Source: Thiobacillus denitrificans (GTDB lineage: Bacteria; Pseudomonadota; Gammaproteobacteria; Burkholderiales; Thiobacillaceae). Taken from it: a stretch of DNA of 64,000 bases. The notes under the pieces are model-generated. The model was given only the letters and a program-made list of their open reading frames with translations, was not told where the DNA came from and ran no database searches. The stretch's first letter is position 1. Every line of letters starts with the position of its first letter. The stretch is taken from NCBI RefSeq assembly GCF_001530125.1, contig NZ_LDUG01000017.1, positions 27,188-91,187 of the forward strand, given 5' to 3'. Below are positions 1-64,000 of the stretch, piece after piece. Made by a program: the position numbers and the translations under genes.

Positions 1-691
1 GCACCTCCATCAGGTAGCGGCCGTGCACGGCCTTCCCGGTGAGTTCGAACCGTTCCAGGAAAACCCGATTGGCGGACAAAACGGTGAGATTGGGCGAGAG
101 CACCAACAGTCCGTCGGGAATGCTGGTGAATACGATGTTGGCATACTCCTTCAGCGCCAGGATGGTTTGCCGGTCGGCCTGGATATAGGTGTCGATGGCG
201 AGTCCCATGTCCAGCAGAACGATCTTGATCAGCGCCTGGCAGGTGGCGACAAACGCCTCGGGGTCTTTTCCGAGCCGCTGCCAGAGTTCGGGAAGCAACC
301 CCGACAGGTACTTGCTGTAGGCGCCCAGATACCATTCCGGCGCCAGGCCGACGCGCTGGTGGACTACGCCGACTCGCAGGCGGTGGTGGATATACTCGGG
401 GCCGTAGTCCCCCGCGGTCAGGCTGTCGAAGTACGCCGCCTGGGTGCGCTTCAAACGTTCCAGCGTTTGCGCGTCGGGCAACAGCGCCCGTGTTTCCTCG
501 AAGGCCAGGAGATGGGTGTAAAAGGCATTGGCAAAATCCGGCGCCAGGGTCCGCAGGGCTTCGTGCAGCGTTCGCAACCGCGCAACGTCGTCATCGGTGA
601 ATTCCAGAAAGGCCTTGCGCCGGACGACGGCGGCATCGTCCAGTCCAAGCGCCCGCACCACGGCCTCGACGGTCTCATCCAGAGGCTTCAT
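1..691 (-). CDS. Globin-coupled sensor protein, N-terminal part (cut by the window edge)
   Basis: Reading the minus strand from the ATG at 691 gives 230 codons with no stop before the window edge. Residues 1 to about 170 match the sensor globin (protoglobin) domain. The run HQRVGLAPEWY places the likely proximal haem ligand at His111, with Tyr/Trp partners typical of the family. From about residue 200 a PAS-like domain begins (DGLLVLSPNLTVLSANRSF). Known relatives use haem to sense oxygen and end in a GGDEF, kinase or chemotaxis output domain, but that part lies outside the window. A GAGG Shine-Dalgarno sits nine bases before the start. The start overlaps a small upstream ORF at 675-803. Domain assignment is firm; the output function cannot be seen. 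Confidence 0.85.
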   Translation of the reverse strand, partial: MKPLDETVEAVVRALGLDDAAVVRRKAFLEFTDDDVARLRTLHEALRTLAPDFANAFYTHLLAFEETRALLPDAQTLERLKRTQAAYFDSLTAGDYGPEYIHHRLRVGVVHQRVGLAPEWYLGAYSKYLSGLLPELWQRLGKDPEAFVATCQALIKIVLLDMGLAIDTYIQADRQTILALKEYANIVFTSIPDGLLVLSPNLTVLSANRVFLERFELTGKAVHGRYLMEV

Positions 692-803
692 GCTCCCGGA
701 CCTCGCCGTAAACCAGGAAAGGGAGATGAAACTGCCGGCTTGCTTGCTTGCGCAAGATTTCTTCCATATCACGCCACTGAACCTTAGGGTTGTTCTTGTT
801 CAT
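675..803 (-). CDS. Possible small protein (42 aa) overlapping the globin-sensor start
   Basis: A 43-codon frame runs from the ATG at 803 to a TGA at 675-677, inside the first codons of the globin-sensor gene. The peptide is charged (MNKNNPKVQWRDMEEILRK at its start), has no cysteine or membrane segment, and I do not recognise it. The 17-base overlap would allow translational coupling with the sensor gene. There is no strong Shine-Dalgarno before the first ATG. It may be chance, since short open frames are frequent here. Confidence 0.3.
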   Translation of the reverse strand: MNKNNPKVQWRDMEEILRKQASRQFHLPFLVYGEVREHEASG

Positions 804-878
804 TTTTTGTGCCCGAAATCGGTTCGGGTCGTGTACCGGATTGGTGTGCATGATATATCGGCGGGTTGCGCACTTCCT

Positions 879-2117
879 TTAAGGACTCATGCGGTTACAT
901 GGCGGGGACACGCCGAAGGTCTCACAAAATACCCGGTACAACTCCCGCTCCACCACGCGCCAGTCTGCACTGATCAGGCGAAACCGCACCCGCGCGGCGC
1001 CGTCGGCCACGTGGCGATACAGCAGCGCATTATCGCTGCTGCCTCGCAGGTGATCGCTGAGGCGCTTGCGCAAATCACCGGCCGATCCGATGTAGACCAC
1101 GCCGTGCGGCACGACCGGCATACTTTTCCCCGGCCAGTCCTTTTCTTCACCGGGGCGGAAAGTGAAAGCCGTCCGGATTTCATACACGCCGGAATGGGCC
1201 GGAACCGCGGTGCGCAGCGCCTGAGCGGTCAGCGGCACCAGGACGGAAAACCCCTCGGTAGCGGCCAGGTAATCCGTGCGCTGGCTGCGGCGCCTGTAAT
1301 CGGGAATCGCCAGATCATGCCGGATGTTTGCCACTGTGCGCCGCGACAAGCGGATGCCATGTTCCCGCTTAAGGATGGCAGCGACGGCCTCGTCCGTCAG
1401 CGGCCCCTGCAATAACCCTTCTGACATCCATGTTTTTTCTATTTTTATCAGGTAATCCACGAAATGGCAATGAACTTGCCGCGGCTTCGGGAACAGGGTG
1501 TTTAACGGCGCCGCTTTCCCGTTTGCCAGCGCAATCGACAATCCACGCACCAGCCGGGAGATCCGGCCCGGATCCGCTACCACGGAAAGATTCGATTCCG
1601 ACCGCAGGCGGGTGGAAATCTCCGCCTGGGTCAAGGGCAGGAGCGACAGGGCCTGCCCGGAACGCAGATACGCTGCCTGCGCTGCCAGCACCGCCTGTAC
1701 CAGCGCATGGGTGAGCCGGTTCCGGGTATTGATGAGGCGCAGCCTGCGCAACGTCCCTGCGAAATCTCCGGGGGTTTCTTCACGTGCCATCAGGCGGTTC
1801 ATCCCCTCTTCATCATCGAACCGGTACTCACGCGCATAGCTGTCGCGGTGGTAAAGGAACACCAGGTCCTGGCTCGCCTCGTGAACTTCTCCCAGGATCA
1901 GGGATGCTTTGGTTTGGGGGATGTCGGCCGCATCATGCGCCACCCGTGCGCCTTCCAGTCGGCCCACGGTGACCCAGGGGCGTAGCGCGTTAAACCCGGT
2001 GGATGACTCCGCCTGGATCACGAGGCGGTCGAAAGCCCGTAGCGGCAACGCCAGAAAACGGGCGAGCATGATTTTGCCGAGCAGTGCGGCGTCGATCTTG
2101 TTGTTGTTGTGCTGCAA
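879..2117 (-). CDS. Sigma-54 C-terminal region fused to a GIY-YIG endonuclease domain
   Basis: A 412-residue protein in two parts. Residues ~40-285 resemble the core-binding and DNA-binding parts of sigma-54. A helix like the RpoN LRVSQAIVDRQKQFF segment is matched by THALVQAVLAAQAAYL, followed by PLTQAEIS and ISRLVRG (the HTH region). An RpoN-box-like SRRTVANIRHDLAIP can be compared with ARRTVAKYRELLQIP in the true RpoN at 32994-34433. The Q-rich activator-interacting N-terminus is absent. Residues ~305-412 form a GIY-YIG nuclease: GVYEI, VVYIGSAGDLRKRLSDH (catalytic Tyr and Arg), a Glu in VERELYRVF, and a C-terminal Asn in PPCNR. The start is a TTG with GGTGA eight bases upstream; an ATG at 2069 is the alternative. 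Both halves look intact. The combined role is unknown. Confidence 0.75.
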   Translation of the reverse strand: MQHNNNKIDAALLGKIMLARFLALPLRAFDRLVIQAESSTGFNALRPWVTVGRLEGARVAHDAADIPQTKASLILGEVHEASQDLVFLYHRDSYAREYRFDDEEGMNRLMAREETPGDFAGTLRRLRLINTRNRLTHALVQAVLAAQAAYLRSGQALSLLPLTQAEISTRLRSESNLSVVADPGRISRLVRGLSIALANGKAAPLNTLFPKPRQVHCHFVDYLIKIEKTWMSEGLLQGPLTDEAVAAILKREHGIRLSRRTVANIRHDLAIPDYRRRSQRTDYLAATEGFSVLVPLTAQALRTAVPAHSGVYEIRTAFTFRPGEEKDWPGKSMPVVPHGVVYIGSAGDLRKRLSDHLRGSSDNALLYRHVADGAARVRFRLISADWRVVERELYRVFCETFGVSPPCNRMSP

Positions 2118-2303
2118 GTGCTGTTCACCGACAAAATGTTTTGGGTTCTTCTTCCGCTAAGCCTGCGGAGAGACGGGATGACCGATGGCTCGGAAATGGT
2201 TGTCTATGCGGGTTTCCGGGACTCCGGCAAGGGTGGCTTTCTGGAATGCTTCGCGGAGGCCAGCCTGCCCATGCAGTCCGGGCGGCCTGACCGGCGCATT
2301 CCG

Positions 2304-2873
2304 TTATGCCCGCTTTAGGGCGGCGGTGGTGTTCACCAGTTCCAGCACCAGATCATGCAGCCGCGCCGGCGATTTCAACGCGCCGCTTTCCTCGTCAAAT
2401 GCCTTGTCGGCGCCGGGCAACGAGAACTGGCCGGGCAGCACCAGTACGCCGAGCGTGTTCAGGATCTGCCGCAGGTGCGGCAGCATGCGCATGCCGCCGA
2501 ACTGGCCCGGTGAGGCCGCCATGAGGGCGGCGACCTTGTTCTGATACGGCATCAGCCCCGATTCGCCCTGCCATTCGCGCGACACCCAGTCGAGCGTGTT
2601 CTTCAGCAGCGGCGGAATCGAGCTGTTGTATTCCGGGCTGGCGATCAGCAGGGCGTCGTGATCCTTGAACAGCGCTTTCAGGCGCAGCGCGTTGTCGGGC
2701 AGGCCGTCGCGGTCTTCGAGGTCGCCGTTGTAGAGCGGCAGCGGATAATCCGCCAGGTCGATCAGGGTGACGTCGCCGCCCGCGGCGCGGGTGGCGTCAA
2801 CGGCCACCTGGATCAGCTTGCGGTTCCAGGCATCGCGGCGAATGCTGCCGGGAAAAGCGAGAATCTTGGGCAT
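2304..2873 (-). CDS. NAD(P)H-dependent FMN reductase family protein
   Basis: A flavodoxin-fold reductase of 189 residues. PGSIRRDAWNRKL near the N-terminus is the phosphate-binding loop of the family (GSxRxxSxN type), and SPEYNSSIPPLLKN is the second flavin-contact motif. Characterised relatives (ChrR/YieF, azoreductase-like proteins) reduce quinones, chromate or azo dyes with NAD(P)H and FMN in the cytoplasm. The ATG at 2873 is chosen over one six codons upstream because AAGGA lies seven bases before it. It stands alone between the sigma-54/GIY-YIG gene and the pirin gene. The precise substrate is not deducible. Confidence 0.85.
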   Translation of the reverse strand: MPKILAFPGSIRRDAWNRKLIQVAVDATRAAGGDVTLIDLADYPLPLYNGDLEDRDGLPDNALRLKALFKDHDALLIASPEYNSSIPPLLKNTLDWVSREWQGESGLMPYQNKVAALMAASPGQFGGMRMLPHLRQILNTLGVLVLPGQFSLPGADKAFDEESGALKSPARLHDLVLELVNTTAALKRA

Positions 2874-2955
2874 GGCGTGTCCTTGTGTCAAAAAGGGGGG
2901 GGATTGTATCGGTCTTCCGTCCGCGGGGCGGAAGACCAGCCGGTTTCATGGGGGA

Positions 2956-3654
2956 TCAGGGGAGATCAAAGCAGATTACTTCGCTGGCTTCCAGTGCCTC
3001 GATGTCGACGGCGGATTCGAAGCGGACCGCCACGGCATCTCCGGCGTCCAGCGGCAATCTCTGCACCTTGACCCGGCCGGTCGCCACCTGCAGCCAGGCG
3101 CGTCGCCCCGGCGCGAGCGTCAGGGTGGCGCGGTCGCCGGCCGCCAGTCGCCCGGCGTGGATCGCGGCGTCCTGGTGGATCGTCACCGAGCCGTCGCGGC
3201 CGTCGCGCGAGGCGATCAACTGCAGCCGGCCCTGCAGGCTGTCGGGAGCAAAGGCAATTTGTTCATAGCCCGGCTCCAGCCCATACGCATCCGGCTCGAT
3301 CCAGATTTGCAGCAAATGCACCGGTTCGGTCGCCGACGCGTTGAACTCGCTGTGGGCGATGCCGTGCCCGGCGCGCATGCGCTGCACCTCGCCGGGGCGG
3401 ATCACGCCGCCGTTGCCGAGCGAGTCCTGGTGTTCGAGCGCGCCTGCGAGCACCCAGGTGACGATTTCCATGTCCTGGTGGCTGTGGGTGGGGAAGCCGC
3501 CGCCAGGTGAGATGCGGTCTTCGTTGATCACACGCAGCGGGCCGAACCCCAACCAGGCGGGGTCGTGGTAGCTGGCGAACGAAAAGCTGTGGAAGCTGTC
3601 TAGCCAGCCATGGTGGGCGTGGCCGCGTTCGGCTGATTTGCGCACGATAAGCAT
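2956..3654 (-). CDS. Pirin family protein (YhhW-type bicupin)
   Basis: This 232-residue protein carries the pirin signature: HGWLDSFHSFSFASYHDP near the start, HSHQDMEIVTWVLAG with metal-binding His residues, and RAGHGIAHSEFN. The E. coli relative YhhW is a metal-dependent bicupin with quercetin 2,3-dioxygenase activity in vitro; the physiological substrate is usually unknown. It is transcribed away from the LysR gene at 3761 across a 106-bp gap, the usual arrangement when a LysR protein controls its divergent neighbour. The link to that regulator is an inference. Confidence 0.9.
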   Translation of the reverse strand: MLIVRKSAERGHAHHGWLDSFHSFSFASYHDPAWLGFGPLRVINEDRISPGGGFPTHSHQDMEIVTWVLAGALEHQDSLGNGGVIRPGEVQRMRAGHGIAHSEFNASATEPVHLLQIWIEPDAYGLEPGYEQIAFAPDSLQGRLQLIASRDGRDGSVTIHQDAAIHAGRLAAGDRATLTLAPGRRAWLQVATGRVKVQRLPLDAGDAVAVRFESAVDIEALEASEVICFDLP

Positions 3655-3760
3655 GGGGGTCTCCTTTGGGTTGCATGTTCAGTCGTTGTAGTCAATATAA
3701 ACGTGGCTTCTGTCGAGTAAAACCGGCACAATTCGACCAACTCGTTCAATTTTTCAGAAC

Positions 3761-4666
3761 ATGCCGCTCACCCTGGACGCGCTGACCATTCTTGACGCCA
3801 TCGAACGCAAGGGTTCGTTTGCCCGTGCCGCCGAAGAACTGGCGCGTGCGCCGTCGAGCCTGACCTACGCGGTGCAGCATATCGAGGCCGGCCTCGATGT
3901 GCTGTTGTTCGACCGCTCCGGCCACCGCGCGCGTTTCACCCCGGCCGGCCGCGTGTTGCTGGAGGAAGGCCGTGCGCTGCTGGCCGCGGCCAACGCGCTG
4001 GTGCACAAAACCCGTCAGGTTGCGGGCGGCTGGGAGACGAGTTTTACGATCGCGGTCGAGGGCATCTTGCCGGTTGCGCTGCTGTTGCCGCTGCTCGACG
4101 CGTTTTATCAGTTGGACCAGGCCACCGAGGTCAAGCTGCGCCACGAAGTGCTGGCGGGCGGTTGGGACGCGCTCGCCGCCGGCCGCGCCGACCTGGTGAT
4201 CGCCGGCGGCGACGCGCCTGCCGGCGGCGGCATCCGCACCCGCGCGCTGGGCCGCATCGAATTCGTGTTCTGCGTGGCGCCGCAGCATCCGCTGGCGCGC
4301 GCAAAAAAGCCACTCAGCCAGACCGACATCGCGGCCCACCGCGCGGTGGTAATCGCCGACACGGCGCGCAACCTGCCGCTGCGCAGTGCGGGCTGGCTGC
4401 AGCAGCAGCCGCGCCTGACGGTGGCCGATTTGCCGAGCAAGCTCGCCGCCCAGCAGGCCGGACTGGGGGTGGGGTCGTTGCCGCGCTGGCTGGCCGACCG
4501 CGAAGTGGCCGCCGGTCGGTTGGCGGCGTGCGAGTGGGCCGGCGGCAATCCACATGAAACCCTGCACCTGGCTTGGCGCAGCGGCGAAGCGGGGCGGGCG
4601 TTGGAATGGTGGACGCGGGCGCTGTCGCAGCCCGGTGTGTTGGCGGAGGTGCTCGATGCCGACTGA
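3761..4666 (+). CDS. LysR family transcriptional regulator
   Basis: 301 residues with a LysR-type winged helix at residues ~5-65 (SFARAAEELARAPSSLTYAVQHIEAGL is the recognition region) and a periplasmic-binding-like effector domain from ~90 (TIAVEGILPVALLLPLLDAF). Divergent from the pirin gene, so it probably represses or activates it and itself from the 106-bp spacer. The stop codon is seven bases before the ATG at 4674 that once began hslR, so the two genes were probably co-transcribed before an element was inserted between them. Confidence 0.9.
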   Translation: MPLTLDALTILDAIERKGSFARAAEELARAPSSLTYAVQHIEAGLDVLLFDRSGHRARFTPAGRVLLEEGRALLAAANALVHKTRQVAGGWETSFTIAVEGILPVALLLPLLDAFYQLDQATEVKLRHEVLAGGWDALAAGRADLVIAGGDAPAGGGIRTRALGRIEFVFCVAPQHPLARAKKPLSQTDIAAHRAVVIADTARNLPLRSAGWLQQQPRLTVADLPSKLAAQQAGLGVGSLPRWLADREVAAGRLAACEWAGGNPHETLHLAWRSGEAGRALEWWTRALSQPGVLAEVLDAD

Positions 4667-4686
4667 GAGAGCCATGCCTAATAAAA

Positions 4687-4923
4687 GGCTATGTCACTGT
4701 TGGTTGTTGAAGTCATGTCTTGCCTCCTCTGATGAAGCCCCTACCCTTCGGCATCCCGCAGGCGCCCCTGTAGGAGCGGCTTCAGCCGCTCCTACAGGGG
4801 CGTGCTGTTGTAGGAGGTCCGCCCCCGGGCCGATGCCGTGGAGGTTGCGACGGTGCGTAATTCGGGGCGAGGGCGCCCCGCCCACAGCGCTGGCCAACAC
4901 CAACAAATAACGATGAAAGAGCC
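4687..4923. mobile_element. Miniature transposon copy A (ISL3-like ends), inserted in the start of hslR
   Basis: A 237-bp element. Left end GGCTATGTCACTGTTGG; the inverted right end reads GGCTCTTTCATCGTTATT, giving imperfect inverted repeats of about 23 bp. It is bounded by an exact 8-bp duplication TAATAAAA at 4679-4686 and 4924-4931. The same ends occur in copies at 22898 and 47038. It encodes no transposase. GGCT-type ends with 8-bp AT-rich duplications fit the ISL3 family (inference). An 18-bp perfect hairpin with a TTCA loop (4763-4802) is present only in this copy. Confidence 0.85.
4763..4802. repeat. Perfect hairpin nested in miniature transposon copy A
   Basis: Two 18-base arms separated by TTCA form a perfect stem. 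The arms begin CGCCCCTGTAGGAGCGGC. The other two copies of the element lack it, so it arrived later or was lost from them. It has no T-tract and is not a typical intrinsic terminator. Confidence 0.8.
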
Positions 4924-5314
4924 TAATAAAACCCTGCTCGATAAAATGCGGCTCGACAAGTGGCTGTGGGCGGCGCGCTTTTTCAAGACACGCAGCCTGG
5001 CCACCCAGGCCATCGAGCAGGGCCGCGTGAATCTCGCCGGCGAGCGCGTCAAGCCGGCGCGCGAGGTCAGGCCGGGCGACCGGCTGAATCTTCATGTCGG
5101 CGATTCCGACTGGACCATCACGGTGCGTGCGCTGTCGATGCAGCGCGGTCCGGCGCCGGTGGCGCAAGCGCTGTATGAAGAAGACGCCGCCAGCCACGCG
5201 CGCCGCCAGCAGCAAGTGAGCGAACGCGAGCTGGCCGCCAGCCCGGCCGCCGCGATCAAGGGCCGCCCCACCAAGCGCGACCGGCGCCTGATTCACCGCT
5301 TCACCGACGAATGA
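4913..5314 (+). CDS. hslR: Hsp15-like S4-domain RNA-binding protein (ribosome rescue)
   Basis: 133 residues. An S4 RNA-binding domain covers residues ~10-70 (MRLDKWLWAARFFKTRSLA), followed by a basic tail (KGRPTKRDRRLIHRF). E. coli Hsp15 binds 50S subunits carrying peptidyl-tRNA and helps recycle them after heat stress. The first four codons (ATG AAA GAG CC) lie inside a miniature transposon. Before insertion the gene probably began at the ATG at 4674, reading M-P-N-K-T straight into the present NKT. No Shine-Dalgarno precedes the new ATG. An open frame from 4674 through the element stops at 4908-4910, two bases before it, so reinitiation is possible. Internal ATGs exist downstream as alternatives. 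Confidence 0.85.
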   Translation: MKEPNKTLLDKMRLDKWLWAARFFKTRSLATQAIEQGRVNLAGERVKPAREVRPGDRLNLHVGDSDWTITVRALSMQRGPAPVAQALYEEDAASHARRQQQVSERELAASPAAAIKGRPTKRDRRLIHRFTDE

Positions 5315-5393
5315 GGCGCATCAATTTCCTGCCGGATTCCGCCGCAAGGCGCGGGCAAGCGCATAGAATCGTGGCATCCGCGAGCCCTCTTTC

Positions 5394-8300
5394 ATGACTG
5401 TTTCTTCAGCGCTTTCTGTGTTCCCGCGCCGCGCCGCGCGCTGGCTGGCAGCCCTAGCTGCGCTTGCCGTGCTGGGCTTAGCAACCGCCGCGGCGCTGAT
5501 GTTTTTCTGGGTGTTGCCGAATATCGCCGATCACCGCGACACGGTGGCCAGCCTGATGTCGCGCGCGCTGGGCCAGCAGGTGACGCTGGAGGCAGTGTCG
5601 GGGGTGTGGCAGCAGGCGCGTCCCGAATTCCGCCTGCAGGGGGTGCGCCTGTACGACCCACAGAGTCGTCCGGCACTTTACCTGCCCGAACTCAAGGCCG
5701 CGTTTGCCTGGCGTTCGCTGCTGTTTCTGGAGCCGCGTTTCAACCGCATCGAGTTGCAGGGGCTGACACTCGGGGTGCGGCGCGCGCGCGACGGACATTT
5801 TTACGTCGGCAGCATTCCGATCAATCCGGCCGACCCCGACAGCCGGTTTTCCAGCTGGCTGCTGCGGCAGGGGCGGGTGCATGTCGGCAACGCCACGCTC
5901 ACCTGGCAGGACGAGGTGCGCAATGCGCCGCCGCTGATTCTGACCGCGGTCGATTTCACCCTGACCAATGCGCGCCGCACCCATCGCCTGCAATTGCATG
6001 CCGTTCCGCCGGCCAGCCTGGCCCAGCCGCTGACGATCGACGCGAAACTGAGCGCACGCGATGCGGACGACCTCAAGACCTGGAACGGCAGCATCGACGC
6101 AAGCATGGCGCAGCTGTCCTTTTCGCAACTGGGCGCCTGGCTGGCCCTGCCGTATCAGCCCCGGCAGGGCCAGGGCACGCTGAACATGCGGCTCGAGGTG
6201 GCGCGCGGTGCGCTGGCCGGGGTGGTCGCGGGCCTGGATCTGCGCGCGATTGAAACTGTCCTGGGTGATGGCCTGCCTGCGCTGAAACTGGCGCAGGTAC
6301 AAGGCCAGGCCATGTGGCAGCGCGACCCTGACGGTCAGCGCGTGGCGTTTGAAAACCTGCGTGTGGCGCGGCCGGGTGCAGCCCTGGGCGCACCGTTCAA
6401 TGCGGGCCTGGCCTGGAACGCCACGTCGCGTGAATTCACGGCACAGGCGCTCAACCTGAGCGGTTGGCAATCGATATTGCCGAGCCTGCCGATGGATGCG
6501 GCCTTGCGTGCGCGCCTGCATACCCTGCAACCGCAAGGGCGCTTCGATGTATTGCGGTTCCGCTGGCGCGGCGCGCAGCCGGGGCTGGATAACTTCAATA
6601 TTGCAGCCCGCTTCAGCGGCCTGGGCGTGACGGCGGCCGGCAATCAGCCCGGTCTGGCCAACCTCTCCGGGCGCATTGAAGGGGACGCGCGCGCAGGCGT
6701 GTTCGAGATCGATTCGAAACAACTGGGGCTCAGTCTGCCCGGCCTGTTCCGCGAGCCGTCTTTCGGCTTCGACAGCGTGCAGGCGCGCGGCAGTTGGAAA
6801 AAAACGCCGCGTGGACGCCGCCTGACGCTGGCCGACATGGCATTCGCCAATCAGGACATGGCAGGTACGGCCAAGGGCCACTACGAGCTGATCGCCGGCC
6901 AGCCCGGCGTCATTGACCTGAGCGCGCATCTGAACCGTGCCGAGGGCACCGCGGTGTACCGCTACTTCCCGAAAAAAATCGGCGATGACACGGTCAACTG
7001 GGTGAGGCGGGCCGTCGTGGCCGGGCACTCCGACAATGTGCGGCTGGACCTCAAGGGCGATCTGACGCAGTTCCCGTTCGAGCAGGGCAACGGCGTATTT
7101 CGCGTTGATGTGCAGGCCAGGGATGCCGTAATCGACTACGTGCCGGGCTGGCCGCGCATCGAGGGCATCCAGGGGCGCGTGCTGTTCCAGGGCAAGACGA
7201 TGGAGGTGACCTCCAGCCAGGCGCGGATTTACGGGGTGGCGCTGGGGCCGGTCAAGGCCGTCATTCCGGACCTGATCCATCACGAAGAGCAGCTGCATAT
7301 CGACGGCGAGGCCAACGGCCCCATCCAGGATTTCATCCGCTTTGCCAATGTCAGCCCAGTCGGCGAGCGGCTGCGCGGTTTCACCCGTGACGTGGACGGC
7401 AGCGGCCCGATGACACTCGCCCTGCAGCTGCAGGTGCCGCTGCGCCACAGCCACGACACTACGCTGACCGGCCGGCTGTCGTTTCTGGGCGATACCCTGC
7501 TTCCGCCCGGCCTGCCACGGCTCGACCAGGTGCGCGGCGACATTGAGTTCACGCACGACAGCCTGACTGCGAAGAACATGACAGCGCAGTTTCTTGGCGG
7601 CCCCTTGCGCATCGACACCGTCACCCGCGATGGCCAGGTGCAGATTCTGGCGCAGGGGCGCGCCACCGCCGCGGGCATGACGCCCTGGCTCGGCGGGGAA
7701 TGGGGCAAGCGCGTGTCGGGGGAGGCCGCATGGCGCGGCCAGATTGACCTGCAGCCGGCGGGCGAACGCATTCGTGTGGAATCTGATCTCGTCGGGCTGA
7801 CGTCCAGCCTGCCCGCGCCGCTGGCGAAGGCCGCCGCGCAGCCGCTGCCGCTGCGGGTGATCCGCCAGCCGCAGGGCGATGGCCTGCTGCATGACGTGCG
7901 GCTGGGCCAAACCGTCAGCGCAGTGTGGCGCAGCAACGCGACAGACGGCTTCGACCGCGGCGAAATCCGCTTTGGCGGGGATGCGGAAATGCCGGATGAG
8001 CCCGGCCTGCGCCTGGCCGGCAGCGGACGCGGCCTGGATATTTCGGGCTGGGCGGCGGCGCTGCCCAAGGGCAAAGGCCGGGCGACCCTGCCGCTTTCAT
8101 CCATGGATATCGGTTTTGACGCACTTGACCTGATGGGACGTCGCTATCGGGATGTGCGCCTGCAGGGACGCAGCCGCAACGGCCTGTTGCGCACCCAGGT
8201 GACCGGGCACGAACTGAACGGCGTGCTGACCTATCGCCCGGCCGGGGCATACGATTCCACAGGGGCTTCAGCCCGTAGTGGATCGGAGTCCTTTAGGGAG

Positions 8301-9221
8301 CTGCCCGCTCGCGTATCGGCACAGTTCAGGCAGCTGACCATTCCGCCCCCGGCACCCGCCGTCGGCACGGCGGACGGCATCAACATGAAGGCCGTGGATT
8401 TCCCGGCGCTGGATCTGACGGTGGAGGACTTTCGTCTGGAGGAACGATCGCTGGGACGCCTGGAAATGACGACGCGCGGCTCGCCGCAGGGGATGGTGAT
8501 CGACAGCCTGCTGCTCACGCATCCCGATAGCGTGTTCCGCATGAGTGGCCTCTGGCACGACGGCGCGCAGAGCGAAACCCGCGCCGAGCTGAATCTGAAC
8601 GTGCTGGATGCGGGCAAGTTTCTGAGCCGTTTTGGTTATCCCGACGCGCTCAAACGCGGCACTGCGGAGGTCCAGGGCAACGCCACCTGGATCGGCACGC
8701 CCGCCGATTTCGCGTTCGACACGCTGGCCGGGAAGCTCGACTTCAAGGCCCGCGGCGGGCAGTTTCTCAAGATCAACCCCGGTGCCGGCAAGCTGCTCGG
8801 CGTGTTGAGCCTGCAATCGCTGCCGCGCCGGTTGAACTTCGATTTCCGTGATATCTTCAATCAAGGCTATGCCTTCGACGATATCGGCGCCACCCTGCGC
8901 ATTGCGCGCGGCGTGGTCTACAGCGATGACTTCCGGATGCGCGGGCCGGCCGCCAAGGTCAACATGTCCGGGCTTGCCGACCTCAATCAGGAATCCGTGC
9001 AGCTGCGGGTGAAAGTGATCCCGAAATTGTCCGAAGGCTTGGCCGTGGCCGGTGCCTTGATCGGCGGCCCATTGGCCGGGATTGGTGCGCTGGCCGCGCA
9101 AAAACTGCTGCGTGACCCGTTCGAGGAAGCCATTAGCCAGGAATACATGGTGACCGGGGCGTGGCAGGAACCCGATGTCAAGAAACTGACCCAATCTGAA
9201 ACCTCGGTATCTGAACCGTGA
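5394..9221 (+). CDS. yhdP: YhdP family AsmA-like envelope protein
   Basis: A 1275-residue protein with one N-terminal transmembrane segment (about residues 15-45, LAALAVLGLATAAALMFF) and a very long periplasmic part made of repeating beta-rich segments. It ends in the AsmA/TamB-like C-terminal region (GKLDFKARGGQFLKINPGAGKLLGVLSLQSLPRRLNFDF). E. coli YhdP is one of three AsmA-like proteins proposed to bridge inner and outer membrane and carry phospholipids outward. Length matches the family (about 1270). Codons for [13 protein letters not shown] at 8261-8300 are a dispersed repeat that also occurs in dnaX. The nitrilase-family gene follows after 16 bp. Confidence 0.9.
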   Translation: MTVSSALSVFPRRAARWLAALAALAVLGLATAAALMFFWVLPNIADHRDTVASLMSRALGQQVTLEAVSGVWQQARPEFRLQGVRLYDPQSRPALYLPELKAAFAWRSLLFLEPRFNRIELQGLTLGVRRARDGHFYVGSIPINPADPDSRFSSWLLRQGRVHVGNATLTWQDEVRNAPPLILTAVDFTLTNARRTHRLQLHAVPPASLAQPLTIDAKLSARDADDLKTWNGSIDASMAQLSFSQLGAWLALPYQPRQGQGTLNMRLEVARGALAGVVAGLDLRAIETVLGDGLPALKLAQVQGQAMWQRDPDGQRVAFENLRVARPGAALGAPFNAGLAWNATSREFTAQALNLSGWQSILPSLPMDAALRARLHTLQPQGRFDVLRFRWRGAQPGLDNFNIAARFSGLGVTAAGNQPGLANLSGRIEGDARAGVFEIDSKQLGLSLPGLFREPSFGFDSVQARGSWKKTPRGRRLTLADMAFANQDMAGTAKGHYELIAGQPGVIDLSAHLNRAEGTAVYRYFPKKIGDDTVNWVRRAVVAGHSDNVRLDLKGDLTQFPFEQGNGVFRVDVQARDAVIDYVPGWPRIEGIQGRVLFQGKTMEVTSSQARIYGVALGPVKAVIPDLIHHEEQLHIDGEANGPIQDFIRFANVSPVGERLRGFTRDVDGSGPMTLALQLQVPLRHSHDTTLTGRLSFLGDTLLPPGLPRLDQVRGDIEFTHDSLTAKNMTAQFLGGPLRIDTVTRDGQVQILAQGRATAAGMTPWLGGEWGKRVSGEAAWRGQIDLQPAGERIRVESDLVGLTSSLPAPLAKAAAQPLPLRVIRQPQGDGLLHDVRLGQTVSAVWRSNATDGFDRGEIRFGGDAEMPDEPGLRLAGSGRGLDISGWAAALPKGKGRATLPLSSMDIGFDALDLMGRRYRDVRLQGRSRNGLLRTQVTGHELNGVLTYRPAGAYDSTGASARSGSESFRELPARVSAQFRQLTIPPPAPAVGTADGINMKAVDFPALDLTVEDFRLEERSLGRLEMTTRGSPQGMVIDSLLLTHPDSVFRMSGLWHDGAQSETRAELNLNVLDAGKFLSRFGYPDALKRGTAEVQGNATWIGTPADFAFDTLAGKLDFKARGGQFLKINPGAGKLLGVLSLQSLPRRLNFDFRDIFNQGYAFDDIGATLRIARGVVYSDDFRMRGPAAKVNMSGLADLNQESVQLRVKVIPKLSEGLAVAGALIGGPLAGIGALAAQKLLRDPFEEAISQEYMVTGAWQEPDVKKLTQSETSVSEP
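8261..8300 (+). repeat. Dispersed ~40-bp repeat within yhdP, in frame
   Basis: This 40-bp stretch (core GGGGCTTCAGCCCGTAGTGG followed by ATCGGAGTCC) is nearly repeated at 21226-21265 inside dnaX, in the same reading frame. It encodes [13 protein letters not shown] here and [13 protein letters not shown] there. The two host proteins are unrelated, so shared ancestry of the proteins cannot explain the match. Confidence 0.7.
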
Positions 9222-9237
9222 TCGTGGAATCTGTTAC

Positions 9238-10185
9238 ATGACGACAAAAAAACCCGTAAAAACGACCGTGGCACGCTCCAAGGGCGCGCAAGTCAAGAAA
9301 CCCGCACTGCAGGCGGGCACCGTGCGCGTGGCGGCGATCCAGATGGCATCCGGCCCCAACGTGCCGGCCAACCTGGCCGAAGCCGAACGGCTTATCGAGC
9401 TGGCGGTCGATGGGGGCGCACGCCTGATCGTGCTGCCGGAATTTTTCTGCATCATGGGGCTGAAAGACGCCGACGTGGTGAAGGCGCGCGAGGCCGAAGG
9501 CCACGGTCCGATCCAGACGTTTTTGTCGCGCATGGCGAAGAAACACCACATCTGGCTGGTCGGCGGCTCGGTGCCGCTGGAGGCCAGCGTGGCGAACAAG
9601 GTGCGCAACAGCTGCCTGGTGTACGACGAGCGCGGCAAGCTGGTGGCGCGCTACGACAAGATCCATTTGTTCGGGCTCGACCTCGGCAACGAGCGCTATC
9701 AGGAAGCCCGGCTGATCGAGCCGGGCGACAAGGTCGTGATCATCAACAGCCCGTTCGGCCGCATCGGCCTGTCGATCTGCTATGACCTGCGTTTCCCCGA
9801 GTTGTACCGCGCCATGCCCGACGTCGACATCATCGTGGTGCCGTCGGCGTTCACCGCCACCACCGGGCGCGCGCATTTCGAAACCCTGATTCGCGCGCGT
9901 GCGATCGAAAACCTCGCCTATGTGATCGCCCCGGCGCAGGGCGGCTACCATCTGTCGGGCCGCGAAACCCACGGCGACAGCATGATCGTCGACCCCTGGG
10001 GCGTGGTGCTCGACCGCCTGCCGCGCGGTTCCGGCGTGGTCATCGCCAACATCAACCCGGCCTACCAGGCCAGCCTCAGGAAGAGCCTGCCCGCGCGCCA
10101 GCACCGCTTCATCCAGTGCCAGCAGATTGCGGTCGAAGTGGTCGAGCGCCGGGTGCCGGCCAAGCGCGAGCCCGCCGCCAAATAA
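9238..10185 (+). CDS. Nitrilase-superfamily amidase (Nit1-like, probable deaminated glutathione amidase)
   Basis: 315 residues with the Glu-Lys-Cys triad of the carbon-nitrogen hydrolase fold: Glu in LPEFFCIMG, Lys in YDKIHLFGLD, Cys in SICYDLRFPELYR. About 30 basic residues precede the usual start of the domain (GTVRVAAIQMASG), so translation might begin slightly downstream. Bacterial proteins of this branch remove the amide from deaminated glutathione, a metabolite-repair reaction. It sits between yhdP and tldD, an order common in betaproteobacteria. Substrate is inferred from family resemblance. Confidence 0.85.
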   Translation: MTTKKPVKTTVARSKGAQVKKPALQAGTVRVAAIQMASGPNVPANLAEAERLIELAVDGGARLIVLPEFFCIMGLKDADVVKAREAEGHGPIQTFLSRMAKKHHIWLVGGSVPLEASVANKVRNSCLVYDERGKLVARYDKIHLFGLDLGNERYQEARLIEPGDKVVIINSPFGRIGLSICYDLRFPELYRAMPDVDIIVVPSAFTATTGRAHFETLIRARAIENLAYVIAPAQGGYHLSGRETHGDSMIVDPWGVVLDRLPRGSGVVIANINPAYQASLRKSLPARQHRFIQCQQIAVEVVERRVPAKREPAAK

Positions 10186-10215
10186 CGCAGTGCCAAAATC
10201 ATTCAGGACCTCGCC

Positions 10216-11688
10216 ATGAACCCCACCGACGCCTTCGTACCCATTCAAACCGCCGAACAGCTGTTTCATTCCGCCGAAGCCACACTGCTGACGCCAAACG
10301 GCCTTGACGCCGACAAGCTCGCGCCGGTCTTTTCCCGCTTGATGGCGCATGACGTCGACTACGCCGACCTGTATTTCCAGTATTCGCGCTCCGAAGGCTG
10401 GAGCCTGGAAGAAGGCCAGGTCAAATCCGGCAGCTTCAACATCGACCAGGGCGTCGGCGTGCGTGCGATCTCGGGCGAGAAAACCGCGTTTGCCTATTCC
10501 GATGACATCAGCCTCGACGCCCTGGGCGCCGCCGCCGATGCCACCCGCGCGATCGCGCGCGCCGGGCAGAACCGCAGCTTCGGTGTGGTGCAGCGCGGCG
10601 AAGGCCGCCAGCTGTACCACGCGGTCGACCCGCTCGCGAGTTTGCAGGACGCCGACAAGGTCGCGCTGCTGGAACGGCTGGAGAAAAAGGCGCGCGCCAT
10701 GGACCCGCGCGTGACCCAGGTGATGGCGAGTCTGGCCTCCGAATATGAAGTGATCTTCATCGCCCGTTCCGACGGCCACCTGGCCGCCGACGTGCGCCCG
10801 CTGGTGCGCCTGTCGCTGCAGGTCATCGCCGAGCAGGACGGTCGTCGCGAACAGGGTTCCGGCGGCGGCGGCGGTCGTTTCGACTACAGCTATTTCACCG
10901 ACGACATCCTGGAAATCTATGCGCGCCAGGCGGTGCACCAGGCCATGGTCAACCTCGACGCGCGCCCCGCGCCCGCCGGCACCATGACCGTCGTCCTCGG
11001 CGCCGGCTGGCCCGGCATCCTGCTGCACGAAGCGATCGGCCACGGCCTCGAAGGCGACTTCAACCGCAAGGGCAGCTCGGCATTTGCCGGCCGCATCGGC
11101 GAACGTGTGGCAGCCCCCGGCGTGACGGTGATCGACGACGGCACCATCCCGTTGCGCCGCGGTTCGCTCAACGTCGACGACGAAGGCAACCCCACCCAGC
11201 GCACCGTGCTGATCGAAGACGGCATCCTCACCGGCTACATGCAGGACATGATGAACGCGCGCCTGATGGGCATGCCGATCACCGGCAACGCACGGCGCGA
11301 ATCCTTCGCGCATCTGACCATGCCGCGCATGACCAACACACTCATGCTGAACGGCGACAAGGACCCCCACGAAATCATCGCCTCGGTGAAGAACGGCCTC
11401 TACGCCGTCAATTTCGGCGGTGGTCAGGTCGACATCACCAGCGGCAAATTCGTCTTCTCCGCCGCCGAGGCCTACATGATTGAAGACGGCAAGATCACCT
11501 ATCCGGTGAAAGGCGCCACCCTCATCGGCAACGGCCCCGAAGTGCTGACCCGCGTCTCCATGATCGGCAACGACATGGAAATGGATTCAGGTGTGGGGAC
11601 GTGCGGCAAGGAAGGCCAGAGCGTGCCAGTCGGCGTGGGGCAGCCGACGCTGCGGATTGACGGCTTGACGGTGGGCGGGACGGCGTAA
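10216..11688 (+). CDS. tldD: Metalloprotease TldD
   Basis: 490 residues. The metal site [13 protein letters not shown] is the HExxxH-type motif of TldD, and the conserved tail [20 protein letters not shown] is present. With PmbA/TldE (not in this window) it forms the heterodimeric protease that degrades unfolded peptides and matures microcin B17-type peptides. Full length for the family. The ATG at 10216 is 30 bp after the amidase stop, with the same orientation, so the two are probably co-transcribed. Confidence 0.95.
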
Positions 11689-11702
11689 GGTTTTAGCCGG
11701 CC

Positions 11703-11828
11703 ATGTTTGAGATCGCCGGCGCAATCACGGTGGTCGAAACCATCGCCGAAGGTTCGGGCATTCGGGAACGTCCCCGGCTTGAAAAGATTTACGACAAAGG
11801 CAACTGGCGCGTAGGTTGGGCTGAATGA
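11703..11828 (+). pseudogene. Remnant of a small conserved hypothetical gene
   Basis: A 41-codon frame reads MFEIAGAITVVETIAEGSGI and continues IRERPRLEKIYDKGNW. This resembles the first half of a short (~75 aa) conserved hypothetical protein family whose members continue with a WRK-type motif and a C-terminal half that is absent here. The frame ends at a stop within an inverted repeat (11809-11904) that appears to have cut it. The family resemblance is from memory, so confidence is low. Confidence 0.4.
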
Positions 11829-11904
11829 AATGAAGCCCAAATGCAAACCTTCTGCATAGACTGGTGATCACTAAAGCTGTTGGGCTTTGCAGCCCAACCT
11901 ACGC
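11809..11904. repeat. Inverted repeat with perfect 15-bp arms
   Basis: GCGTAGGTTGGGCTG at 11809-11823 is exactly complementary to the sequence at 11890-11904, around a 66-base spacer. The motif (GTAGGTTGGGCT and complement) is widespread in proteobacterial intergenic regions. Here it truncates the small gene remnant upstream. Confidence 0.75.
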
Positions 11905-11962
11905 GGATTCAGGCCGTGCAGTCATCGCTGTCCTGGTTTTGCTTTCTCCCCTTACAGCCCCG

Positions 11963-12087
11963 CCGAGAATCGAGCCTGCCGGGCGGATCAGTGGCGAAGG
12001 TGTTTGAGTCCCGCCCACAAAAAACCAATTTAAAACAGCAGGGCGGGGCGAGTTCTTCGCCGCCCGTCCGGCAGGCTCGATTCTCGG
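11963..12087. repeat. Inverted repeat with ~24-bp arms in the gene-poor interval
   Basis: The left arm begins CCGAGAATCGAGCCTGCC and its complement ends at 12087 (GGCAGGCTCGATTCTCGG), with one mismatch in about 24 bp. The 76-base spacer is a G-rich stretch without an open frame of note. This belongs to the 670-bp interval 11689-12359, which holds no intact gene. Confidence 0.75.
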
Positions 12088-12122
12088 GAATTCGGGGATG
12101 TTGGGGTCGCCTTCTTTTGGTT

Positions 12123-12149
12123 ACTTTTCTTGGCGAGACAAGAAAAGTG
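12123..12149. repeat. Short hairpin repeat (ACTTTTCTTG stem)
   Basis: ACTTTTCTTG and CAAGAAAAGT form a 10-bp stem around GCGAGA. The surrounding text (CTTTTGGTTACTTTTCTTGG) is a common betaproteobacterial intergenic repeat that often yields spurious ORFs reading LLLVTFLGE. The rest of 12150-12359 shows nothing I can assign. Confidence 0.6.
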
Positions 12150-12359
12150 ACTAGCTGCCGGGCTACCCCCGGCCAACGACCCTCAGTCGTGCTTCGCGCT
12201 CAGTTCAACTGGTTTGCTTCGCTGCGCTCGCAATGACAGGCCAGACGATCGAGCGGCTTCGGCGCCCCAATCAAATACCCCGCACCCAATTCATTCCACT
12301 CCGCAGGCTTGGCCCGCATCCCGGCAGCTGACGTTGAGGATTAACGCGTCTCTCTGCGG

Positions 12360-13568
12360 TCAGCTTTCGAGCTGGAAGCGCAGTCCCAGCTTGCTGAAGC
12401 TGAAGAAGTCCAGCGTCGAGTCGGTTCTTTCATAGACCACGCCGATCTGCGGTCGATAGCCTCGGATGCGCAGCGAAGGCCGCAGCAGGTCCAGGCTTAC
12501 CGTGAAACGCGTGTCCTGGCGCCGGTCTCCAAAAAACGGATCGATCCCATCGTACTTGCGAACGCCGGCAGCGCCATACAGCGTGAATCGCGTATCCCAG
12601 GTGTCGGACGGCCAGACCACCGAGCCGCCGAGGCTGCCGCCGCGGTAGGAATAAGCTGCTTCGCCGGCTTTTGCCCGTTCCAGCGTGGCCTCGTTGCTGA
12701 AGGCCAGACCGAGTGCCGGCGGGTAGGCCAGCTTGCCGACCAGGAACAGGTTGTCGGAATCCAGGTGCGGCATCTGCAGCACCTGCAGCCTGCCGACCTT
12801 CAACTCGCCCAGCAGGCGGTAGCCGTCCGACGGCGCCATGGCGGCCAGCGCGCCCACGTAGGGAAAACGGTAGAGGGTGCGCCCATCCAGCCGGGCCCCT
12901 TCGAAGCCTGCCTTGGCCTTGAGCCATGGCAGGCCCGGTACCGCCCGCGCCAGACCAAAGTCGCCGTTCAGCCGGTCGAACGTTCCACCCGGAAAATCGG
13001 AATAGGAGGCGGTGAAGAAGGCCGTGGTCCGGTGTTTTTCGTCCAGCGGCCGATAGCCGCGCACCGACAGCCTGACGCCGGTGACATGGCGGTTGTCCTC
13101 GGGCGGCACCACGGTCAGCGACTGGCCGCCGATCATCACTTCGCGGCTGTTGGTGAAGTTGCGCGGATTCGAGTCGCTGACCACGCCGACGGAAAACTTG
13201 ACGTAGCCCGTAGCCATGTCGATCTCGTCGAGGTAGACGCGGATGTTCTCGGCCACCCGCCAGGGCAGTTCCGGGCGCGCCAGCACTTCACGAAACAACT
13301 GTTCGGAACGCTCGTAATCCTGCAACAGGTACAGCGCGCGGGCGAGTTCCAGCTTGACCCGCGGGCTGCCGGTCTCGGCAAGCAGCGGCTCGAAAATCGC
13401 CACCGCTCGCATCGGATTGCCCGCATGCAAGGCTTCGACGCCGAGGAGAAAGCGTGCCTGATAGGTGGCGCCCTGGTCGGGCTGCATGCCGGCCGGCGCT
13501 TCCTCGGCCAGCACGGGGCAAGTCAGCAGCGCCGCAACGCAGGCCAGCACCGCACTGAATCGCCGCAT
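12360..13568 (-). CDS. Slam-type outer-membrane protein (TPR plus DUF560 beta-barrel)
   Basis: 402 residues with a signal peptide (MRRFSAVLACVAALLTCPVLA). TPR-like helices at ~40-130 (RFLLGVEALHAGNPMRAVAIFEPLL, LARALYLLQDYERSEQLF) precede a beta-barrel ending in FQLES with a terminal-strand pattern. This layout is that of surface lipoprotein assembly modulators, which move lipoproteins such as TbpB to the outside of the outer membrane. The start at 13568 is chosen for its signal peptide; a longer frame exists upstream. It begins one base after the stop of the lipoprotein gene, so the two are translated from one mRNA and the neighbour is the probable cargo. Confidence 0.8.
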   Translation of the reverse strand: MRRFSAVLACVAALLTCPVLAEEAPAGMQPDQGATYQARFLLGVEALHAGNPMRAVAIFEPLLAETGSPRVKLELARALYLLQDYERSEQLFREVLARPELPWRVAENIRVYLDEIDMATGYVKFSVGVVSDSNPRNFTNSREVMIGGQSLTVVPPEDNRHVTGVRLSVRGYRPLDEKHRTTAFFTASYSDFPGGTFDRLNGDFGLARAVPGLPWLKAKAGFEGARLDGRTLYRFPYVGALAAMAPSDGYRLLGELKVGRLQVLQMPHLDSDNLFLVGKLAYPPALGLAFSNEATLERAKAGEAAYSYRGGSLGGSVVWPSDTWDTRFTLYGAAGVRKYDGIDPFFGDRRQDTRFTVSLDLLRPSLRIRGYRPQIGVVYERTDSTLDFFSFSKLGLRFQLES

Positions 13569-13569
13569 G

Positions 13570-14511
13570 TCAGGGTGTCTGTTTGGCGCCGTATGCACCC
13601 GCATAGGTCTCGACGCCGCTCCCTTGCAGGAGGAACACGCCGCCCAGTTCCTCGGCATTCGGGCCATAGAACTGGCCGGTTGAATTGCCCGCCAGTCCGC
13701 CGACAGAGTTTACCGATCCAGTAAAGCTGTTTGTGCCTGCAGCAATGGTCAGGGCGCCGTTCAGATTCAGGTCGGGTTTCGAGGTAAAAACAACCCAGTC
13801 TGATGAGGTTTGGGTGTTGTTCGTCTTGAAGGTCAAAGACCGGGCCGTGCCAAAATCGGCGATTACCGTCAGGTCTGCAAAGACGGTCGTGCCCGCGCCA
13901 GCCGTGTTGACGTAGCTGCCGGTGGTATAGCCGGTAAAGGTGGCTGTGCCACTGTCCGGAATGGCCGTCCCGGCGGTGTTCCCCACGCTCATGGCGCCAA
14001 AGGTCCTGCTGGTTGTACCCAGACCGGTTTCCCAAACGCCGAAAGTCTGGTATTCCCAGCCAAGGTCAATGGGTTTGGCCGTGACCGCCACGCTGGTTGA
14101 ATTCCTGGCACCCACGAATTGAGGAGATGCTCCCGGGGTCAACGTCAAGTTAGTGAAGGTGGCGCCATCGGCTTTATCGAGGACCACCAGGGTGGGGGCG
14201 GGGGTCGTCAGGGCCAACCGGCTTAACTCGAGAGCCGAATCGAACGTCAAATAGGCGCTGTAACCGTCCGCCACGCCCGAAGGTGTGATTGCAATAAACT
14301 GCCCGCCAGACGCCGTTCCCGTGACTTCCTGGCCTAGGCCATCGGCCTTGTAGTTCACGCCGGGCTGCACAGCGCTCCATTTTGTGAATGCCGTAGTGGC
14401 GATGGGTGTGGGGGCGGGCGTGGGTGCGCTACCGCCCCCGCCTCCGCCGCAGGCGGACAGAATCAATGAAACGCTGAGTAATGCAGTGCGCTTGCCGGCT
14501 ACTGTTTTCAT
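13570..14511 (-). CDS. TbpB-like surface lipoprotein, probable Slam substrate
   Basis: 313 residues. The lipoprotein signal has lipobox LSAC followed by a Gly/Pro linker (CGGGGGGSAPTPAPTP). The C-terminal part is a transferrin-binding-protein-like beta-barrel domain, recognisable from FTGSVNSVGG and GQFYGPNAEELGGVFLLQG. Known members bind transferrin, haem, haemoglobin or other host ligands. A free-living host makes a different ligand likely, so none is proposed. The ATG at 14511 is preceded by AAGG about nine bases upstream. Its gene leads the two-gene unit with the Slam-like protein. Confidence 0.75.
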   Translation of the reverse strand: MKTVAGKRTALLSVSLILSACGGGGGGSAPTPAPTPIATTAFTKWSAVQPGVNYKADGLGQEVTGTASGGQFIAITPSGVADGYSAYLTFDSALELSRLALTTPAPTLVVLDKADGATFTNLTLTPGASPQFVGARNSTSVAVTAKPIDLGWEYQTFGVWETGLGTTSRTFGAMSVGNTAGTAIPDSGTATFTGYTTGSYVNTAGAGTTVFADLTVIADFGTARSLTFKTNNTQTSSDWVVFTSKPDLNLNGALTIAAGTNSFTGSVNSVGGLAGNSTGQFYGPNAEELGGVFLLQGSGVETYAGAYGAKQTP

Positions 14512-14741
14512 GACGCCCACCCTTCTATGTTGGAACTTCATTATGGACAAAAATCCATGATTTGACGCCTGTCGACGTCGCCGGGCTGCGCACCTGCTGG
14601 TTCGCCGATGCGACCAGGCGCCGGACCTGATTGCAGCGGGCTCGGGGTCGAGGCTGAAACCCAATCGTAGGCGAATGCCACGCACAGTTCAGTGCGCTGG
14701 CGAACATAGAGACGATTTACGCGGGGAATGGCCAAACCGCC

Positions 14742-17700
14742 TCATCCCAAACGCGCCAACGGCTGCGGTTCCCCGATGAGATAGCCCTGAACGCAGTCTA
14801 CGCCCATTTCGCTGAGCTTAGCCTGGGTCTCGGCATCCTCGACACACCCCGCCACTGTCTTGATTCCAAGGAAACTTCCGGTCTCCAGAATCGACCGCAC
14901 CAGCGCCTCGTCGATCATGCTGGTGCCGATCTCGCGCACCAGCGCGTGGTCGATTTTCAGGTAATCCAGCTTCATGCTCTTCAGGCGGGTGTAGGAGCTG
15001 GTGCCGATGCCGAACTCGTCGAGGGTGAAGCGGCAGCCGTGGCGCTGCAGCTGGCGCATGAACAGCTGCGTCTGGGCGTGGCCTTCGACGGCGTCGGCTT
15101 CGCTGATCTCGAATATGAGCTTGTCGCCGGGGATGTCGCCGCGCGCGAGCTCGCCCAGCAGGAGTTTCAGGAACAGCGGGTTGGTGACCGACTGGCCCGA
15201 CAGCTTGATCGAGAAACCGCCGAGCCGGGTGACCAGATCGACATGGCCGCGCATCCACTGCAGGACGTGGCGGACCACCCAGCGGTCGATTTCGGCGACG
15301 CGTTGCAGGCGCTCGGCGATGCCGATCAGGTCCCGCGTGGCAATGCCGCGCCCGGCGTGGGCGGTCGGGTGCAGCAGCACTTCGTAATACAGCGGGGTGT
15401 GCGCAGCGTCGGACGCGGCGACCACCGGCTGGCAATTGAGACTGAGCTGATTGTTGGCGAGGATGGCGGTTAGCTCGTGCGCCCATTGCGCCAGTGCCAG
15501 CACGCCGCTGGCGTCGCCTTCGCCACCGTATTGCACGACGGGGATGCCGGATTCGCGCGCGCGGGCGCAGGCGGCGTTGGCGTTGTCGTAATAGGCCTCC
15601 GGGCTGAGGCAATCGCTTGCCCACATCAGGCCGGCGGCCGCCTGCACGCGGTAGCGGGTGCCGTTGATTTCCTGCGGATGGGCGGCGATGGCTTGCAGCA
15701 GCGCATCGGCCTGTGCCTGGGCGGCAGCACTGTCGGCCGCTTCGACCCAGAATGCAAGGCCGGATTCGCCGGCGCGCGCCAGCAGCGCGTTGGGCGGCAG
15801 CTGCGCGGGCAGCAGCCGGGCGAATTCGCGCAGGATGGGGGGGCGGATTTCGACGCCTGCCGTGTCGCCTGCGGGGTTGCTGATGTCGAGCTGGATCACG
15901 CCGATGGCGTAGCCGCCGTCCGTTGCCGGGCTACGCAGCCAGTTGCGGCGGATGGCGCGGAAGAAGCTCTTGCGGTTGGCCAGTCCGGTGGCGGGGTCGT
16001 GCGAGGCCTGCCACAGCAGGTCGCGCTGCATTTTCTGGATCATTGCGCTGTAGGAACGATCCATCAGCGGCAGCTCCAGGTCTTCGGTCCATTGCGCTGT
16101 GCCATCTTCCAGCGACTGCAGCAGGTCGGCGCGCTTGAGGTCGAGCTTCTTGATGCCGCGGTAGTTGGCGAACACGTACACCGGCGGCTGGTCGCCGATC
16201 CAGATCAGGTTGAGCGGGGTGTCGGGCGACTTGAACTGCAGCCAGTCGCCGACGCGCAGGCGCTCCGCCAGGTCGTCCTGCGCCTCTGAGAGGGGTTCGC
16301 TGGCGGCGTCGTTAAGGCGGGCGGCGATCGAGGTGTGCTGGTGTTGCGATTTGTCTTCGTCGAACAGCGCCGTGGCGAGCTGGTCGACGATGCGGTCCTG
16401 CGCGAATTTGTCGGCGCATACCCGGGTGAGCGCCTGGTCGATGCGCTGCAGCAGGGTCTGGATTTCGGCGGCGCTGGGCGGCTCGTCGTGCTCCGGCTCC
16501 AGCCACGTGCATAGCTGCTGCAGCACCTGCCAGGCCGCGCGCGCTTCGTCGCTGTCGGCACCGTGGCGCAGCTCGGCCATCAGCAGCACATTGCGCCAGC
16601 CGCCGTTCAACAGTTCGATCACGGCATTGGGCACCGCACGCTCGTCCATCCGCGCCAGCAGTTCGCGCAGGATGCGCTGCTTGGCGACTTCCGCGCCCTG
16701 GCGGCCTTCGCACATTTCCTGCAGGCGAGACACGCGTGCGGCGCGCTCGTTCAACAGCGGCTTGACCACGCGTTCGAGCTGGGTGCGCGCTTCTTCGAAC
16801 ACGCCCGGATTCTTGTCGGCTTCGGCATTGATGCGGTCGGTCCAGCGGCTCATCAGCCGCAGCAGGCGCGCATCGGTGATCTTGCCGTCGTCGCCCGCCA
16901 CCATGCTGATGCGGTCGAGCGTGTTCAGCACCTTGTGCGCCGGGTGGGCGGGCGAACTCAGGAACTGCGGGTCGGCCATCGCCAGCTTGATGAGGCTGGT
17001 TTCGAGTTGCTGGAAGAACGGCCGCATCCCCTCGCTGACCGATTTCTCGGCGTGCATGGTGTCGAACAGCGCGCCGAACAGGTCGACCGAGCGCTGCATG
17101 TCCTGGGTGACGGTGGGCGGCAGCGCGCCGGCGGCGGCCAGGCGCTGCAGCACCGGCGAGTGTGCCACGCCGGGCGCGCCCGTCATCATGCCTTGGCCAC
17201 CAGCCCCTGCTGTTGCACCCTGGGGGGCATGGCCCGGCAGGGTGTTGCCGGATGCGGCGCGGGCGGACGTTGCGCCCATCGGCGCCGAGGCCGGCTGGCC
17301 TCGGAAAAAGTCCAGCAGCGAGCCGGTCAGGCGGCCGAGGGCGCCCTGCGGCGCAGCCGCTTCAACCTGCGCCGGCGCAGCCGCAACGGGCGCGGCGTGC
17401 TGCGGCTGCGCTGTCACGCTGGGTTGCTGGCGTTCGGCCTCGGCCTGCGAGACGGGCAGCAGCGCGAGCAGCTCGGCATACAAGGGGGCGAGCTGGTCGG
17501 ACAACACGTCGCGCAGCGTGGCATAAGCCACCTGGCGCGCGCGTCCCAGCACCGGTACATCCTGCAATGCGCTGCGGTAGGCGTGGCTGATGACGGCGGG
17601 GCCGAACGGGTTGTTGCGGTGGTCGCAGGCGAAGCCGAACAACTGGCCGATGCGCGGCTCGATGTCGGCGAGCTGCTCGCGGAATTGCTCGTCCAGTTTG

Positions 17701-18437
17701 TTCACCTCGGACGCGGTGGCGAGCCAGTCCTCGAAATCCAGTTCGTCGACCAGCGCCAGTCCGCCGTCCAGGGTGTCGCGGGTGGCCTGGGTTTGCACCG
17801 GCCGTGCCTGCTTCAGTGCATCCAGCACCTGCTGCGCAAAGCGGGTTTGCACGGTTGCCGCGTGCTGGCCGAATTCGTGCATGGCACTCAGCAGTCCGCT
17901 GTGTTCGGCAATGCCGGAAGCGTGCTGGGCGGCCGCACTCAGCTTGTCGTTCAGCATGCGCATCACCTGGTCGTGCGCCTGGAGCAGGGTTTCATTCAAC
18001 AGCGTGGTGCTGGCTTCGCGCAGATGCGGGTGCGCCCTGGCGGTGGGCAGGGCGGCCAGTTTTTGACGGTGTTCGGCCATGCGCAGTTTTTGCAGCGCCC
18101 GCAAGGCGTCGATTGGCTGGCGGATGAATACGACGCCGACCCCGAGCGGGCTCAGGCGCTTGAGCTGCGCGGGCACGCGGAAGGTCTGGGTGGCGTTGAT
18201 CGACACCGGGGTGAAAACGATTTCCACCTCGGCGTCGGCGCGCTTGGCCAGCGCGGCGATCGCCGCTTCCGGGTTGGTGAATTTGAGAAACAGCCCGCCG
18301 AAACAGAAATCGCGGATTTCGCAGGCAATTTCGGTATGCCCCGGCTGCGTGATGATGGCCGCCTGCGAGACCTGGAAGCGCTTGTCGCGCCGCATTTCCT
18401 GATCGGGGTGCTGATTGTCTGTCGCCTTCGCCATCAT
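14742..18437 (-). CDS. PilZ - DUF1631 - GGDEF - EAL protein, both enzymatic domains degenerate
   Basis: 1231 residues. A PilZ-like domain lies at ~10-115 (RRDKRF and RDFCFGGLFL replace the RxxxR and D-S-x-G motifs), then a long helical DUF1631 region. A GGDEF-like domain follows (SHDPATGLANRKSFF), whose active loop reads RAGESG instead of GGDEF. Last comes an EAL-like domain (YYEVLLHP, DEFGIGTSSYTRLKSMKLDYLKID, TVAGCVEDAE). In the EAL part EVL replaces EAL and the AEGVE glutamate is lost, so it probably binds c-di-GMP or GTP rather than making or cutting it. The start is one of two adjacent ATGs at 18437/18434 after AAGGA. It is divergent from the DAHP synthase leader. Confidence 0.8.
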   Translation of the reverse strand: MMAKATDNQHPDQEMRRDKRFQVSQAAIITQPGHTEIACEIRDFCFGGLFLKFTNPEAAIAALAKRADAEVEIVFTPVSINATQTFRVPAQLKRLSPLGVGVVFIRQPIDALRALQKLRMAEHRQKLAALPTARAHPHLREASTTLLNETLLQAHDQVMRMLNDKLSAAAQHASGIAEHSGLLSAMHEFGQHAATVQTRFAQQVLDALKQARPVQTQATRDTLDGGLALVDELDFEDWLATASEVNKLDEQFREQLADIEPRIGQLFGFACDHRNNPFGPAVISHAYRSALQDVPVLGRARQVAYATLRDVLSDQLAPLYAELLALLPVSQAEAERQQPSVTAQPQHAAPVAAAPAQVEAAAPQGALGRLTGSLLDFFRGQPASAPMGATSARAASGNTLPGHAPQGATAGAGGQGMMTGAPGVAHSPVLQRLAAAGALPPTVTQDMQRSVDLFGALFDTMHAEKSVSEGMRPFFQQLETSLIKLAMADPQFLSSPAHPAHKVLNTLDRISMVAGDDGKITDARLLRLMSRWTDRINAEADKNPGVFEEARTQLERVVKPLLNERAARVSRLQEMCEGRQGAEVAKQRILRELLARMDERAVPNAVIELLNGGWRNVLLMAELRHGADSDEARAAWQVLQQLCTWLEPEHDEPPSAAEIQTLLQRIDQALTRVCADKFAQDRIVDQLATALFDEDKSQHQHTSIAARLNDAASEPLSEAQDDLAERLRVGDWLQFKSPDTPLNLIWIGDQPPVYVFANYRGIKKLDLKRADLLQSLEDGTAQWTEDLELPLMDRSYSAMIQKMQRDLLWQASHDPATGLANRKSFFRAIRRNWLRSPATDGGYAIGVIQLDISNPAGDTAGVEIRPPILREFARLLPAQLPPNALLARAGESGLAFWVEAADSAAAQAQADALLQAIAAHPQEINGTRYRVQAAAGLMWASDCLSPEAYYDNANAACARARESGIPVVQYGGEGDASGVLALAQWAHELTAILANNQLSLNCQPVVAASDAAHTPLYYEVLLHPTAHAGRGIATRDLIGIAERLQRVAEIDRWVVRHVLQWMRGHVDLVTRLGGFSIKLSGQSVTNPLFLKLLLGELARGDIPGDKLIFEISEADAVEGHAQTQLFMRQLQRHGCRFTLDEFGIGTSSYTRLKSMKLDYLKIDHALVREIGTSMIDEALVRSILETGSFLGIKTVAGCVEDAETQAKLSEMGVDCVQGYLIGEPQPLARLG

Positions 18438-18536
18438 TTCCACACTGCTTCCTTTTATTGATTTGTCCCGCTTATGCAGTAAACGACGCGGCTGCGGTGT
18501 CTGTGCACGGCGTAAATCCCGCCGGTGTAAAAGCAC

Positions 18537-18566
18537 TTGGCGTGCTCCGCCCGGTTTTGGTAGACT
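18537..18566 (+). promoter_or_regulatory. Candidate sigma-70 promoter of the DAHP synthase leader
   Basis: TTGGCG (18537-18542), an 18-bp spacer and TAGACT (18561-18566) fit a housekeeping promoter. Transcription would start about 18573, at or beside the ATG of the leader peptide, implying a leaderless start for it. Assigned by eye only. Confidence 0.4.
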
Positions 18567-18573
18567 GCTACGC

Positions 18574-18642
18574 ATGATTCGTGCCGAAATGTTCTTTTTT
18601 TGCCGCTTTTATCCCACGCCGCAGGCGGTCGGGAGGCGCTGA
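18574..18642 (+). CDS. Candidate Phe/Tyr-rich leader peptide (attenuator)
   Basis: A 22-codon frame contains FFFCRFY in codons 7-13: four phenylalanines and a tyrosine in seven codons. It ends 24 bp before a GC-rich hairpin with a T-tract and 95 bp before the DAHP synthase start. This is the layout of amino-acid attenuators such as E. coli pheL. Stalling at Phe/Tyr codons would free GGCGGT (18624-18629) to pair with ACCGCC of the terminator stem (18667-18672). It fits control of the first aromatic-pathway enzyme by its end products. No Shine-Dalgarno is visible, and the role is inferred. Confidence 0.55.
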   Translation: MIRAEMFFFCRFYPTPQAVGRR

Positions 18643-18666
18643 GACGAGCAGCAACGCCTTAACGAA

Positions 18667-18692
18667 ACCGCCAGCCCGCTGGCGGTTTTTTT
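18667..18692 (+). terminator. Intrinsic terminator in the DAHP synthase leader
   Basis: ACCGCCAGC and GCTGGCGGT form a strong stem with a very short loop, directly followed by seven T (18686-18692). It lies between the leader peptide and the coding start at 18737, so it must be read through for expression and is a natural attenuation point. Confidence 0.75.
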
Positions 18693-18736
18693 GTTTAAGC
18701 CGCAGCGGATCAAAGCAAACCATACGGAGCCTGAAA

Positions 18737-19813
18737 ATGCCTGCCACCCGAACCGACGACACCCGCATCGAGCAAAGCGGCGAACTGCTCGCCCCGATGC
18801 AGATCATGCGCGAGCTGCGCGCCAACGAAACCGTACTGGCGCATGTCGCGCACGCGCGCAGCGCCATACACGACGTGCTGCGCGGGGCGGACGACCGCAT
18901 GTTCCTCATCGTCGGCCCGTGCTCCATCCACGATCCGGCCGCCGCGCTCGATTACGCGAAGAAGCTGAAGCCGCTGGCAGACGAGCTGGCGCACGAGCTC
19001 ATCATCGTGATGCGGGTGTATTTCGAGAAGCCGCGCACCACCGTGGGCTGGAAGGGGCTGATCAACGACCCGCATCTGGACGAGAGCTTCGACATCAACG
19101 AGGGGCTGCGCCTGGCGCGCAAACTGCTGCTGGAAATCAACGAAATCGGCCTGCCCTGCGCGACCGAATTCCTCGACCTGATCTCGCCGCAATACATCGC
19201 CGACCTGGTGGGCTGGGGCGCCATCGGCGCGCGGACGACCGAGTCACCGTCGCACCGCCAGCTGGCCTCGGGGCTGTCGTGCCCGGTGGGGTTCAAGAAC
19301 GGCACCGACGGCAGCCTCAGAATCGCGGTCGAGGCGATCAAGGCGGCGGCGGCGCGCCACCATTTCATCTCGATCACCAAGTCGGGACATGTCGGCGTGT
19401 TCAGCACCTCCGGCAACGAGGACGCCCACGTCATCCTGCGCGGCGGCAAGGCGCCCAACTACGATGCGGCGAGCATCAACCAGGCCTGCGGCGAGCTGGC
19501 CGCGGCCGGGCTGCGCCAGCAGCTGATGATCGACTTCTCGCACGCCAATTCGAGCAAGCAGTACCAGCGCCAGCTCGACGTGGGTGCCGACGTCGCCGCA
19601 CAGGTGGCGGGCGGCGACGCCCGCATCATCGGCGCGATGATCGAAAGCCATCTCAGCCCAGGGCGCCAGGACCTGGTTCCCGGCCAGCCGCTGGAATACG
19701 GCAAGTCGATCACCGACGCCTGCATCGGCTGGGACGACACCATTCCTCTGCTGCATGTGCTGGCCGGCGCGGTAAAAAAACGCCGCCTGGCCGTGCCGGC
19801 GGACGAGGAATAA
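18737..19813 (+). CDS. aroG: 3-deoxy-7-phosphoheptulonate (DAHP) synthase, class I
   Basis: 358 residues, full length for AroF/G/H-type enzymes. It condenses phosphoenolpyruvate and erythrose 4-phosphate, the first step of the shikimate pathway. Family motifs are intact: LIVGPCSIHDP, RVYFEKPRTTVGWKGLINDP, GARTTESPSHRQLASGLS, FKNGTDG, MIDFSHANSSKQ and IGAMIESHL. The start at 18737 is preferred to an in-frame start at 18581 because the intervening codons run through the leader hairpin. Which aromatic amino acid inhibits this isoenzyme cannot be told from sequence, although the leader suggests Phe/Tyr. Confidence 0.92.
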   Translation: MPATRTDDTRIEQSGELLAPMQIMRELRANETVLAHVAHARSAIHDVLRGADDRMFLIVGPCSIHDPAAALDYAKKLKPLADELAHELIIVMRVYFEKPRTTVGWKGLINDPHLDESFDINEGLRLARKLLLEINEIGLPCATEFLDLISPQYIADLVGWGAIGARTTESPSHRQLASGLSCPVGFKNGTDGSLRIAVEAIKAAAARHHFISITKSGHVGVFSTSGNEDAHVILRGGKAPNYDAASINQACGELAAAGLRQQLMIDFSHANSSKQYQRQLDVGADVAAQVAGGDARIIGAMIESHLSPGRQDLVPGQPLEYGKSITDACIGWDDTIPLLHVLAGAVKKRRLAVPADEE

Positions 19814-19862
19814 GCGCGCTTGTGGACGCGAATTTATGAAACATCCGGGTTAAAATGCACGC

Positions 19863-19956
19863 GGCGGGTCTCCCCGCATGGCTAAGTCGTGAATCGGGTC
19901 AGATCCGGAAGGAAGCAGCCACAGCGACTGATGCCAGTGCCGGGGTAAGGCTCGCC
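19863..19956 (+). ncRNA. ffs: 4.5S RNA of the signal recognition particle
   Basis: The conserved domain IV core GGTCAGATCCGGAAGGAAGC followed by AGCCA is intact. The 5' GGCGGGTC can pair with the 3' GGCTCGCC to close the long hairpin, giving about 94 nt, the usual bacterial small SRP RNA size. It binds Ffh and guides membrane-protein ribosomes to FtsY. TTAAAAT about ten bases upstream is a plausible -10 box. The ends are set from base pairing and may be off by a few bases. Confidence 0.92.
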
Positions 19957-19963
19957 ACTTTTC

Positions 19964-20074
19964 CAGGATTCAGGGGTCAGGATTCAGGGATCAGGGTGTG
20001 ACGGACTTGCCCGTGCGAACCGTTAGCGAAATGGCTTTCCCTTGACCCCTGAATCCTGACCCCTGACCCCTAGC
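19964..20074. repeat. Inverted repeat between ffs and dnaX
   Basis: The left arm (19964-19996) is built of GGATTCAGGGGTCA units, and its near-complement CCTGAATCCTGACCCCTGAC lies at 20048-20067. Both arms contain the unit more than once, so several register-shifted hairpins are possible. The motif resembles common CAGGATTCAGGGGTC intergenic repeats. It could end ffs transcription, but there is no T-tract. Confidence 0.65.
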
Positions 20075-20083
20075 CCCACAAAC

Positions 20084-21850
20084 ATGACTGATCTCCTCGG
20101 CGACGCTGCATCCCCCGCTCTTGCGCTGGCGCGCAAGTGGCGACCGCGCGTGTTTGCCGACCTCAAGGGGCAGGAACATGTGGTGCAGGCGCTCTCCAAC
20201 GCGCTGACCCAGGGGCGGTTGCATCACGCCTATCTGCTGACCGGCACGCGCGGGGTGGGCAAGACCACGCTGGCGCGCATTCTCGCCAAATGCCTCAACT
20301 GCGAAACCGGCGTGACCAGCACGCCCTGCGGCGTGTGCTCCGCCTGCACCCAGATCGATGCCGGGCGCTTCGTCGACCTGCTCGAACTCGACGCAGCGTC
20401 GAACACCGGCGTCGACAACATGCGCGAGGTGCTCGACAACGCGCAGTACGCGCCGACGGTGGGACGCTACAAGGTCTACATCATCGACGAAGTGCACATG
20501 CTGTCGAAGCCGGCGTTCAACTCCATGCTGAAGACGCTGGAAGAGCCGCCCGCCCATGTGAAATTCATCCTCGCCACTACCGATCCGCAGAAGATTCCGG
20601 TGACGGTGCTCTCGCGCTGCCTGCAGTTCAACCTGAAGCCGATGCCGCCCGCGCTGGTGGCGCAGCATCTGGGCGAGGTGCTGGCGCAGGAAAACGTCGA
20701 CGCCGAACCGGCCGCGCTGAACCTGCTGGCGCGCGCCGCCGCCGGCAGCATGCGCGATGCGCTGTCGCTGACCGACCAGGCCATCGCCTATGGCAGCGGC
20801 CGCATCGAGGCGGCCGCTGTCGAGACCATGCTCGGCACAGTGCGGCGCGACTATCTGTTCGATCTGCTCGACGCGCTGGCGGCCCGCAACGGCGATGATC
20901 TGCTGGAACAGGCGCGCACGCTTGCCGAGCGCGGCATCGCCTTCGACGCCGCGTTGCAGGACCTGGGCAGCCTGCTCACCCAACTGGCCTTGCTGCTGCA
21001 CGCGCCTCGGGCGATTGAAGCCAGCGCCGACGCCGAGCGCATGCAGGCGGCCGCCGAACAGCTGGATGTCGAAACCGTGCAGCTGTACTACCAGATCGCG
21101 CTGAACGGCCGCCGTGATCTGCCGTATGCGCCGGACGAGTTTTCCGGCTTCTGCATGACGCTGCTGCGCATGCTGGCTTTCGTGCCGGGTTCGCAGAACA
21201 GTGCGCCTGGTTCCATCCCGCTTCGCGGGGCTTCAGCACGTAGTGGATCGAGGTCCTTGAGGGCGGAGTCGGCGCTGACGGCGCCCGCCAGGCGTGCCGA
21301 GCCGGCCCTGCCTGCCGCCGCGCCCGTGGCCGTCGTGCCCCCTGTCCCGGTCCCGGTCCCGGTCCCGGTCCCGGCCGCTGCGCCGGATGCGGAACTGGTG
21401 GCCCCCGAGCCAGCCGCGCCCCCCGCCGCAGAACTGGTGGCCCGCGAATCCACGCCGCATGCGGCCTGGGACTGGCTCACCGTCGTCGGCGAGCTGCGCC
21501 TCGGCGGCATGGCCAAAATGCTCGCCGACCATTGCGAGCTGGTGTCGCAGGCGGGCGACGCCGTGACGCTGCGCGTGGGCGAAGCGCACAAGCATCTGCT
21601 CGACCTCGCCTATCAGGACAAGCTGATCGCGGCACTGCGCGACAAGTACGGGGCAACGCTCGTCGTGACGATCGAGATCGGCGCCGCGGCGGACAAGACG
21701 CCGCAGCAGGTGCGCACCCGCATCAAGCAAGCGCGGCAGGCCGAGGCCGTGGTCGCCATCGAATCGGATCCATTCGTGCGCGAGTTGGTCGACCAGTTAG
21801 GCGGCCAGCTCGACGCCACTTCCATACAACCATTAGGAGAAAACCCATGA
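20084..21850 (+). CDS. dnaX: DNA polymerase III subunit gamma/tau
   Basis: 588 residues. The AAA+ clamp-loader ATPase has Walker [10 protein letters not shown], a four-cysteine zinc module ([16 protein letters not shown] with the first Cys just upstream), DEVHM and the sensor [18 protein letters not shown]. It is followed by domain III and a tau tail. It loads the beta clamp and couples the replicase cores. Between domain III and the tail are a dispersed repeat (21226-21265) and a Pro-Val tract from a six-base microsatellite (21341-21374), both in poorly conserved linker. No obvious A-rich frameshift site for gamma was found. Its stop overlaps the ybaB start (ATGA). Confidence 0.95.
21226..21265 (+). 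repeat. Dispersed ~40-bp repeat within dnaX, in frame
   Basis: Second copy of the repeat seen in yhdP at 8261-8300 (core GGGGCTTCAGCACGTAGTGG). It encodes [13 protein letters not shown] in the linker between clamp-loader domain III and the tau tail, where added residues are tolerable. Confidence 0.7.
21341..21374 (+). repeat. Hexanucleotide microsatellite in dnaX
   Basis: About five consecutive CCGGTC units encode a Pro-Val tract. Gain or loss of units keeps the reading frame, so length could vary among strains without inactivating the gene. Confidence 0.8.
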
Positions 21851-22173
21851 TGAAGGGCGGCATTGGCAACATGATGAAGCAGGTCCAGCAGGTACAGGAA
21901 AATATGGCCAAGATGCAGGCCAAGCTGGCCGATATCGAAATCGAGGGGCAGAGCGGCGCCGGCATGGTCAAGGTGGTGATGACCTGCAAGTACGACGTGC
22001 GCCGCATCACCATCGACCCCAGCCTGATGACGGACGACCGCGAAATGCTGGAGGGCCTGGTGGCCGCGGCGGTGAACGATGCGGTGCGCAAGGTCGAATC
22101 CACGGTGCAGGAAAAGATGGGCAGCGTCACCGCCGGCCTGCCGATTCCGCCGGGGATGAAAATGCCGTTCTGA
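21847..22173 (+). CDS. ybaB: YbaB/EbfC family nucleoid-associated protein
   Basis: 108 residues with the family pattern: [20 protein letters not shown], a central [20 protein letters not shown] and a C-terminal [12 protein letters not shown]. It binds DNA as a dimer. Two adjacent ATGs (21847, 21850) are possible starts; the first overlaps the dnaX stop. The dnaX-ybaB-recR order is highly conserved and indicates one operon. Confidence 0.95.
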
Positions 22174-22176
22174 GCC

Positions 22177-22770
22177 ATGCAACCTGCCGCGCTGGAAAAT
22201 CTGATTGGCGCCCTGCGCGTGCTGCCCGGGGTCGGCCCCAAGTCGGCCGGGCGCATGGCGTATCATCTGCTGCAGCGCGACCGCCGCGGTGCCGAGCAGC
22301 TCGCCGCGGCACTCAACCATGCGCTGACCCATCTGCACCACTGCCGCCTGTGCAATAATTTTTCCGAGGCGGAAGTGTGCGAGGTTTGCACCAGCTCGCG
22401 TCGCGACAAGCGGCAGCTGGCGGTGGTCGAAATGCCCACCGACTTCAACATGATGGAAGCCACGCAGAGCTACAACGGTTTGTATTTTGTGCTGATGGGG
22501 CGCCTCTCCCCGCTCGATGGCATTGGTCCGCGCGAGATTCATCTCGACCGCCTGATCAATCGTGCGACGGACGGCGTGGTCGAGGAAGTGATCCTGGCGA
22601 CCAACTTCACCCCGGAAGGCGAGGCCACCGCGCACACCATCGGCGAACTGCTGAAAGCGCGCGGCATCAGGGTCAGCCGCCTGGCGCGCGGGGTGCCGGT
22701 GGGCGGCGAACTGGAATATGTGGACAGCGGTACGCTGGCGCAGGCCGTGCGTGATCGGCGCACCGTTTAA
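22177..22770 (+). CDS. recR: Recombination mediator RecR
   Basis: 197 residues, standard length. A helix-hairpin-helix ([20 protein letters not shown]) is followed by a C4 zinc finger ([16 protein letters not shown]), a Toprim domain ([15 protein letters not shown]) and a Walker-B-like tail ([15 protein letters not shown]). With RecO/RecF it loads RecA on gapped DNA. The last codons (GTGATCGGCGCACCGTTTAA) recur imperfectly at 23182-23200 beyond the repeat that follows the gene. Confidence 0.95.
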
Positions 22771-22788
22771 CCTGGAGAAGGGCAGTTG

Positions 22789-23162
22789 AACCACAGAGGC
22801 ACAGAGGCACAGAGAGACCCATTAAACCCTTGTGTTGTCTTGAATCTGGCTTTCGTCCAAGAGGTGAATGCGCAGCGTGCTGCAACATATTGTTTTTGGC
22901 TATGTCACTGTTAGTTGTTGAAGTCATGTCTTGTCCCCTCTGATGAGGTGCCTATCCCTCGGCCTCCCACAGGGGTCTGCTGTTGTAGGAGCCCCCGCGA
23001 GGAGGAGGCCGTGGAGGCTGCGACGGCGCGCAAATCGGGGCGAGGGCGCCTCTCCTACAGCGCTGGCCAACACCAACAAATAACGATGAAAGAGCCTTGT
23101 TTTTTCTCTGTGTCCCAAGGGATACCGTCCCTGCGGGACATATCTCTGTGCCTCTGTGGTGA
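22789..23162. repeat. CACAGAGG inverted-repeat pair 1 (recR-purB gap), interrupted by miniature transposon B
   Basis: The left arm ACCACAGAGGCACAGAGGC at 22789-22816 faces CTCTGTGCCTCTGTGGT at its right end (23145-23162). An extra hairpin-forming stretch (CCCAAGGGATACCGTCCC) sits in the right arm. Copy B of the miniature transposon interrupts the interior, so this repeat is the older insertion. The 459-bp gap 22771-23229 contains nothing else recognisable besides these two repeats. Confidence 0.85.
22898..23096. mobile_element. Miniature transposon copy B (ISL3-like ends)
   Basis: 199 bp, from GGCTATGTCACTGTTAG to the complement of GGCTCTTTCATCGTTATT, flanked by an exact 8-bp duplication TTGTTTTT (22890-22897 and 23097-23104). 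It shares the outer ~80 and ~70 bp with copies A and C but differs in the middle. It lies inside CACAGAGG pair 1. Confidence 0.88.
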
Positions 23163-23208
23163 AGATTTTAGGGTTACGCAGCGTGACGCGCACCGTTTAA
23201 CTGAATGA

Positions 23209-24599
<1,391 letters not shown>

Positions 24600-24600
<1 letters not shown>

Positions 24601-24732
24601 GAAAGCGCTGATTAATTCGATATGGCCGTCATTGCGAGCGAAGCGCGGCAATCCAGCGTATTGATTAAGCGGGCATTTCTGGATTGCCGCGTCGCTGCGC
24701 TCCTCGCAACGACGAATTAATCAGCGCCTCCC
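24600..24732. mobile_element. 133-bp TA-target element, copy 1 (after purB)
   Basis: The ends share GCGCTGATTAATTCG in inverted orientation, and the element is bracketed by TA (24598-24599 and 24733-24734). The interior GTCATTGCGAGCGAAGCGCG and its partner CGTCGCTGCGCTCCTCGCAA also form an inverted pair. A copy of identical length interrupts abiEii at 40609. TA duplication and no coding capacity point to a Tc1/mariner-IS630-type miniature element. Confidence 0.8.
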
Positions 24733-24786
24733 TAAGCTAGTCTGATTTAAGCCGAGGCCATCCGGCAGATTTGAAGCGGAGTTTCC

Positions 24787-25629
24787 ATGACTGAGCATGC
24801 CCTCGACGTCGGCCTTGCCGACTTCCCGCAACACGTTCTCGAAGAATCGAAGCATCGCCCGGTGCTGGTCGATTTCTGGGCGCCCTGGTGCGGCCCCTGC
24901 AAGTCGCTGAAACCCGTCCTGGAAAAGCTCGCCGCCGAATACGGCGGCAAGTTCCTGCTCGCCAAGGTCAATTCAGACGACAACCAGGCGCTCGCCACGC
25001 GCTACGGCGTGCGCGGCATTCCCAGCGTCAAGGCCTTCGTCGACGGCGAGCCGGTCGATGAATTCTCCGGTGCGCTGCCGGAATCCGAGGTGCGCGCCTT
25101 CCTCGATCGACTGGTGCCCGGCCCGGCTGACGAACTGCGTGCAGAGGCCGCCGAACTGCGTCTTGCGGGCGATATGTCTGCCGCGTTGCAGAAGCTGGCC
25201 GATGCTTCGAAAATCGCCCCTGCCCATGTCGGCGTGCGGCTCGACGCCGCTGAAATCATGCTCGACCTCGGCGAAGCCGACGAAATCCGCCGTCTGATTG
25301 CGGGCATGGCGGACGATGCCGACCCACGCGTGCCGCAGTTAAAAGCCCGATTGCAGTTCATGGGCGCAGCCGGCGAAGACGAGGCGGCGCTGAGCGCGCG
25401 GGTGGCGGCAGACGAAAACGATCTGGAGGCGCGGCTGAAATTGGCCAAGCTGCTGGTCGCCGCCGGGCAGTACGAAGCGGGGATGGACCAGTTGCTGGAA
25501 ATCGTCCGCCGCGATCGCGGCTTCGGCGACGATATCGGCCGCAAGACCCTGCTGTCGGTATTCGACCTGCTGGGTGGCGGCGAACGGGTGAGCCGCTACC
25601 GGCGCCTGCTGGCCAGCGCGCTGTACTGA
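24787..25629 (+). CDS. Thioredoxin-domain protein with TPR tail (CnoX/YbbN family)
   Basis: 280 residues. A thioredoxin domain (residues ~15-110) has the intact dithiol WAPWCGPCK. It is followed by TPR-like helices (ADELRAEAAELRLAGDMSAALQKL, DENDLEARLKLAKLLVAAGQYEAG). E. coli CnoX (YbbN) is a chaperone-holdase that passes clients to GroEL and guards cysteines from over-oxidation. Unlike E. coli CnoX, which has a degenerate active site, this one keeps CGPC and could be a true oxidoreductase. Stand-alone gene. Confidence 0.88.
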   Translation: MTEHALDVGLADFPQHVLEESKHRPVLVDFWAPWCGPCKSLKPVLEKLAAEYGGKFLLAKVNSDDNQALATRYGVRGIPSVKAFVDGEPVDEFSGALPESEVRAFLDRLVPGPADELRAEAAELRLAGDMSAALQKLADASKIAPAHVGVRLDAAEIMLDLGEADEIRRLIAGMADDADPRVPQLKARLQFMGAAGEDEAALSARVAADENDLEARLKLAKLLVAAGQYEAGMDQLLEIVRRDRGFGDDIGRKTLLSVFDLLGGGERVSRYRRLLASALY

Positions 25630-25674
25630 GTTTGCCTGTCTTCGCGTTGCGTGAAGGCAGCTAGCCCCGTTGCC

Positions 25675-26073
25675 TTATTCCCCGGCGTAGATTGAAACTG
25701 CGGCGATTTCCGCATCGCTGAGCCCCGCCACGGCCTGGGCCATTACGGCGGTTTGCGCCCCCAGGGTTTTGCCCGCGCGGTAGTCCAGCAGTTTCTGCTG
25801 CATGGCAGCAGGCGTCAGCCCCCTGAGCGCGGGGTTGTTGTCGATCCCCTGACCCAGGTCGCCGTGGCAGCTTATGCACTTGGCGCTATAGACATCCAGG
25901 CCGTAAGGCTGGGCCTCGGGCGGCAGCGCCGCCAGAATGTCTGAAGGATCGGGCAAGCTGGATGCGGCCGATCCGGCCTGCAACGCGGCCTCCCCGCTGG
26001 GTGCGGTGGCGTCACCACAGGCGGCAAGCGCCGCAAACAACAACAGGCTGGTACCGAGATGGACAGGTTTCAT
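25675..26073 (-). CDS. Small c-type cytochrome, probable lipoprotein
   Basis: 132 residues. An N-terminal signal with lipobox LAAC predicts lipid anchoring. One haem-attachment motif CISCH lies at about residue 66, with a likely distal Met in LTPAAMQQKL, as in class I cytochromes of the cytochrome c5/c553 type. It is a periplasmic electron carrier of unknown partner. The gene lies alone, facing the thioredoxin-TPR gene tail to tail. Confidence 0.85.
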   Translation of the reverse strand: MKPVHLGTSLLLFAALAACGDATAPSGEAALQAGSAASSLPDPSDILAALPPEAQPYGLDVYSAKCISCHGDLGQGIDNNPALRGLTPAAMQQKLLDYRAGKTLGAQTAVMAQAVAGLSDAEIAAVSIYAGE

Positions 26074-26171
26074 GATGGCCTCGTGGAATCAATGGGGACA
26101 GGGGGCGCAACTTCTTCAATCAGGCGTGCAGGGTGGCTGCCCGTGACTATTCCGATAGTGTCACACGCCGC

Positions 26172-26732
26172 TCAGTCGATGGCCTGATAGCGCACTTCGA
26201 CGATTTCCACCTCGCGCCGTCCGTCCGGCGTCTGCACGCTGACGGTGTCGCCTTCGCGCGCCTTCAGCAGCGCACGCGCCATCGGCGAAATCCAGGCAAT
26301 GCGGCCGCGCCCGGCGTCGGCTTCGTCGGTGCCGACGATGGCGTAGGTGGACTCGCGCCCGTCCTGGTCGGCGACGGTGACGGTGGCGCCGAAGAACACC
26401 TGATCGGTGTCCTCGCGGGTGGCGGGGTCGACCACCTCGGCGTGTTCCAGTCGCTTGGACAGAAAGCGGATGCGGCGATCGACCTCGCGCAGGCGTTTCT
26501 TGCCGTAGATGTAGTCGCCGTTTTCCGAGCGGTCACCGTTGCTGGCGGCCCAGGAGATCGTTTCCACCAGCTTGGGCCGCTCGTTTTTCCACAGATGATT
26601 GAATTCGGCGTCGAGCTGCGCGTAGCCTGCGGGCGTCATGTAATTCTTCGACCCGACGGGCAGCGCCGGCGCTGCGACGTCGTCTTCGTCGGCGTCCGCC
26701 GCGTCGGTTTCCTTAACAAATGCTTTATTCAT
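26172..26732 (-). CDS. greB: Transcription elongation factor GreB
   Basis: 186 residues with a coiled-coil N-terminus (TPAGYAQLDAEFNHLWKNERPKL, SWAASNGDRSENGDYIYGKKRLREVDRRIRFL) and the C-terminal FKBP-like fold (ISPMARALLKAREGDTVSV). The longer spacing and the DRSENGDYIYGK motif favour GreB over GreA. It stimulates cleavage of backtracked RNA in RNA polymerase. About 30 acidic residues precede the usual start. The start codon overlaps the stop of the DUF2905 gene. Confidence 0.92.
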   Translation of the reverse strand: MNKAFVKETDAADADEDDVAAPALPVGSKNYMTPAGYAQLDAEFNHLWKNERPKLVETISWAASNGDRSENGDYIYGKKRLREVDRRIRFLSKRLEHAEVVDPATREDTDQVFFGATVTVADQDGRESTYAIVGTDEADAGRGRIAWISPMARALLKAREGDTVSVQTPDGRREVEIVEVRYQAID

Positions 26733-26929
26733 CGACCCAACAGATAGGCAAGTAGCGAGAGCAGCAGCGACATGAGAATGACGCTGGTGAAGGGGAAGTA
26801 GAAGGTGCCGCGCGCGCGCTTGACCCGCAGGTCGCCCGGCAGTCGCCCCAGGCCGAGGCGGTTGAGCCAGGGGGTGAACAGGCCCAGGATCAGCAGGGCT
26901 GCAATCAGGGTGACCAGCCATTTCAACAT
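26729..26929 (-). CDS. DUF2905 family small membrane protein
   Basis: 66 residues with two membrane segments (LVTLIAALLILGLFTPWLN and VILMSLLLSLLAYLLGR) separated by RLGLGRLPGDLRVKRARGTFYFPF, the family's hallmark. Function unknown. Its stop overlaps the greB start by four bases, so the two are translationally coupled. Confidence 0.88.
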   Translation of the reverse strand: MLKWLVTLIAALLILGLFTPWLNRLGLGRLPGDLRVKRARGTFYFPFTSVILMSLLLSLLAYLLGR

Positions 26930-27011
26930 GATGACAGTTTAGCCGATGCGGCCTGGCCGCAGGCTGAACGCGCCCGGATTTCTCCGGGGTCCGGGTGACG
27001 GGAAATGACGC

Positions 27012-27218
27012 TTAGGGCTGGGTTGCCGCTTCCAGCTGTTGGCGCTGCGCATCGGCAGCGTCCCGAACCTGTTGCTCGACCGCGCGTGCTTTTTCCATCG
27101 CCTGAATCTGGGTTTCGAACGCCGGGTTGGGTTTGCGTTCGGTTTCGGGCTGCGGCGGCGGCGTCGGGTCGCAGGCGCTCAGGATCAACCCAAGCAGAAT
27201 CGGGATTCGTTTCATCAT
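27012..27218 (-). CDS. Small predicted lipoprotein
   Basis: 68 residues: MMKRIPILLGLILSACDPTP carries a lipobox (LSAC) with Asp at +2, which often signals inner-membrane retention. A proline-rich linker and a short coiled-coil helix rich in Glu, Gln and Arg follow. No family recognised. Its start overlaps the stop of the upstream PNPOx-like gene (ATGA). Confidence 0.65.
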   Translation of the reverse strand: MMKRIPILLGLILSACDPTPPPQPETERKPNPAFETQIQAMEKARAVEQQVRDAADAQRQQLEAATQP

Positions 27219-27763
27219 GCGTCCTCCAGCAGACCGGTGGGCAGGCCGTCAATGCTGACCTGGTTTTTTTCGCGCCAGTAATCCAGTAAACCCACCGCGC
27301 CTTTCTTGTCGGCCCAGCGCGCCAGGGTGTCGCGTTCACCCAGGTAGGTGTACATCGGCACGGCGTAACCGCACGAGGTCTGCACCGATTCGATGTCGAG
27401 CACGATGAGCTGGCGTTCGCCAGGCAGGGCGGGAAAGTGGCGGCGCAGTTCGCTCCACGTGGGATCCTGCCGGCGCACGGCGCGGCCGCGTCCATACAGG
27501 CGCAGGATCAGCGGGTTGGCGTCGAAGCTGCACCACATCATCGTCATGCGGCCGTCGTGCTTCAGATGGGCTGCGGTTTCGTTGCCGCTGCCGGTGAGAT
27601 CGAGATAGGCCACGCGATTCGCGTCGAGCACGCGCAGGCTGTCCATGCCCTTGGGCGACAGGTTGAGGTGACTGTCGGCGGTGCCGGTGGCGGTGAAGAA
27701 CAGGTTCTGCGCAGCGATGAAGTCGCGGTGTTTGGCTTCAAGTGCGGGATAGAAGCGCGCCAT
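27215..27763 (-). CDS. Pyridoxamine 5'-phosphate oxidase-like flavin-binding protein
   Basis: 182 residues of split-barrel fold (LFFTATGTADSHLNLSPKGMDSLRVLDANRVAYLDLTGSGNET). This subgroup usually binds FMN or F420 and is annotated as a PNPOx-family or general stress protein; a role in vitamin B6 synthesis is unlikely. The C-terminal YAVPMYTYLGERDTLARWA is typical of the subgroup. It is followed by the small lipoprotein gene with a four-base overlap. Confidence 0.8.
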   Translation of the reverse strand: MARFYPALEAKHRDFIAAQNLFFTATGTADSHLNLSPKGMDSLRVLDANRVAYLDLTGSGNETAAHLKHDGRMTMMWCSFDANPLILRLYGRGRAVRRQDPTWSELRRHFPALPGERQLIVLDIESVQTSCGYAVPMYTYLGERDTLARWADKKGAVGLLDYWREKNQVSIDGLPTGLLEDA

Positions 27764-27764
27764 C

Positions 27765-27910
27765 TGGATACCCCTATAAATCTACTGCGCAACCATGATC
27801 CGGGCGCGTCCGGTGCTCTGAATCCTCATGTACTTCCATGTACATTCCGGTTCCTGCGCTCCGGGCGCGTCCGGCTGATGGCCGCTCGCTACGATTTCTA
27901 GAGGTATCCA
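27765..27910. repeat. Inverted repeat filling the gap between the PNPOx-like and LON-domain genes
   Basis: TGGATACCCCTATAAATC (27765-27782) and GATTTCTAGAGGTATCCA (27893-27910) pair over 18 positions with two mismatches, exactly spanning the intergenic region. Inside are two direct copies of TCCGGGCGCGTCCGG and a CATGTACTTCCATGTACA palindrome. Nothing coding. It resembles a compact miniature element, but no second copy is in the window. Confidence 0.7.
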
Positions 27911-28492
27911 TCAGTTGATCTGCTTTTTGAGGAAATTGGTGAGGATGCGCAGGCGCATCACGCTGTCGTTCATTTCCAGCAAATTCTGCTTGATGGAGCG
28001 CTTGAGCGGCAGCACTTCTGACAGCCGGTAGCCGACCCACACCGCGTTGTCGAATTCATGCGGCATGGGGAAATGGGCGTCGCCGTATTCGTCGATGATA
28101 TGGCGCAGGATTTCGACGGCAAGTTCGAGCTCGTTGGGGATGGCGCTGGCGGGCTCGACACTGACCGCGTCCACGTTGCCGATGAGCAGGCCGCTGGGTT
28201 CGGTGCGGGTGCTGCGGACGACGAAGCGTTCCGCTGCCTGCGTGTCAATGTGCAGGATGCCGGTCTGCGGCATGTCCCAGTCGGTGATGTGCACGCGGGT
28301 GCCGACAGCGTAGGGAACAGCGGGGGTGCCGACCTCGCTGCCTTCGCGGATGATGCAGATGCCGAACGGCGTGTTGTCGGCGATGGCCTGTTTGACCATG
28401 TCGAGATAACGCTGCTCGAAAATCCGCAGCGGCAGCTGCCCGCCGGGGAACACCACGGTATTGAGCGGGAACAGGGGCAGGGTGTCACTCAC
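27911..28492 (-). CDS. LON substrate-binding-domain protein
   Basis: 193 residues matching only the N-terminal substrate-binding domain of Lon protease ([38 protein letters not shown]). The ATPase and protease domains are absent, as in stand-alone YcaC/LonB-type N-domain proteins of proteobacteria. Function unknown. It overlaps the ubiX gene end by eight bases, indicating co-translation. Confidence 0.9.
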
Positions 28493-29105
28493 CGGCCGTC
28501 CCCCAGCGTGCCATCAGTTGGTGCTGGATTCCCAGTTGGTCGAGAATGCGGGCGACGATGAAATCGACGATGTCTTCGACCGATTGCGGATGATGATAAA
28601 AGCCAGGGTTGGCGGGCAGGATCACTGCATTCATCCTCGACAGCCTCAGCATGTTTTCCAGGTGCAGGGTGGAAAACGGCGCTTCGCGCGGGACGAGAAT
28701 GAGTTTGCGCTGCTCTTTCAGCATCACGTCGGCCGCGCGCTCGATCAGGTTGTCGGACAGGCCGTGGGCGATGGCGGCGAGCGTGCCCATCGAGCACGGG
28801 CACACCACCATCGCATCGGCCGGATTGGTGCCGGAAGCGACCGGCGCATTCCAGTCCTCGCGGCCAAACACGCGCAGCTGGCCGTCGCGTGCGTTCAGGC
28901 TTTCGCTCAGCTGTTTTTCGAGATCGCCGGCGCGCGCCAGCAGCGCCACGCCGAGTTCCTGTTTGGCGACGATGTGCGCGGCCTGCGACAGCAGCAGGTA
29001 AACGCGCACGTCGGCGGCCAGCAGGCATTCGAGCAGGCGCATGCCATAGGCCATGCCGGAGGCGCCGGTGAGCGCCAGGGTTACGGTATTGACGGTGGGG
29101 TGCAT
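28485..29105 (-). CDS. ubiX: Flavin prenyltransferase UbiX
   Basis: 206 residues with the flavoprotein decarboxylase fold: [41 protein letters not shown] and [21 protein letters not shown]. It attaches a dimethylallyl group to FMN, giving the prenyl-FMN cofactor of UbiD decarboxylases used in ubiquinone synthesis. The ATG at 29105 is chosen by homology; 46 codons upstream in frame are not part of the domain. It overlaps the Gx-transporter gene by 25 bases. Confidence 0.93.
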
Positions 29106-29641
29106 GACCCGGATTGTCGCCCGGATGACACAGGACCGGCAAGCAGACGCGCCACGATGACGCCGTTCACCGCGCCAAAAATCAGTGCGGCGGCGGCAAA
29201 CACCGGCAGCAGCTTGAGCAATGCCGCAGCGGGCAGCAGCCATATCCCGGCCAGCGCGAGTTGGCCGCCGATGTGGCCGAACGCCGCCAGCACCGACAGG
29301 CTGACCGGGCCGAAATAGCGGTCGGGGAGGTGGCGCGCCAGCCCCAGTACCGACAGGCTGACGAGCGCGCCGGCGGCCGCCAGCCAGAAGCCCGGCGCAA
29401 ACAGGCTGCCGAGCAGCAGGCCGCCGGCCAGCAGGCGCAACACGGACACCCAGGCCGCCGCGCGCCAGCCGTATTGAAGCAGCACCAGCAGAATGACGAT
29501 GTTGGCCAGCCCCGGTTTCACCCCGGGGATAGGACTGGGAATCGCCGCTTCGGCCAGCGTCAGCCCGATCGCCAGCGCCGCCAGCCGCGCAATGCGGCGG
29601 TCGTCGGCGGTGACCGGCAATTCAATAGCCGAGCGTGTCAT
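29081..29641 (-). CDS. Gx transporter family membrane protein
   Basis: 186 residues and about five to six transmembrane segments. [20 protein letters not shown] is the signature of the Gx/HepI-like family (related to ECF transporter S components). Genomes usually pair it, as here, with a NusG domain II protein; together they are often linked to quinone or electron-transfer gene sets. The substrate is not known. It overlaps both neighbours. Confidence 0.85.
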
Positions 29642-29984
29642 AGGCGGGGACGCGGCCCCGGATTTCGAGGCTGACCTGGTTCGGCAGGCACAGCGCCGTC
29701 TGGCCGGAAAGCGTGAGCCAGCCCTGTTTCACGCACAGTTGGCGCGGCGACGGGTCCGCTGCGACGCGGGCGCGGCCGGGCTCGATCTCGATCCGCGTGG
29801 TGCCGAGCGGGCCGTCGATGGAGACGCTTTGCGCGTGGGTGAGGGGGGCGGTTTTGACCACCTGGCCGGCGGCGCGGATGACGGCCGTGTCGCCGCGATC
29901 ACCGCCCCATGCATATACCGTCAGCGCGGCAACCAGGCCGCCGCCGAGCAGCAGCACGCCCATGTCGCCGGCGCGCAGTATCAT
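29622..29984 (-). CDS. NusG domain II-containing membrane-anchored protein
   Basis: 120 residues: one N-terminal membrane helix (MGVLLLGGGLVAALTVYAWG) and an extracytoplasmic NusG-domain-II beta fold (GTTRIEIEPGRARVAADPSP, CVKQGWLTLSGQTALCLPNQV) with two cysteines. Despite its name it is not a transcription factor. The paired Gx transporter overlaps by 20 bases. The ATG at 29984 is preferred because upstream codons come from the CACAGAGG repeat. Confidence 0.82.
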   Translation of the reverse strand: MILRAGDMGVLLLGGGLVAALTVYAWGGDRGDTAVIRAAGQVVKTAPLTHAQSVSIDGPLGTTRIEIEPGRARVAADPSPRQLCVKQGWLTLSGQTALCLPNQVSLEIRGRVPAYDTLGY

Positions 29985-29995
29985 CCTAAGAACCC

Positions 29996-30132
29996 CACCA
30001 CAGAGACACAGAGGCACGGAGAACGGCAGGAAATCAATGGGTTGTCGATCAACCAGCCTTCACCCATCGGGTGGGCACACTGACACATGCACGGTGTCGT
30101 CTTTCCTCTGTGCTCTCTGTGCCTCTGTGGTT
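29996..30132. repeat. CACAGAGG inverted-repeat pair 2 (rapZ - NusG-II gap)
   Basis: ACCACAGAGACACAGAGGCAC at 29997-30017 faces CTCTGTGCCTCTGTGGTTC ending near 30132, around an ~80-bp spacer. It occupies nearly all of the gap between rapZ and the NusG domain II gene. Confidence 0.82.
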
Positions 30133-30150
30133 CAACTGCGGTTTCAAGGA

Positions 30151-30987
30151 TCATGACAGTTCGCGGTGCCGCACCAGCACCTGCTCGCGTTCGCGGAAGG
30201 CGGCGGCCAGCGTTTCGGCGAAGTAGACGCTGCGGTGCTGGCCGCCGGTGCAGCCGATGGCGACCGTCAGGTAGGCGCGATGGTCGCGGATGAAGCACGG
30301 CAGCCAGTTTTCGACAAAGCCGCGGATATCAGCCAGGAGCGCCATGGCGTTGGGGCTGGACTCGATAAAGTCCTGCACCGGCTGGTCGCGCCCTGTGAGC
30401 GGGCGCAGCTCGGCGACATAGTGCGGGTTGGGCAGGCAGCGCACGTCGAACACCAGGTCGGCGTCGAGCGGAATGCCGTGCTTGAAGCCGAAGGACTCGA
30501 ACAGCAGCGTGATGCGCGAACGGTCCTGTCCGATCAGGTCCTTGATCCACAGCCGCAGCGCCGCGGCGGAGAGGTCACTGGTGTCGATTCGATGCGCCAG
30601 CGGCGCGATGTCGGCGAGCATCTCGCGTTCGAGCTGGATGGCTTCCTGCAGCGACACGCTGTCGCTGGACAGCGGATGGCGCCGCCGCGTTTCGGAAAAG
30701 CGCTTGACCAGCGTCAGCGTCTTGGATTCGAGGAAGATCACCCGCAGGTCGGCGCCCTGTTCGCGCAGTGCTTCGGCAATCTGTGGCAGTTGCGAAAAGC
30801 TCGCACTGCTGCGCGCGTCGATGGCGATGGCGATGCGGGTGTGGCCTTCGTGCCTCAGATAGTCGACCAGCGGCTGCAGCATGGCCAGCGGCAGGTTGTC
30901 GACGCAGTAATAGCCGACGTCTTCCAGCACCGCAATGGCGATGCTTTTGCCCGACCCCGACAGTCCAGAGACCAGAACGATCTGCAC
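30151..30987 (-). CDS. rapZ: RNase adapter RapZ
   Basis: 278 residues. An N-terminal P-loop GLSGSGKS (residues 8-15) and C-terminal conserved [18 protein letters not shown] mark RapZ. In E. coli it binds glucosamine 6-phosphate and presents the sRNA GlmZ to RNase E; betaproteobacterial RapZ may have other targets. The start is GTG, immediately after the hprK stop (TGAGTG), so the two genes are coupled. It is the last gene of the rpoN-side run. Confidence 0.93.
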
Positions 30988-31938
30988 TCAACTGCCCTCG
31001 TTGATGGCCGCCTGCTGGCGCTGGATGAACTGCTCGACCGGATTGATGCCGCGGCGTTTGAGGAGGTGATTGCGCACCGCCACCTCGACCAGCACCGCGA
31101 GGTTGCGGCCGGCCGCAACCGGGATACGTACCTTGGGAATAGCGACGTCGAGGATGGTCTCGGTCGACGCTACCATGTCGAGCCGGTTGAGACCGACTTC
31201 GCCCACTTCTTCCGGATGCACCAGTTCGACAATGAGATTGAGGTTCTTTTTCGGCTTGACCGCCATTTCGCCGAACAGGAAGCGGATATTGAGAATGCCC
31301 AGGCCGCGCACTTCGAGAAAATCGCGGATCAGCGGTGGGCAGCTGCCTTCCAGCGTTTGGGGTGCGACGTGCTTTAGTTCGACCACGTCGTCGGCGATCA
31401 GCCGATGGCTGCGCGAGATGAGCTCCAGCGCCAGCTCGCTCTTGCCGACGCCGGCGTCGCCCTTGAGCAGGACGCCGGTACCGAGCACCTCGAGAAACAC
31501 GCCGTGGATCGAGGTGGCCTCGGCCAGTCGCTGCGTCAGGTAATGCCCCAGGTAGGACATCAGGATGGGGCTCGCGAGCGTCGACGTGAACAGCGGGGTT
31601 TCGGTGCGCTCGGCACTGTCGAGCAGAACTGCCGGCACGGCTTCGCCGCTGGAGACGACGATGGCTGCCAGTTCGGTCGAAAACAGGTGATCGATGGCGT
31701 CCTGCAGGCCGGACTCGGACAGGCTGCGCAGATAGCCCATTTCGGCAGGCCCCAGCACCTGTACCCGGTTGGGGTGCACAAAATTGAGATGCCCGATGAG
31801 GGCCAGAGTCGGTTTCTGGATGGTTTCGGAAGACAGGGTACGCTTGCCGCCATCACGCCCCGCTATCCACTGCAGGGACAATTGTTCCGCCATGTCGCGA
31901 AACAGCGTCTCGACCGAAACCTGGCTGGGTTCGTCCAT
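30988..31938 (-). CDS. hprK: HPr kinase/phosphorylase
   Basis: 316 residues, standard length. Walker A GDAGVGKSELALELI and the HPrK signature EVRGLGILNIRFLFG are intact. It phosphorylates HPr on serine with ATP or pyrophosphate and reverses the reaction. In betaproteobacteria with an incomplete PTS it serves regulation rather than sugar uptake. The start is the ATG at 31938; an in-frame GTG seven codons upstream, inside ptsN, is the alternative because neither has a clear Shine-Dalgarno. Confidence 0.94.
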   Translation of the reverse strand: MDEPSQVSVETLFRDMAEQLSLQWIAGRDGGKRTLSSETIQKPTLALIGHLNFVHPNRVQVLGPAEMGYLRSLSESGLQDAIDHLFSTELAAIVVSSGEAVPAVLLDSAERTETPLFTSTLASPILMSYLGHYLTQRLAEATSIHGVFLEVLGTGVLLKGDAGVGKSELALELISRSHRLIADDVVELKHVAPQTLEGSCPPLIRDFLEVRGLGILNIRFLFGEMAVKPKKNLNLIVELVHPEEVGEVGLNRLDMVASTETILDVAIPKVRIPVAAGRNLAVLVEVAVRNHLLKRRGINPVEQFIQRQQAAINEGS

Positions 31939-31949
31939 GCGCCGAGCGG

Positions 31950-32405
31950 CTAGCTTGACCACGATTCGAGCAGCGCGATCAATTCGGATGGGGTGTCGGC
32001 CGCCAGCATTTTTGAGCGCATGGCATCGTCTCCAAACAGCTGGGCCAGTTCGCCCAGAATCTGCAGATGGCGTTCGTTGGCATCCTTGGGAACCAGCAAA
32101 ATGAAGCACAGCGACACCGGCTGGTTGTCGGGGGCGTCGAATTCGATCGGGATCTTCAGGCGGTAAAACGCGCCGCTGGCATCCTTCAGGCCCTTGATGC
32201 GGCCGTGCGGAATGGCGATGCCGTAGCCAAGCGCGGTCGAACCCAGGCGTTCGCGTTCGAACAGGCTGGTGAAAATGTCGGTGGATTTGAGCCCGTGGGT
32301 CTGGGCGAGCAGCTCGGCAGCGTGTTCGAACAGTTTCTTCTTGCTGGAAAAACTCATGTCCAGCAAGGTGGTGTCGGGCGTGATAAGGGGAGCGATTAGG
32401 TTCAT
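31950..32405 (-). CDS. ptsN: PTS IIA-like nitrogen regulatory protein PtsN
   Basis: 151 residues of IIA(Ntr) fold; the phosphorylated histidine is in GIAIPHGRI. It receives phosphate from NPr/HPr and modulates potassium and nitrogen responses, often alongside sigma-54. It sits between hpf and hprK in the canonical order. Confidence 0.94.
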   Translation of the reverse strand: MNLIAPLITPDTTLLDMSFSSKKKLFEHAAELLAQTHGLKSTDIFTSLFERERLGSTALGYGIAIPHGRIKGLKDASGAFYRLKIPIEFDAPDNQPVSLCFILLVPKDANERHLQILGELAQLFGDDAMRSKMLAADTPSELIALLESWSS

Positions 32406-32501
32406 GCCGGTTGCGAAGCCGGGGGAAGGGAGTCCGGCGCCTGGAAATTATACGCCCGGAGTGTCTCCGGGCGGGGTTGCCTCAATTCGGACGGATCGGC
32501 G

Positions 32502-32837
32502 TCAGGCAACGGTTTCTGTCGGTTGATGTTTCAAACCGCCGCTGGCCTGATGGACATCCGCGGTTTTTTCCTTGTGCTTGACGATCTGGCGATCCAGCTT
32601 GTCGGCCAGAAAGTCAATCGCGGCGTACATGTTGCCGTCCTCGCTGTGCGCATTGAAGTCGTGGCCCTTGACGTGCAGGGTGGCTTCCACTTTGTGCACC
32701 AGCTTTTCCACCTGCATGATCACGGTCACGTTGATGACGTGGTCGAAGTGGCGTTTGACGCGGTCGAGTTTCTCGGAAACATAGTCGCGGATGGCTGGGG
32801 TCACTTCCAGATGATGACCGGAAATTGTCAAATTCAT
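32502..32837 (-). CDS. hpf: Ribosome hibernation promoting factor (short form)
   Basis: 111 residues: MNLTISGHHLEVTPAIRDYV opens the beta-alpha-beta fold and ATLHVKGHDFNAHSEDGNMY AAIDFLADKL follows. It lacks the C-terminal dimerisation domain of long HPF. It binds the 30S decoding region and helps form 100S dimers in stationary phase. It follows rpoN as in most proteobacteria. Confidence 0.93.
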   Translation of the reverse strand: MNLTISGHHLEVTPAIRDYVSEKLDRVKRHFDHVINVTVIMQVEKLVHKVEATLHVKGHDFNAHSEDGNMYAAIDFLADKLDRQIVKHKEKTADVHQASGGLKHQPTETVA

Positions 32838-32993
32838 AGAGCCTCCTAAGTCTGCTTGATAAAGCTGAAAACCGGCTTTCTGTCCCGTTTCAGGAGCGAC
32901 AGCGTGCGCTCGATTTCATTGTGAGACGAAAGCGGGGCACATTCAAGCGTGACGCGGCCTTTTGGCCGGGATGGCACGGGAAAGCGTTTGCGA

Positions 32994-34433
32994 TCAAAGC
33001 GCGCGGCGCATGTTTGCGGGGGGGATTTGCAGCAATTCGCGGTATTTGGCGACGGTGCGGCGGGCCACCACGATGCCCTGCTGGCCGAGCACGTCGGCCA
33101 GCTGGCCGTCGGACAGCGGTTTCTTGCCGCTTTCGGCGGCGATCAGCTGTTTGATCAGCGCCCGGATGGCGGTCGACGAGCAGGCGCCGCCACTGTCGGT
33201 GGCGACATGGCTGCCGAAGAAATACTTCAGTTCGTACAGGCCGCGCGGCGTCATCATGAATTTTTGTGTGGTCACGCGTGAAATGGTCGATTCGTGCAGC
33301 TCAACCGTGTCGGCGATCTCGCGCAACACCAGCGGGCGCATCGCTACATCGCCGTGCTCGAAGAACTGCTTCTGGCGGTCGACGATGGCCTGCGAGACGC
33401 GCAGGATGGTGTCGAAGCGCTGTTGCACGTTCTTGATCAGCCAGCGTGCTTCCTGCAGCTGGCTGGCCAGCTGGCTGCCACCGTTTTCGCGGTGGCGCGC
33501 CAGGATGTCGGCATAGACGCGGTTGACGCGCAGCCTGGGCATGGCGTCGGCATTGAGGCTGGCGATCCACATGCCCTTGATCTTGCGTATATAGACGTCG
33601 GGAATGACGTAGTGCGTTTCGTCGGCGCCGAAGGCCGCGCCGGGACGCGGGTTCAGGGACAGGATCAGGGCACGCGCAGCACGCAGCGCGGGGTCGTCGA
33701 TTCCGAGCATTTTTTTCAGCTTGCCGACATCGCGCGCGGCGAGCAGATCGAGATAATGCGCCGTCAGCCGCATGGCGGCGTCGCGCGCCGGGGTGTCGGG
33801 GGACAGGGCGCGCAGCTGCAGGGTCAGGCATTCAGCCAGGTTGCGCGCGCCGACGCCGGTCGGGTCCATGTTTTGCAGGTGCTTGAGCGCGGTTTCGACC
33901 TCCTGGGGTTCGAGCTCCTCGATTTCGGCCTGCAGACTGGCGGTGATGTCTTCCAGCGGCTGGGTAAGAAAGCCGGCTTCGTCGAGGTCGTCGATCAGCG
34001 CGGCAACCAGCGTGCGGTCGCGCAAGGTCAGTGGGCTGACGATCAGCTGGTTCAGCAGGTGTTCGCGCAAGGTTGAACCCGATACCGAGCCTTGCTCATA
34101 GTCGCTGTCTTCGTCATTGCTGCCGGCCGCACTGTAGTCGTTCCAGTCGGAATCATCGAGCGAGGTCACCGGATCGGATTCGGAGCTCTCGGGCTGAGGG
34201 GCTTCCGTGCTCTGCGCCTCAGCCTCGGCCGTGTGGACGGGGGCCTCGGCGGCCGCCAGGCTGACTTCGTCTTCGTTCTCGTCCTCGCGTTCCAGCAGCG
34301 GATTGTCCTGCAGCATCTGCTCCAGTTCCTGGTTCAATTCCAGCGTCGACAACTGCAGCAGCCGGATCGACTGCTGCAGTTGCGGCGTCAGGGTAAGGTG
34401 TTGACCGAGCTTGAGTTGAAGGCTGTGTTTCAT
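32994..34433 (-). CDS. rpoN: RNA polymerase sigma-54 factor
   Basis: 479 residues. A Gln/Leu-rich activator-interacting N-terminus (LQLKLGQHLTLTPQLQQSIRLL) is followed by an acidic linker, the core-binding domain, the HTH (ELHESTISRVTTQKFMMTPRG) and an intact RpoN box ARRTVAKYRELLQIP. It directs polymerase to -24/-12 promoters and requires an AAA+ activator, such as the response regulator at 57248-58678. A protein containing only the C-terminal half of this architecture lies at 879-2117. Confidence 0.96.
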   Translation of the reverse strand: MKHSLQLKLGQHLTLTPQLQQSIRLLQLSTLELNQELEQMLQDNPLLEREDENEDEVSLAAAEAPVHTAEAEAQSTEAPQPESSESDPVTSLDDSDWNDYSAAGSNDEDSDYEQGSVSGSTLREHLLNQLIVSPLTLRDRTLVAALIDDLDEAGFLTQPLEDITASLQAEIEELEPQEVETALKHLQNMDPTGVGARNLAECLTLQLRALSPDTPARDAAMRLTAHYLDLLAARDVGKLKKMLGIDDPALRAARALILSLNPRPGAAFGADETHYVIPDVYIRKIKGMWIASLNADAMPRLRVNRVYADILARHRENGGSQLASQLQEARWLIKNVQQRFDTILRVSQAIVDRQKQFFEHGDVAMRPLVLREIADTVELHESTISRVTTQKFMMTPRGLYELKYFFGSHVATDSGGACSSTAIRALIKQLIAAESGKKPLSDGQLADVLGQQGIVVARRTVAKYRELLQIPPANMRRAL

Positions 34434-34513
34434 GAAACCTGACTACGGCAAAAATCGTGCCGACTTGAATCAAGTGTAGCGCGTGTTGCGTGATTTGTTT
34501 GCCGGGTCCGGGA

Positions 34514-35236
34514 TTACAGGCGGAAATTTTCGCCTAGATAGACCTTGCGTGCGTTGTCGTCCTGGATGATGAGGTCGGGCGTGCCGGCGATCAGCAGACG
34601 TCCTTCATTGATGATGTAGGCGCGGTCGCAGATGCCCAGGGTTTCGCGCACGTTGTGGTCGGTGATGAGCACGCCGATGTCGCGCTCGATCAAAAAATGC
34701 ACCAGTTTCTGGATGTCGAGCACGGCAATGGGGTCGACCCCGGCGAAGGGCTCGTCAAGCAGGATGAAGCGCGGATTGATCGCCAGTGCGCGCGCGATTT
34801 CCACTCGGCGGCGCTCGCCGCCGGACAGGCTGATGGCGGCCGCCTCGCGCAGGTGGCCGATATGCAGGTCTTCCAGCAGGTTGTTGAGGTGTTCCTCGCG
34901 CTCATCCTTGCTGTAGGGCTTGAGCTCCAGAATGGCGCGGATGTTCTCCTCCACCGTCATCTTGCGGAAGATCGACGGCTCCTGCGGCAGGTAGGCCAGC
35001 CCCAGCCGTGCACGCTGGTGAATTTCCATGTGGGTGAGGTCGTGCGTATCCATCTGCACGCTGCCGCCGTCGGCTGCGACCAGTCCGACCACCATGTAGA
35101 AACAGGTGGTCTTGCCGGCGCCGTTGGGCCCCAGCAGGCCGACCACCTCGCCGCTATTGACCTCGAACGAGACGTCGTGGACTACGGTGCGTTTGCCATA
35201 CGTCTTGCGCAGGCGCTGGGCGGAAATCTGGCTCAT
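34514..35236 (-). CDS. lptB: LPS export ABC transporter ATPase LptB
   Basis: 240 residues. Walker A LLGPNGAGKTTCFYM, ABC signature LSGGERRRVEIARAL and Walker B FILLDEPFAGVDP are all intact. It powers extraction of lipopolysaccharide from the inner membrane with LptF/G and LptC. Its start overlaps the lptA stop (ATGA). Confidence 0.96.
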   Translation of the reverse strand: MSQISAQRLRKTYGKRTVVHDVSFEVNSGEVVGLLGPNGAGKTTCFYMVVGLVAADGGSVQMDTHDLTHMEIHQRARLGLAYLPQEPSIFRKMTVEENIRAILELKPYSKDEREEHLNNLLEDLHIGHLREAAAISLSGGERRRVEIARALAINPRFILLDEPFAGVDPIAVLDIQKLVHFLIERDIGVLITDHNVRETLGICDRAYIINEGRLLIAGTPDLIIQDDNARKVYLGENFRL

Positions 35237-35775
35237 GGTTTCTCGGCGGGCTGGTCGGTACGCGGTTTCGGGCGGATGACGGCGCGTACCCGGCCGGCCG
35301 GGGTTTTTGCATCAGGCTGGCCGACGACCTTGTAGAATTCGGTATTGGCATTGTAGGAAATCTGCGCGCCGCGCAGTTCGTCGCTGCCGCGCCGCAGCTG
35401 GGCCTGGCCGATCATTTCAAGCTGGCTGTTGACGCTGTTGTACTCGATGCGGTCGGCAAACCCATCGATGAACTCGTCGCGGCCATCGAGCTTCTGGCGG
35501 AACGTCGCGGGGCGGCCGGTGGCGCTGAGCGTGTCGAGCCCTTCCGCGTTTTGTGTCGCCTGCACGCGGTCGGCGCGCAGCATCAGCGTGCCCTGGCTCA
35601 AAATCACATTGCCCTGGTAGACGCTGACTTTCCTGATGTCATCGATGGTGACCATGTCCGCTTCGAGGTTGACCGGCTTGTCGCGGTCGGCTTTTTCGGC
35701 GTGGGCAGGGGAGGCCAGCAACGCGGCACACAGCGCCGCATAACAACCCATCTTCAATGTGTGCATGGCATTCAT
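35233..35775 (-). CDS. lptA: Periplasmic LPS transport protein LptA
   Basis: 180 residues with a signal peptide ending ASPAHA. OstA-like beta-jellyroll repeats follow (NLEADMVTIDDIRKVSVYQGN, LRADRVQATQ). Many copies stack to form the periplasmic bridge between LptC and LptD. The ATG at 35775 overlaps the lptC stop; an ATG three codons later is equally possible. Confidence 0.93.
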   Translation of the reverse strand: MNAMHTLKMGCYAALCAALLASPAHAEKADRDKPVNLEADMVTIDDIRKVSVYQGNVILSQGTLMLRADRVQATQNAEGLDTLSATGRPATFRQKLDGRDEFIDGFADRIEYNSVNSQLEMIGQAQLRRGSDELRGAQISYNANTEFYKVVGQPDAKTPAGRVRAVIRPKPRTDQPAEKP

Positions 35776-36353
35776 GAACCTTGGTTTTGTCGGGAAATAT
35801 AACGGGCATGCACCCGTCCTGTCAGTTTGATGAGGCGTTGTCCGGCGTCGTATTCCATGGCGCCCGCGCGCACCGCCAGGGAGGCGTCGAGGATTTCGAC
35901 GGCGCCCGGTGCGCGCAGCAGGTCGCGTTCGGGAAAAACAAGCAGCTGTGCCGTGCGCAGGGTCATGGCGGATTGTCCAGGGCGGGCGGCACGTTCCACG
36001 ACGACGTCGCCGCGCAGTTCCACCTCCTGGCCGTCGGGCGAGACGGTGGCCTGCTTGGCCACTGCGCTCACTTCGCCGGCCTCGACGTCGAGTTGGACGA
36101 AGTGGGGCGATTCCAGTTCGGTGCGCTTGCTGCCTGAATAATGCTTGAGCTTTTTGCCGGACAAGCGGTAATGCGGTTTGCCCGCCGGATCGGTGCGCAG
36201 CGCATCGAAGTTTTCCATGATGCCTTCGGGGTCGGTTTGGCTCGCTTCGCTGCTGATCTCCGTCAGTTGCGCCGCACGCTCGATCCAGAAGCTGAGTGCG
36301 GCCAGCAGCAGCAAAATCACCAGCGGCAGCCACAGCGAGCCCCGCGTGATCAT
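35772..36353 (-). CDS. lptC: LPS export protein LptC
   Basis: 193 residues with one N-terminal membrane anchor (LWLPLVILLLLAALSFWIERA) and a periplasmic OstA-like domain (GKPHYRLSGKKLKHYSGSKRTEL). It links LptBFG to LptA. It overlaps lptA by four bases and is 46 bp downstream of kdsC. Confidence 0.93.
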   Translation of the reverse strand: MITRGSLWLPLVILLLLAALSFWIERAAQLTEISSEASQTDPEGIMENFDALRTDPAGKPHYRLSGKKLKHYSGSKRTELESPHFVQLDVEAGEVSAVAKQATVSPDGQEVELRGDVVVERAARPGQSAMTLRTAQLLVFPERDLLRAPGAVEILDASLAVRAGAMEYDAGQRLIKLTGRVHARYISRQNQGS

Positions 36354-36399
36354 GCTGTCCTCAAATCCGCGCTGCGCGACGGGGTCGGGCCACGGCGCT

Positions 36400-36927
36400 T
36401 CATTTCAGATAGGGTGCCAGCGCCGCGTCCAGCGTGCCCTGCGCGCGCATCAGGAATTCGCAGGCTTCGCGCACCGCGCCGCGCCCGGCTTCGCGGGTGG
36501 TGGTGTAGTGGCTGTGCGCCTTCACCAACTCGGGCGCGGCGGGCACGGTGATCGCCAGGCCGGCGCGCCGCATCACCGGCAGGTCGACCACGTCGTCGCC
36601 CATGTAGGCGGTGGCCTCGCAATCGATGCCGAGTTCGCGGCAGAGTGCCTCGTACACGGCCAGCTTGTTGTGCGCGCCCTGGTGGATGATCTCGATGCCG
36701 AGGTTTTTCGCGCGGTTTTCCACCACGCGCGAGCTGCGGCCGGTGATGATGGCAAGCTCGACGCCGCTGCTTTTGAGCATTTTCAGGCCGTGGCCGTCGA
36801 GCGAGTTGAAGCCCTTGTATTCCTGTCCGTCGTCAGCCAGAAACAGGGTGCCGTCGGTCATCACGCCGTCGACGTCGAAGGCGATCAGCCGGATCTTTTG
36901 TGCACGTTCGATCAAAGTTGTACTCAC
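36400..36927 (-). CDS. kdsC: 3-deoxy-D-manno-octulosonate 8-phosphate phosphatase
   Basis: 175 residues of C-type HAD phosphatase: the nucleophile loop is LIAFDVDGVMTDG, with IITGRSS and MGDDVVDLPVM completing the active site. It yields free KDO for LPS core. GTG at 36927 is chosen because the frame upstream (MPLCLCGEGF) is repeat sequence. The Shine-Dalgarno GAGGG, eight bases before that GTG, is the outer end of CACAGAGG pair 3. Confidence 0.93.
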   Translation of the reverse strand: MSTTLIERAQKIRLIAFDVDGVMTDGTLFLADDGQEYKGFNSLDGHGLKMLKSSGVELAIITGRSSRVVENRAKNLGIEIIHQGAHNKLAVYEALCRELGIDCEATAYMGDDVVDLPVMRRAGLAITVPAAPELVKAHSHYTTTREAGRGAVREACEFLMRAQGTLDAALAPYLK

Positions 36928-36937
36928 CTTAAAGCCC

Positions 36938-37054
36938 TCACCACAGAGGCACAGAGGCACAGAGGCACAGAGAAAGTCGAGTCAACAAAGGGGCGCGTGA
37001 AAAGCCAGGCCAAGCTGTTGGTTTTACTCGGTGTCTCTGTGCCTCCGTGGTGAG
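36938..37054. repeat. CACAGAGG inverted-repeat pair 3 (kdsC-kdsD gap)
   Basis: Three CACAGAGG units at 36942-36974 face CTCTGTGCCTCCGTGGTG (37034-37051) around a ~60-bp spacer. It fills the kdsD-kdsC junction and its kdsC-proximal end contributes the ribosome binding site of kdsC. Confidence 0.85.
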
Positions 37055-37074
37055 AACTGAGGTTTTTGGGTTCA

Positions 37075-38061
37075 TCACACCACCCCCGCTTTCAGCAGGT
37101 CGTGCATGTTGAGCGCGCCGACCAAAGTGTTGTCGGGGTCGACCACCAGCAGGCCGTTGATTTTCAGGGTGTCCATTTTTTCCACCGCCGCCACGGCGAG
37201 TTCGTCCGCGCCGATCGTCTTGGGATTGGGCGTCATCAGGTCGGTCACCCGTGCCTGCTGCAGATCGAGCGCATGCTCCAGCGCCCGGCGCAGGTCGCCG
37301 TCGGTGAACACCCCTACCACTTTCCCGGCGGGGTCGACCACGGCAGTCATGCCGAGGCCCTTTTTCGTCATTTCGAGCAGGGCGACCTTGAGCGAGGCAT
37401 CGTGATCGATTTTCGGCAGTTCGTCGCCGCTGTGCATGACGTCGCGCACATGCACCAGCAGGCGCCGGCCGAGGCTGCCGCCAGGATGGGAGCGGGCAAA
37501 ATCATCGGCCGAAAAGCCGCGCGCATCGAGCAGCGCCACCGCCAGCGCGTCGCCCAGCGCCAGTGCCGCCGTGGTACTGGCGGTGGGCGCCAGGTTGAGC
37601 GGACAGGCTTCCTTGTCGACGGACGCATTGAGGTGGGCGTCGGCCTCGCGCGCCAGGGTCGAATGCGGGTTGCCGGTCATCGCGATGAGCTTGGCGCCGC
37701 GCCGCTTGATGAGCGGCACGATGCAAACGATTTCGTTGCTCTCGCCCGAATTCGACAACGCCAGCACGACATCGTTTTGCGTGATCATGCCGAGGTCGCC
37801 ATGGCTGGCTTCGCCCGGATGCATGAAAAACGCCGGCGTGCCGGTGGACGCCAGGGTGGCGGCGATCTTGCCGCCGATATGCCCGGACTTGCCCATGCCC
37901 GACACCACCACGCGGCCGCTGCACGCGAGGATCAGGTGCACCGCGTCGGCAAAGCCGGCGTCGAGGCGGGAGGACGTGGTACGCAGGGCGTCGGCTTCGA
38001 TGTCGAGCACCTGGCGCGCAAGCGCGAGCAAATGTTCGGTGGAGGTGGGTTGGGGTCGCAT
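37075..38061 (-). CDS. kdsD: Arabinose-5-phosphate isomerase
   Basis: 328 residues: a SIS sugar-isomerase domain (VVVSGMGKSGHIGGKIAATLAS, SNSGESNEI) followed by two CBS domains (VFTDGDLRRALE, LMTPNPKTIGADELAVAAVEKM). It converts ribulose 5-phosphate to arabinose 5-phosphate, the first KDO step, matching kdsC and the lpt genes downstream. The ATG at 38061 is the homologous start; codons further upstream are repeat-derived. Confidence 0.94.
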   Translation of the reverse strand: MRPQPTSTEHLLALARQVLDIEADALRTTSSRLDAGFADAVHLILACSGRVVVSGMGKSGHIGGKIAATLASTGTPAFFMHPGEASHGDLGMITQNDVVLALSNSGESNEIVCIVPLIKRRGAKLIAMTGNPHSTLAREADAHLNASVDKEACPLNLAPTASTTAALALGDALAVALLDARGFSADDFARSHPGGSLGRRLLVHVRDVMHSGDELPKIDHDASLKVALLEMTKKGLGMTAVVDPAGKVVGVFTDGDLRRALEHALDLQQARVTDLMTPNPKTIGADELAVAAVEKMDTLKINGLLVVDPDNTLVGALNMHDLLKAGVV

Positions 38062-38126
38062 GGTCGGCAAGTATACTAAAGCCTGCCTTTCCAGCCGCGT
38101 TTTCTCGATCCCGAGCACCGCGGTTG

Positions 38127-38300
38127 CACCACAGAGATATGTCCCGAAGGGAAGGGACGGTATCCCTTGGGACACAGAGACACAGAGGAAAACCAATGGC
38201 TTATGGCACGCAGAGAATGAGTCCAAGGGGCGGGAGGGGTGTTTCTGGCAAGCCTGCGTATCTTCGGGTTTCTCTGTGCCTCTGTGCCTCTGTGGTGAGG
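38127..38300. repeat. CACAGAGG inverted-repeat pair 4 (between kdsD and the antiporter)
   Basis: The left part (38127-38188) includes the GGGACGGTATCCCTTGGGAC hairpin variant seen in pairs 1 and 5. The right arm is CTCTGTGCCTCTGTGCCTC..., ending GTGGTGAGGGG. This end provides GAGGGG six bases before the TTG start of the antiporter gene. Confidence 0.85.
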
Positions 38301-38308
38301 GGTTTGGT

Positions 38309-40282
38309 TTGATCCATAGCAGCCTCCAGCTCGTTTTGATTCTGCTCGCGGTTGCCGTGCTGGTGACGGCTGCCGCGCGCGCCTTGCGCCTGCCGACCCT
38401 GCTCGGCTATCTGGTGACCGGCATCGCCATCGGGCCGTTTGCGCTGGGCTGGATTCCGGACAGCGAGGAGGCGCGTTACCTGGCCGAATTCGGCGTGGTC
38501 TTCCTGATGTTCTCCATCGGCCTGGAATTCAGCCTGCCGCGCCTGATGACCATGCGCATGACGGTGTTTGGCTTCGGCGGCGCGCAGGTCGTGCTTACCA
38601 TCGTGCTCACCGCGCTCATTGCCTGGCTGCTCGACTTGCCGCTGCTGGCGGCCATCGCGCTGGGCGGCATCATGTCGATGTCGTCCACCGCGATCGTGTC
38701 GAAGCTCCTGGCCGAACGGCTGGAAATCCAGACCCCGCACGGGCGCCAGATATTCGGCGCGCTGCTGTTCCAGGACCTGGCGGTGGTGCCGCTGTTGATC
38801 CTGATCCCGGCGTTCGCCATGGATGCCGACAACATGGGTTGGGTGCTGGGGCTGGCCACGTTCAAGGCGGTGGTGGTGCTGGGCTTTTTGCTGTTCGTCG
38901 GCCAGCGCATCATGCGCCCGTGGTTCCAGTGGGTGGCCGGTCACAAGTCGCCCGAATTGTTTACGCTCAATCTGCTGCTGTTCACCCTGGGGCTGGCTTT
39001 CCTCACCGAAAGTGCCGGCCTGTCGCTGGCGCTGGGCGCCTTCCTGGCGGGCATGCTGATCTCGGAGACCGAATACCGCTACCAGGTGGAAGACGACATC
39101 AAGCCCTTCCGCGATGTGTTGCTGGGCCTGTTTTTCGTCACCATCGGGATGCGGCTCGACCTGATGCAGGTGATGCTGAACTGGAGCGACGTGCTGCTGC
39201 TGGTGGCGGCCATCGTTATCGGCAAGGTCCTGCTGGTGGGAGGGCTGGCGATGGCGTTCGGCAGCAGCCGGCCCACCGCCGTGCGCACGGCATTGGGGCT
39301 GGCGCAGGCGGGCGAATTCGGTTTCGTGCTGCTGGCACAGGCAGCCGACCTGAAACTGCTGGGCGCCGAGATCACCCAGCCGGTGCTGGCGGCGATGGTG
39401 TTGTCGATGCTGATCGCCCCGCTCTTGATCAACCGCATGGACGCGCTCACCCGCCTGATTGCCGGCAGCGAGTGGGCCGGGCGTGCCAAGGAAGTGCACG
39501 ACATCGCGGTCAAGACCTTCGGCAAGGCCCAGCACGTGATCGTCTGCGGCTATGGCCGCAGCGGCCAGAACCTGGCGCGCCTGCTGGAGGCCGAGGGCAT
39601 CACCTTCGTCGCGCTCGACGCCGACCCCGAGCGCATCCGCGCGGTGGCCGCGTCAGGCGTCAACGTGGTGTATGGCGATGCCAGCCGCCGCGAAGTGCTG
39701 GTCGCCGCCGGACTCAGCCGCGCGCAGGCCGTGGTGGTGACCTATTCCGACTTGCGTTCGAGCATGGCCATCCTGCGCCACGTGCGCGAACTGCGGCCGG
39801 AACTGCCGGTGGTGGTGCGCACCATCGACGACACCCACATCGACGCGCTGAAAGCGGCGGGCGCGGCCGAAGTGGTGTCCGAGGTGATGGAAGGCTCGCT
39901 GATGCTGGCGTCGCACGCGCTGATGCTGCTGGGCGTGCCGCTCACCCAGGTGCTGAAGCGGATCCGCGAGGTGCGCGAAACGCGCTACGCCATGATGCGC
40001 GGCTTTTTCCGCGGCGCCAGCGACGCCGACGATGAACTCGATCAGCACGCCCAGCCGCGCCTGCATACCGTGCTGATCACGCAGGGCGCGGCTGCGGCCG
40101 GCCGCAGCCTGGAAGACCTGGCGCTGGACGAATTGCTGGTGGAAGTGGTGGCGATCCGCCGCCAGGGAATCAAGGGCGTCGATCCGCAGCCTGACACCGA
40201 AATCAAGGTCGGCGACGTGCTGGTGCTGCGCGGCGCCGCCGATGGTCTGGCGGCGGCGGAGTTCAGGGTGTTGCAGGGGTAG
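38309..40282 (+). CDS. CPA2 monovalent cation:proton antiporter with TrkA-N/TrkA-C domains (KefB/YbaL type)
   Basis: 657 residues: about twelve membrane segments of the Na+/H+ exchanger fold (TLLGYLVTGIAIGPFALGW, FGVVFLMFSIGLEFSLPRL, ALGAFLAGMLISETEYRY), then an NAD-binding Rossmann domain (VIVCGYGRSGQNLARLLEAEG) and a TrkA-C domain. Relatives exchange K+ or Na+ for protons. The start is set at TTG 38309 because GAGGGG is six bases upstream and the first helix begins there. The much longer open frame upstream passes through repeat DNA and antisense kdsD and is not part of the gene. Confidence 0.9.
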   Translation: MIHSSLQLVLILLAVAVLVTAAARALRLPTLLGYLVTGIAIGPFALGWIPDSEEARYLAEFGVVFLMFSIGLEFSLPRLMTMRMTVFGFGGAQVVLTIVLTALIAWLLDLPLLAAIALGGIMSMSSTAIVSKLLAERLEIQTPHGRQIFGALLFQDLAVVPLLILIPAFAMDADNMGWVLGLATFKAVVVLGFLLFVGQRIMRPWFQWVAGHKSPELFTLNLLLFTLGLAFLTESAGLSLALGAFLAGMLISETEYRYQVEDDIKPFRDVLLGLFFVTIGMRLDLMQVMLNWSDVLLLVAAIVIGKVLLVGGLAMAFGSSRPTAVRTALGLAQAGEFGFVLLAQAADLKLLGAEITQPVLAAMVLSMLIAPLLINRMDALTRLIAGSEWAGRAKEVHDIAVKTFGKAQHVIVCGYGRSGQNLARLLEAEGITFVALDADPERIRAVAASGVNVVYGDASRREVLVAAGLSRAQAVVVTYSDLRSSMAILRHVRELRPELPVVVRTIDDTHIDALKAAGAAEVVSEVMEGSLMLASHALMLLGVPLTQVLKRIREVRETRYAMMRGFFRGASDADDELDQHAQPRLHTVLITQGAAAAGRSLEDLALDELLVEVVAIRRQGIKGVDPQPDTEIKVGDVLVLRGAADGLAAAEFRVLQG

Positions 40283-40309
40283 GTCTGGCCGGCTTCGTCG
40301 CCAGGCGGG

Positions 40310-41287
40310 TCAGCTGTCTGCTTTTGGCAAGTCGGCAGCGCGTACTGCGCGCAGCACTTCACGAAAGACATCATCGAACTGTGGAAGGCTACCCATTTGA
40401 TGCGAGAGCCGATTAGTCCAAAGGCGCCGCAGACGATCTTCTTTGGCAGCGATCGCCTGCTCTATGCCAGCAACGGTGCGCTTGCGCAGTGCCAGCTTTG
40501 CATCGAGCTCAATCCGCATCTCGGCAATGCGCAAGTCGGTGGAGCCGAATAAATACCATAGGTCATACAGGTCGCGCGGCTCGTTGCGTGCCCGATCGCT
40601 CAAGGCTAGGGAAACACTGATTAATTCGATATAACCGTCATTGCGAGCGAAGCGCGGCAATCCAGCGCATTGATTAAGCAGGCATTTCTGGATTGCCGCG
40701 TCGCTTCGCTCCTCGCAAAGACGGATTAATCAGCGTCTCCCTAGCAGTTTTTCAACTACGATCTCTTCGATAGCGTAGACCTTCACGGCCCGTCCTTCTG
40801 GCAAGTCGTCGAAGCTGTCGTAGGTGCGCAGGATCGGACGGTCCCGCAGCGGAAAACACAAGACCTCGTTGATCGTGATATCAACCTTCACATCGTTCGC
40901 GGCCGGCAGTGGCCCCTGGTAACGCAAATAGAAGGTATGGCTGTTCTGGTGGCCGTGGCGATCTTCGCGATCGAAAGCGATCAGTATCCCGGATGCGTCT
41001 GCGACCCTGGCGAAGATTTCGTTCAAGCCCGCAAGGATATCTTCGAGGGCGACCTGCCGAATTAACGTGAAATCCAGGTCTTCCGAAAAACGGTAGTCCT
41101 CGAACCAGCACCGTCGCAGGGCCGTACCACCCTTGAAGGCGAGCACATCGCACAACGGATGCCCGGCCAGGCCGACCAGGAGCCATGCCAGCACGTAATC
41201 GCGTTCGATGGCGGCTTCGGGGACGCGTCGCCCACCAGCAGTCACCAGTTTATTCGCGATCAGGGAAATGTTGCGTTGGGGAATCAT
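40310..41287 (-). pseudogene. abiEii: AbiEii-type nucleotidyltransferase toxin, split by a 133-bp element
   Basis: The N-terminal part (40730-41287, 185 codons) has the nucleotidyltransferase motifs FKGGTALRRC and FSEDLDF plus VDITINE. It then runs into the element and stops after LLGRR. The missing C-terminus continues beyond it (LSDRARNEPRDLYDLWYLF to 40310). Removing 133 bp and one TA rejoins the frame exactly (KLLALSDRARN), giving about 280 residues. AbiEii is the type IV toxin of AbiE systems. The truncated form keeps the catalytic residues but lacks the C-terminal helical domain, so it is probably inactive. Confidence 0.85.
40609..40741. mobile_element. 133-bp TA-target element, copy 2 (inside abiEii)
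   Basis: Same length and ends as the copy at 24600: GGGAAACACTGATTAAT on the left and the inverse of GGGAGACGCTGATTAAT on the right, bracketed by TA (40607-40608, 40742-40743). The interior carries the inverted GTCATTGCGAGCGAAGCGCG motif. It breaks the toxin frame. Confidence 0.88.
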
Positions 41288-42123
41288 CAGCCAAGTCTCA
41301 CGGCATCCAGTTCTTCCGGCGTCACGTTGAGCTGGAGCCGCCAGCGCGAGACGAAGCTCCCCTCGGCAGGCAGCAACGGATCAAGCCGCTGATAGGTCGC
41401 CGTCAGCGTAGAGCGTAGCCGTTCCAGCGCGGAGGCATCAGCCAGGCCATAGTGCTCCAGCAGGAACCCGAGGCGTCGCACGACGGCACCGACGCCGAGG
41501 TGCAGCGCGTAGTCCACCAGCCGGTCGGCTTTCAGCACATCGCGCTTCATCCATAAGCCCTTGGCGACTTCGGTGATACCCCCGGCAAATGCCGGGTGCC
41601 TCAACCCATCGATGATGGTGCGCTCCATGTCGCTGATCATCACGAAGCGCTCCTTGTCGATCCAGTGCTTCGACAGCCCGAACGCTTGTGCGGAAGTGAT
41701 GTGGATGAAGCGGAAGTCGTAGCCGCCGACAGTCTGCGGGCGTACGCGCCGTGTACACGACACGTAGATGGTGAAGGTCGGCTGCGTCACCATGCGGTGC
41801 AACTCAAGCGCGGTTCCGTGCGACAGAAAGCAGGGTGCCGCGCCAGCGAGCTCTTGGGCGATCAGGTAAGGGCTGCCGACGTGCTCGGTAGCCCAGCCGA
41901 GTTCGAAGGGGACGAGATTGTATAGCCCCGGCTTCAGTCGGGTGACCAAGCCCCGCTGCTGGGCCTTGTGCACAAGATTGCGTGCCGCAGCCGCAGACAG
42001 GCCAGTGATCAAACGCACATCCGCCAAGGTGAACGTGGGTTTGCGCAGTTCATTAACGGAGGTAAATAGCTGTGCTGCGCGCGGGCCGAGCGTCTTTAAT
42101 TGTGAATGATATTTTACGATCAT
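41287..42123 (-). CDS. abiEi: AbiEi-type antitoxin / transcriptional repressor
   Basis: 278 residues: N-terminal winged helix (ELRKPTFTLADVRLITGLSAAAARNLVHKAQQRG) and the AbiEi C-terminal domain (PYLIAQELAGAAPCFLSHGTALELH, MERTIIDGLRHPAFAGG). In AbiE systems it represses its own promoter and opposes the toxin. The ATG at 42123 has GGA six bases upstream and begins the domain; an upstream in-frame extension crosses an AT-rich promoter-like region. Its stop overlaps the toxin start (TGATG). It remains intact while its toxin is broken. Confidence 0.88.
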   Translation of the reverse strand: MIVKYHSQLKTLGPRAAQLFTSVNELRKPTFTLADVRLITGLSAAAARNLVHKAQQRGLVTRLKPGLYNLVPFELGWATEHVGSPYLIAQELAGAAPCFLSHGTALELHRMVTQPTFTIYVSCTRRVRPQTVGGYDFRFIHITSAQAFGLSKHWIDKERFVMISDMERTIIDGLRHPAFAGGITEVAKGLWMKRDVLKADRLVDYALHLGVGAVVRRLGFLLEHYGLADASALERLRSTLTATYQRLDPLLPAEGSFVSRWRLQLNVTPEELDAVRLG

Positions 42124-42347
42124 TTTGATTCCATATCGGAAACGTATAGCGATAAAATAGTAACAGCGGTTGCAAATAATGGCAAATATGTCTCCCTGAA
42201 TGATACGGATTGATCTTGAAATATGTAACTGAAGGCGATGCCGCCTGGATGCCGCTTGCTGTTTGTAGTGCAGGTTTTTCGTCCAAGGCGGCAAGGGATA
42301 CGCGCCTACAAGGTAATTACCGGGTCGGATAAGGGCATCCCAAGGTA

Positions 42348-42411
42348 TCAAATGGCTTTTATTGCGGAGTTCTGGCTTCTCAAATGGCTTTTATTGCGGA
42401 GTTCTGGCTTC
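42348..42411. repeat. Exact tandem duplication of a 32-bp unit
   Basis: The unit beginning TCAAATGGCTTTTATTGCGG occurs twice without a mismatch (42348-42379 and 42380-42411), ending at the 3' end of the GIY-YIG-like gene. The identity implies a recent slippage event. The remainder of 42124-42347 is AT-rich and probably holds the abiE promoter. Confidence 0.9.
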
Positions 42412-42898
42412 AATCCGTACCCAAGGGCTTTGGCAGTTCATTGAACTCGGCCTCGAAGACTCGTTTAACTTCGGCTTGTAGAATCGGATCAGGCTCGCCT
42501 GATGCGCCGTGTTTTCCAATCACGTGCAGGCCGCGAGACCGAAGCATCTGTGCGAGCGAAGTTTCCAGCGGCGCGATTTGATCTCTGAACTTCCGATGCA
42601 GCGCCAGGGTGGCCTGCTCGGGAAACAAGGGGCCGAACGCGAGAAGCTCGAACTCGCATTTGAGTGGGTCGAGCTCCTGCGCGCGAACATGCCTGAGCAA
42701 TGTGTTCGCCTTCGCATTTGCTCGGGTGTCGAGATGTTGGCCAAGGCGCGAGAACGGGGATGCAGCGTATTGAGACGAGCTATCTCCGGTGCGGCCAACG
42801 TAAAAGAACTTTTGTTCCCCGCAACTGATACGCCATGCGTAAAGCCAGAAGCCGCGCTCAAGAATGGCGCCAGGGAAAGAAGTGCGATGCAGATTCAT
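42410..42898 (-). CDS. GIY-YIG-like protein
   Basis: 162 residues. GFWLYAWRI and FFYVGRTGD, then SPFSRLGQHLD, match a divergent GIY-YIG layout in which the second motif reads YVGRTGD. The remainder (LEQATLALHRKFRDQIAPLE) would supply the catalytic Glu helix. Function unknown. It follows the zinc-finger gene by 16 bp on the same strand and sits next to an AbiE pair, so a defence or mobile-element role is possible but unproven. The 3' end touches a 32-bp tandem duplication. Confidence 0.6.
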   Translation of the reverse strand: MNLHRTSFPGAILERGFWLYAWRISCGEQKFFYVGRTGDSSSQYAASPFSRLGQHLDTRANAKANTLLRHVRAQELDPLKCEFELLAFGPLFPEQATLALHRKFRDQIAPLETSLAQMLRSRGLHVIGKHGASGEPDPILQAEVKRVFEAEFNELPKPLGTD

Positions 42899-42914
42899 GC
42901 GCGGAAGACTGCTA

Positions 42915-43130
42915 TCAACGACTGGATCGCGCCATTAACGAGCAATCTGGGTTCCGCTCCAGATGCTCAAAATGTGCGGCGGCGCGGCCGCCAGATCTAT
43001 GAGGGCGCACAGCTTGGCCGCATTCGATGCAGCGAAAGTCCGGGCGTTCATCAGCAGAATTTCTTATGTCAAGCGCAACATCTACCTCAATGGCTCGCCC
43101 ATTCAGTAAACAAGCTGTTATTTTTGGCAT
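42915..43130 (-). CDS. Small CoiA-like zinc-finger protein
   Basis: 71 residues. FRCIECGQAVRPHRSGG followed by AAHFEHLERNPDCS is the metal-binding head seen in competence-protein CoiA-like and related small proteins. Here it stands alone without the nuclease domain. It is co-directional with the GIY-YIG-like gene. Function unknown. Confidence 0.6.
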   Translation of the reverse strand: MPKITACLLNGRAIEVDVALDIRNSADERPDFRCIECGQAVRPHRSGGRAAAHFEHLERNPDCSLMARSSR

Positions 43131-43180
43131 ATTCGGAGCGTTTATGAGCCCAAATAGAATAAAGCTTTAACGAATAGCGT

Positions 43181-43879
43181 TTAAACGCCCATGCAAACGG
43201 TGTAGGACGTTGCGTCATCAATGGCTGTCGTAGCGGTGGCTGCGGCGCCTTTGGCATAGCCGGTCGTCGGGGTGGCCATCATCGAGCCCGCCGCGGTATT
43301 GCTATCATCCATTTGTATGTCGAGTTGTTTGACGAATTTGCCGAGGATGCTGGCTGAGCAGATTACATAAGCTCCCCCGATTGCTTTGCCGTCCGCACCT
43401 TTGACGGGCGTTTCAGCGGCATCGGTTGTGCCGCTCTGGATGCCGATGATGCCGCCAGACGCGTTTTTGGGGTTGTAATCACCGGGAAGTGTTGCCGGTA
43501 TCGTGGTGAGCCCCGGCGCGAGTCCTGCCAGTCGCACGTGCTGCCAGAACAAAACGGATTCATTCGCGGCAGTTGTGCTGTTCCATAAGCTGTCGATAAC
43601 GCCATTGCCATTACCCGATGCAGGTGTGATGCTCGTCGTGCCCACATGCGTACTGGCGGCGGGGTCGTCGCCAGGCAGCGCCCTGAACTTGTCCTGATAG
43701 CCGTAGATGAACATCGGGATGTTGCGGAAGTCGGTGGCGAGATTCTTCACCCGGGCGCTATTGATCAGCTCCTGTCCCTTCAGAATGCCGCCGAGTAGCA
43801 GGCCGATGATCACCAGCACAATGGCGATCTCGATCAGGGTGAAGCCCGACTGGCGTCGCGGAAAATTGGGGTGATGCAT
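43181..43879 (-). CDS. Type IV pilin-like / pseudopilin protein
   Basis: 232 residues. The prepilin leader ends RRQSG, followed by FTLIEIAIVLVIIGLLLGG with Glu at +5, the prepilin peptidase and methylation signature. The globular part is Ala/Gly/Thr-rich and has two cysteines (CSASILG, CMGV) that could close a C-terminal disulphide loop. It is the best candidate in the window for the major pilin of the MSHA-like system. It is separated from the other pilus genes by a kinase gene on the opposite strand. Confidence 0.85.
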   Translation of the reverse strand: MHHPNFPRRQSGFTLIEIAIVLVIIGLLLGGILKGQELINSARVKNLATDFRNIPMFIYGYQDKFRALPGDDPAASTHVGTTSITPASGNGNGVIDSLWNSTTAANESVLFWQHVRLAGLAPGLTTIPATLPGDYNPKNASGGIIGIQSGTTDAAETPVKGADGKAIGGAYVICSASILGKFVKQLDIQMDDSNTAAGSMMATPTTGYAKGAAATATTAIDDATSYTVCMGV

Positions 43880-44145
43880 GGCGGAGCGCTCCGTTATTTT
43901 ATGGTCTGACCCCCAACACGCAAAATGCGTTCCAGACTTGGTTTCTGCTTAACGCATTGATCAGAATAATGAAAGATAAAGATTGCGTGCCTGAATGGAC
44001 GTGGGTTTGTCGAAAACACGACGCCCCTGCCGGATTTTCAGCAAGTATGCGGGCGGACAGGCGTGTTCGCGGCCTCCATTTCCCCGGTGAAATGCCGATA
44101 GCTGTGTCATGCTGAATTTCTCCTGTTCCTCCAACGATCCCGGAT

Positions 44146-45900
44146 ATGACTGAACGCACCGAGACGGCGTCGCCGCTGGCCTGGCTGACATCGCTGGCCT
44201 CCCATTTCACGCGGGTGACGCCCGGGCGCTGGCTGGCCTTGATGCTGCTGGCCCTGCACGCGGCCGTGGTGCTCGATGCCGAGGCGGCGGTGATGCGCGC
44301 TTTCCTGCTGGCGCATTACGGGCTGTTTTTGCTGTGGCAGCCGCTGGTGCGCAGCGAAGCGCGCATCGAGCCGCGCCTCGCGCTGCCGGTGTTTGCCATG
44401 GCGGCGCTGCTGGTGCTGGCGGACAGCACCTGGGTGATGGCGCTGTGGCTGGCGATTCTGGCGGGGCTGGTGGGTGCGGTGGCGACTTCGCAAAACGAGC
44501 GCGGGCCGCGGCTGGCCTACCTGCTCGCGTTGGCTTATTTGCTGGCCTTGCTGCTGGCCTGGGTGTTGCCGCAGAGTCTGGGTGATGCCTCGCTCCCCGA
44601 TGGGCTGCAGGCCGCGGTGCGTTATGGCCTGCCACTGCTGCCGCTGGTGATCCTGTTCCTGCCTGCCAGCCGCCAGCGCGGCACCTCGTCCACACTCGAT
44701 TTCATCTATGGGTTGATGCTGTCACTGCTTGTCATGGTGGTGGCGCTGGGCGCATTTGCCGTGGTGGCGGTGGCCAAGGTGAGCTATGCCTGGGCGCTGG
44801 TGCAGACCCTGCTGGGGATGGCGACATTGCTGCTGGCGCTGTCCTGGCTGTGGAATCCGCGCGCGGGGTTTGCCGGACTGGGGCAGGTGACTTCGCGTTA
44901 TCTGCTGTCGGTGGGCCTGCCGTTCGAGGGCTGGGCGCAGCGGCTGGCGACATTGGCCGAGCGCGAGCGCGACCCCGAATCCTTCGTGCGCGAAGCGCTC
45001 GCCGATCTGCACGAACTGACCTGGATCCGCGGCGGCCACTGGCAGGCCGCGCGCGGCGAGGGGACGTTCGGGGAACCCGCCGAACATGCCCTCACCCATG
45101 CCTTTCATGGCCTGACCCTGACCTGGCAGTCGCCGCGCCCGCTCACCCCCGCGCTGGCGCTGCATGTGCGGTTGCTGTCGCAGTTGCTGGGCTATTTCTA
45201 CGCTTCCAAAGTGCGCGAGCAGACGCTGCGCGAACAGGCCTACAGCCAGGCCATCCACGACACCGGCGCGCGCCTGACCCACGACGTGAAAAACATCCTG
45301 CAGTCGATGAAAACCCTGATCGCCGCGGCCGATACCTCCACCCCGGAGGACAGCGAGCGTCTGCAGGCGCTGATGAAACGCCAGCTGCCGCAACTGGCGG
45401 CGCGCCTGTCGCAAACCGTCGACAAGCTCAAGCAGCCCACCGAAATGGATGTCGGACAACTTCCCGCGCAGGCTTGGTGGGCGGCCTTGCAGACGCGCTA
45501 CGAACACGACGACGTGCAGTTCTTCGCCGACGCGCTCGACAACATGCCCCTGCCGCAGGACCTGTTCGACAGCGTCGCCGACAACCTGCTGACCAATGCG
45601 CTGCGCAAACGCCAGCACGAACCGGGCATTGCGGTGGAGGTGCGTCTGGTGCTGCAGCCGCTGGTGGGTCTGAGCGTGACCGACAGCGGCGCGCCGGCGC
45701 CCGAGCACGTGGCGCGCAATCTGTTCCTGAGCCCGGTGGCGTCGGATTTCGGCTTGGGGGTGGGGCTGTATCAGGCCGCGCGGCAGGCGGCAAGGTCAGG
45801 CTACCGGCTGGAACTGTCCGACAATCAGCCGGGACGGGTGACGTTCCGGTTGCAGGCTATGGAGAGCAGTCCGAACCCGTCGGACACACCTGTGCCTTAA
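44146..45900 (+). CDS. Membrane sensor histidine kinase (PrsK-like)
   Basis: 584 residues: eight or so membrane segments in the first 240 residues, a GAF-like region (~270-360), then a kinase with the phospho-acceptor motif LTHDVKNILQSM (His379), an N box (DNLLTNALRKR) and a G box (FGLGVGLYQAARQAARSGY). This layout resembles the PrsK kinases that pair with PEP-CTERM-type sigma-54 regulators. The regulator at 57248-58678 at the far end of the pilus cluster is the likely partner. It is convergent with the pseudopilin gene, overlapping by 44 bp. The 265-bp gap before it shows no clear -24/-12 promoter. Confidence 0.82.
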   Translation: MTERTETASPLAWLTSLASHFTRVTPGRWLALMLLALHAAVVLDAEAAVMRAFLLAHYGLFLLWQPLVRSEARIEPRLALPVFAMAALLVLADSTWVMALWLAILAGLVGAVATSQNERGPRLAYLLALAYLLALLLAWVLPQSLGDASLPDGLQAAVRYGLPLLPLVILFLPASRQRGTSSTLDFIYGLMLSLLVMVVALGAFAVVAVAKVSYAWALVQTLLGMATLLLALSWLWNPRAGFAGLGQVTSRYLLSVGLPFEGWAQRLATLAERERDPESFVREALADLHELTWIRGGHWQAARGEGTFGEPAEHALTHAFHGLTLTWQSPRPLTPALALHVRLLSQLLGYFYASKVREQTLREQAYSQAIHDTGARLTHDVKNILQSMKTLIAAADTSTPEDSERLQALMKRQLPQLAARLSQTVDKLKQPTEMDVGQLPAQAWWAALQTRYEHDDVQFFADALDNMPLPQDLFDSVADNLLTNALRKRQHEPGIAVEVRLVLQPLVGLSVTDSGAPAPEHVARNLFLSPVASDFGLGVGLYQAARQAARSGYRLELSDNQPGRVTFRLQAMESSPNPSDTPVP

Positions 45901-46633
45901 GAAGACCCTCTGGAACCCACACCAGGATATCGTCGAAACCGCCGTCTGTTACGCCGTTTACTACATCGCCGGGTTTGGTGTGGGTGCGACTGATGTAAGT
46001 TGGGTCGCCATCGAGGTTTTCGATTTCGTCAAGGCTCAAGGGGTCGGGTGGGGCTTGGGTGATGTTGCCGGGAGCAGGGCTGTTAACGTTGAGTGCGCCC
46101 CGACCATTTGCACCATGGGACATCACAACGAACGCGACGTTCGATGCCACATTGGGCGTGGCGCAGGAATGTGTGTTGCATATTCCGAGTTGTGTCGTCG
46201 TCGTCGGGGGCGTGGCCGTAGACGAGGGGGCATTCATTGAAAATCCATTCGTGCCGTGAGCAAAGTCTGCGTTGACTGCATACAACAGCCGATTACCCCA
46301 GGCATCCTGTGAGGCTGTACCCAGTGTGACCCAAGGCAACCAGCCTAGGGCGAAGGCGCAGGCATTGGCCGGATTGCCGAGAATGTGATCTTCGCGTCCA
46401 TCGCCCGTGCCGTCGGGGCAAGGCAGGCGGCGTTTTCCCGCTGTAATGGCGAGATGGGTCATCGCATAACCGAAAATTGCCTCGCGCGCTTCTTCCATTG
46501 TTTTCCGGGTCTCCGCAACCCGCCTCGCCTGAATCTGCGCCGACAGCGGCATCGCCAGCCCGCCGATCAGGATGGTGATGATGACCAGCACGATGGCCAG
46601 TTCGATCAGGGTGAAACCGCGCGTCTGCTTCAT
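45857..46633 (-). CDS. MSHA-type pseudopilin
   Basis: 258 residues; leader MKQTRG, then FTLIELAIVLVIITILIGG with Glu at +5. The C-terminal part has CPDGTGDGRED, GWLPWVTLG and several Cys residues, as in large minor pilins of the MshO/MshP group. Its start overlaps the mshK-like stop (ATGA). The tail of the gene overlaps the kinase gene on the other strand. Confidence 0.8.
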   Translation of the reverse strand: MKQTRGFTLIELAIVLVIITILIGGLAMPLSAQIQARRVAETRKTMEEAREAIFGYAMTHLAITAGKRRLPCPDGTGDGREDHILGNPANACAFALGWLPWVTLGTASQDAWGNRLLYAVNADFAHGTNGFSMNAPSSTATPPTTTTQLGICNTHSCATPNVASNVAFVVMSHGANGRGALNVNSPAPGNITQAPPDPLSLDEIENLDGDPTYISRTHTKPGDVVNGVTDGGFDDILVWVPEGLLKAQVCPTGSDCSP

Positions 46634-47013
46634 GGCGTGGGTTCCGCGGCGACAGGTGCGATGGGACTGGGGCGCAGCACCTGGTAGGGTTCATACACAC
46701 GGCCGTCGGCCCGGATCTGGCCCGGCTTCAGGCCTGCCACCCCGGATGCATCAAGTTGCGGCTGGCCGTCGACCCAGCGCGTGATTTTGCCGTCGGAGCG
46801 GATCAGCACGCCGTCATAGCGTATCGGTGGCGGGGCGCCTGTATCGGGCGCTACCTGTTTGACCTGGGTGACGTTGCGGGCGCGCGCGGCTTCGAGTTGG
46901 GCACGCTGCTCGGGGGTGTAGAACAGGCGGCCGGGCAAGTCTTGCGCTGCAAACCCTGAACCACAGAGGCACAGAGACACAGAGAAAATCCACACTGAAC
47001 AGGCAGAGACCAT
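46630..47013 (-). CDS. MshK-like pilus biogenesis protein with a repeat-derived signal peptide
   Basis: 127 residues. The C-terminal region (ASGVAGLKPGQIRADGRVYEPYQVLRP, RYDGVLIRSDGKITRWVDG) fits MshK-type proteins with a repeated short beta motif. The probable N-terminus has a hydrophobic core [17 protein letters not shown] that ends AQD. The core codons are the CACAGAGG repeat arm (46959-46986), so the repeat appears to have become the signal peptide. The start at 47013 has only a weak ribosome site. A longer frame enters the miniature transposon. Confidence 0.55.
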   Translation of the reverse strand: MVSACSVWIFSVSLCLCGSGFAAQDLPGRLFYTPEQRAQLEAARARNVTQVKQVAPDTGAPPPIRYDGVLIRSDGKITRWVDGQPQLDASGVAGLKPGQIRADGRVYEPYQVLRPSPIAPVAAEPTP

Positions 47014-47361
47014 CCCGTGCCTGATGGGTTTGTTCTTGGCTATGTCACTGTTAGTTGTTGAAGTCATGTCTTGTCCCCTCTGATGAGGCGCCTATCCTTC
47101 GGCCTCCCGCAGGGGTCTGCTGTTGTAGGAGCCCCCGCGAGGAGGAGGCCGTGGTTGTAAAAGCCGACGCGTCGGCAACAACCACGCACGCCCGCCTCGG
47201 GCCGATGCCGTGGAGGTTGCGACGGTGCGCAAATCGGGGCGAGGGCGCCCCTCCCACAGCGCTGGCCAACACCAACAAATAACGATGAAAGAGTCTTGTT
47301 CTTCTCTGTGTCCCAAGGGATACCGTCCCTGCGGGACATATCTCTGTGCCTCTGTGGTGAA
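46959..47361. repeat. CACAGAGG inverted-repeat pair 5 (mshK-mshJ gap), interrupted by miniature transposon C
   Basis: The left arm (46959-46986) is within the mshK coding sequence. The right arm (47302-47361) carries the CCCAAGGGATACCGTCCC hairpin variant and ends CTCTGTGCCTCTGTGGTG. Copy C of the transposon splits the interior. Nothing else occupies 47014-47368. Confidence 0.85.
47038..47295. mobile_element. Miniature transposon copy C (ISL3-like ends)
   Basis: 258 bp from GGCTATGTCACTGTTAG to the inverse of GACTCTTTCATCGTTATT, with an exact 8-bp duplication TTGTTCTT (47030-47037, 47296-47303). The interior holds an extra hairpin (GTGGTTGT...ACAACCAC) and an open frame of 75 codons related to the one in copy A. 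It nests in CACAGAGG pair 5. Confidence 0.88.
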
Positions 47362-47368
47362 TAGGTTT

Positions 47369-47968
47369 TCATTGCATTGTCCCTGTGTCTGCCACCACGG
47401 TAAACCACAGCAGTTCGCACTCGGCGTCGAGTTCGGGGCGGTTGACCGGCTGCGGCGGGGCGTCGGTGAGGCGGGCGAGGCGGCAGCGGCTGACGCGGAA
47501 CAGGCCGGGCGCGCGGGCGCGCAGGGCGTCGAGAAAGCGCGGCAGGTCGGTTTCCACCAACACGGGCATTTTCACCACCATGCGGGTCTGCTTGAGCGGC
47601 AGATCGTCGGCCAATGTGGCCGGGGCGGCCGTGCGTGGCGACAGGGTGTAGGTGAGTCCGTAAAGCCGGGCGTCCTGGTTGGCGAGGTGCACCGCCTCGA
47701 TCCAGGCGAGACGGTTCTCCTCGCCGACAAAGCCCCGTGCAACCAGCGCGTGATAGGCATCGAGATGCTGCGCAATCAGGCGCGCTTCGGTTTGGCCCTG
47801 TTGCTGGCGCGCGTGTGCGGCATTGAGCGCGGTCTGCTGAAGCTGCAAATCGGCACGCGCTTCGGTGTCCTGCTGGTTGCTCCAGAAAATGCCCGCAGCG
47901 GACAGCACGCTGGCGGCAAGCAGCAGCAGGATCGATGTTTTAAGCGAGGCGATCGGCGGCCGGGTCAT
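47369..47968 (-). CDS. MshJ-like pilus biogenesis protein (PilO fold)
   Basis: 199 residues: one N-terminal membrane helix (TSILLLLAASVLSAAGIFW), a coiled coil (LQLQQTALNAAHARQQQGQTEARL) and a ferredoxin-like domain (TRMVVKMPVLVETDLPRFLDALRA), the layout of PilO/MshJ inner-membrane alignment proteins. Its start overlaps the mshI stop (ATGA). Confidence 0.75.
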   Translation of the reverse strand: MTRPPIASLKTSILLLLAASVLSAAGIFWSNQQDTEARADLQLQQTALNAAHARQQQGQTEARLIAQHLDAYHALVARGFVGEENRLAWIEAVHLANQDARLYGLTYTLSPRTAAPATLADDLPLKQTRMVVKMPVLVETDLPRFLDALRARAPGLFRVSRCRLARLTDAPPQPVNRPELDAECELLWFTVVADTGTMQ

Positions 47969-49443
47969 GTGCGCACCTGCAGGCTCAAGGTGAAACGGGT
48001 CTCTTCAGCGCTGGTTTCGCCCGTGGTTTTGCCGCTGAGGGTGGCGGTGGAGGCGGTGTTGACCGGACTCGTCACGCGTTCGACCGCCGCCACGCCCGGT
48101 GTGGCGGCCAGCCGGGAGACGAAGCGGTCGATGCGCGACATGGCGGCGCGATAGTTGCCGTCAAAGTCGGACAGCCGTGCGTCCAGCGTGATATTTGCCG
48201 TGCCGTCTGCGGTGTCCTGCAGCGTCAGGGTTTTGACGATGACCTCGGGATGCGCGGCCAGCGCTTGTCCCAGCAGCAGGAACAGCGCGTTGACGTCGAG
48301 GGGGGCATGGTTCAGCTGCGTGGCCAGGGCAAGGGTCTGGCCAAGCTGGTCGGGCCGGGTGGCGAGCGCGGGGAAGTTGCGCACGATGGCGGCGTGCCGT
48401 GCATCGCCGCGCTGCACCTCGCCCTGAATCTGCTGCACCTGATCGCGCAGATCCTGGGCATGGAGCCAATAGGCTGCGGTGAAGGTCAGGCCGATCGCGG
48501 CGACGATGCCTGCCGCCTGATTCAGGCCGCGGCGCCAGCGGAATTCGGTGTGGTGCTGCAGCAGTTCGGGCGGCGCCAGATTCAGCTGCACGGCCTCACC
48601 CGCAATCGCCGCCAGCGGCGCGATCTCCGGGGTGGCGGCGAGGAAACTGTCGGGAATGCGCAGCGCACGCGCGAGGCTCGGCATGTCGATCAGTCGCGTG
48701 CTGAACGCGGGGTCGGCATTGAGCGGGGCCTGCGCGCTGTCGAGCTGGCCGCTGGGGTCCAGCAGCAACACATGCAGGCGGGCTTCGCGCGGCAGGATGC
48801 GCTGGCCGGTGAGATACAGCTGGGTCTTGGCAATTTCGTCGGCCGCATTGCCGGGCATCTGGGTGGGTGTATCGTTGCCGATCAGGCGCGAAAAACGCAA
48901 CAGGCCGTTGTGGTAGTAGGACAGCCGCAGCCTGTTGTTGAGGCGACACGCCAGCAGCGTGTGCGGCGCCTGCACCCGCAGCCTGGTCAGCAGGTGCTGA
49001 TACGCCAGCGCCAGCGGGGTGATGCCGCACAGCGGAACCTGTTCGCGGTGCAGCACGCTGAGCCAGGGCATTAGCCAGTCGGTGTCGGTCAGGGTGGCCA
49101 ACAGATAGCGGTCGTCGCGGCGGCCGGTCGTTTCGCGGGCCTGTCGCCATGCGCTGGTGAAACGCGCGTTGCGGAACACCTGCTTGAGCTTGCGTGCAAG
49201 CAGTTCATCGCGCGCGCGCCCCTGCACGTGCGGCAGGATTTCGCTGCGGTAATCCTCGTCCACTGTGTCGATGACCAGCAGCACCGGCAAATGCGCGTGC
49301 TTGAGCAGCACCTGCCGAAACGCCGCCAGCCCTGCTTCGCTGGCGGCAAATTCGCCCAGCCAGTGCATACGCCCCGGACGCCAGTCGAGCACGCCGATCT
49401 GGCGTGGGGTGGCAAGCAGGATCAGGCGATGGTCAAACATCAT
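47965..49443 (-). CDS. MshI-like pilus assembly protein (PilM/PilN type)
   Basis: 492 residues. The N-terminal half has an actin-like, PilM-related fold (ILLATPRQIGVLDWRPGRM, LLVIDTVDEDYRSEILPHV). From about residue 340 there is a membrane helix and a PilN-like region (AAGIVAAIGLTFTAAYWLHAQDLRDQVQQIQGEV), matching fused MshI proteins. Adjacent ATGs at 49443/49440 are the likely starts; the frame beyond is CACAGAGG repeat sequence. It overlaps mshJ. Confidence 0.8.
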   Translation of the reverse strand: MMFDHRLILLATPRQIGVLDWRPGRMHWLGEFAASEAGLAAFRQVLLKHAHLPVLLVIDTVDEDYRSEILPHVQGRARDELLARKLKQVFRNARFTSAWRQARETTGRRDDRYLLATLTDTDWLMPWLSVLHREQVPLCGITPLALAYQHLLTRLRVQAPHTLLACRLNNRLRLSYYHNGLLRFSRLIGNDTPTQMPGNAADEIAKTQLYLTGQRILPREARLHVLLLDPSGQLDSAQAPLNADPAFSTRLIDMPSLARALRIPDSFLAATPEIAPLAAIAGEAVQLNLAPPELLQHHTEFRWRRGLNQAAGIVAAIGLTFTAAYWLHAQDLRDQVQQIQGEVQRGDARHAAIVRNFPALATRPDQLGQTLALATQLNHAPLDVNALFLLLGQALAAHPEVIVKTLTLQDTADGTANITLDARLSDFDGNYRAAMSRIDRFVSRLAATPGVAAVERVTSPVNTASTATLSGKTTGETSAEETRFTLSLQVRT

Positions 49444-49475
49444 TCCGGAAAAAACCATTAACCACAAAACCATTA

Positions 49476-49589
49476 ACCACAGAGGCACAGAGGCACAGAG
49501 GCAAAGCGGGAAATTGCAGTATGTCGTGCGGCCACACTGCGGATGACACGCTACGACGGGGTTTCTCTGTGCCTCTGTGCCTCTGTGGT
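49476..49589. repeat. CACAGAGG inverted-repeat pair 6 (mshI-mshG gap)
   Basis: Arms at 49476-49500 and 49565-49589 are perfectly complementary over 25 bp (ACCACAGAGGCACAGAGGCA...), with a 64-base spacer. A direct ACCATTAACCACAAA stretch precedes the left arm. The repeat occupies the mshG-mshI junction. Confidence 0.9.
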
Positions 49590-49602
49590 GAGGGGTTTGA
49601 AA

Positions 49603-50808
49603 TCATAACGGCAGGTTCCCGATCAGGTCATAAACCGGCAGCAGCACCGATACCAGGATGCCGCCGAGCAGCAGGCCGAGGATGGCGGTGAGCAAAGGCT
49701 CCAGCACCCTGAGGCCGTTTTCGATGGAGTCGAGCACTTCGCGGTTATAAAAATACGTCACATTTTCCAGCGCTTCGTCGAGCGCGCCGGTGGATTCGCC
49801 CACCCGCAGCATGCGGATCACCAGCGGCGGAAACAGCGCCAGCGACTGAAAGCTTTCTGACAGGCCGCGGCCGTCGGCAATCTGCTGCGCCGCGCGGTGG
49901 ATGCCGCCGGCAATCACCCGGTTGCCGGCGACCATCTCGCCCGCACGCAGCGCGTCGAGCACCGACACCCCCGAGCGGTACATCATCGCCAGGGTATTGG
50001 TGAAACGCGCCAGCGCCATCTTCTGCACGATCGGCCCGATGACGGGCAGCCGCAACTGGGTGCGGTCCCACCAGTCGCGCCCGGCCTCGCTCCGTTTCAC
50101 CCACAGCGGCAGCCCGACGCCCAGCGCCAGCGCCAGCGCCAAACCAATCAGCCAGTACGAGCGCACTGCTTCCGACACCGCCATCAGAATCAGCGTGGGC
50201 AGCGGCAGCACCACCCCCATGGTCTCGACCAGGGAGAGCACCTGCGGCACCAGATACACCAGCAAGAACAGGATGGCTGTGCCGACGACGGCCAGCACCA
50301 GTGCCGGGTAGATCATCAGCCGCTTGGCCTTGGCGGTGACCTCTTCCTGCCATTTGAGCGATTCGGCCAGGCGATCGAACACCGCGTCCAACAGGCCGGT
50401 CTGCTCGCCCGCGCGCACGCTGTGGACGAACACGGCGCCGAACACCGCCGGGTGCGCCGCCAAGGCCTGCGACAACACCTTGCCGCCCTCCAGGTCTTCC
50501 AGCAGCGCGGTCAGCACATCGCGAAAGCCGCGTTTTTCCATGGTGTCGCGCAGGTCGCGCAAGCCGTCGAGCAGCGGAATCCCGGCGCGGGTGATGTAGC
50601 GCATATGGATGCAGAACGTCACCAGGTCGCGCAGGGTGACGCGCTCGCGACCGCTGGGGGCGTACTGGCGCGAAAGCTCGGCCAGCGTGATGAGGTCGAG
50701 CCCCATGCGTTTCAGGCGCAGCTCGAGGTCGACGTCGTTGACGGCCGACAGCGTGCCCCGGGTGGTGCGGCCAGTCTGGTCGATTGCGCGGTAGTTGAAG
50801 AAGGGCAT
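49603..50808 (-). CDS. mshG: MshG inner-membrane platform protein (GspF/PilC family)
   Basis: 401 residues with two T2SSF domains (FCIHMRYITRAGIPLLDGLRDL and FTNTLAMMYRSGVSVLDALRAGEMV) and three membrane helices. It forms the platform at which the assembly ATPase drives pilin insertion. The ATG at 50808 is preferred over a GTG five codons upstream, which lies in repeat DNA. No clear Shine-Dalgarno remains because repeat pair 7 ends just upstream. Confidence 0.9.
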   Translation of the reverse strand: MPFFNYRAIDQTGRTTRGTLSAVNDVDLELRLKRMGLDLITLAELSRQYAPSGRERVTLRDLVTFCIHMRYITRAGIPLLDGLRDLRDTMEKRGFRDVLTALLEDLEGGKVLSQALAAHPAVFGAVFVHSVRAGEQTGLLDAVFDRLAESLKWQEEVTAKAKRLMIYPALVLAVVGTAILFLLVYLVPQVLSLVETMGVVLPLPTLILMAVSEAVRSYWLIGLALALALGVGLPLWVKRSEAGRDWWDRTQLRLPVIGPIVQKMALARFTNTLAMMYRSGVSVLDALRAGEMVAGNRVIAGGIHRAAQQIADGRGLSESFQSLALFPPLVIRMLRVGESTGALDEALENVTYFYNREVLDSIENGLRVLEPLLTAILGLLLGGILVSVLLPVYDLIGNLPL

Positions 50809-50816
50809 GAAACTGT

Positions 50817-51241
50817 TAACCACAGAGGCACAGAGGCACGGAGAAAATCATAAGAGGATTCTCTTGATGCCGTTACTGAGCACGGGAACATTGAAGTTTA
50901 GAAGCAAGCCCGTGTGTAATTGGGTTAGCTTCAGATAGGTCAGTAATTGAGCTTCATGCACTGGCAGAAGCCGTTCGACCGCTTTGAGTTCGAGTATCAG
51001 TTGGGCGTTCACTACGATATCGAGGCGATAACCGCAATCGAGCGGAATGCCTTTGTAGGTCACTGGCAATTCAAGCTGGCGCTGGAAAGGGATTTGCCTT
51101 TGCCTAAGTTCGTAACACAGACAGGTCTCGTAAGCTGATTCGAGCAAACCCGGTCCAATCGCACGATGAACTTCGATGGCAGCGCCGATCACCGCTTCCG
51201 TCAACGTATTTCTCTGTGTCTCTGTGTCTCTGTGGTTAATG
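50817..51241. repeat. CACAGAGG inverted-repeat pair 7 enclosing a GxxExxY gene
   Basis: The left arm TTAACCACAGAGGCACAGAG (50816-50835) and the inverse right arm ending CTCTGTGGTTAA (51208-51239) match over about 27 bp with a few changes. Unlike the other pairs, the 360-bp interior encodes a protein. This may be the parental form of the family. Confidence 0.8.
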
Positions 51242-51255
51242 GTTTTGTGGTTCAT
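50848..51255 (-). CDS. GxxExxY family protein within a repeat
   Basis: 135 residues. The family motif is [17 protein letters not shown], followed by [21 protein letters not shown], a PD-(D/E)XK-nuclease-like core (D, then ExK). Biochemical function is not established. The first ~16 residues ([10 protein letters not shown]) are encoded by the right repeat arm; a TTG at 51204 just before LTEAVIG could be the ancestral start. It interrupts the mshE-mshG junction in the operon direction. Confidence 0.85.
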
Positions 51256-51259
51256 GGTT

Positions 51260-52957
51260 TTACACCCGCCCCGTCAAATCCACCACCCGCGCCACTTCCG
51301 CCAGCGAGGTCACGCCATCCAGCACGCGCTTGATCCCGTCTTCAGCCAGTGGGTGATAGCCATGCTCGAGTGCGGCGCGACGGATTTCGTGCAGCGGTGC
51401 GTGGTTGGCGACCAGTTCATCCAGTTCGGGATCCATCCGCAAGAGTTCGATCAGGGCCAGGCGCCCTTTGTAGCCTTTGTTGCTGCACGCCGGACAACCG
51501 GTAGCGCGGTAAATCTGCGGCGGCTGGACCGGGTCGATACCCAGGATGAGCGACTCATGTTCATCCGGCGTGTAGGCTTCCCTGCAGTGCGGACACAGCT
51601 TGCGCACCAGGCGTTGCGCGACGACGCCGATGATGTTGCCGGACAGGATGCCGGGCTGGATGCCGATGTCCATCAGGCGCGGAAACACGCCGAGCGCGGA
51701 GTTGGTGTGCAGGGTGGTGAACACCTGATGGCCAGTCATGGCGGCACGGAAGGCCATTTCGGCGGTGTCCTTGTCGCGGATTTCACCGACCAGGATGATG
51801 TCGGGGTCCTGTCGCATGATCGAGCGGATGCCGTTGGCGAAATCGAGCTTGAGCGTTTCGTTGACCGAGCTCTGGCGCATCAGGGTGACCGGGTATTCGA
51901 CCGGGTCTTCCAGCGTCATGATGTTGACGGTCTCGTTGTTCAGATGCGACAGCATCGAATACAGCGTGGTGGTTTTGCCGGAGCCGGTTGGCCCGGTGAC
52001 GACGAGGATGCCTTCTGGCCGCGCCATCATCAGCTGCAGCTCGCGCCGCGCGTCTTCGGTGAAGCCCATCTGCTCCAGCGGCATGATGGATTTTTCGCGG
52101 TCGAGGATGCGCAGAACCAGGTTTTCGCCATGGATGCCGGGTTGCGAGGAGACGCGAAAATCGATCGGACGGCCGTTCAGCGTCAAGGACATGCGGCCGT
52201 CCTGCGGCGCGCGCGTCTCGGCGATGTTCATGCCGGACAGCACTTTGAGCCGCACCAGAATCCCCGGCCAGTAGGTTTTGTGCAGGCTGCGGATCTGTTC
52301 CAGCACGCCGTCGATGCGGTAGCGGATGCGCAGGAAGGCATGCTCGGGTTCGAAGTGAATGTCGGAGGATTCGCGCTTCACCGCGTCGGTGAGCAGCGCG
52401 CCGACCAGCCGCACCACGGGCTGGGTGTATTCCTCGGTGTCGGGGTTGAGGCTGGCGTAGTCGACTTCGCCAGTCTCGATTTCGCGCAGGATACCGTCGA
52501 GCGAGAGGTCGAAGCCGTAGAACTTGTCGATGAATTCGAGCAGCTGCGCTTCGGCTGCCAGCAGGGTGTCGATTTCGAGCTGGCCGCCGAGCGCGGCGCG
52601 CAGCTGGTCGAGCGCGACCACGTTGAACATGTCGGTGGTCGCCAGCGTCAGCACGTTGCGCGCGGCGTCATGCGCAATCGGCAGCAGGTGGTGGCGGCGG
52701 GCGAATTCCTCGGGCACCAGTTGCAGCGCTTCGGGGTCGGCCACCACCTGGGTGAGGTCGATACCCTGGCTGCCGAGCGCGTTGGCGAGCTGGTCGCGCA
52801 GCACCGCCTCGGTCATGAAACCCAGCGCAACCAGTTGGCGGCCGATCGGCAGGCCGCTGGTTTTCTGTTCCTTCAGGCCGATGCGCAGCTGGTCGAGGGT
52901 GATGAGTCCCTGCGAAACCAGGGTCTCGCCCATGCGGAGTTTTTTACGGCGCTCCAT
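51260..52957 (-). CDS. mshE: MshE assembly ATPase (GspE/PilB family) with c-di-GMP-binding MshEN domain
   Basis: 565 residues. Two N-terminal MshEN-type motifs ([21 protein letters not shown] and [21 protein letters not shown]) are the c-di-GMP-binding repeats described for Vibrio MshE. The ATPase has Walker [15 protein letters not shown], an Asp box/Walker B ([19 protein letters not shown]) and a tetracysteine zinc site ([19 protein letters not shown]). It powers pilus extension. The presence of both motifs suggests direct control of piliation by c-di-GMP. Confidence 0.92.
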
Positions 52958-52989
52958 AACGCGTCAGCGCATCCAGAAAAAACCCTTAA

Positions 52990-53060
52990 CCACAGAGGCA
53001 CAGAGGCACAGAGAAAACCGTTCAAACTGGGGTTTTCTCTGTGCCTCTGTGCCTCTGTGG
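52990..53060. repeat. CACAGAGG inverted-repeat pair 8: perfect 30-bp hairpin (mshE-mshN gap)
   Basis: Positions 52990-53019 and 53031-53060 are exactly complementary over 30 bp with an 11-base loop (arm begins CCACAGAGGCACAGAGGCAC). In the operon transcript this would be a very stable stem between mshN and mshE, although the arms lack a T-tract. Confidence 0.95.
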
Positions 53061-53070
53061 TGAGAGGTTT

Positions 53071-54192
53071 TCATTGCAATGTTTTAAGTTGTTGCACGCG
53101 CGCCGCCGCCTGCGCACGATCAAAACGGTGCACGCCGCCGCTGGCGAGCGCTTTCTCGTAATACGTGAGTGCCGCCGGATACTGGCGCAACTGGTCGAGG
53201 CTGACCGCCAGGTTGAAGGCGTAATCGCCGTTATCCGGCGCGCCGCGCCAGGCTTCGAAATAGGCGGCCTGGGCGTCGTTCCAGCGCGCCTGCTCGGCGT
53301 AGAGATTGCCGAGCGTCTGGTAAAGCTGCGGGCTCGGATCGCGTTCGATCAGTGTTTTCAGGCGGCTTTCGGTCGCCTGGCTGTCGGTGTTGCCGAGCAG
53401 GTCGAGCAAGGCACCCTGGGCGGCGGCATTGCGCGGGTCGAGGTCGAGCACCTCGCGATACAGGCGCTGCGCGTCCGCTTCGCGGTTTTGCACGCTGGCG
53501 ATCGCTGCCAGTCCCAGCAGCGCATCCACATTGCGTCCGCGTGCGGCGGCCTGGGTGTAGAGCCGCTGCGCTTCAGCCAGTGCACCGCGCTGATAGGCCG
53601 CATAGGCCTGGTTGAGCAAGCTCGTTTGCACGTCGGGCTGGAACAGCGGCAGCGCGGCGGGTGGCGGTGCGGTGATGCTTGAGGGCGCAGCAGCACGCGG
53701 GGCGCTGCGGGCAGGCGCAGGCATCGGCGTCGGCGAGGCGTCGGTCGGCGCCTCGGCAGCCGCATGCGGTTGCGGCAAGGGTGCGGCAGGCAAGGCTGCT
53801 GGTGGGGCGGCCAGTGCGGGCGCGCTTGGCGTGGCGGGGGCAGGCACAGGCACAGGCGCTGTCACCCTGGCCGGGGCGGGCGCGACAGCAGCCGGCGGCT
53901 GCAGGGCGAAGTAGAGATAGACGCCGTAGCCCAGCGCGATCAGCGCGGCGAGCAGTGCGGTGAGCGGCACCAGCGAGAGTTGCGGCCAGCGAAAAGCCGG
54001 TGCACGGCGTGGCGCAGGCGTGGGCCCGCTGCTGCCGAACAGCAGGTCGGGCGGCTCCACCCATTCGCGTGCCTGGGCCGTGCCGGGTGTGAGGGGTTCC
54101 AGTTCGAGGTCGTCCTCAACCTGCTTGCCGGCCCCGGACTTGTCCGCATGGGCGGCTTCGGCCTGCTTCAGTGCTTTCAGCAGCAGGCTCAA
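53071..54192 (-). CDS. MshN-like TPR protein
   Basis: 373 residues: a cytoplasmic head (MSLLLKALKQAEAAHADKSG), one membrane helix at ~80-100 (LVPLTALLAALIALGYGVYLYF), a Pro/Ala-rich linker, and C-terminal TPRs (QTSLLNQAYAAYQRGALAEAQRLYTQAAARG, AARGRNVDALLGLAAIASV). Position between the secretin and ATPase genes and the architecture match MshN. Its start overlaps the secretin stop. Confidence 0.8.
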   Translation of the reverse strand: MSLLLKALKQAEAAHADKSGAGKQVEDDLELEPLTPGTAQAREWVEPPDLLFGSSGPTPAPRRAPAFRWPQLSLVPLTALLAALIALGYGVYLYFALQPPAAVAPAPARVTAPVPVPAPATPSAPALAAPPAALPAAPLPQPHAAAEAPTDASPTPMPAPARSAPRAAAPSSITAPPPAALPLFQPDVQTSLLNQAYAAYQRGALAEAQRLYTQAAARGRNVDALLGLAAIASVQNREADAQRLYREVLDLDPRNAAAQGALLDLLGNTDSQATESRLKTLIERDPSPQLYQTLGNLYAEQARWNDAQAAYFEAWRGAPDNGDYAFNLAVSLDQLRQYPAALTYYEKALASGGVHRFDRAQAAARVQQLKTLQ

Positions 54193-55946
54193 GGGCTGCT
54201 CCGTGCGCTGCTGGGAAGCAGCCGCTGGAACTGACGCAGTTCATCGCTTTCCAGCGTGGGATTGGACACCACAGTGGGCCGCAGAAAAATCACCAGCTCG
54301 GTCTGGCTGTTGATGCGCTCGTGCTGGCCGAACACAGCACCAATGCCTTCCGGGCGCGACAGACCGGGAATGCCGTCACGGGCGTTGTTGGTGTCGTCCT
54401 GGATCAGGCCGCCAAGGATCACGGTCTGGCCGCTTTGCACCTGCAGCAGCGATTCCATTTCGCGCACCTGGATAACGGGCACCTGGTTGGGGATGGCGGC
54501 AGGAATGCTGGGATTGGGGTCGCGAACGAAGCCAACATTGCGCGAAATGGTCGGGCGAACGGTGAGCGAGACCATGCCGTTTTGGTTGATCTGCGGCGTC
54601 ATCGTCATGACGATGCCGACCGGAACGGTTTGCGGGGTGGTGGTGAAGGTGGTCGTGGTACCCACATTCGCGGTCGTGGTGGTGTCCGCTTTGACGCTGA
54701 AGTAGACCAGATTGTCGACCACCTTGAGCAGCGCGGTCTGGTTATTCAGGGCCATCAGCTTGGGGCTGGAGAGCACCTTGGTTTTGCCGAAGGATTCCAG
54801 CAGGTCGATCGCAGCTGCGAAGCCGTTGCTCCCGCTGTTGGTGTAGGTGGCCTGGATGAAGGGGGTCAGTGTGCCGGCGAGCGCGTTGGTGCCGCCACCA
54901 AGGGTGTTGATGGCCCATCCGGTGGTGCCTTGCAGCGCTTTCGACCAGTCGATCCCGGCGCGGTATTGATCCTTGAGGCTGACCTCGACGATCGTCGCCT
55001 CGATCAGTACCTGGCGCTGCGCCGACTGCATCACGCGGTCGAGATACTGCTGCACCAGTTCCTGTTGTTTGGCGGTGCCCAGCACGGTGACGGTGCTCGC
55101 CACCGGGTTGACCGCCACATCGTATTTGCCGTCGCCCACCGGCTGGTTGGCAAACGCGGCGGTGAACAAGTTTGCCGCGCCGGCGCCGGCCTTGCTGGCG
55201 GCTTCGGCCTGCGATACCCGTTCGGCGCGTTCGGCTTTTTCAGCGTCCAGCCGGGCGGCGCGTTCTTCGTTGCTTTGTGTGACCGCACGGGTGCCGGCAA
55301 GAATAGTGCGGATGTTGTCTGCGAGCACGGTCCACAAGTCGTTGCTGGACTGGCTGGTCACGGTGGTGGTGGAGGAGTTGCCAGTTGTGGTCGTGCTGCT
55401 GCCGGTCGCGCCGACGCTGCCGCCGGTGCTGGCGATTTGCGCCGCCACACCGACGCTGGAGGTGGTGTTGCGGACGACGTTGACGTAGTTGACCGCATAC
55501 GTTTTGACGTAGGGCGTGTCGGGCATGATCGACACCGTGCGGCCGTTCATTTCGTAGCGCAGATCGGCCTGCCGCGCGATGCGGTCGAGAATGGCGGGCA
55601 GCGGTTCCTGTACCGCGTTGAGCGAGACGCGCCCGGAGATGCCCGGATGCAGGTCGATGTTGTACTGGGTGTCGCGCGCGATGGAAAAGAGCAGATCTTT
55701 CACCGGCACGTCGTTGACCACCACGGTGTAGGTCGGCACCGGCGCGCTCGGCCTGGGCGCGGCCAGTGCAGGCGCGGCCTTCACCGGCGCGGGCGGCGGG
55801 GCGAGCGGCACGGCAGGCTGGGTGGGTTGGCTGATGTGGCCGGGCGAGGTGTCAAACGCCTTGGGCGGCACGCAGCCGCCCACCAGCACGAAGCTGGCCA
55901 GCGCCAGACTCGTCAATACGGAGCGTTTCAACACAGCATTCATCAT
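54189..55946 (-). CDS. mshL: MshL-like secretin
   Basis: 585 residues. A lipoprotein signal (lipobox VGGC) precedes a secretin short domain (VSLNAVQEPLPAILDRIARQADL) and the secretin core (TVLGTAKQQELVQQYLDRVMQSAQRQVLIEATIVEVSLKD, VPVIQVREMESLLQVQSGQTVILGGLIQD). It forms the outer-membrane pilus pore. It overlaps both neighbours by four bases. Confidence 0.92.
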   Translation of the reverse strand: MMNAVLKRSVLTSLALASFVLVGGCVPPKAFDTSPGHISQPTQPAVPLAPPPAPVKAAPALAAPRPSAPVPTYTVVVNDVPVKDLLFSIARDTQYNIDLHPGISGRVSLNAVQEPLPAILDRIARQADLRYEMNGRTVSIMPDTPYVKTYAVNYVNVVRNTTSSVGVAAQIASTGGSVGATGSSTTTTGNSSTTTVTSQSSNDLWTVLADNIRTILAGTRAVTQSNEERAARLDAEKAERAERVSQAEAASKAGAGAANLFTAAFANQPVGDGKYDVAVNPVASTVTVLGTAKQQELVQQYLDRVMQSAQRQVLIEATIVEVSLKDQYRAGIDWSKALQGTTGWAINTLGGGTNALAGTLTPFIQATYTNSGSNGFAAAIDLLESFGKTKVLSSPKLMALNNQTALLKVVDNLVYFSVKADTTTTANVGTTTTFTTTPQTVPVGIVMTMTPQINQNGMVSLTVRPTISRNVGFVRDPNPSIPAAIPNQVPVIQVREMESLLQVQSGQTVILGGLIQDDTNNARDGIPGLSRPEGIGAVFGQHERINSQTELVIFLRPTVVSNPTLESDELRQFQRLLPSSARSSP

Positions 55947-57238
55947 CCTGTTGGTAAGGCTACGGCGCGCATTTTGCCGACCGTGCGTAAAAAAGGTGTG
56001 CCTGCCGCTGAGGCGGGCTGCGTGCGCATCGCCGCCATGGCCGCGTCGCGATCAGCAAACTCGCCTGCCAGAATCATCCAGGCAGGCGCTCCATGGCGCA
56101 GCCCGTACAAAACCCGAACCGGCTGTGGCGTGTCGACATCCAGGCTCCCCAGTAATACGGCTGCCTGCGCTGCTTCTTTAGCCGAGGCGAGCTGGATGAC
56201 ATGGGTGTCGGGCGCGGCGGCGGCGAGCCAGCGCTGGGTTTGCCGGGCCAGGTCGGCGACGTCAACGGCGGCCGGGGGGGCGGGCGTATGGACGGCCATG
56301 GCAGCGGACGCGCGGGGCGAGGCGTCAAGCGACAGGGCCTGCCAGGCGACAAAAGCCAGCAGGCCCAGCGCGGCCGCCAGGCCGGCGCTCAACCACGCCC
56401 AGCGGCGCAACGCCGGTCGTGCGTACGCGGGCAACTGCATTGCTGCGTCGCCCGCCGCAGCGTCCAGATGGGCCGGGGTCAGCGTGTGGGTTTGCCCGGC
56501 ATAAGCCGCCAGCAGGGTTTTATCGGCCAGCACGTTGATGCGGCGCGACAGGCCGCCGGAAAGCTGGGTCATGCGGGCGATGAGCACCGGCGCAAACAGG
56601 TCGGGGCCGCGATAGCCCGCCACCGAAAGTCGCGCGCGCAGGTAGGCGGCCACCTCGGATTCGGTCAGTGGCGACAGGTTCAGGCTCAGGGTGATGCGAT
56701 CCTTCAGTTGGCGGATGCGCGGGTCGGTCAGTTGTGCGTCGAGTTCGGGCTGGCCGAACAGCACGATCTGCAGCAGTTTGTCGGTGGCGGTTTCCAGATT
56801 GGTCAGCAGCCGCAGGAATTCCAGGTTGTCGAGCGCGATGCCCTGCGCCTCCTCGACGAACACCACCACGCGCCGCCCCGCTTCGTGGCGCGCCAGCAGC
56901 GTGGTGTTGAGTTGCGCCAGCCGGGCCTGCCGCCCGCTCTCGGGCGCCTCGATGCCGAGGTCGGCGAGGATCGCCGCCAGCATGTCGTCGGGTGACAGGG
57001 TGGGGTTGCCGAGATAGACGCTGTCGACGCTGTCGGGCAGTTGGGCGACCAGCTTGCGGCACAGCATGGTCTTGCCGCTACCGACTTCGCCCACCACCTT
57101 GATGATGCCTTCGCCCTGGCCGATGGCGTAGAGCAGGGCGGCGAGCATTTCTCCGCGCTGGCCGCCGGCATACCAGTACTCGGTATTCGGCGTGATGCGG
57201 AAGGGCGCTTCCTTTAAACCGAAATAATCAAGGTACAC
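55943..57238 (-). CDS. mshM: MshM/ExeA-like AAA ATPase with C-terminal SPOR-like domain
   Basis: 431 residues: MYLDYFGLKEAPFRITPNTEYW is the ExeA/GspA start, Walker A VVGEVGSGKTMLCRKL, Walker B RVVVFVEEAQG, then a membrane helix (~285) and a C-terminal SPOR-like region (DTHVIQLASAKEAAQAAVLLGSL) that would bind peptidoglycan. Such proteins help the secretin cross the cell wall. It overlaps the secretin gene and is ten bases from the regulator gene. Confidence 0.88.
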   Translation of the reverse strand: MYLDYFGLKEAPFRITPNTEYWYAGGQRGEMLAALLYAIGQGEGIIKVVGEVGSGKTMLCRKLVAQLPDSVDSVYLGNPTLSPDDMLAAILADLGIEAPESGRQARLAQLNTTLLARHEAGRRVVVFVEEAQGIALDNLEFLRLLTNLETATDKLLQIVLFGQPELDAQLTDPRIRQLKDRITLSLNLSPLTESEVAAYLRARLSVAGYRGPDLFAPVLIARMTQLSGGLSRRINVLADKTLLAAYAGQTHTLTPAHLDAAAGDAAMQLPAYARPALRRWAWLSAGLAAALGLLAFVAWQALSLDASPRASAAMAVHTPAPPAAVDVADLARQTQRWLAAAAPDTHVIQLASAKEAAQAAVLLGSLDVDTPQPVRVLYGLRHGAPAWMILAGEFADRDAAMAAMRTQPASAAGTPFLRTVGKMRAVALPTG

Positions 57239-57247
57239 AGGGGCGGC

Positions 57248-58678
57248 TTATTCGGTACCGTACGTCTGCATGCGGCTGTACAGCGTGGTGCGGTTGATGC
57301 CCAGCAGCTTGGCCGCCTGCGACAGGTTGCCGTGGGTCATGTTGAGCGCGGCTTCGACGTAGGATTTTTCCCACTGGCGCAGGGTCACGTCGAGGTTGAA
57401 GTTTGCCAGCGTCTGCAACTGCTTGCGCGCCAGTTCGATCAGCGCCCTGCCATCGTTGGCCAGCGGGATTTCCTGCGGGTAAGCCTGGTCGGTGTCGAGT
57501 TCGTCTTCCAGCTGCTGGGCATTGACCGCCATGCCGGGGTATTTGGTGGTCAGGCGGATGGCGATGTTGCGCAGCTCGCGCACGTTGCCGGGGAAGTGGT
57601 AGTCCTCCCACATCTGCTGGGCGCGGGCGTCGAGCGAAAACGGCTGGCTCTTGGCTTCACGGGCGTAGAAATCACGGAAGTGCTCGAGCAGGGTCAGCTT
57701 GTCCGCGCCCATTTCGCGCAGCGGGGGCACCGCAATGGAGAACACCGACAGCCGGTGGTAGAGGTCGGTGCGGAAGCGGCCAGCCTTGATCTCGGCACGC
57801 AGATCGCGGTTGGTGGCGGTCACTACGCGGGCGTTGGAGAAGCGCGGCTGGGTTTCGCCGACGCGCTGGTATTCGCCGTTTTCCAGCACGCGCAAGAGCT
57901 TGGCCTGCAGTTCCAGCGGCAGCTCGCCGATTTCGTCGAGGAACAGCGTGCCGTTTTCGGCTTCCTCGAAGTAGCCGGCGCGCGAAGTGGTGGCGCCGGT
58001 GAAGGCGCCCTTGGCGTAGCCGAACAGGGTGGGTTCGACCAGCGTCGGCGAAATCGCCGCGCAGTTGAGCGCCAGATAGGGCTTGGCCGCGCGTGGCGAC
58101 AACTGGTGCAGGCTGGAGGCCACCTTTTCCTTGCCGCTGCCCGATTCACCCTCGATCAGCACCGGGAAGGGAGCGGCAGCGTATTGCTTGATCTGCTGAC
58201 GCAGTTTGTCCATCGTCGGGCTTGCGCCGACGATGCCGGAATCCCTGGCAGGGGCGGGCGCCTTGTCGGCGCTGCGCTCGGCGTCCTGCACCAGCAGGGC
58301 GTTGAACAGCAGGGACTTCAGGCGTTCGGGCTCGCACGGCTTGGCGACAAAATCGATTGCACCAAGTGCGCGCGCGTGCCGCGCATTGGCTTCGTCGCTC
58401 TGGCCGGACAGTACCAGGATCTTGATGCTGGGCGAGATGCTCAGCAGGTCGGCGATCAGGGCAAAGCCTTCGTCGGGCTTGTGCGGCTGCGGCGGCAGGC
58501 CGAGGTCGACCAGTGCCAGTTGCGGCGGTTCGTCCAGCTGCATCAGCAGGCTTTTCACCTGGGCGCGCGATTCGGCGGCCGAGATATCGAAGTCCTTGCT
58601 CAACACATAGGTGAGCGTATCGGAAATCAGCGGATCGTCGTCGACGATCAGCAAGCTCGGCTTGTTGGTTTGGGCCAC
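57248..58678 (-). CDS. Sigma-54-dependent response regulator (PrsR-like)
   Basis: 476 residues: receiver domain ([14 protein letters not shown]; phosphoacceptor Asp in LALVDLGLP), AAA+ domain with Walker [12 protein letters not shown], the sigma-54 contact loop GAFTGA and Walker [12 protein letters not shown], then a Fis-type HTH ([20 protein letters not shown]). It resembles PEP-CTERM-box regulators (PrsR). It heads the pilus operon and probably activates a -24/-12 promoter once phosphorylated by the kinase at 44146. No exosortase or PEP-CTERM protein is present in the window. Confidence 0.88.
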
Positions 58679-58867
58679 ATGTCCTCCAGATCCAAGAGTG
58701 CCGCAACCGCGTCTGCTCCATTCTCGGGAGGGTTTGTTATGCGCGCGTCGGGTTTTCGTCGATTGTGCCAGAGACCCGGCGAAAGTTAAACCGTGGCGGA
58801 CCGGCAGGGGAGTAGCTTGCGCCGCAAACAGGAGGGCGGGTTGACGGCGAGGGTGGGCCGACTGCCC

Positions 58868-60559
58868 TCAGCCGTTTACCGGTTCAGTGGCAACGTGCAG
58901 CCAGCCTTCGCTGTGTTCAATCGGGCTGCCGAGGGCGATAAATTTGCGTTCCGGCGTGCCGTGGACCTGAAACACCTTGCCGGGCATGAAATGGACCGGG
59001 TCGATCACGATGCTGTCGGCACCGGCGCTGTCGGTCAGCCACAGACTGGGGTGCGTCAGATTGGCGCCGCTGTTGTCAAAGTTATCGACGGTGTGGCCCG
59101 ACGAGGTGGTGTCGTACAGCATGACCAGGGTGGGCGTTTCGGCCCGGGTCTCGATACCGACCGAACTGGTGTCGTCGTTGACGCGCGACAGACGCCGCAC
59201 GATGCCGATTTGCCACTGGCTGGCGTCATGTGACTTGATGCCGACCAGCGCGCCTACGCGCAGCCAGTCCTTGTCGCGCGATTCGACCAGGGCCCCATAG
59301 CCGCATTCGCTTTCGTCGTGCATGACCCAGCGTTCGACGTCGGGCGAGGCCGCGATGGCCGGAACGTGGACTTGGGAGACGCGTTCGCGGGTGCGCTCGG
59401 TGATAAAGCCGTACACCTGCACATCGTCGACCTCGTTGTAACTGAGCCCGACGCCGTAGGGCGACACGCTGGCGGGGGTGTTGGCGGCCTTGATCTGGCC
59501 GACGATGGCGCTGAGTCCGTGGGTGACGTCGACCAAATGCTTGACCGTCTGGCGCGGGGCGCGCCGTTGTTCGCGACTGGCCAGCGCAGACCACTGGCGC
59601 TGCAGGTACTCTAGCAGTCCGAGGCTTTCGGCCGTGCGGGCGTCGGTCAGGCCCAGCTGTACCGGGGTTTGGCCTTGCTGCAGGGCAGTTTGTATTTCTT
59701 GCAGCTTTTGCTGCAGGGCGGCCGTTGTCCAGAATCGCAGCGGCTTGTCGCTATCGGGTTTGCGCACACGGCGCGGGCCGTGATCGGCCGACAGGTCGAC
59801 GGCAAAATTGTGGACGTCGGGGTCGAAATCGCTATCCAGTTGCAGCATCCCGTGCCAGCCGCACAGCCAGCGGTCGAGCAGGTCGAGCTGCCTGGGGTAG
59901 AGCGTGCCGGAATTGGCCAGGCTTAGCATCAGGATGTGCTGGTATGCGGTTTCGCAGCTGCACTCGGATGCGTCTTCGAGGTAAACTCGTTGGGGCTGGC
60001 GATGGAAGCCCCCGGTTTCGGCGACACGATATAGATTATGCAGCCGCAGCCAGAGTTTCTCGCCTGCCGGCAGATAGCGTATTGCGCGCCATTTCAGCAG
60101 CTGGCCGAAGGTGCGGATGGCGCGCAGGGTGATCAGCGGAATCTGCTCGTTGAGCGGTTTCTTGCCCGCTTCGTGGGAGATATGCAGCACAAAGGTGTGA
60201 TAGCCGCGCGCAACTTCCCAGTACAGCCCGTACACGGCATGCCAGAGCTGGCTTTCCTGCGAGCGCGACATGCGTGGATTGCGCAGATATTGGCGCACCA
60301 GGGTGTCCTGTAGGTCGCGCGATTTTTCGTCCAGCAGCATGAAGATGGCCAGACGGTCTTTCGTGTATTGCGTCGAGTTCTCGTTGAAGCGCTTGAGTTC
60401 CTTGAAAATGGCTTGCTGGCACTTGAACGCGTCACCGATCGGCAGGTTCTCAACCCAGCGCATCGCTGCCTTGATGTTGGTCAGCGGATCATCGGTCCGC
60501 TTGCCAAAAGGCGTGAGGCGGGCGATTCCCGATGCAAATTTGTCGACCAGTGAATTCAT
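58868..60559 (-). CDS. Conserved protein of unknown function, possible PilZ-like C-terminus
   Basis: 563 residues, largely helical and soluble. I do not recognise a named family. The C-terminal third (RWVMHDESECGYGALVESRD, RVGALVGIKSHDASQWQIGIVRRLSR) resembles a PilZ-type beta-barrel seen in betaproteobacterial c-di-GMP-associated proteins, but the RxxxR motif is not clear. The ATG at 60559 is chosen because the frame upstream is short and atypical. It is transcribed after alaS with a 68-bp gap. A role in c-di-GMP signalling is a guess based on that resemblance. Confidence 0.5.
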   Translation of the reverse strand: MNSLVDKFASGIARLTPFGKRTDDPLTNIKAAMRWVENLPIGDAFKCQQAIFKELKRFNENSTQYTKDRLAIFMLLDEKSRDLQDTLVRQYLRNPRMSRSQESQLWHAVYGLYWEVARGYHTFVLHISHEAGKKPLNEQIPLITLRAIRTFGQLLKWRAIRYLPAGEKLWLRLHNLYRVAETGGFHRQPQRVYLEDASECSCETAYQHILMLSLANSGTLYPRQLDLLDRWLCGWHGMLQLDSDFDPDVHNFAVDLSADHGPRRVRKPDSDKPLRFWTTAALQQKLQEIQTALQQGQTPVQLGLTDARTAESLGLLEYLQRQWSALASREQRRAPRQTVKHLVDVTHGLSAIVGQIKAANTPASVSPYGVGLSYNEVDDVQVYGFITERTRERVSQVHVPAIAASPDVERWVMHDESECGYGALVESRDKDWLRVGALVGIKSHDASQWQIGIVRRLSRVNDDTSSVGIETRAETPTLVMLYDTTSSGHTVDNFDNSGANLTHPSLWLTDSAGADSIVIDPVHFMPGKVFQVHGTPERKFIALGSPIEHSEGWLHVATEPVNG

Positions 60560-60627
60560 GATGTAAGATTTTGGGGGGGTGGCGTCAGACAAGTTACGGT
60601 TAATTGAGCAAATTCTGTACCCGCCCA

Positions 60628-63246
<2,619 letters not shown>

Positions 63247-63335
63247 GGTGTTGGAATGTTTCGTGCGTGGACGTCGAACAATAAGGCATTGTATCCGTTA
63301 AAGTTCCGGCCTTACAGGCGGCAGAGGCAGGGCAG

Positions 63336-63887
63336 ATGAGCGACGAAGATGTCATCGCAGCGATGCGGGAATGGCTGGAAAAAGCCGTAATCGGGCTCAA
63401 CCTGTGCCCATTTGCGAAGGCGGTCTACGTGAAGAATCAGGTGCGTTTTGTGGTGAGCCAGGCGCCGCATCTGGATGGCCTGCTGGAAGAGCTCGACCGC
63501 GAGTTGGATTTTCTGGCCGCCGCCGATCCCGAGGCCATCGACACGACGCTACTGATCCATCCGACGCTGCTGCCGGATTTTCTTGATTTCAACGATTTTC
63601 TTCAGTTGGCCGAAGCCGCCGTGGACGAGCATGGGCTGGAAGGCGTGATCCAGATCGCCAGCTTTCATCCGGCCTTCCAGTTCGAAGGGACTGAGCCCGA
63701 CGATATGGGCAACTACACCAATCGCGCGCCGTTTCCCACCTTGCATCTGCTCCGCGAGGCCAGCATTGCGCGCGCAGTGGCGGCTTTCCCCCAGGCCGAA
63801 ACGATCTACGAACGCAATATCGAGACGCTCGAAGCCCTGGGGCCTGCGGGATGGGCCGCGTTGTGGAAGGCGCAACCCGAGCGGTAG
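63336..63887 (+). CDS. DUF1415 family protein
   Basis: 183 residues with the family pattern EWLEKAVIGLNLCPFAKAVYVKNQVRF, TTLLIHPTLLPDFLDFNDFL and GVIQIASFHPAFQFEGTEPDDMGNYTNRAPFPTLHLLRE. Function unknown. Divergent from alaS, with the promoter region between 63247 and 63335. Confidence 0.9.
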   Translation: MSDEDVIAAMREWLEKAVIGLNLCPFAKAVYVKNQVRFVVSQAPHLDGLLEELDRELDFLAAADPEAIDTTLLIHPTLLPDFLDFNDFLQLAEAAVDEHGLEGVIQIASFHPAFQFEGTEPDDMGNYTNRAPFPTLHLLREASIARAVAAFPQAETIYERNIETLEALGPAGWAALWKAQPER

Positions 63888-63936
63888 CGCTGGAGGGCGA
63901 AAAGGGCAGGGGCCTGCGTCGGCCCGCCGGACCCGC

Positions 63937-64000
63937 TAGCTGCCGCAACCGCCGCAACAACTGCCGCTTGCGTGCGGGTTCTTTTTCTCTTCGACTTGCA
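63937..64000 (-). CDS. C-terminal end of a Cys-rich protein (cut by the window edge)
   Basis: The last 20 codons before a TAG at 63937-63939 read EEKKNPHASGSCCGGCGS. A Cys/Gly-rich end of this kind is typical of small metal-binding proteins, but the body lies outside the window. The frame is open to the edge. Another frame is also open here, so the assignment rests on the CCGGCG pattern. Confidence 0.45.

Follow-up and report, generated by a model that had tools for sequence, protein, structure and literature searches.

A sigma-54-type DNA-binding region joined to a GIY-YIG nuclease domain, and its association with repeat arrays at a neighbouring signalling gene

The described systems closest to the locus analysed here are sigma-54 (RpoN), which begins melting promoter DNA just downstream of the -12 element; the GIY-YIG nucleases, such as UvrC and I-TevI; the free-standing homing endonucleases, whose insertion destroys their own target; and the microsatellites of bacterial contingency loci, whose phase variation is usually put down to passive replication slippage. 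The literature searched, consisting of titles and the beginnings of abstracts, with bioRxiv and most subscription papers outside it, describes neither a sigma-54/GIY-YIG fusion nor a nuclease acting on bacterial microsatellites, and a term count over the text of a 2025 review of phase variation (PMC11868660) gave no word starting with 'nuclease' or 'endonuclease'. Such a fusion, together with repeat arrays at an adjoining c-di-GMP signalling gene, is present in the 64,000-nucleotide stretch of DNA examined here (the window). On the comparisons of sequence given below, we put at not quite an even chance the reading that a sequence-targeted nuclease drives repeat-length (phase) variation of that neighbouring gene.

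The fusion protein and its relatives

The features of the window on which the argument draws are the following.

1-691, minus strand: 5' part of the partner signalling gene, with ATG at 689-691; an alternative GTG at 770-772 reads through site A
675-803, minus strand: small open reading frame of 42 amino acids, MNKNNPKVQWRDMEEILRKQAS..., which includes site A and overlaps the signalling gene at its start
738-766, minus strand: site A, made up of TGG (764-766), N8, TTGC (752-755), GC and (AAGC)3 (738-749)
879-2117, minus strand: fusion of a sigma-54-like DNA-binding region and a GIY-YIG nuclease domain, 412 amino acids, TTG start
891-1196, minus strand: GIY-YIG domain, about residues 308-409, from invariant residues and predicted fold
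1287-1739, minus strand: sigma-54 DNA-binding domain, residues 127-277, with an HTH and a near-RpoN box, RRTVANIRHDLAIP, from PF04552, hhalign and structural alignment
2118-2290, strand not assigned: flank of the accessory element on its right-hand side, beyond which, from about 2291, homology to the sister genome G167 resumes
32994-34433, minus strand: genuine rpoN, 479 amino acids, for comparison with the fusion

The initial annotation proposed that the gene at 879-2117, read from a TTG start, joins a sigma-54 DNA-binding part to a GIY-YIG domain. The start is borne out, and the 412-residue fusion is confirmed as real. Its residues 127-277 match Pfam Sigma54_DBD (PF04552) at 36 bits (cut-off 22.8), residues 139 to about 279 match a profile of 25 RpoN sequences with E 5e-7 (hhalign), and all 18 of the solved sequences that the protein matched were RpoN. 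On this part TIGR02395, the rpoN model, gives 30.5 bits, far short of the 277.35 that it requires of an equivalog. The predicted model of the whole fusion (mean pLDDT 77.6, pTM 0.61) aligns over residues 7-281 with sigma-54 in the promoter complex 8f1k_M (Z 15.7, 229 residues, rmsd 6.1).

For the C-terminal part, Pfam GIY-YIG (PF01541) reaches 16 bits, below its cut-off of 22.6. Six residues, Y312, Y342, R352, H356, E390 and N408, which we take to be the positions that are catalytic in UvrC and I-TevI, are invariant in all 18 aligned sequences, the window protein included, and their equivalents are kept in 11 of 11 sequences, one of them only 39% identical. Folded alone, the C-terminal 120 residues are predicted to form beta-beta-alpha-alpha-beta-alpha, the GIY-YIG element order. 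Structural matches to the domain are weak: in Foldseek the first six rows are all GIY-YIG domains of UvrC, with E from 0.049 to 0.55 and no row reaching 0.001, and against the PDB the best Z is 4.5, eight of the top nine rows being GIY-YIG and the fifth a designed protein. Both plasmid-borne relatives, on pSTJ2 of Sulfuricystis multivorans and pDCB1 of Diaphorobacter sp. JS3051, are annotated 'GIY-YIG nuclease family protein'. In PHROGs the window protein matched nothing, and its relative at L005 had a single weak match of unknown function (E 0.16); the PADLOC matches, to PDC-S14 and across the GIY-YIG motif, had E values between 0.019 and 0.055.

On the further claim that the activator-interacting region is missing, sequence and predicted fold disagree. 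With a region I HMM the best of 24 N-termini scored 0.8 bits, below shuffled (6.1) and other-segment (6.4) controls, and hhalign was negative for region I at the N-terminus as well; the structural alignment, however, begins at model residue 7, opposite sigma-54 residue 11.

The genome of the window carries a second nuclease copy, 49% identical (G000:C50:2325-3500, locus L034). Of the 27 loci returned by a contig search, 26 hold relatives whose best segment is 60-86% identical, some of these relatives being partial; the 27th (L030) is a 19-residue match. Among 369 genomes of the class one new divergent homologue was found (G522), and a search of 20 genomes in its family added G1126, with two nuclease copies. 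A search of 398 genomes of the phylum yielded G780 (L103:6032-7231), in which the sigma-54-like and GIY-YIG parts lie in different frames, whether through an error in sequencing, decay of the gene or natural splitting. No further relative appeared among 47 other genomes of the order to which G780 belongs, and a plasmid search with the divergent homologue returned only the two plasmids already known.

Two small observations concern the DNA upstream of the nuclease gene. At 2146-2165 (minus strand) of the window, and again in L004, there is a sequence GGCTT(A/G)GCGGAAGAAGAA that resembles a degenerate core of site B (described below) and is possibly a relic. L009 has a tandem 8-mer array, (CGGAATCA)16, at 3442-3569.

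The partner signalling gene and the two repeat arrays

The nuclease gene had been described as isolated; it turns out to be one half of a conserved two-gene unit. The partner in the window is the start of a 910-aa frame (L033:4228-6960, minus strand) with the order Protoglobin, PAS, N gap, PAS, GGDEF, EAL, the gap ending exactly at the window start, beside a (GAA)8 tract. Wherever contigs are long enough, the same-strand open reading frames after the nuclease form one homologous group of signalling proteins; of five such downstream proteins scanned, all have GGDEF and four have EAL, with protoglobin, PilJ-HAMP, GAF or PAS as input domains. Each plasmid nuclease copy is followed by an 'EAL domain-containing protein'. 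After the second copy in the genome of the window come (AAGC)3, here spaced at N9, and a PilJ-HAMP-PAS sensor gene that is cut off by the contig end. Near the signalling gene of L018 lies a frame resembling a group-II-intron reverse transcriptase (12742-13992, minus strand), its identity judged by eye only.

Between the two genes lies site A. The sequence TTGCGC(AAGC)n was found in all 26 relatives from the contig search, 39-105 bp after the nuclease stop in 22 and 178-515 bp after it in four; the unit count n ranges from 2 to 31 across all loci. Across 399 genomes of the order there are eight occurrences of TTGCGC(AAGC)3, in six genomes (reversed control, 0), each with a nuclease-profile match at a distance of 36-127 bp; six of these matches are full-length, one is a C-terminal part (G115) and one a 66-residue fragment (G048:C9). 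Nuclease-profile matches above 40 bits fall in the same six of the 399 genomes, the listed matches below 40 bits being probably rpoN, to judge by profile position and frame length. The genome of the window has exactly two arrays of the TTGCGC(AAGC)n type, one beside each nuclease copy. The locus sets overlap, coordinates indicating that G273 is L007, G115 is L028 and G020 is the host of pSTJ2.

Site B, (GAA)n with n of 6-12, lies inside the signalling gene and encodes a glutamate run in a PAS-domain hairpin; in the 23 loci with both sites it follows site A at a distance of 0.87 to 1.57 kb. Five matches to a loose pattern, GG-N8-TTG-NN-(GAA)5, fall in four of 300 genomes of the order, each of them some 0.9-1.5 kb downstream of the nuclease gene or a fragment of it. 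This pattern supersedes a stricter one that matched three of nine genomes, six of the nine having the nuclease. Neither pattern matches the genome of the window, because the bases before its (GAA)8 tract fall in the N gap, or G115, because the gene downstream of its nuclease is incomplete. For comparison, four of 45 genomes of the order have (GAA)6 tracts, two of them at a nuclease locus and two unrelated (G016, G029), with no motif and no nuclease in the surrounding 3 kb; the pattern being periodic, a reversed control is uninformative for (GAA)6. Site B was not seen in L020, L021 and L028; L012 has an interrupted GAA tract, with TTGA replacing TTGC; and the contigs of L009, L016, L024 and L029 end before site B could be judged.

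Site A is absent from G522 and G1126 (three nuclease copies). All three copies are followed, after 10-13 bp, by a gene whose site B has another spacer: in G522 it reads TGGTATGTACCTTGCA(GAA)6, that is, TGGTATGTACC-TTGCA-(GAA)6, while in G1126 one copy is like this with (GAA)7 and the other is TTG-(GAA)9, the Ala codon absorbed into the array. Homologues at 39% identity, and one remoter, thus again show (GAA)n after GG-N8-TTG. The remoter case of G780 has CGG-N8-TTGT-A-(GAA)9 elsewhere in a PAS-like gene just downstream (the gene judged by eye), and its contig ends 13 bases beyond the (GAA)9.

Both arrays start directly after the same motif, TGG-N8-TTGC, with a spacing that we take to be that of sigma-54 -24/-12 promoters. 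Of 29 unique site-A contexts, 25 have TGG and 27 have GG at precisely the N8 distance, the remaining two being N9; exceptions to the motif include L003/C50 and L027 (N9), L107 (TTGA) and G780 (CGG and TTGT). Since site B lies within coding DNA, selection on the DNA can there be told apart from selection on the protein. For its Leu all 22 of 22 sequences use CTT, a codon that makes up 10.0% of the 657 Leu codons further upstream in these genes; the codon preceding Gly (Thr, Ala or Ser) likewise has T as its last base in 22 of 22, against a background in which ACT accounts for 13.7% of 153 Thr codons. This count, from which seven duplicate sequences were dropped, leaves out L012 and L107, which have lost the Ala codon and both keep CTT. 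The 22 sequences are related, so the proper control is the adjacent variable positions, and the codons between the fixed ones do vary (GGA/GGC, ATC/ATA/ATG, CGG/CGT/CGC/CAT). By itself TGG-N8-TTGC is common, with 20 places in the window over both strands, so the array itself or further bases must supply specificity. In two separate lineages, L012 and L107 (G1126), the Ala codon after CTT has become GAA and the array starts at TTG, possibly a trace of where array changes begin.

It has to be asked whether repeats and motif simply descend as a block with the nuclease, reflecting shared ancestry and no function. Most loci are related, at 60-86% identity, which fits block inheritance and means that the counts are not independent. 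Block inheritance would not account for third positions of the motif being conserved while the codons between them vary, for motif and array persisting in 39%-identical homologues with a different spacer, for arrays being retained though their lengths change, or for (GAA)6 being so rare a tract with half of its genomes falling at the nuclease locus. This reading is already disfavoured, and we regard it as highly improbable.

The suggestion that the fusion protein recognizes -24/-12-type DNA gains independent support: TGG-N8-TTGC sits beside the repeats, is conserved, is held at synonymous positions and, in its repeat-linked form, turned up in the genomes searched solely where the nuclease is present. 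Binding of this kind could also serve another end. A competitor of sigma-54 had been proposed at the outset, and a DNA-binding autoregulator or competitor that controls the signalling gene, perhaps along with its own, could use the repeats to tune spacing or translation without any role for cutting. The intergenic position of site A is that expected of an operator or promoter, its motif has what is presumably the spacing of a sigma-54 promoter, and the predicted fold superposes on most of sigma-54. However, a protein of this sort would have no evident need of six invariant GIY-YIG catalytic residues, site B is deep within a coding region, and the start of both arrays right after TTGC is left unexplained, as are the microsatellites themselves. 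Competition with sigma-54 is a possible activity; as an account of the whole locus we consider regulation without cutting unlikely.

Repeat number, reading frames and mobility

Repeat numbers differ between near-identical loci. Among 16 locus pairs whose upstream DNA is at least 93% identical, which overlap and are not independent, the first site-A count differs in ten and is equal in six. L019 and L029, 99.8% identical over 637 bp upstream, have site-A counts of 5,5 and 6,8, and L013 and L014, 99.2% identical, have 6 and 5 at site A and 8 and 9 at site B. Most of the sequences come from MAG assemblies and may give array lengths wrongly, and differences of this kind could also arise by ordinary slippage during replication. 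Runs of N, which may be assembly gaps or stretches withheld from the sequence analysed, adjoin arrays at site B of both copies in the genome of the window and at site A in G071, and contigs end at or near arrays in G780 and L024. On contig C9 of G048, only nuclease residues 213-276 are detectable in 9 kb, yet n is 28 at site A and there is a (GAA)9; a second contig of that genome, C30, carries an open full-length nuclease. This combination would be consistent with action of the nuclease in trans.

What a change at site A would do to the signalling gene appears to differ among loci. In ten of them (the window, L004, L006, L020, L021, L022, L025, L031, L032 and L034) a frame runs through the repeat into the signalling gene, and in seven of the ten the read-through frame has an upstream ATG or GTG. 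L020 (n 9) has such a start and L021 (n 8) does not; likewise L031 (n 5) has one and L032 (n 6) does not. In another 16 loci (Gallionella-type and similar) none of the three frames stays open for more than 47 bp from the site-A array that adjoins the signalling gene, and all end ahead of its ATG; these loci do not fit a simple on/off switch of frame, and in them only translational coupling could change.

The two-gene unit also has the character of accessory DNA, as the initial annotation supposed, and is missing at the same site in two sister genomes. In these (G167 and G347) acs and an FMN reductase gene lie about 0.6 and about 1.1 kb apart with a small gene between them; here an element of about 4.3 kb replaces that small gene save its last ~57 bp. 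The remnant, between acs and FMN reductase, is at L033:4079-4135 (C9), by comparison with L089 and L090. Patchy distribution and the copies on two plasmids fit an accessory element.

These properties might be those of a selfish mobile element that cuts -24/-12-like sites in order to spread, the microsatellites being scars or homology tails of cutting and repair; absence of the unit from the two sister genomes, its occurrence in six of 399 genomes of the order and the relatives on two plasmids all agree with this. Against it, the candidate targets A and B stand intact beside the nuclease gene, the ends of the element in its own genome are at neither site, and no relative was found in the phage and IMG/VR collections searched. 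We think this account quite unlikely, and the classical homing role that had been suggested for the protein is, because of the intact candidate targets, unsupported.

Breaks at A and B could instead serve to exchange cassettes, swapping the sensor part or whole signalling genes. L019, L023 and L029 carry an extra ~2.3 kb between two site-A leaders (L019:3853-6191, L023:9366-11686, L029:638-2980), as compared with a single site A in L017; the extra stretch of L019 holds a 613-aa GAF-PAS-GGDEF gene, between flanks 94.2% and 98.5% identical to L017. This looks like the gain or loss of a cassette, and the N-terminal domains between A and B do differ among loci, being protoglobin or PilJ-HAMP. A single insertion type has been seen, however, and exchange does not need microsatellites as such; we judge it very unlikely to be what the system is for.

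Proposed role and comparison with known systems

We return to the reading in which a targeted nuclease changes repeat length. The sigma-54-derived part would dock on the TGG-N8-TTGC sites in the neighbouring c-di-GMP or sensory gene, and the GIY-YIG domain would nick or cut just downstream of TTGC, within the (AAGC)n or (GAA)n array. That the arrays start just downstream of -12 suggests, by analogy with promoter melting, how a cut could land in the repeat. Repair of the break inside the repeat would then alter the unit number. At site A a change by a four-base unit would act where the gene starts, through a shift of reading frame or of translational coupling, while at site B a change by a three-base unit would lengthen or shorten a glutamate loop in the PAS domain with the frame kept. 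On this view the two genes together would form a mobile device, complete in itself, by which a single signalling gene varies faster in phase and in length. The fusion, its conserved catalytic residues, the genomic linkage, the motif with its conservation at synonymous positions and the differences in repeat number are observations; that the protein binds and cuts these sites, that cutting alters the repeats and that signalling is affected are inferences.

More tentatively, we suggest a programmed diversification system, in which a captured sigma-54 reading module steers a GIY-YIG nuclease to promoter-like sites abutting microsatellites and the repeats are nicked where sigma-54 would start melting, a mobile cassette carrying both the c-di-GMP protein and the engine that varies it. 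If this is true, a dedicated, targeted repeat-changing enzyme would represent a new form of cellular control over where mutations happen and a sigma factor would have been reused as the guide of a nuclease, potentially offering a compact tool for editing repeat length; the c-di-GMP link would tie programmed variation to lifestyle decisions of environmental bacteria.

The comparison with described systems is instructive for each part of the locus. The DNA-binding half of the fusion is like sigma-54 (RpoN) in its RpoN box, in the predicted fold of residues 7-281 and in the -24/-12 spacing of the linked sites. It differs in being joined to a nuclease, in falling far under the equivalog cut-off, in the size of the sigma-like part (about 280 residues, against 479 for the genuine RpoN) and in its linked sites, which keep TGG...TTGC without the CACG of what we take to be the consensus. 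The C-terminal half shares with the GIY-YIG nucleases, as represented by the N-terminal domain of UvrC and by I-TevI, the six presumed catalytic positions and the predicted alpha/beta order, but its match to PF01541 is below threshold and its targeting is apparently due to a sigma-54-derived module.

With SSR contingency loci such as Haemophilus lic, the signalling gene has in common a tetranucleotide array at the 5' end, starts in several frames and a variable copy number; in contrast to lic, a nuclease gene is linked to it, a sigma-54-like motif abuts the array, and the target is c-di-GMP signalling and not a surface structure. A nuclease gene that adjoins its presumed target and is patchily distributed recalls the free-standing homing endonucleases, from which the present system differs in that the sites are intact next to the gene. 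The idea of a targeted break that drives the variation of one locus is that of yeast HO and gonococcal pilE, except that here the break would act at microsatellites.
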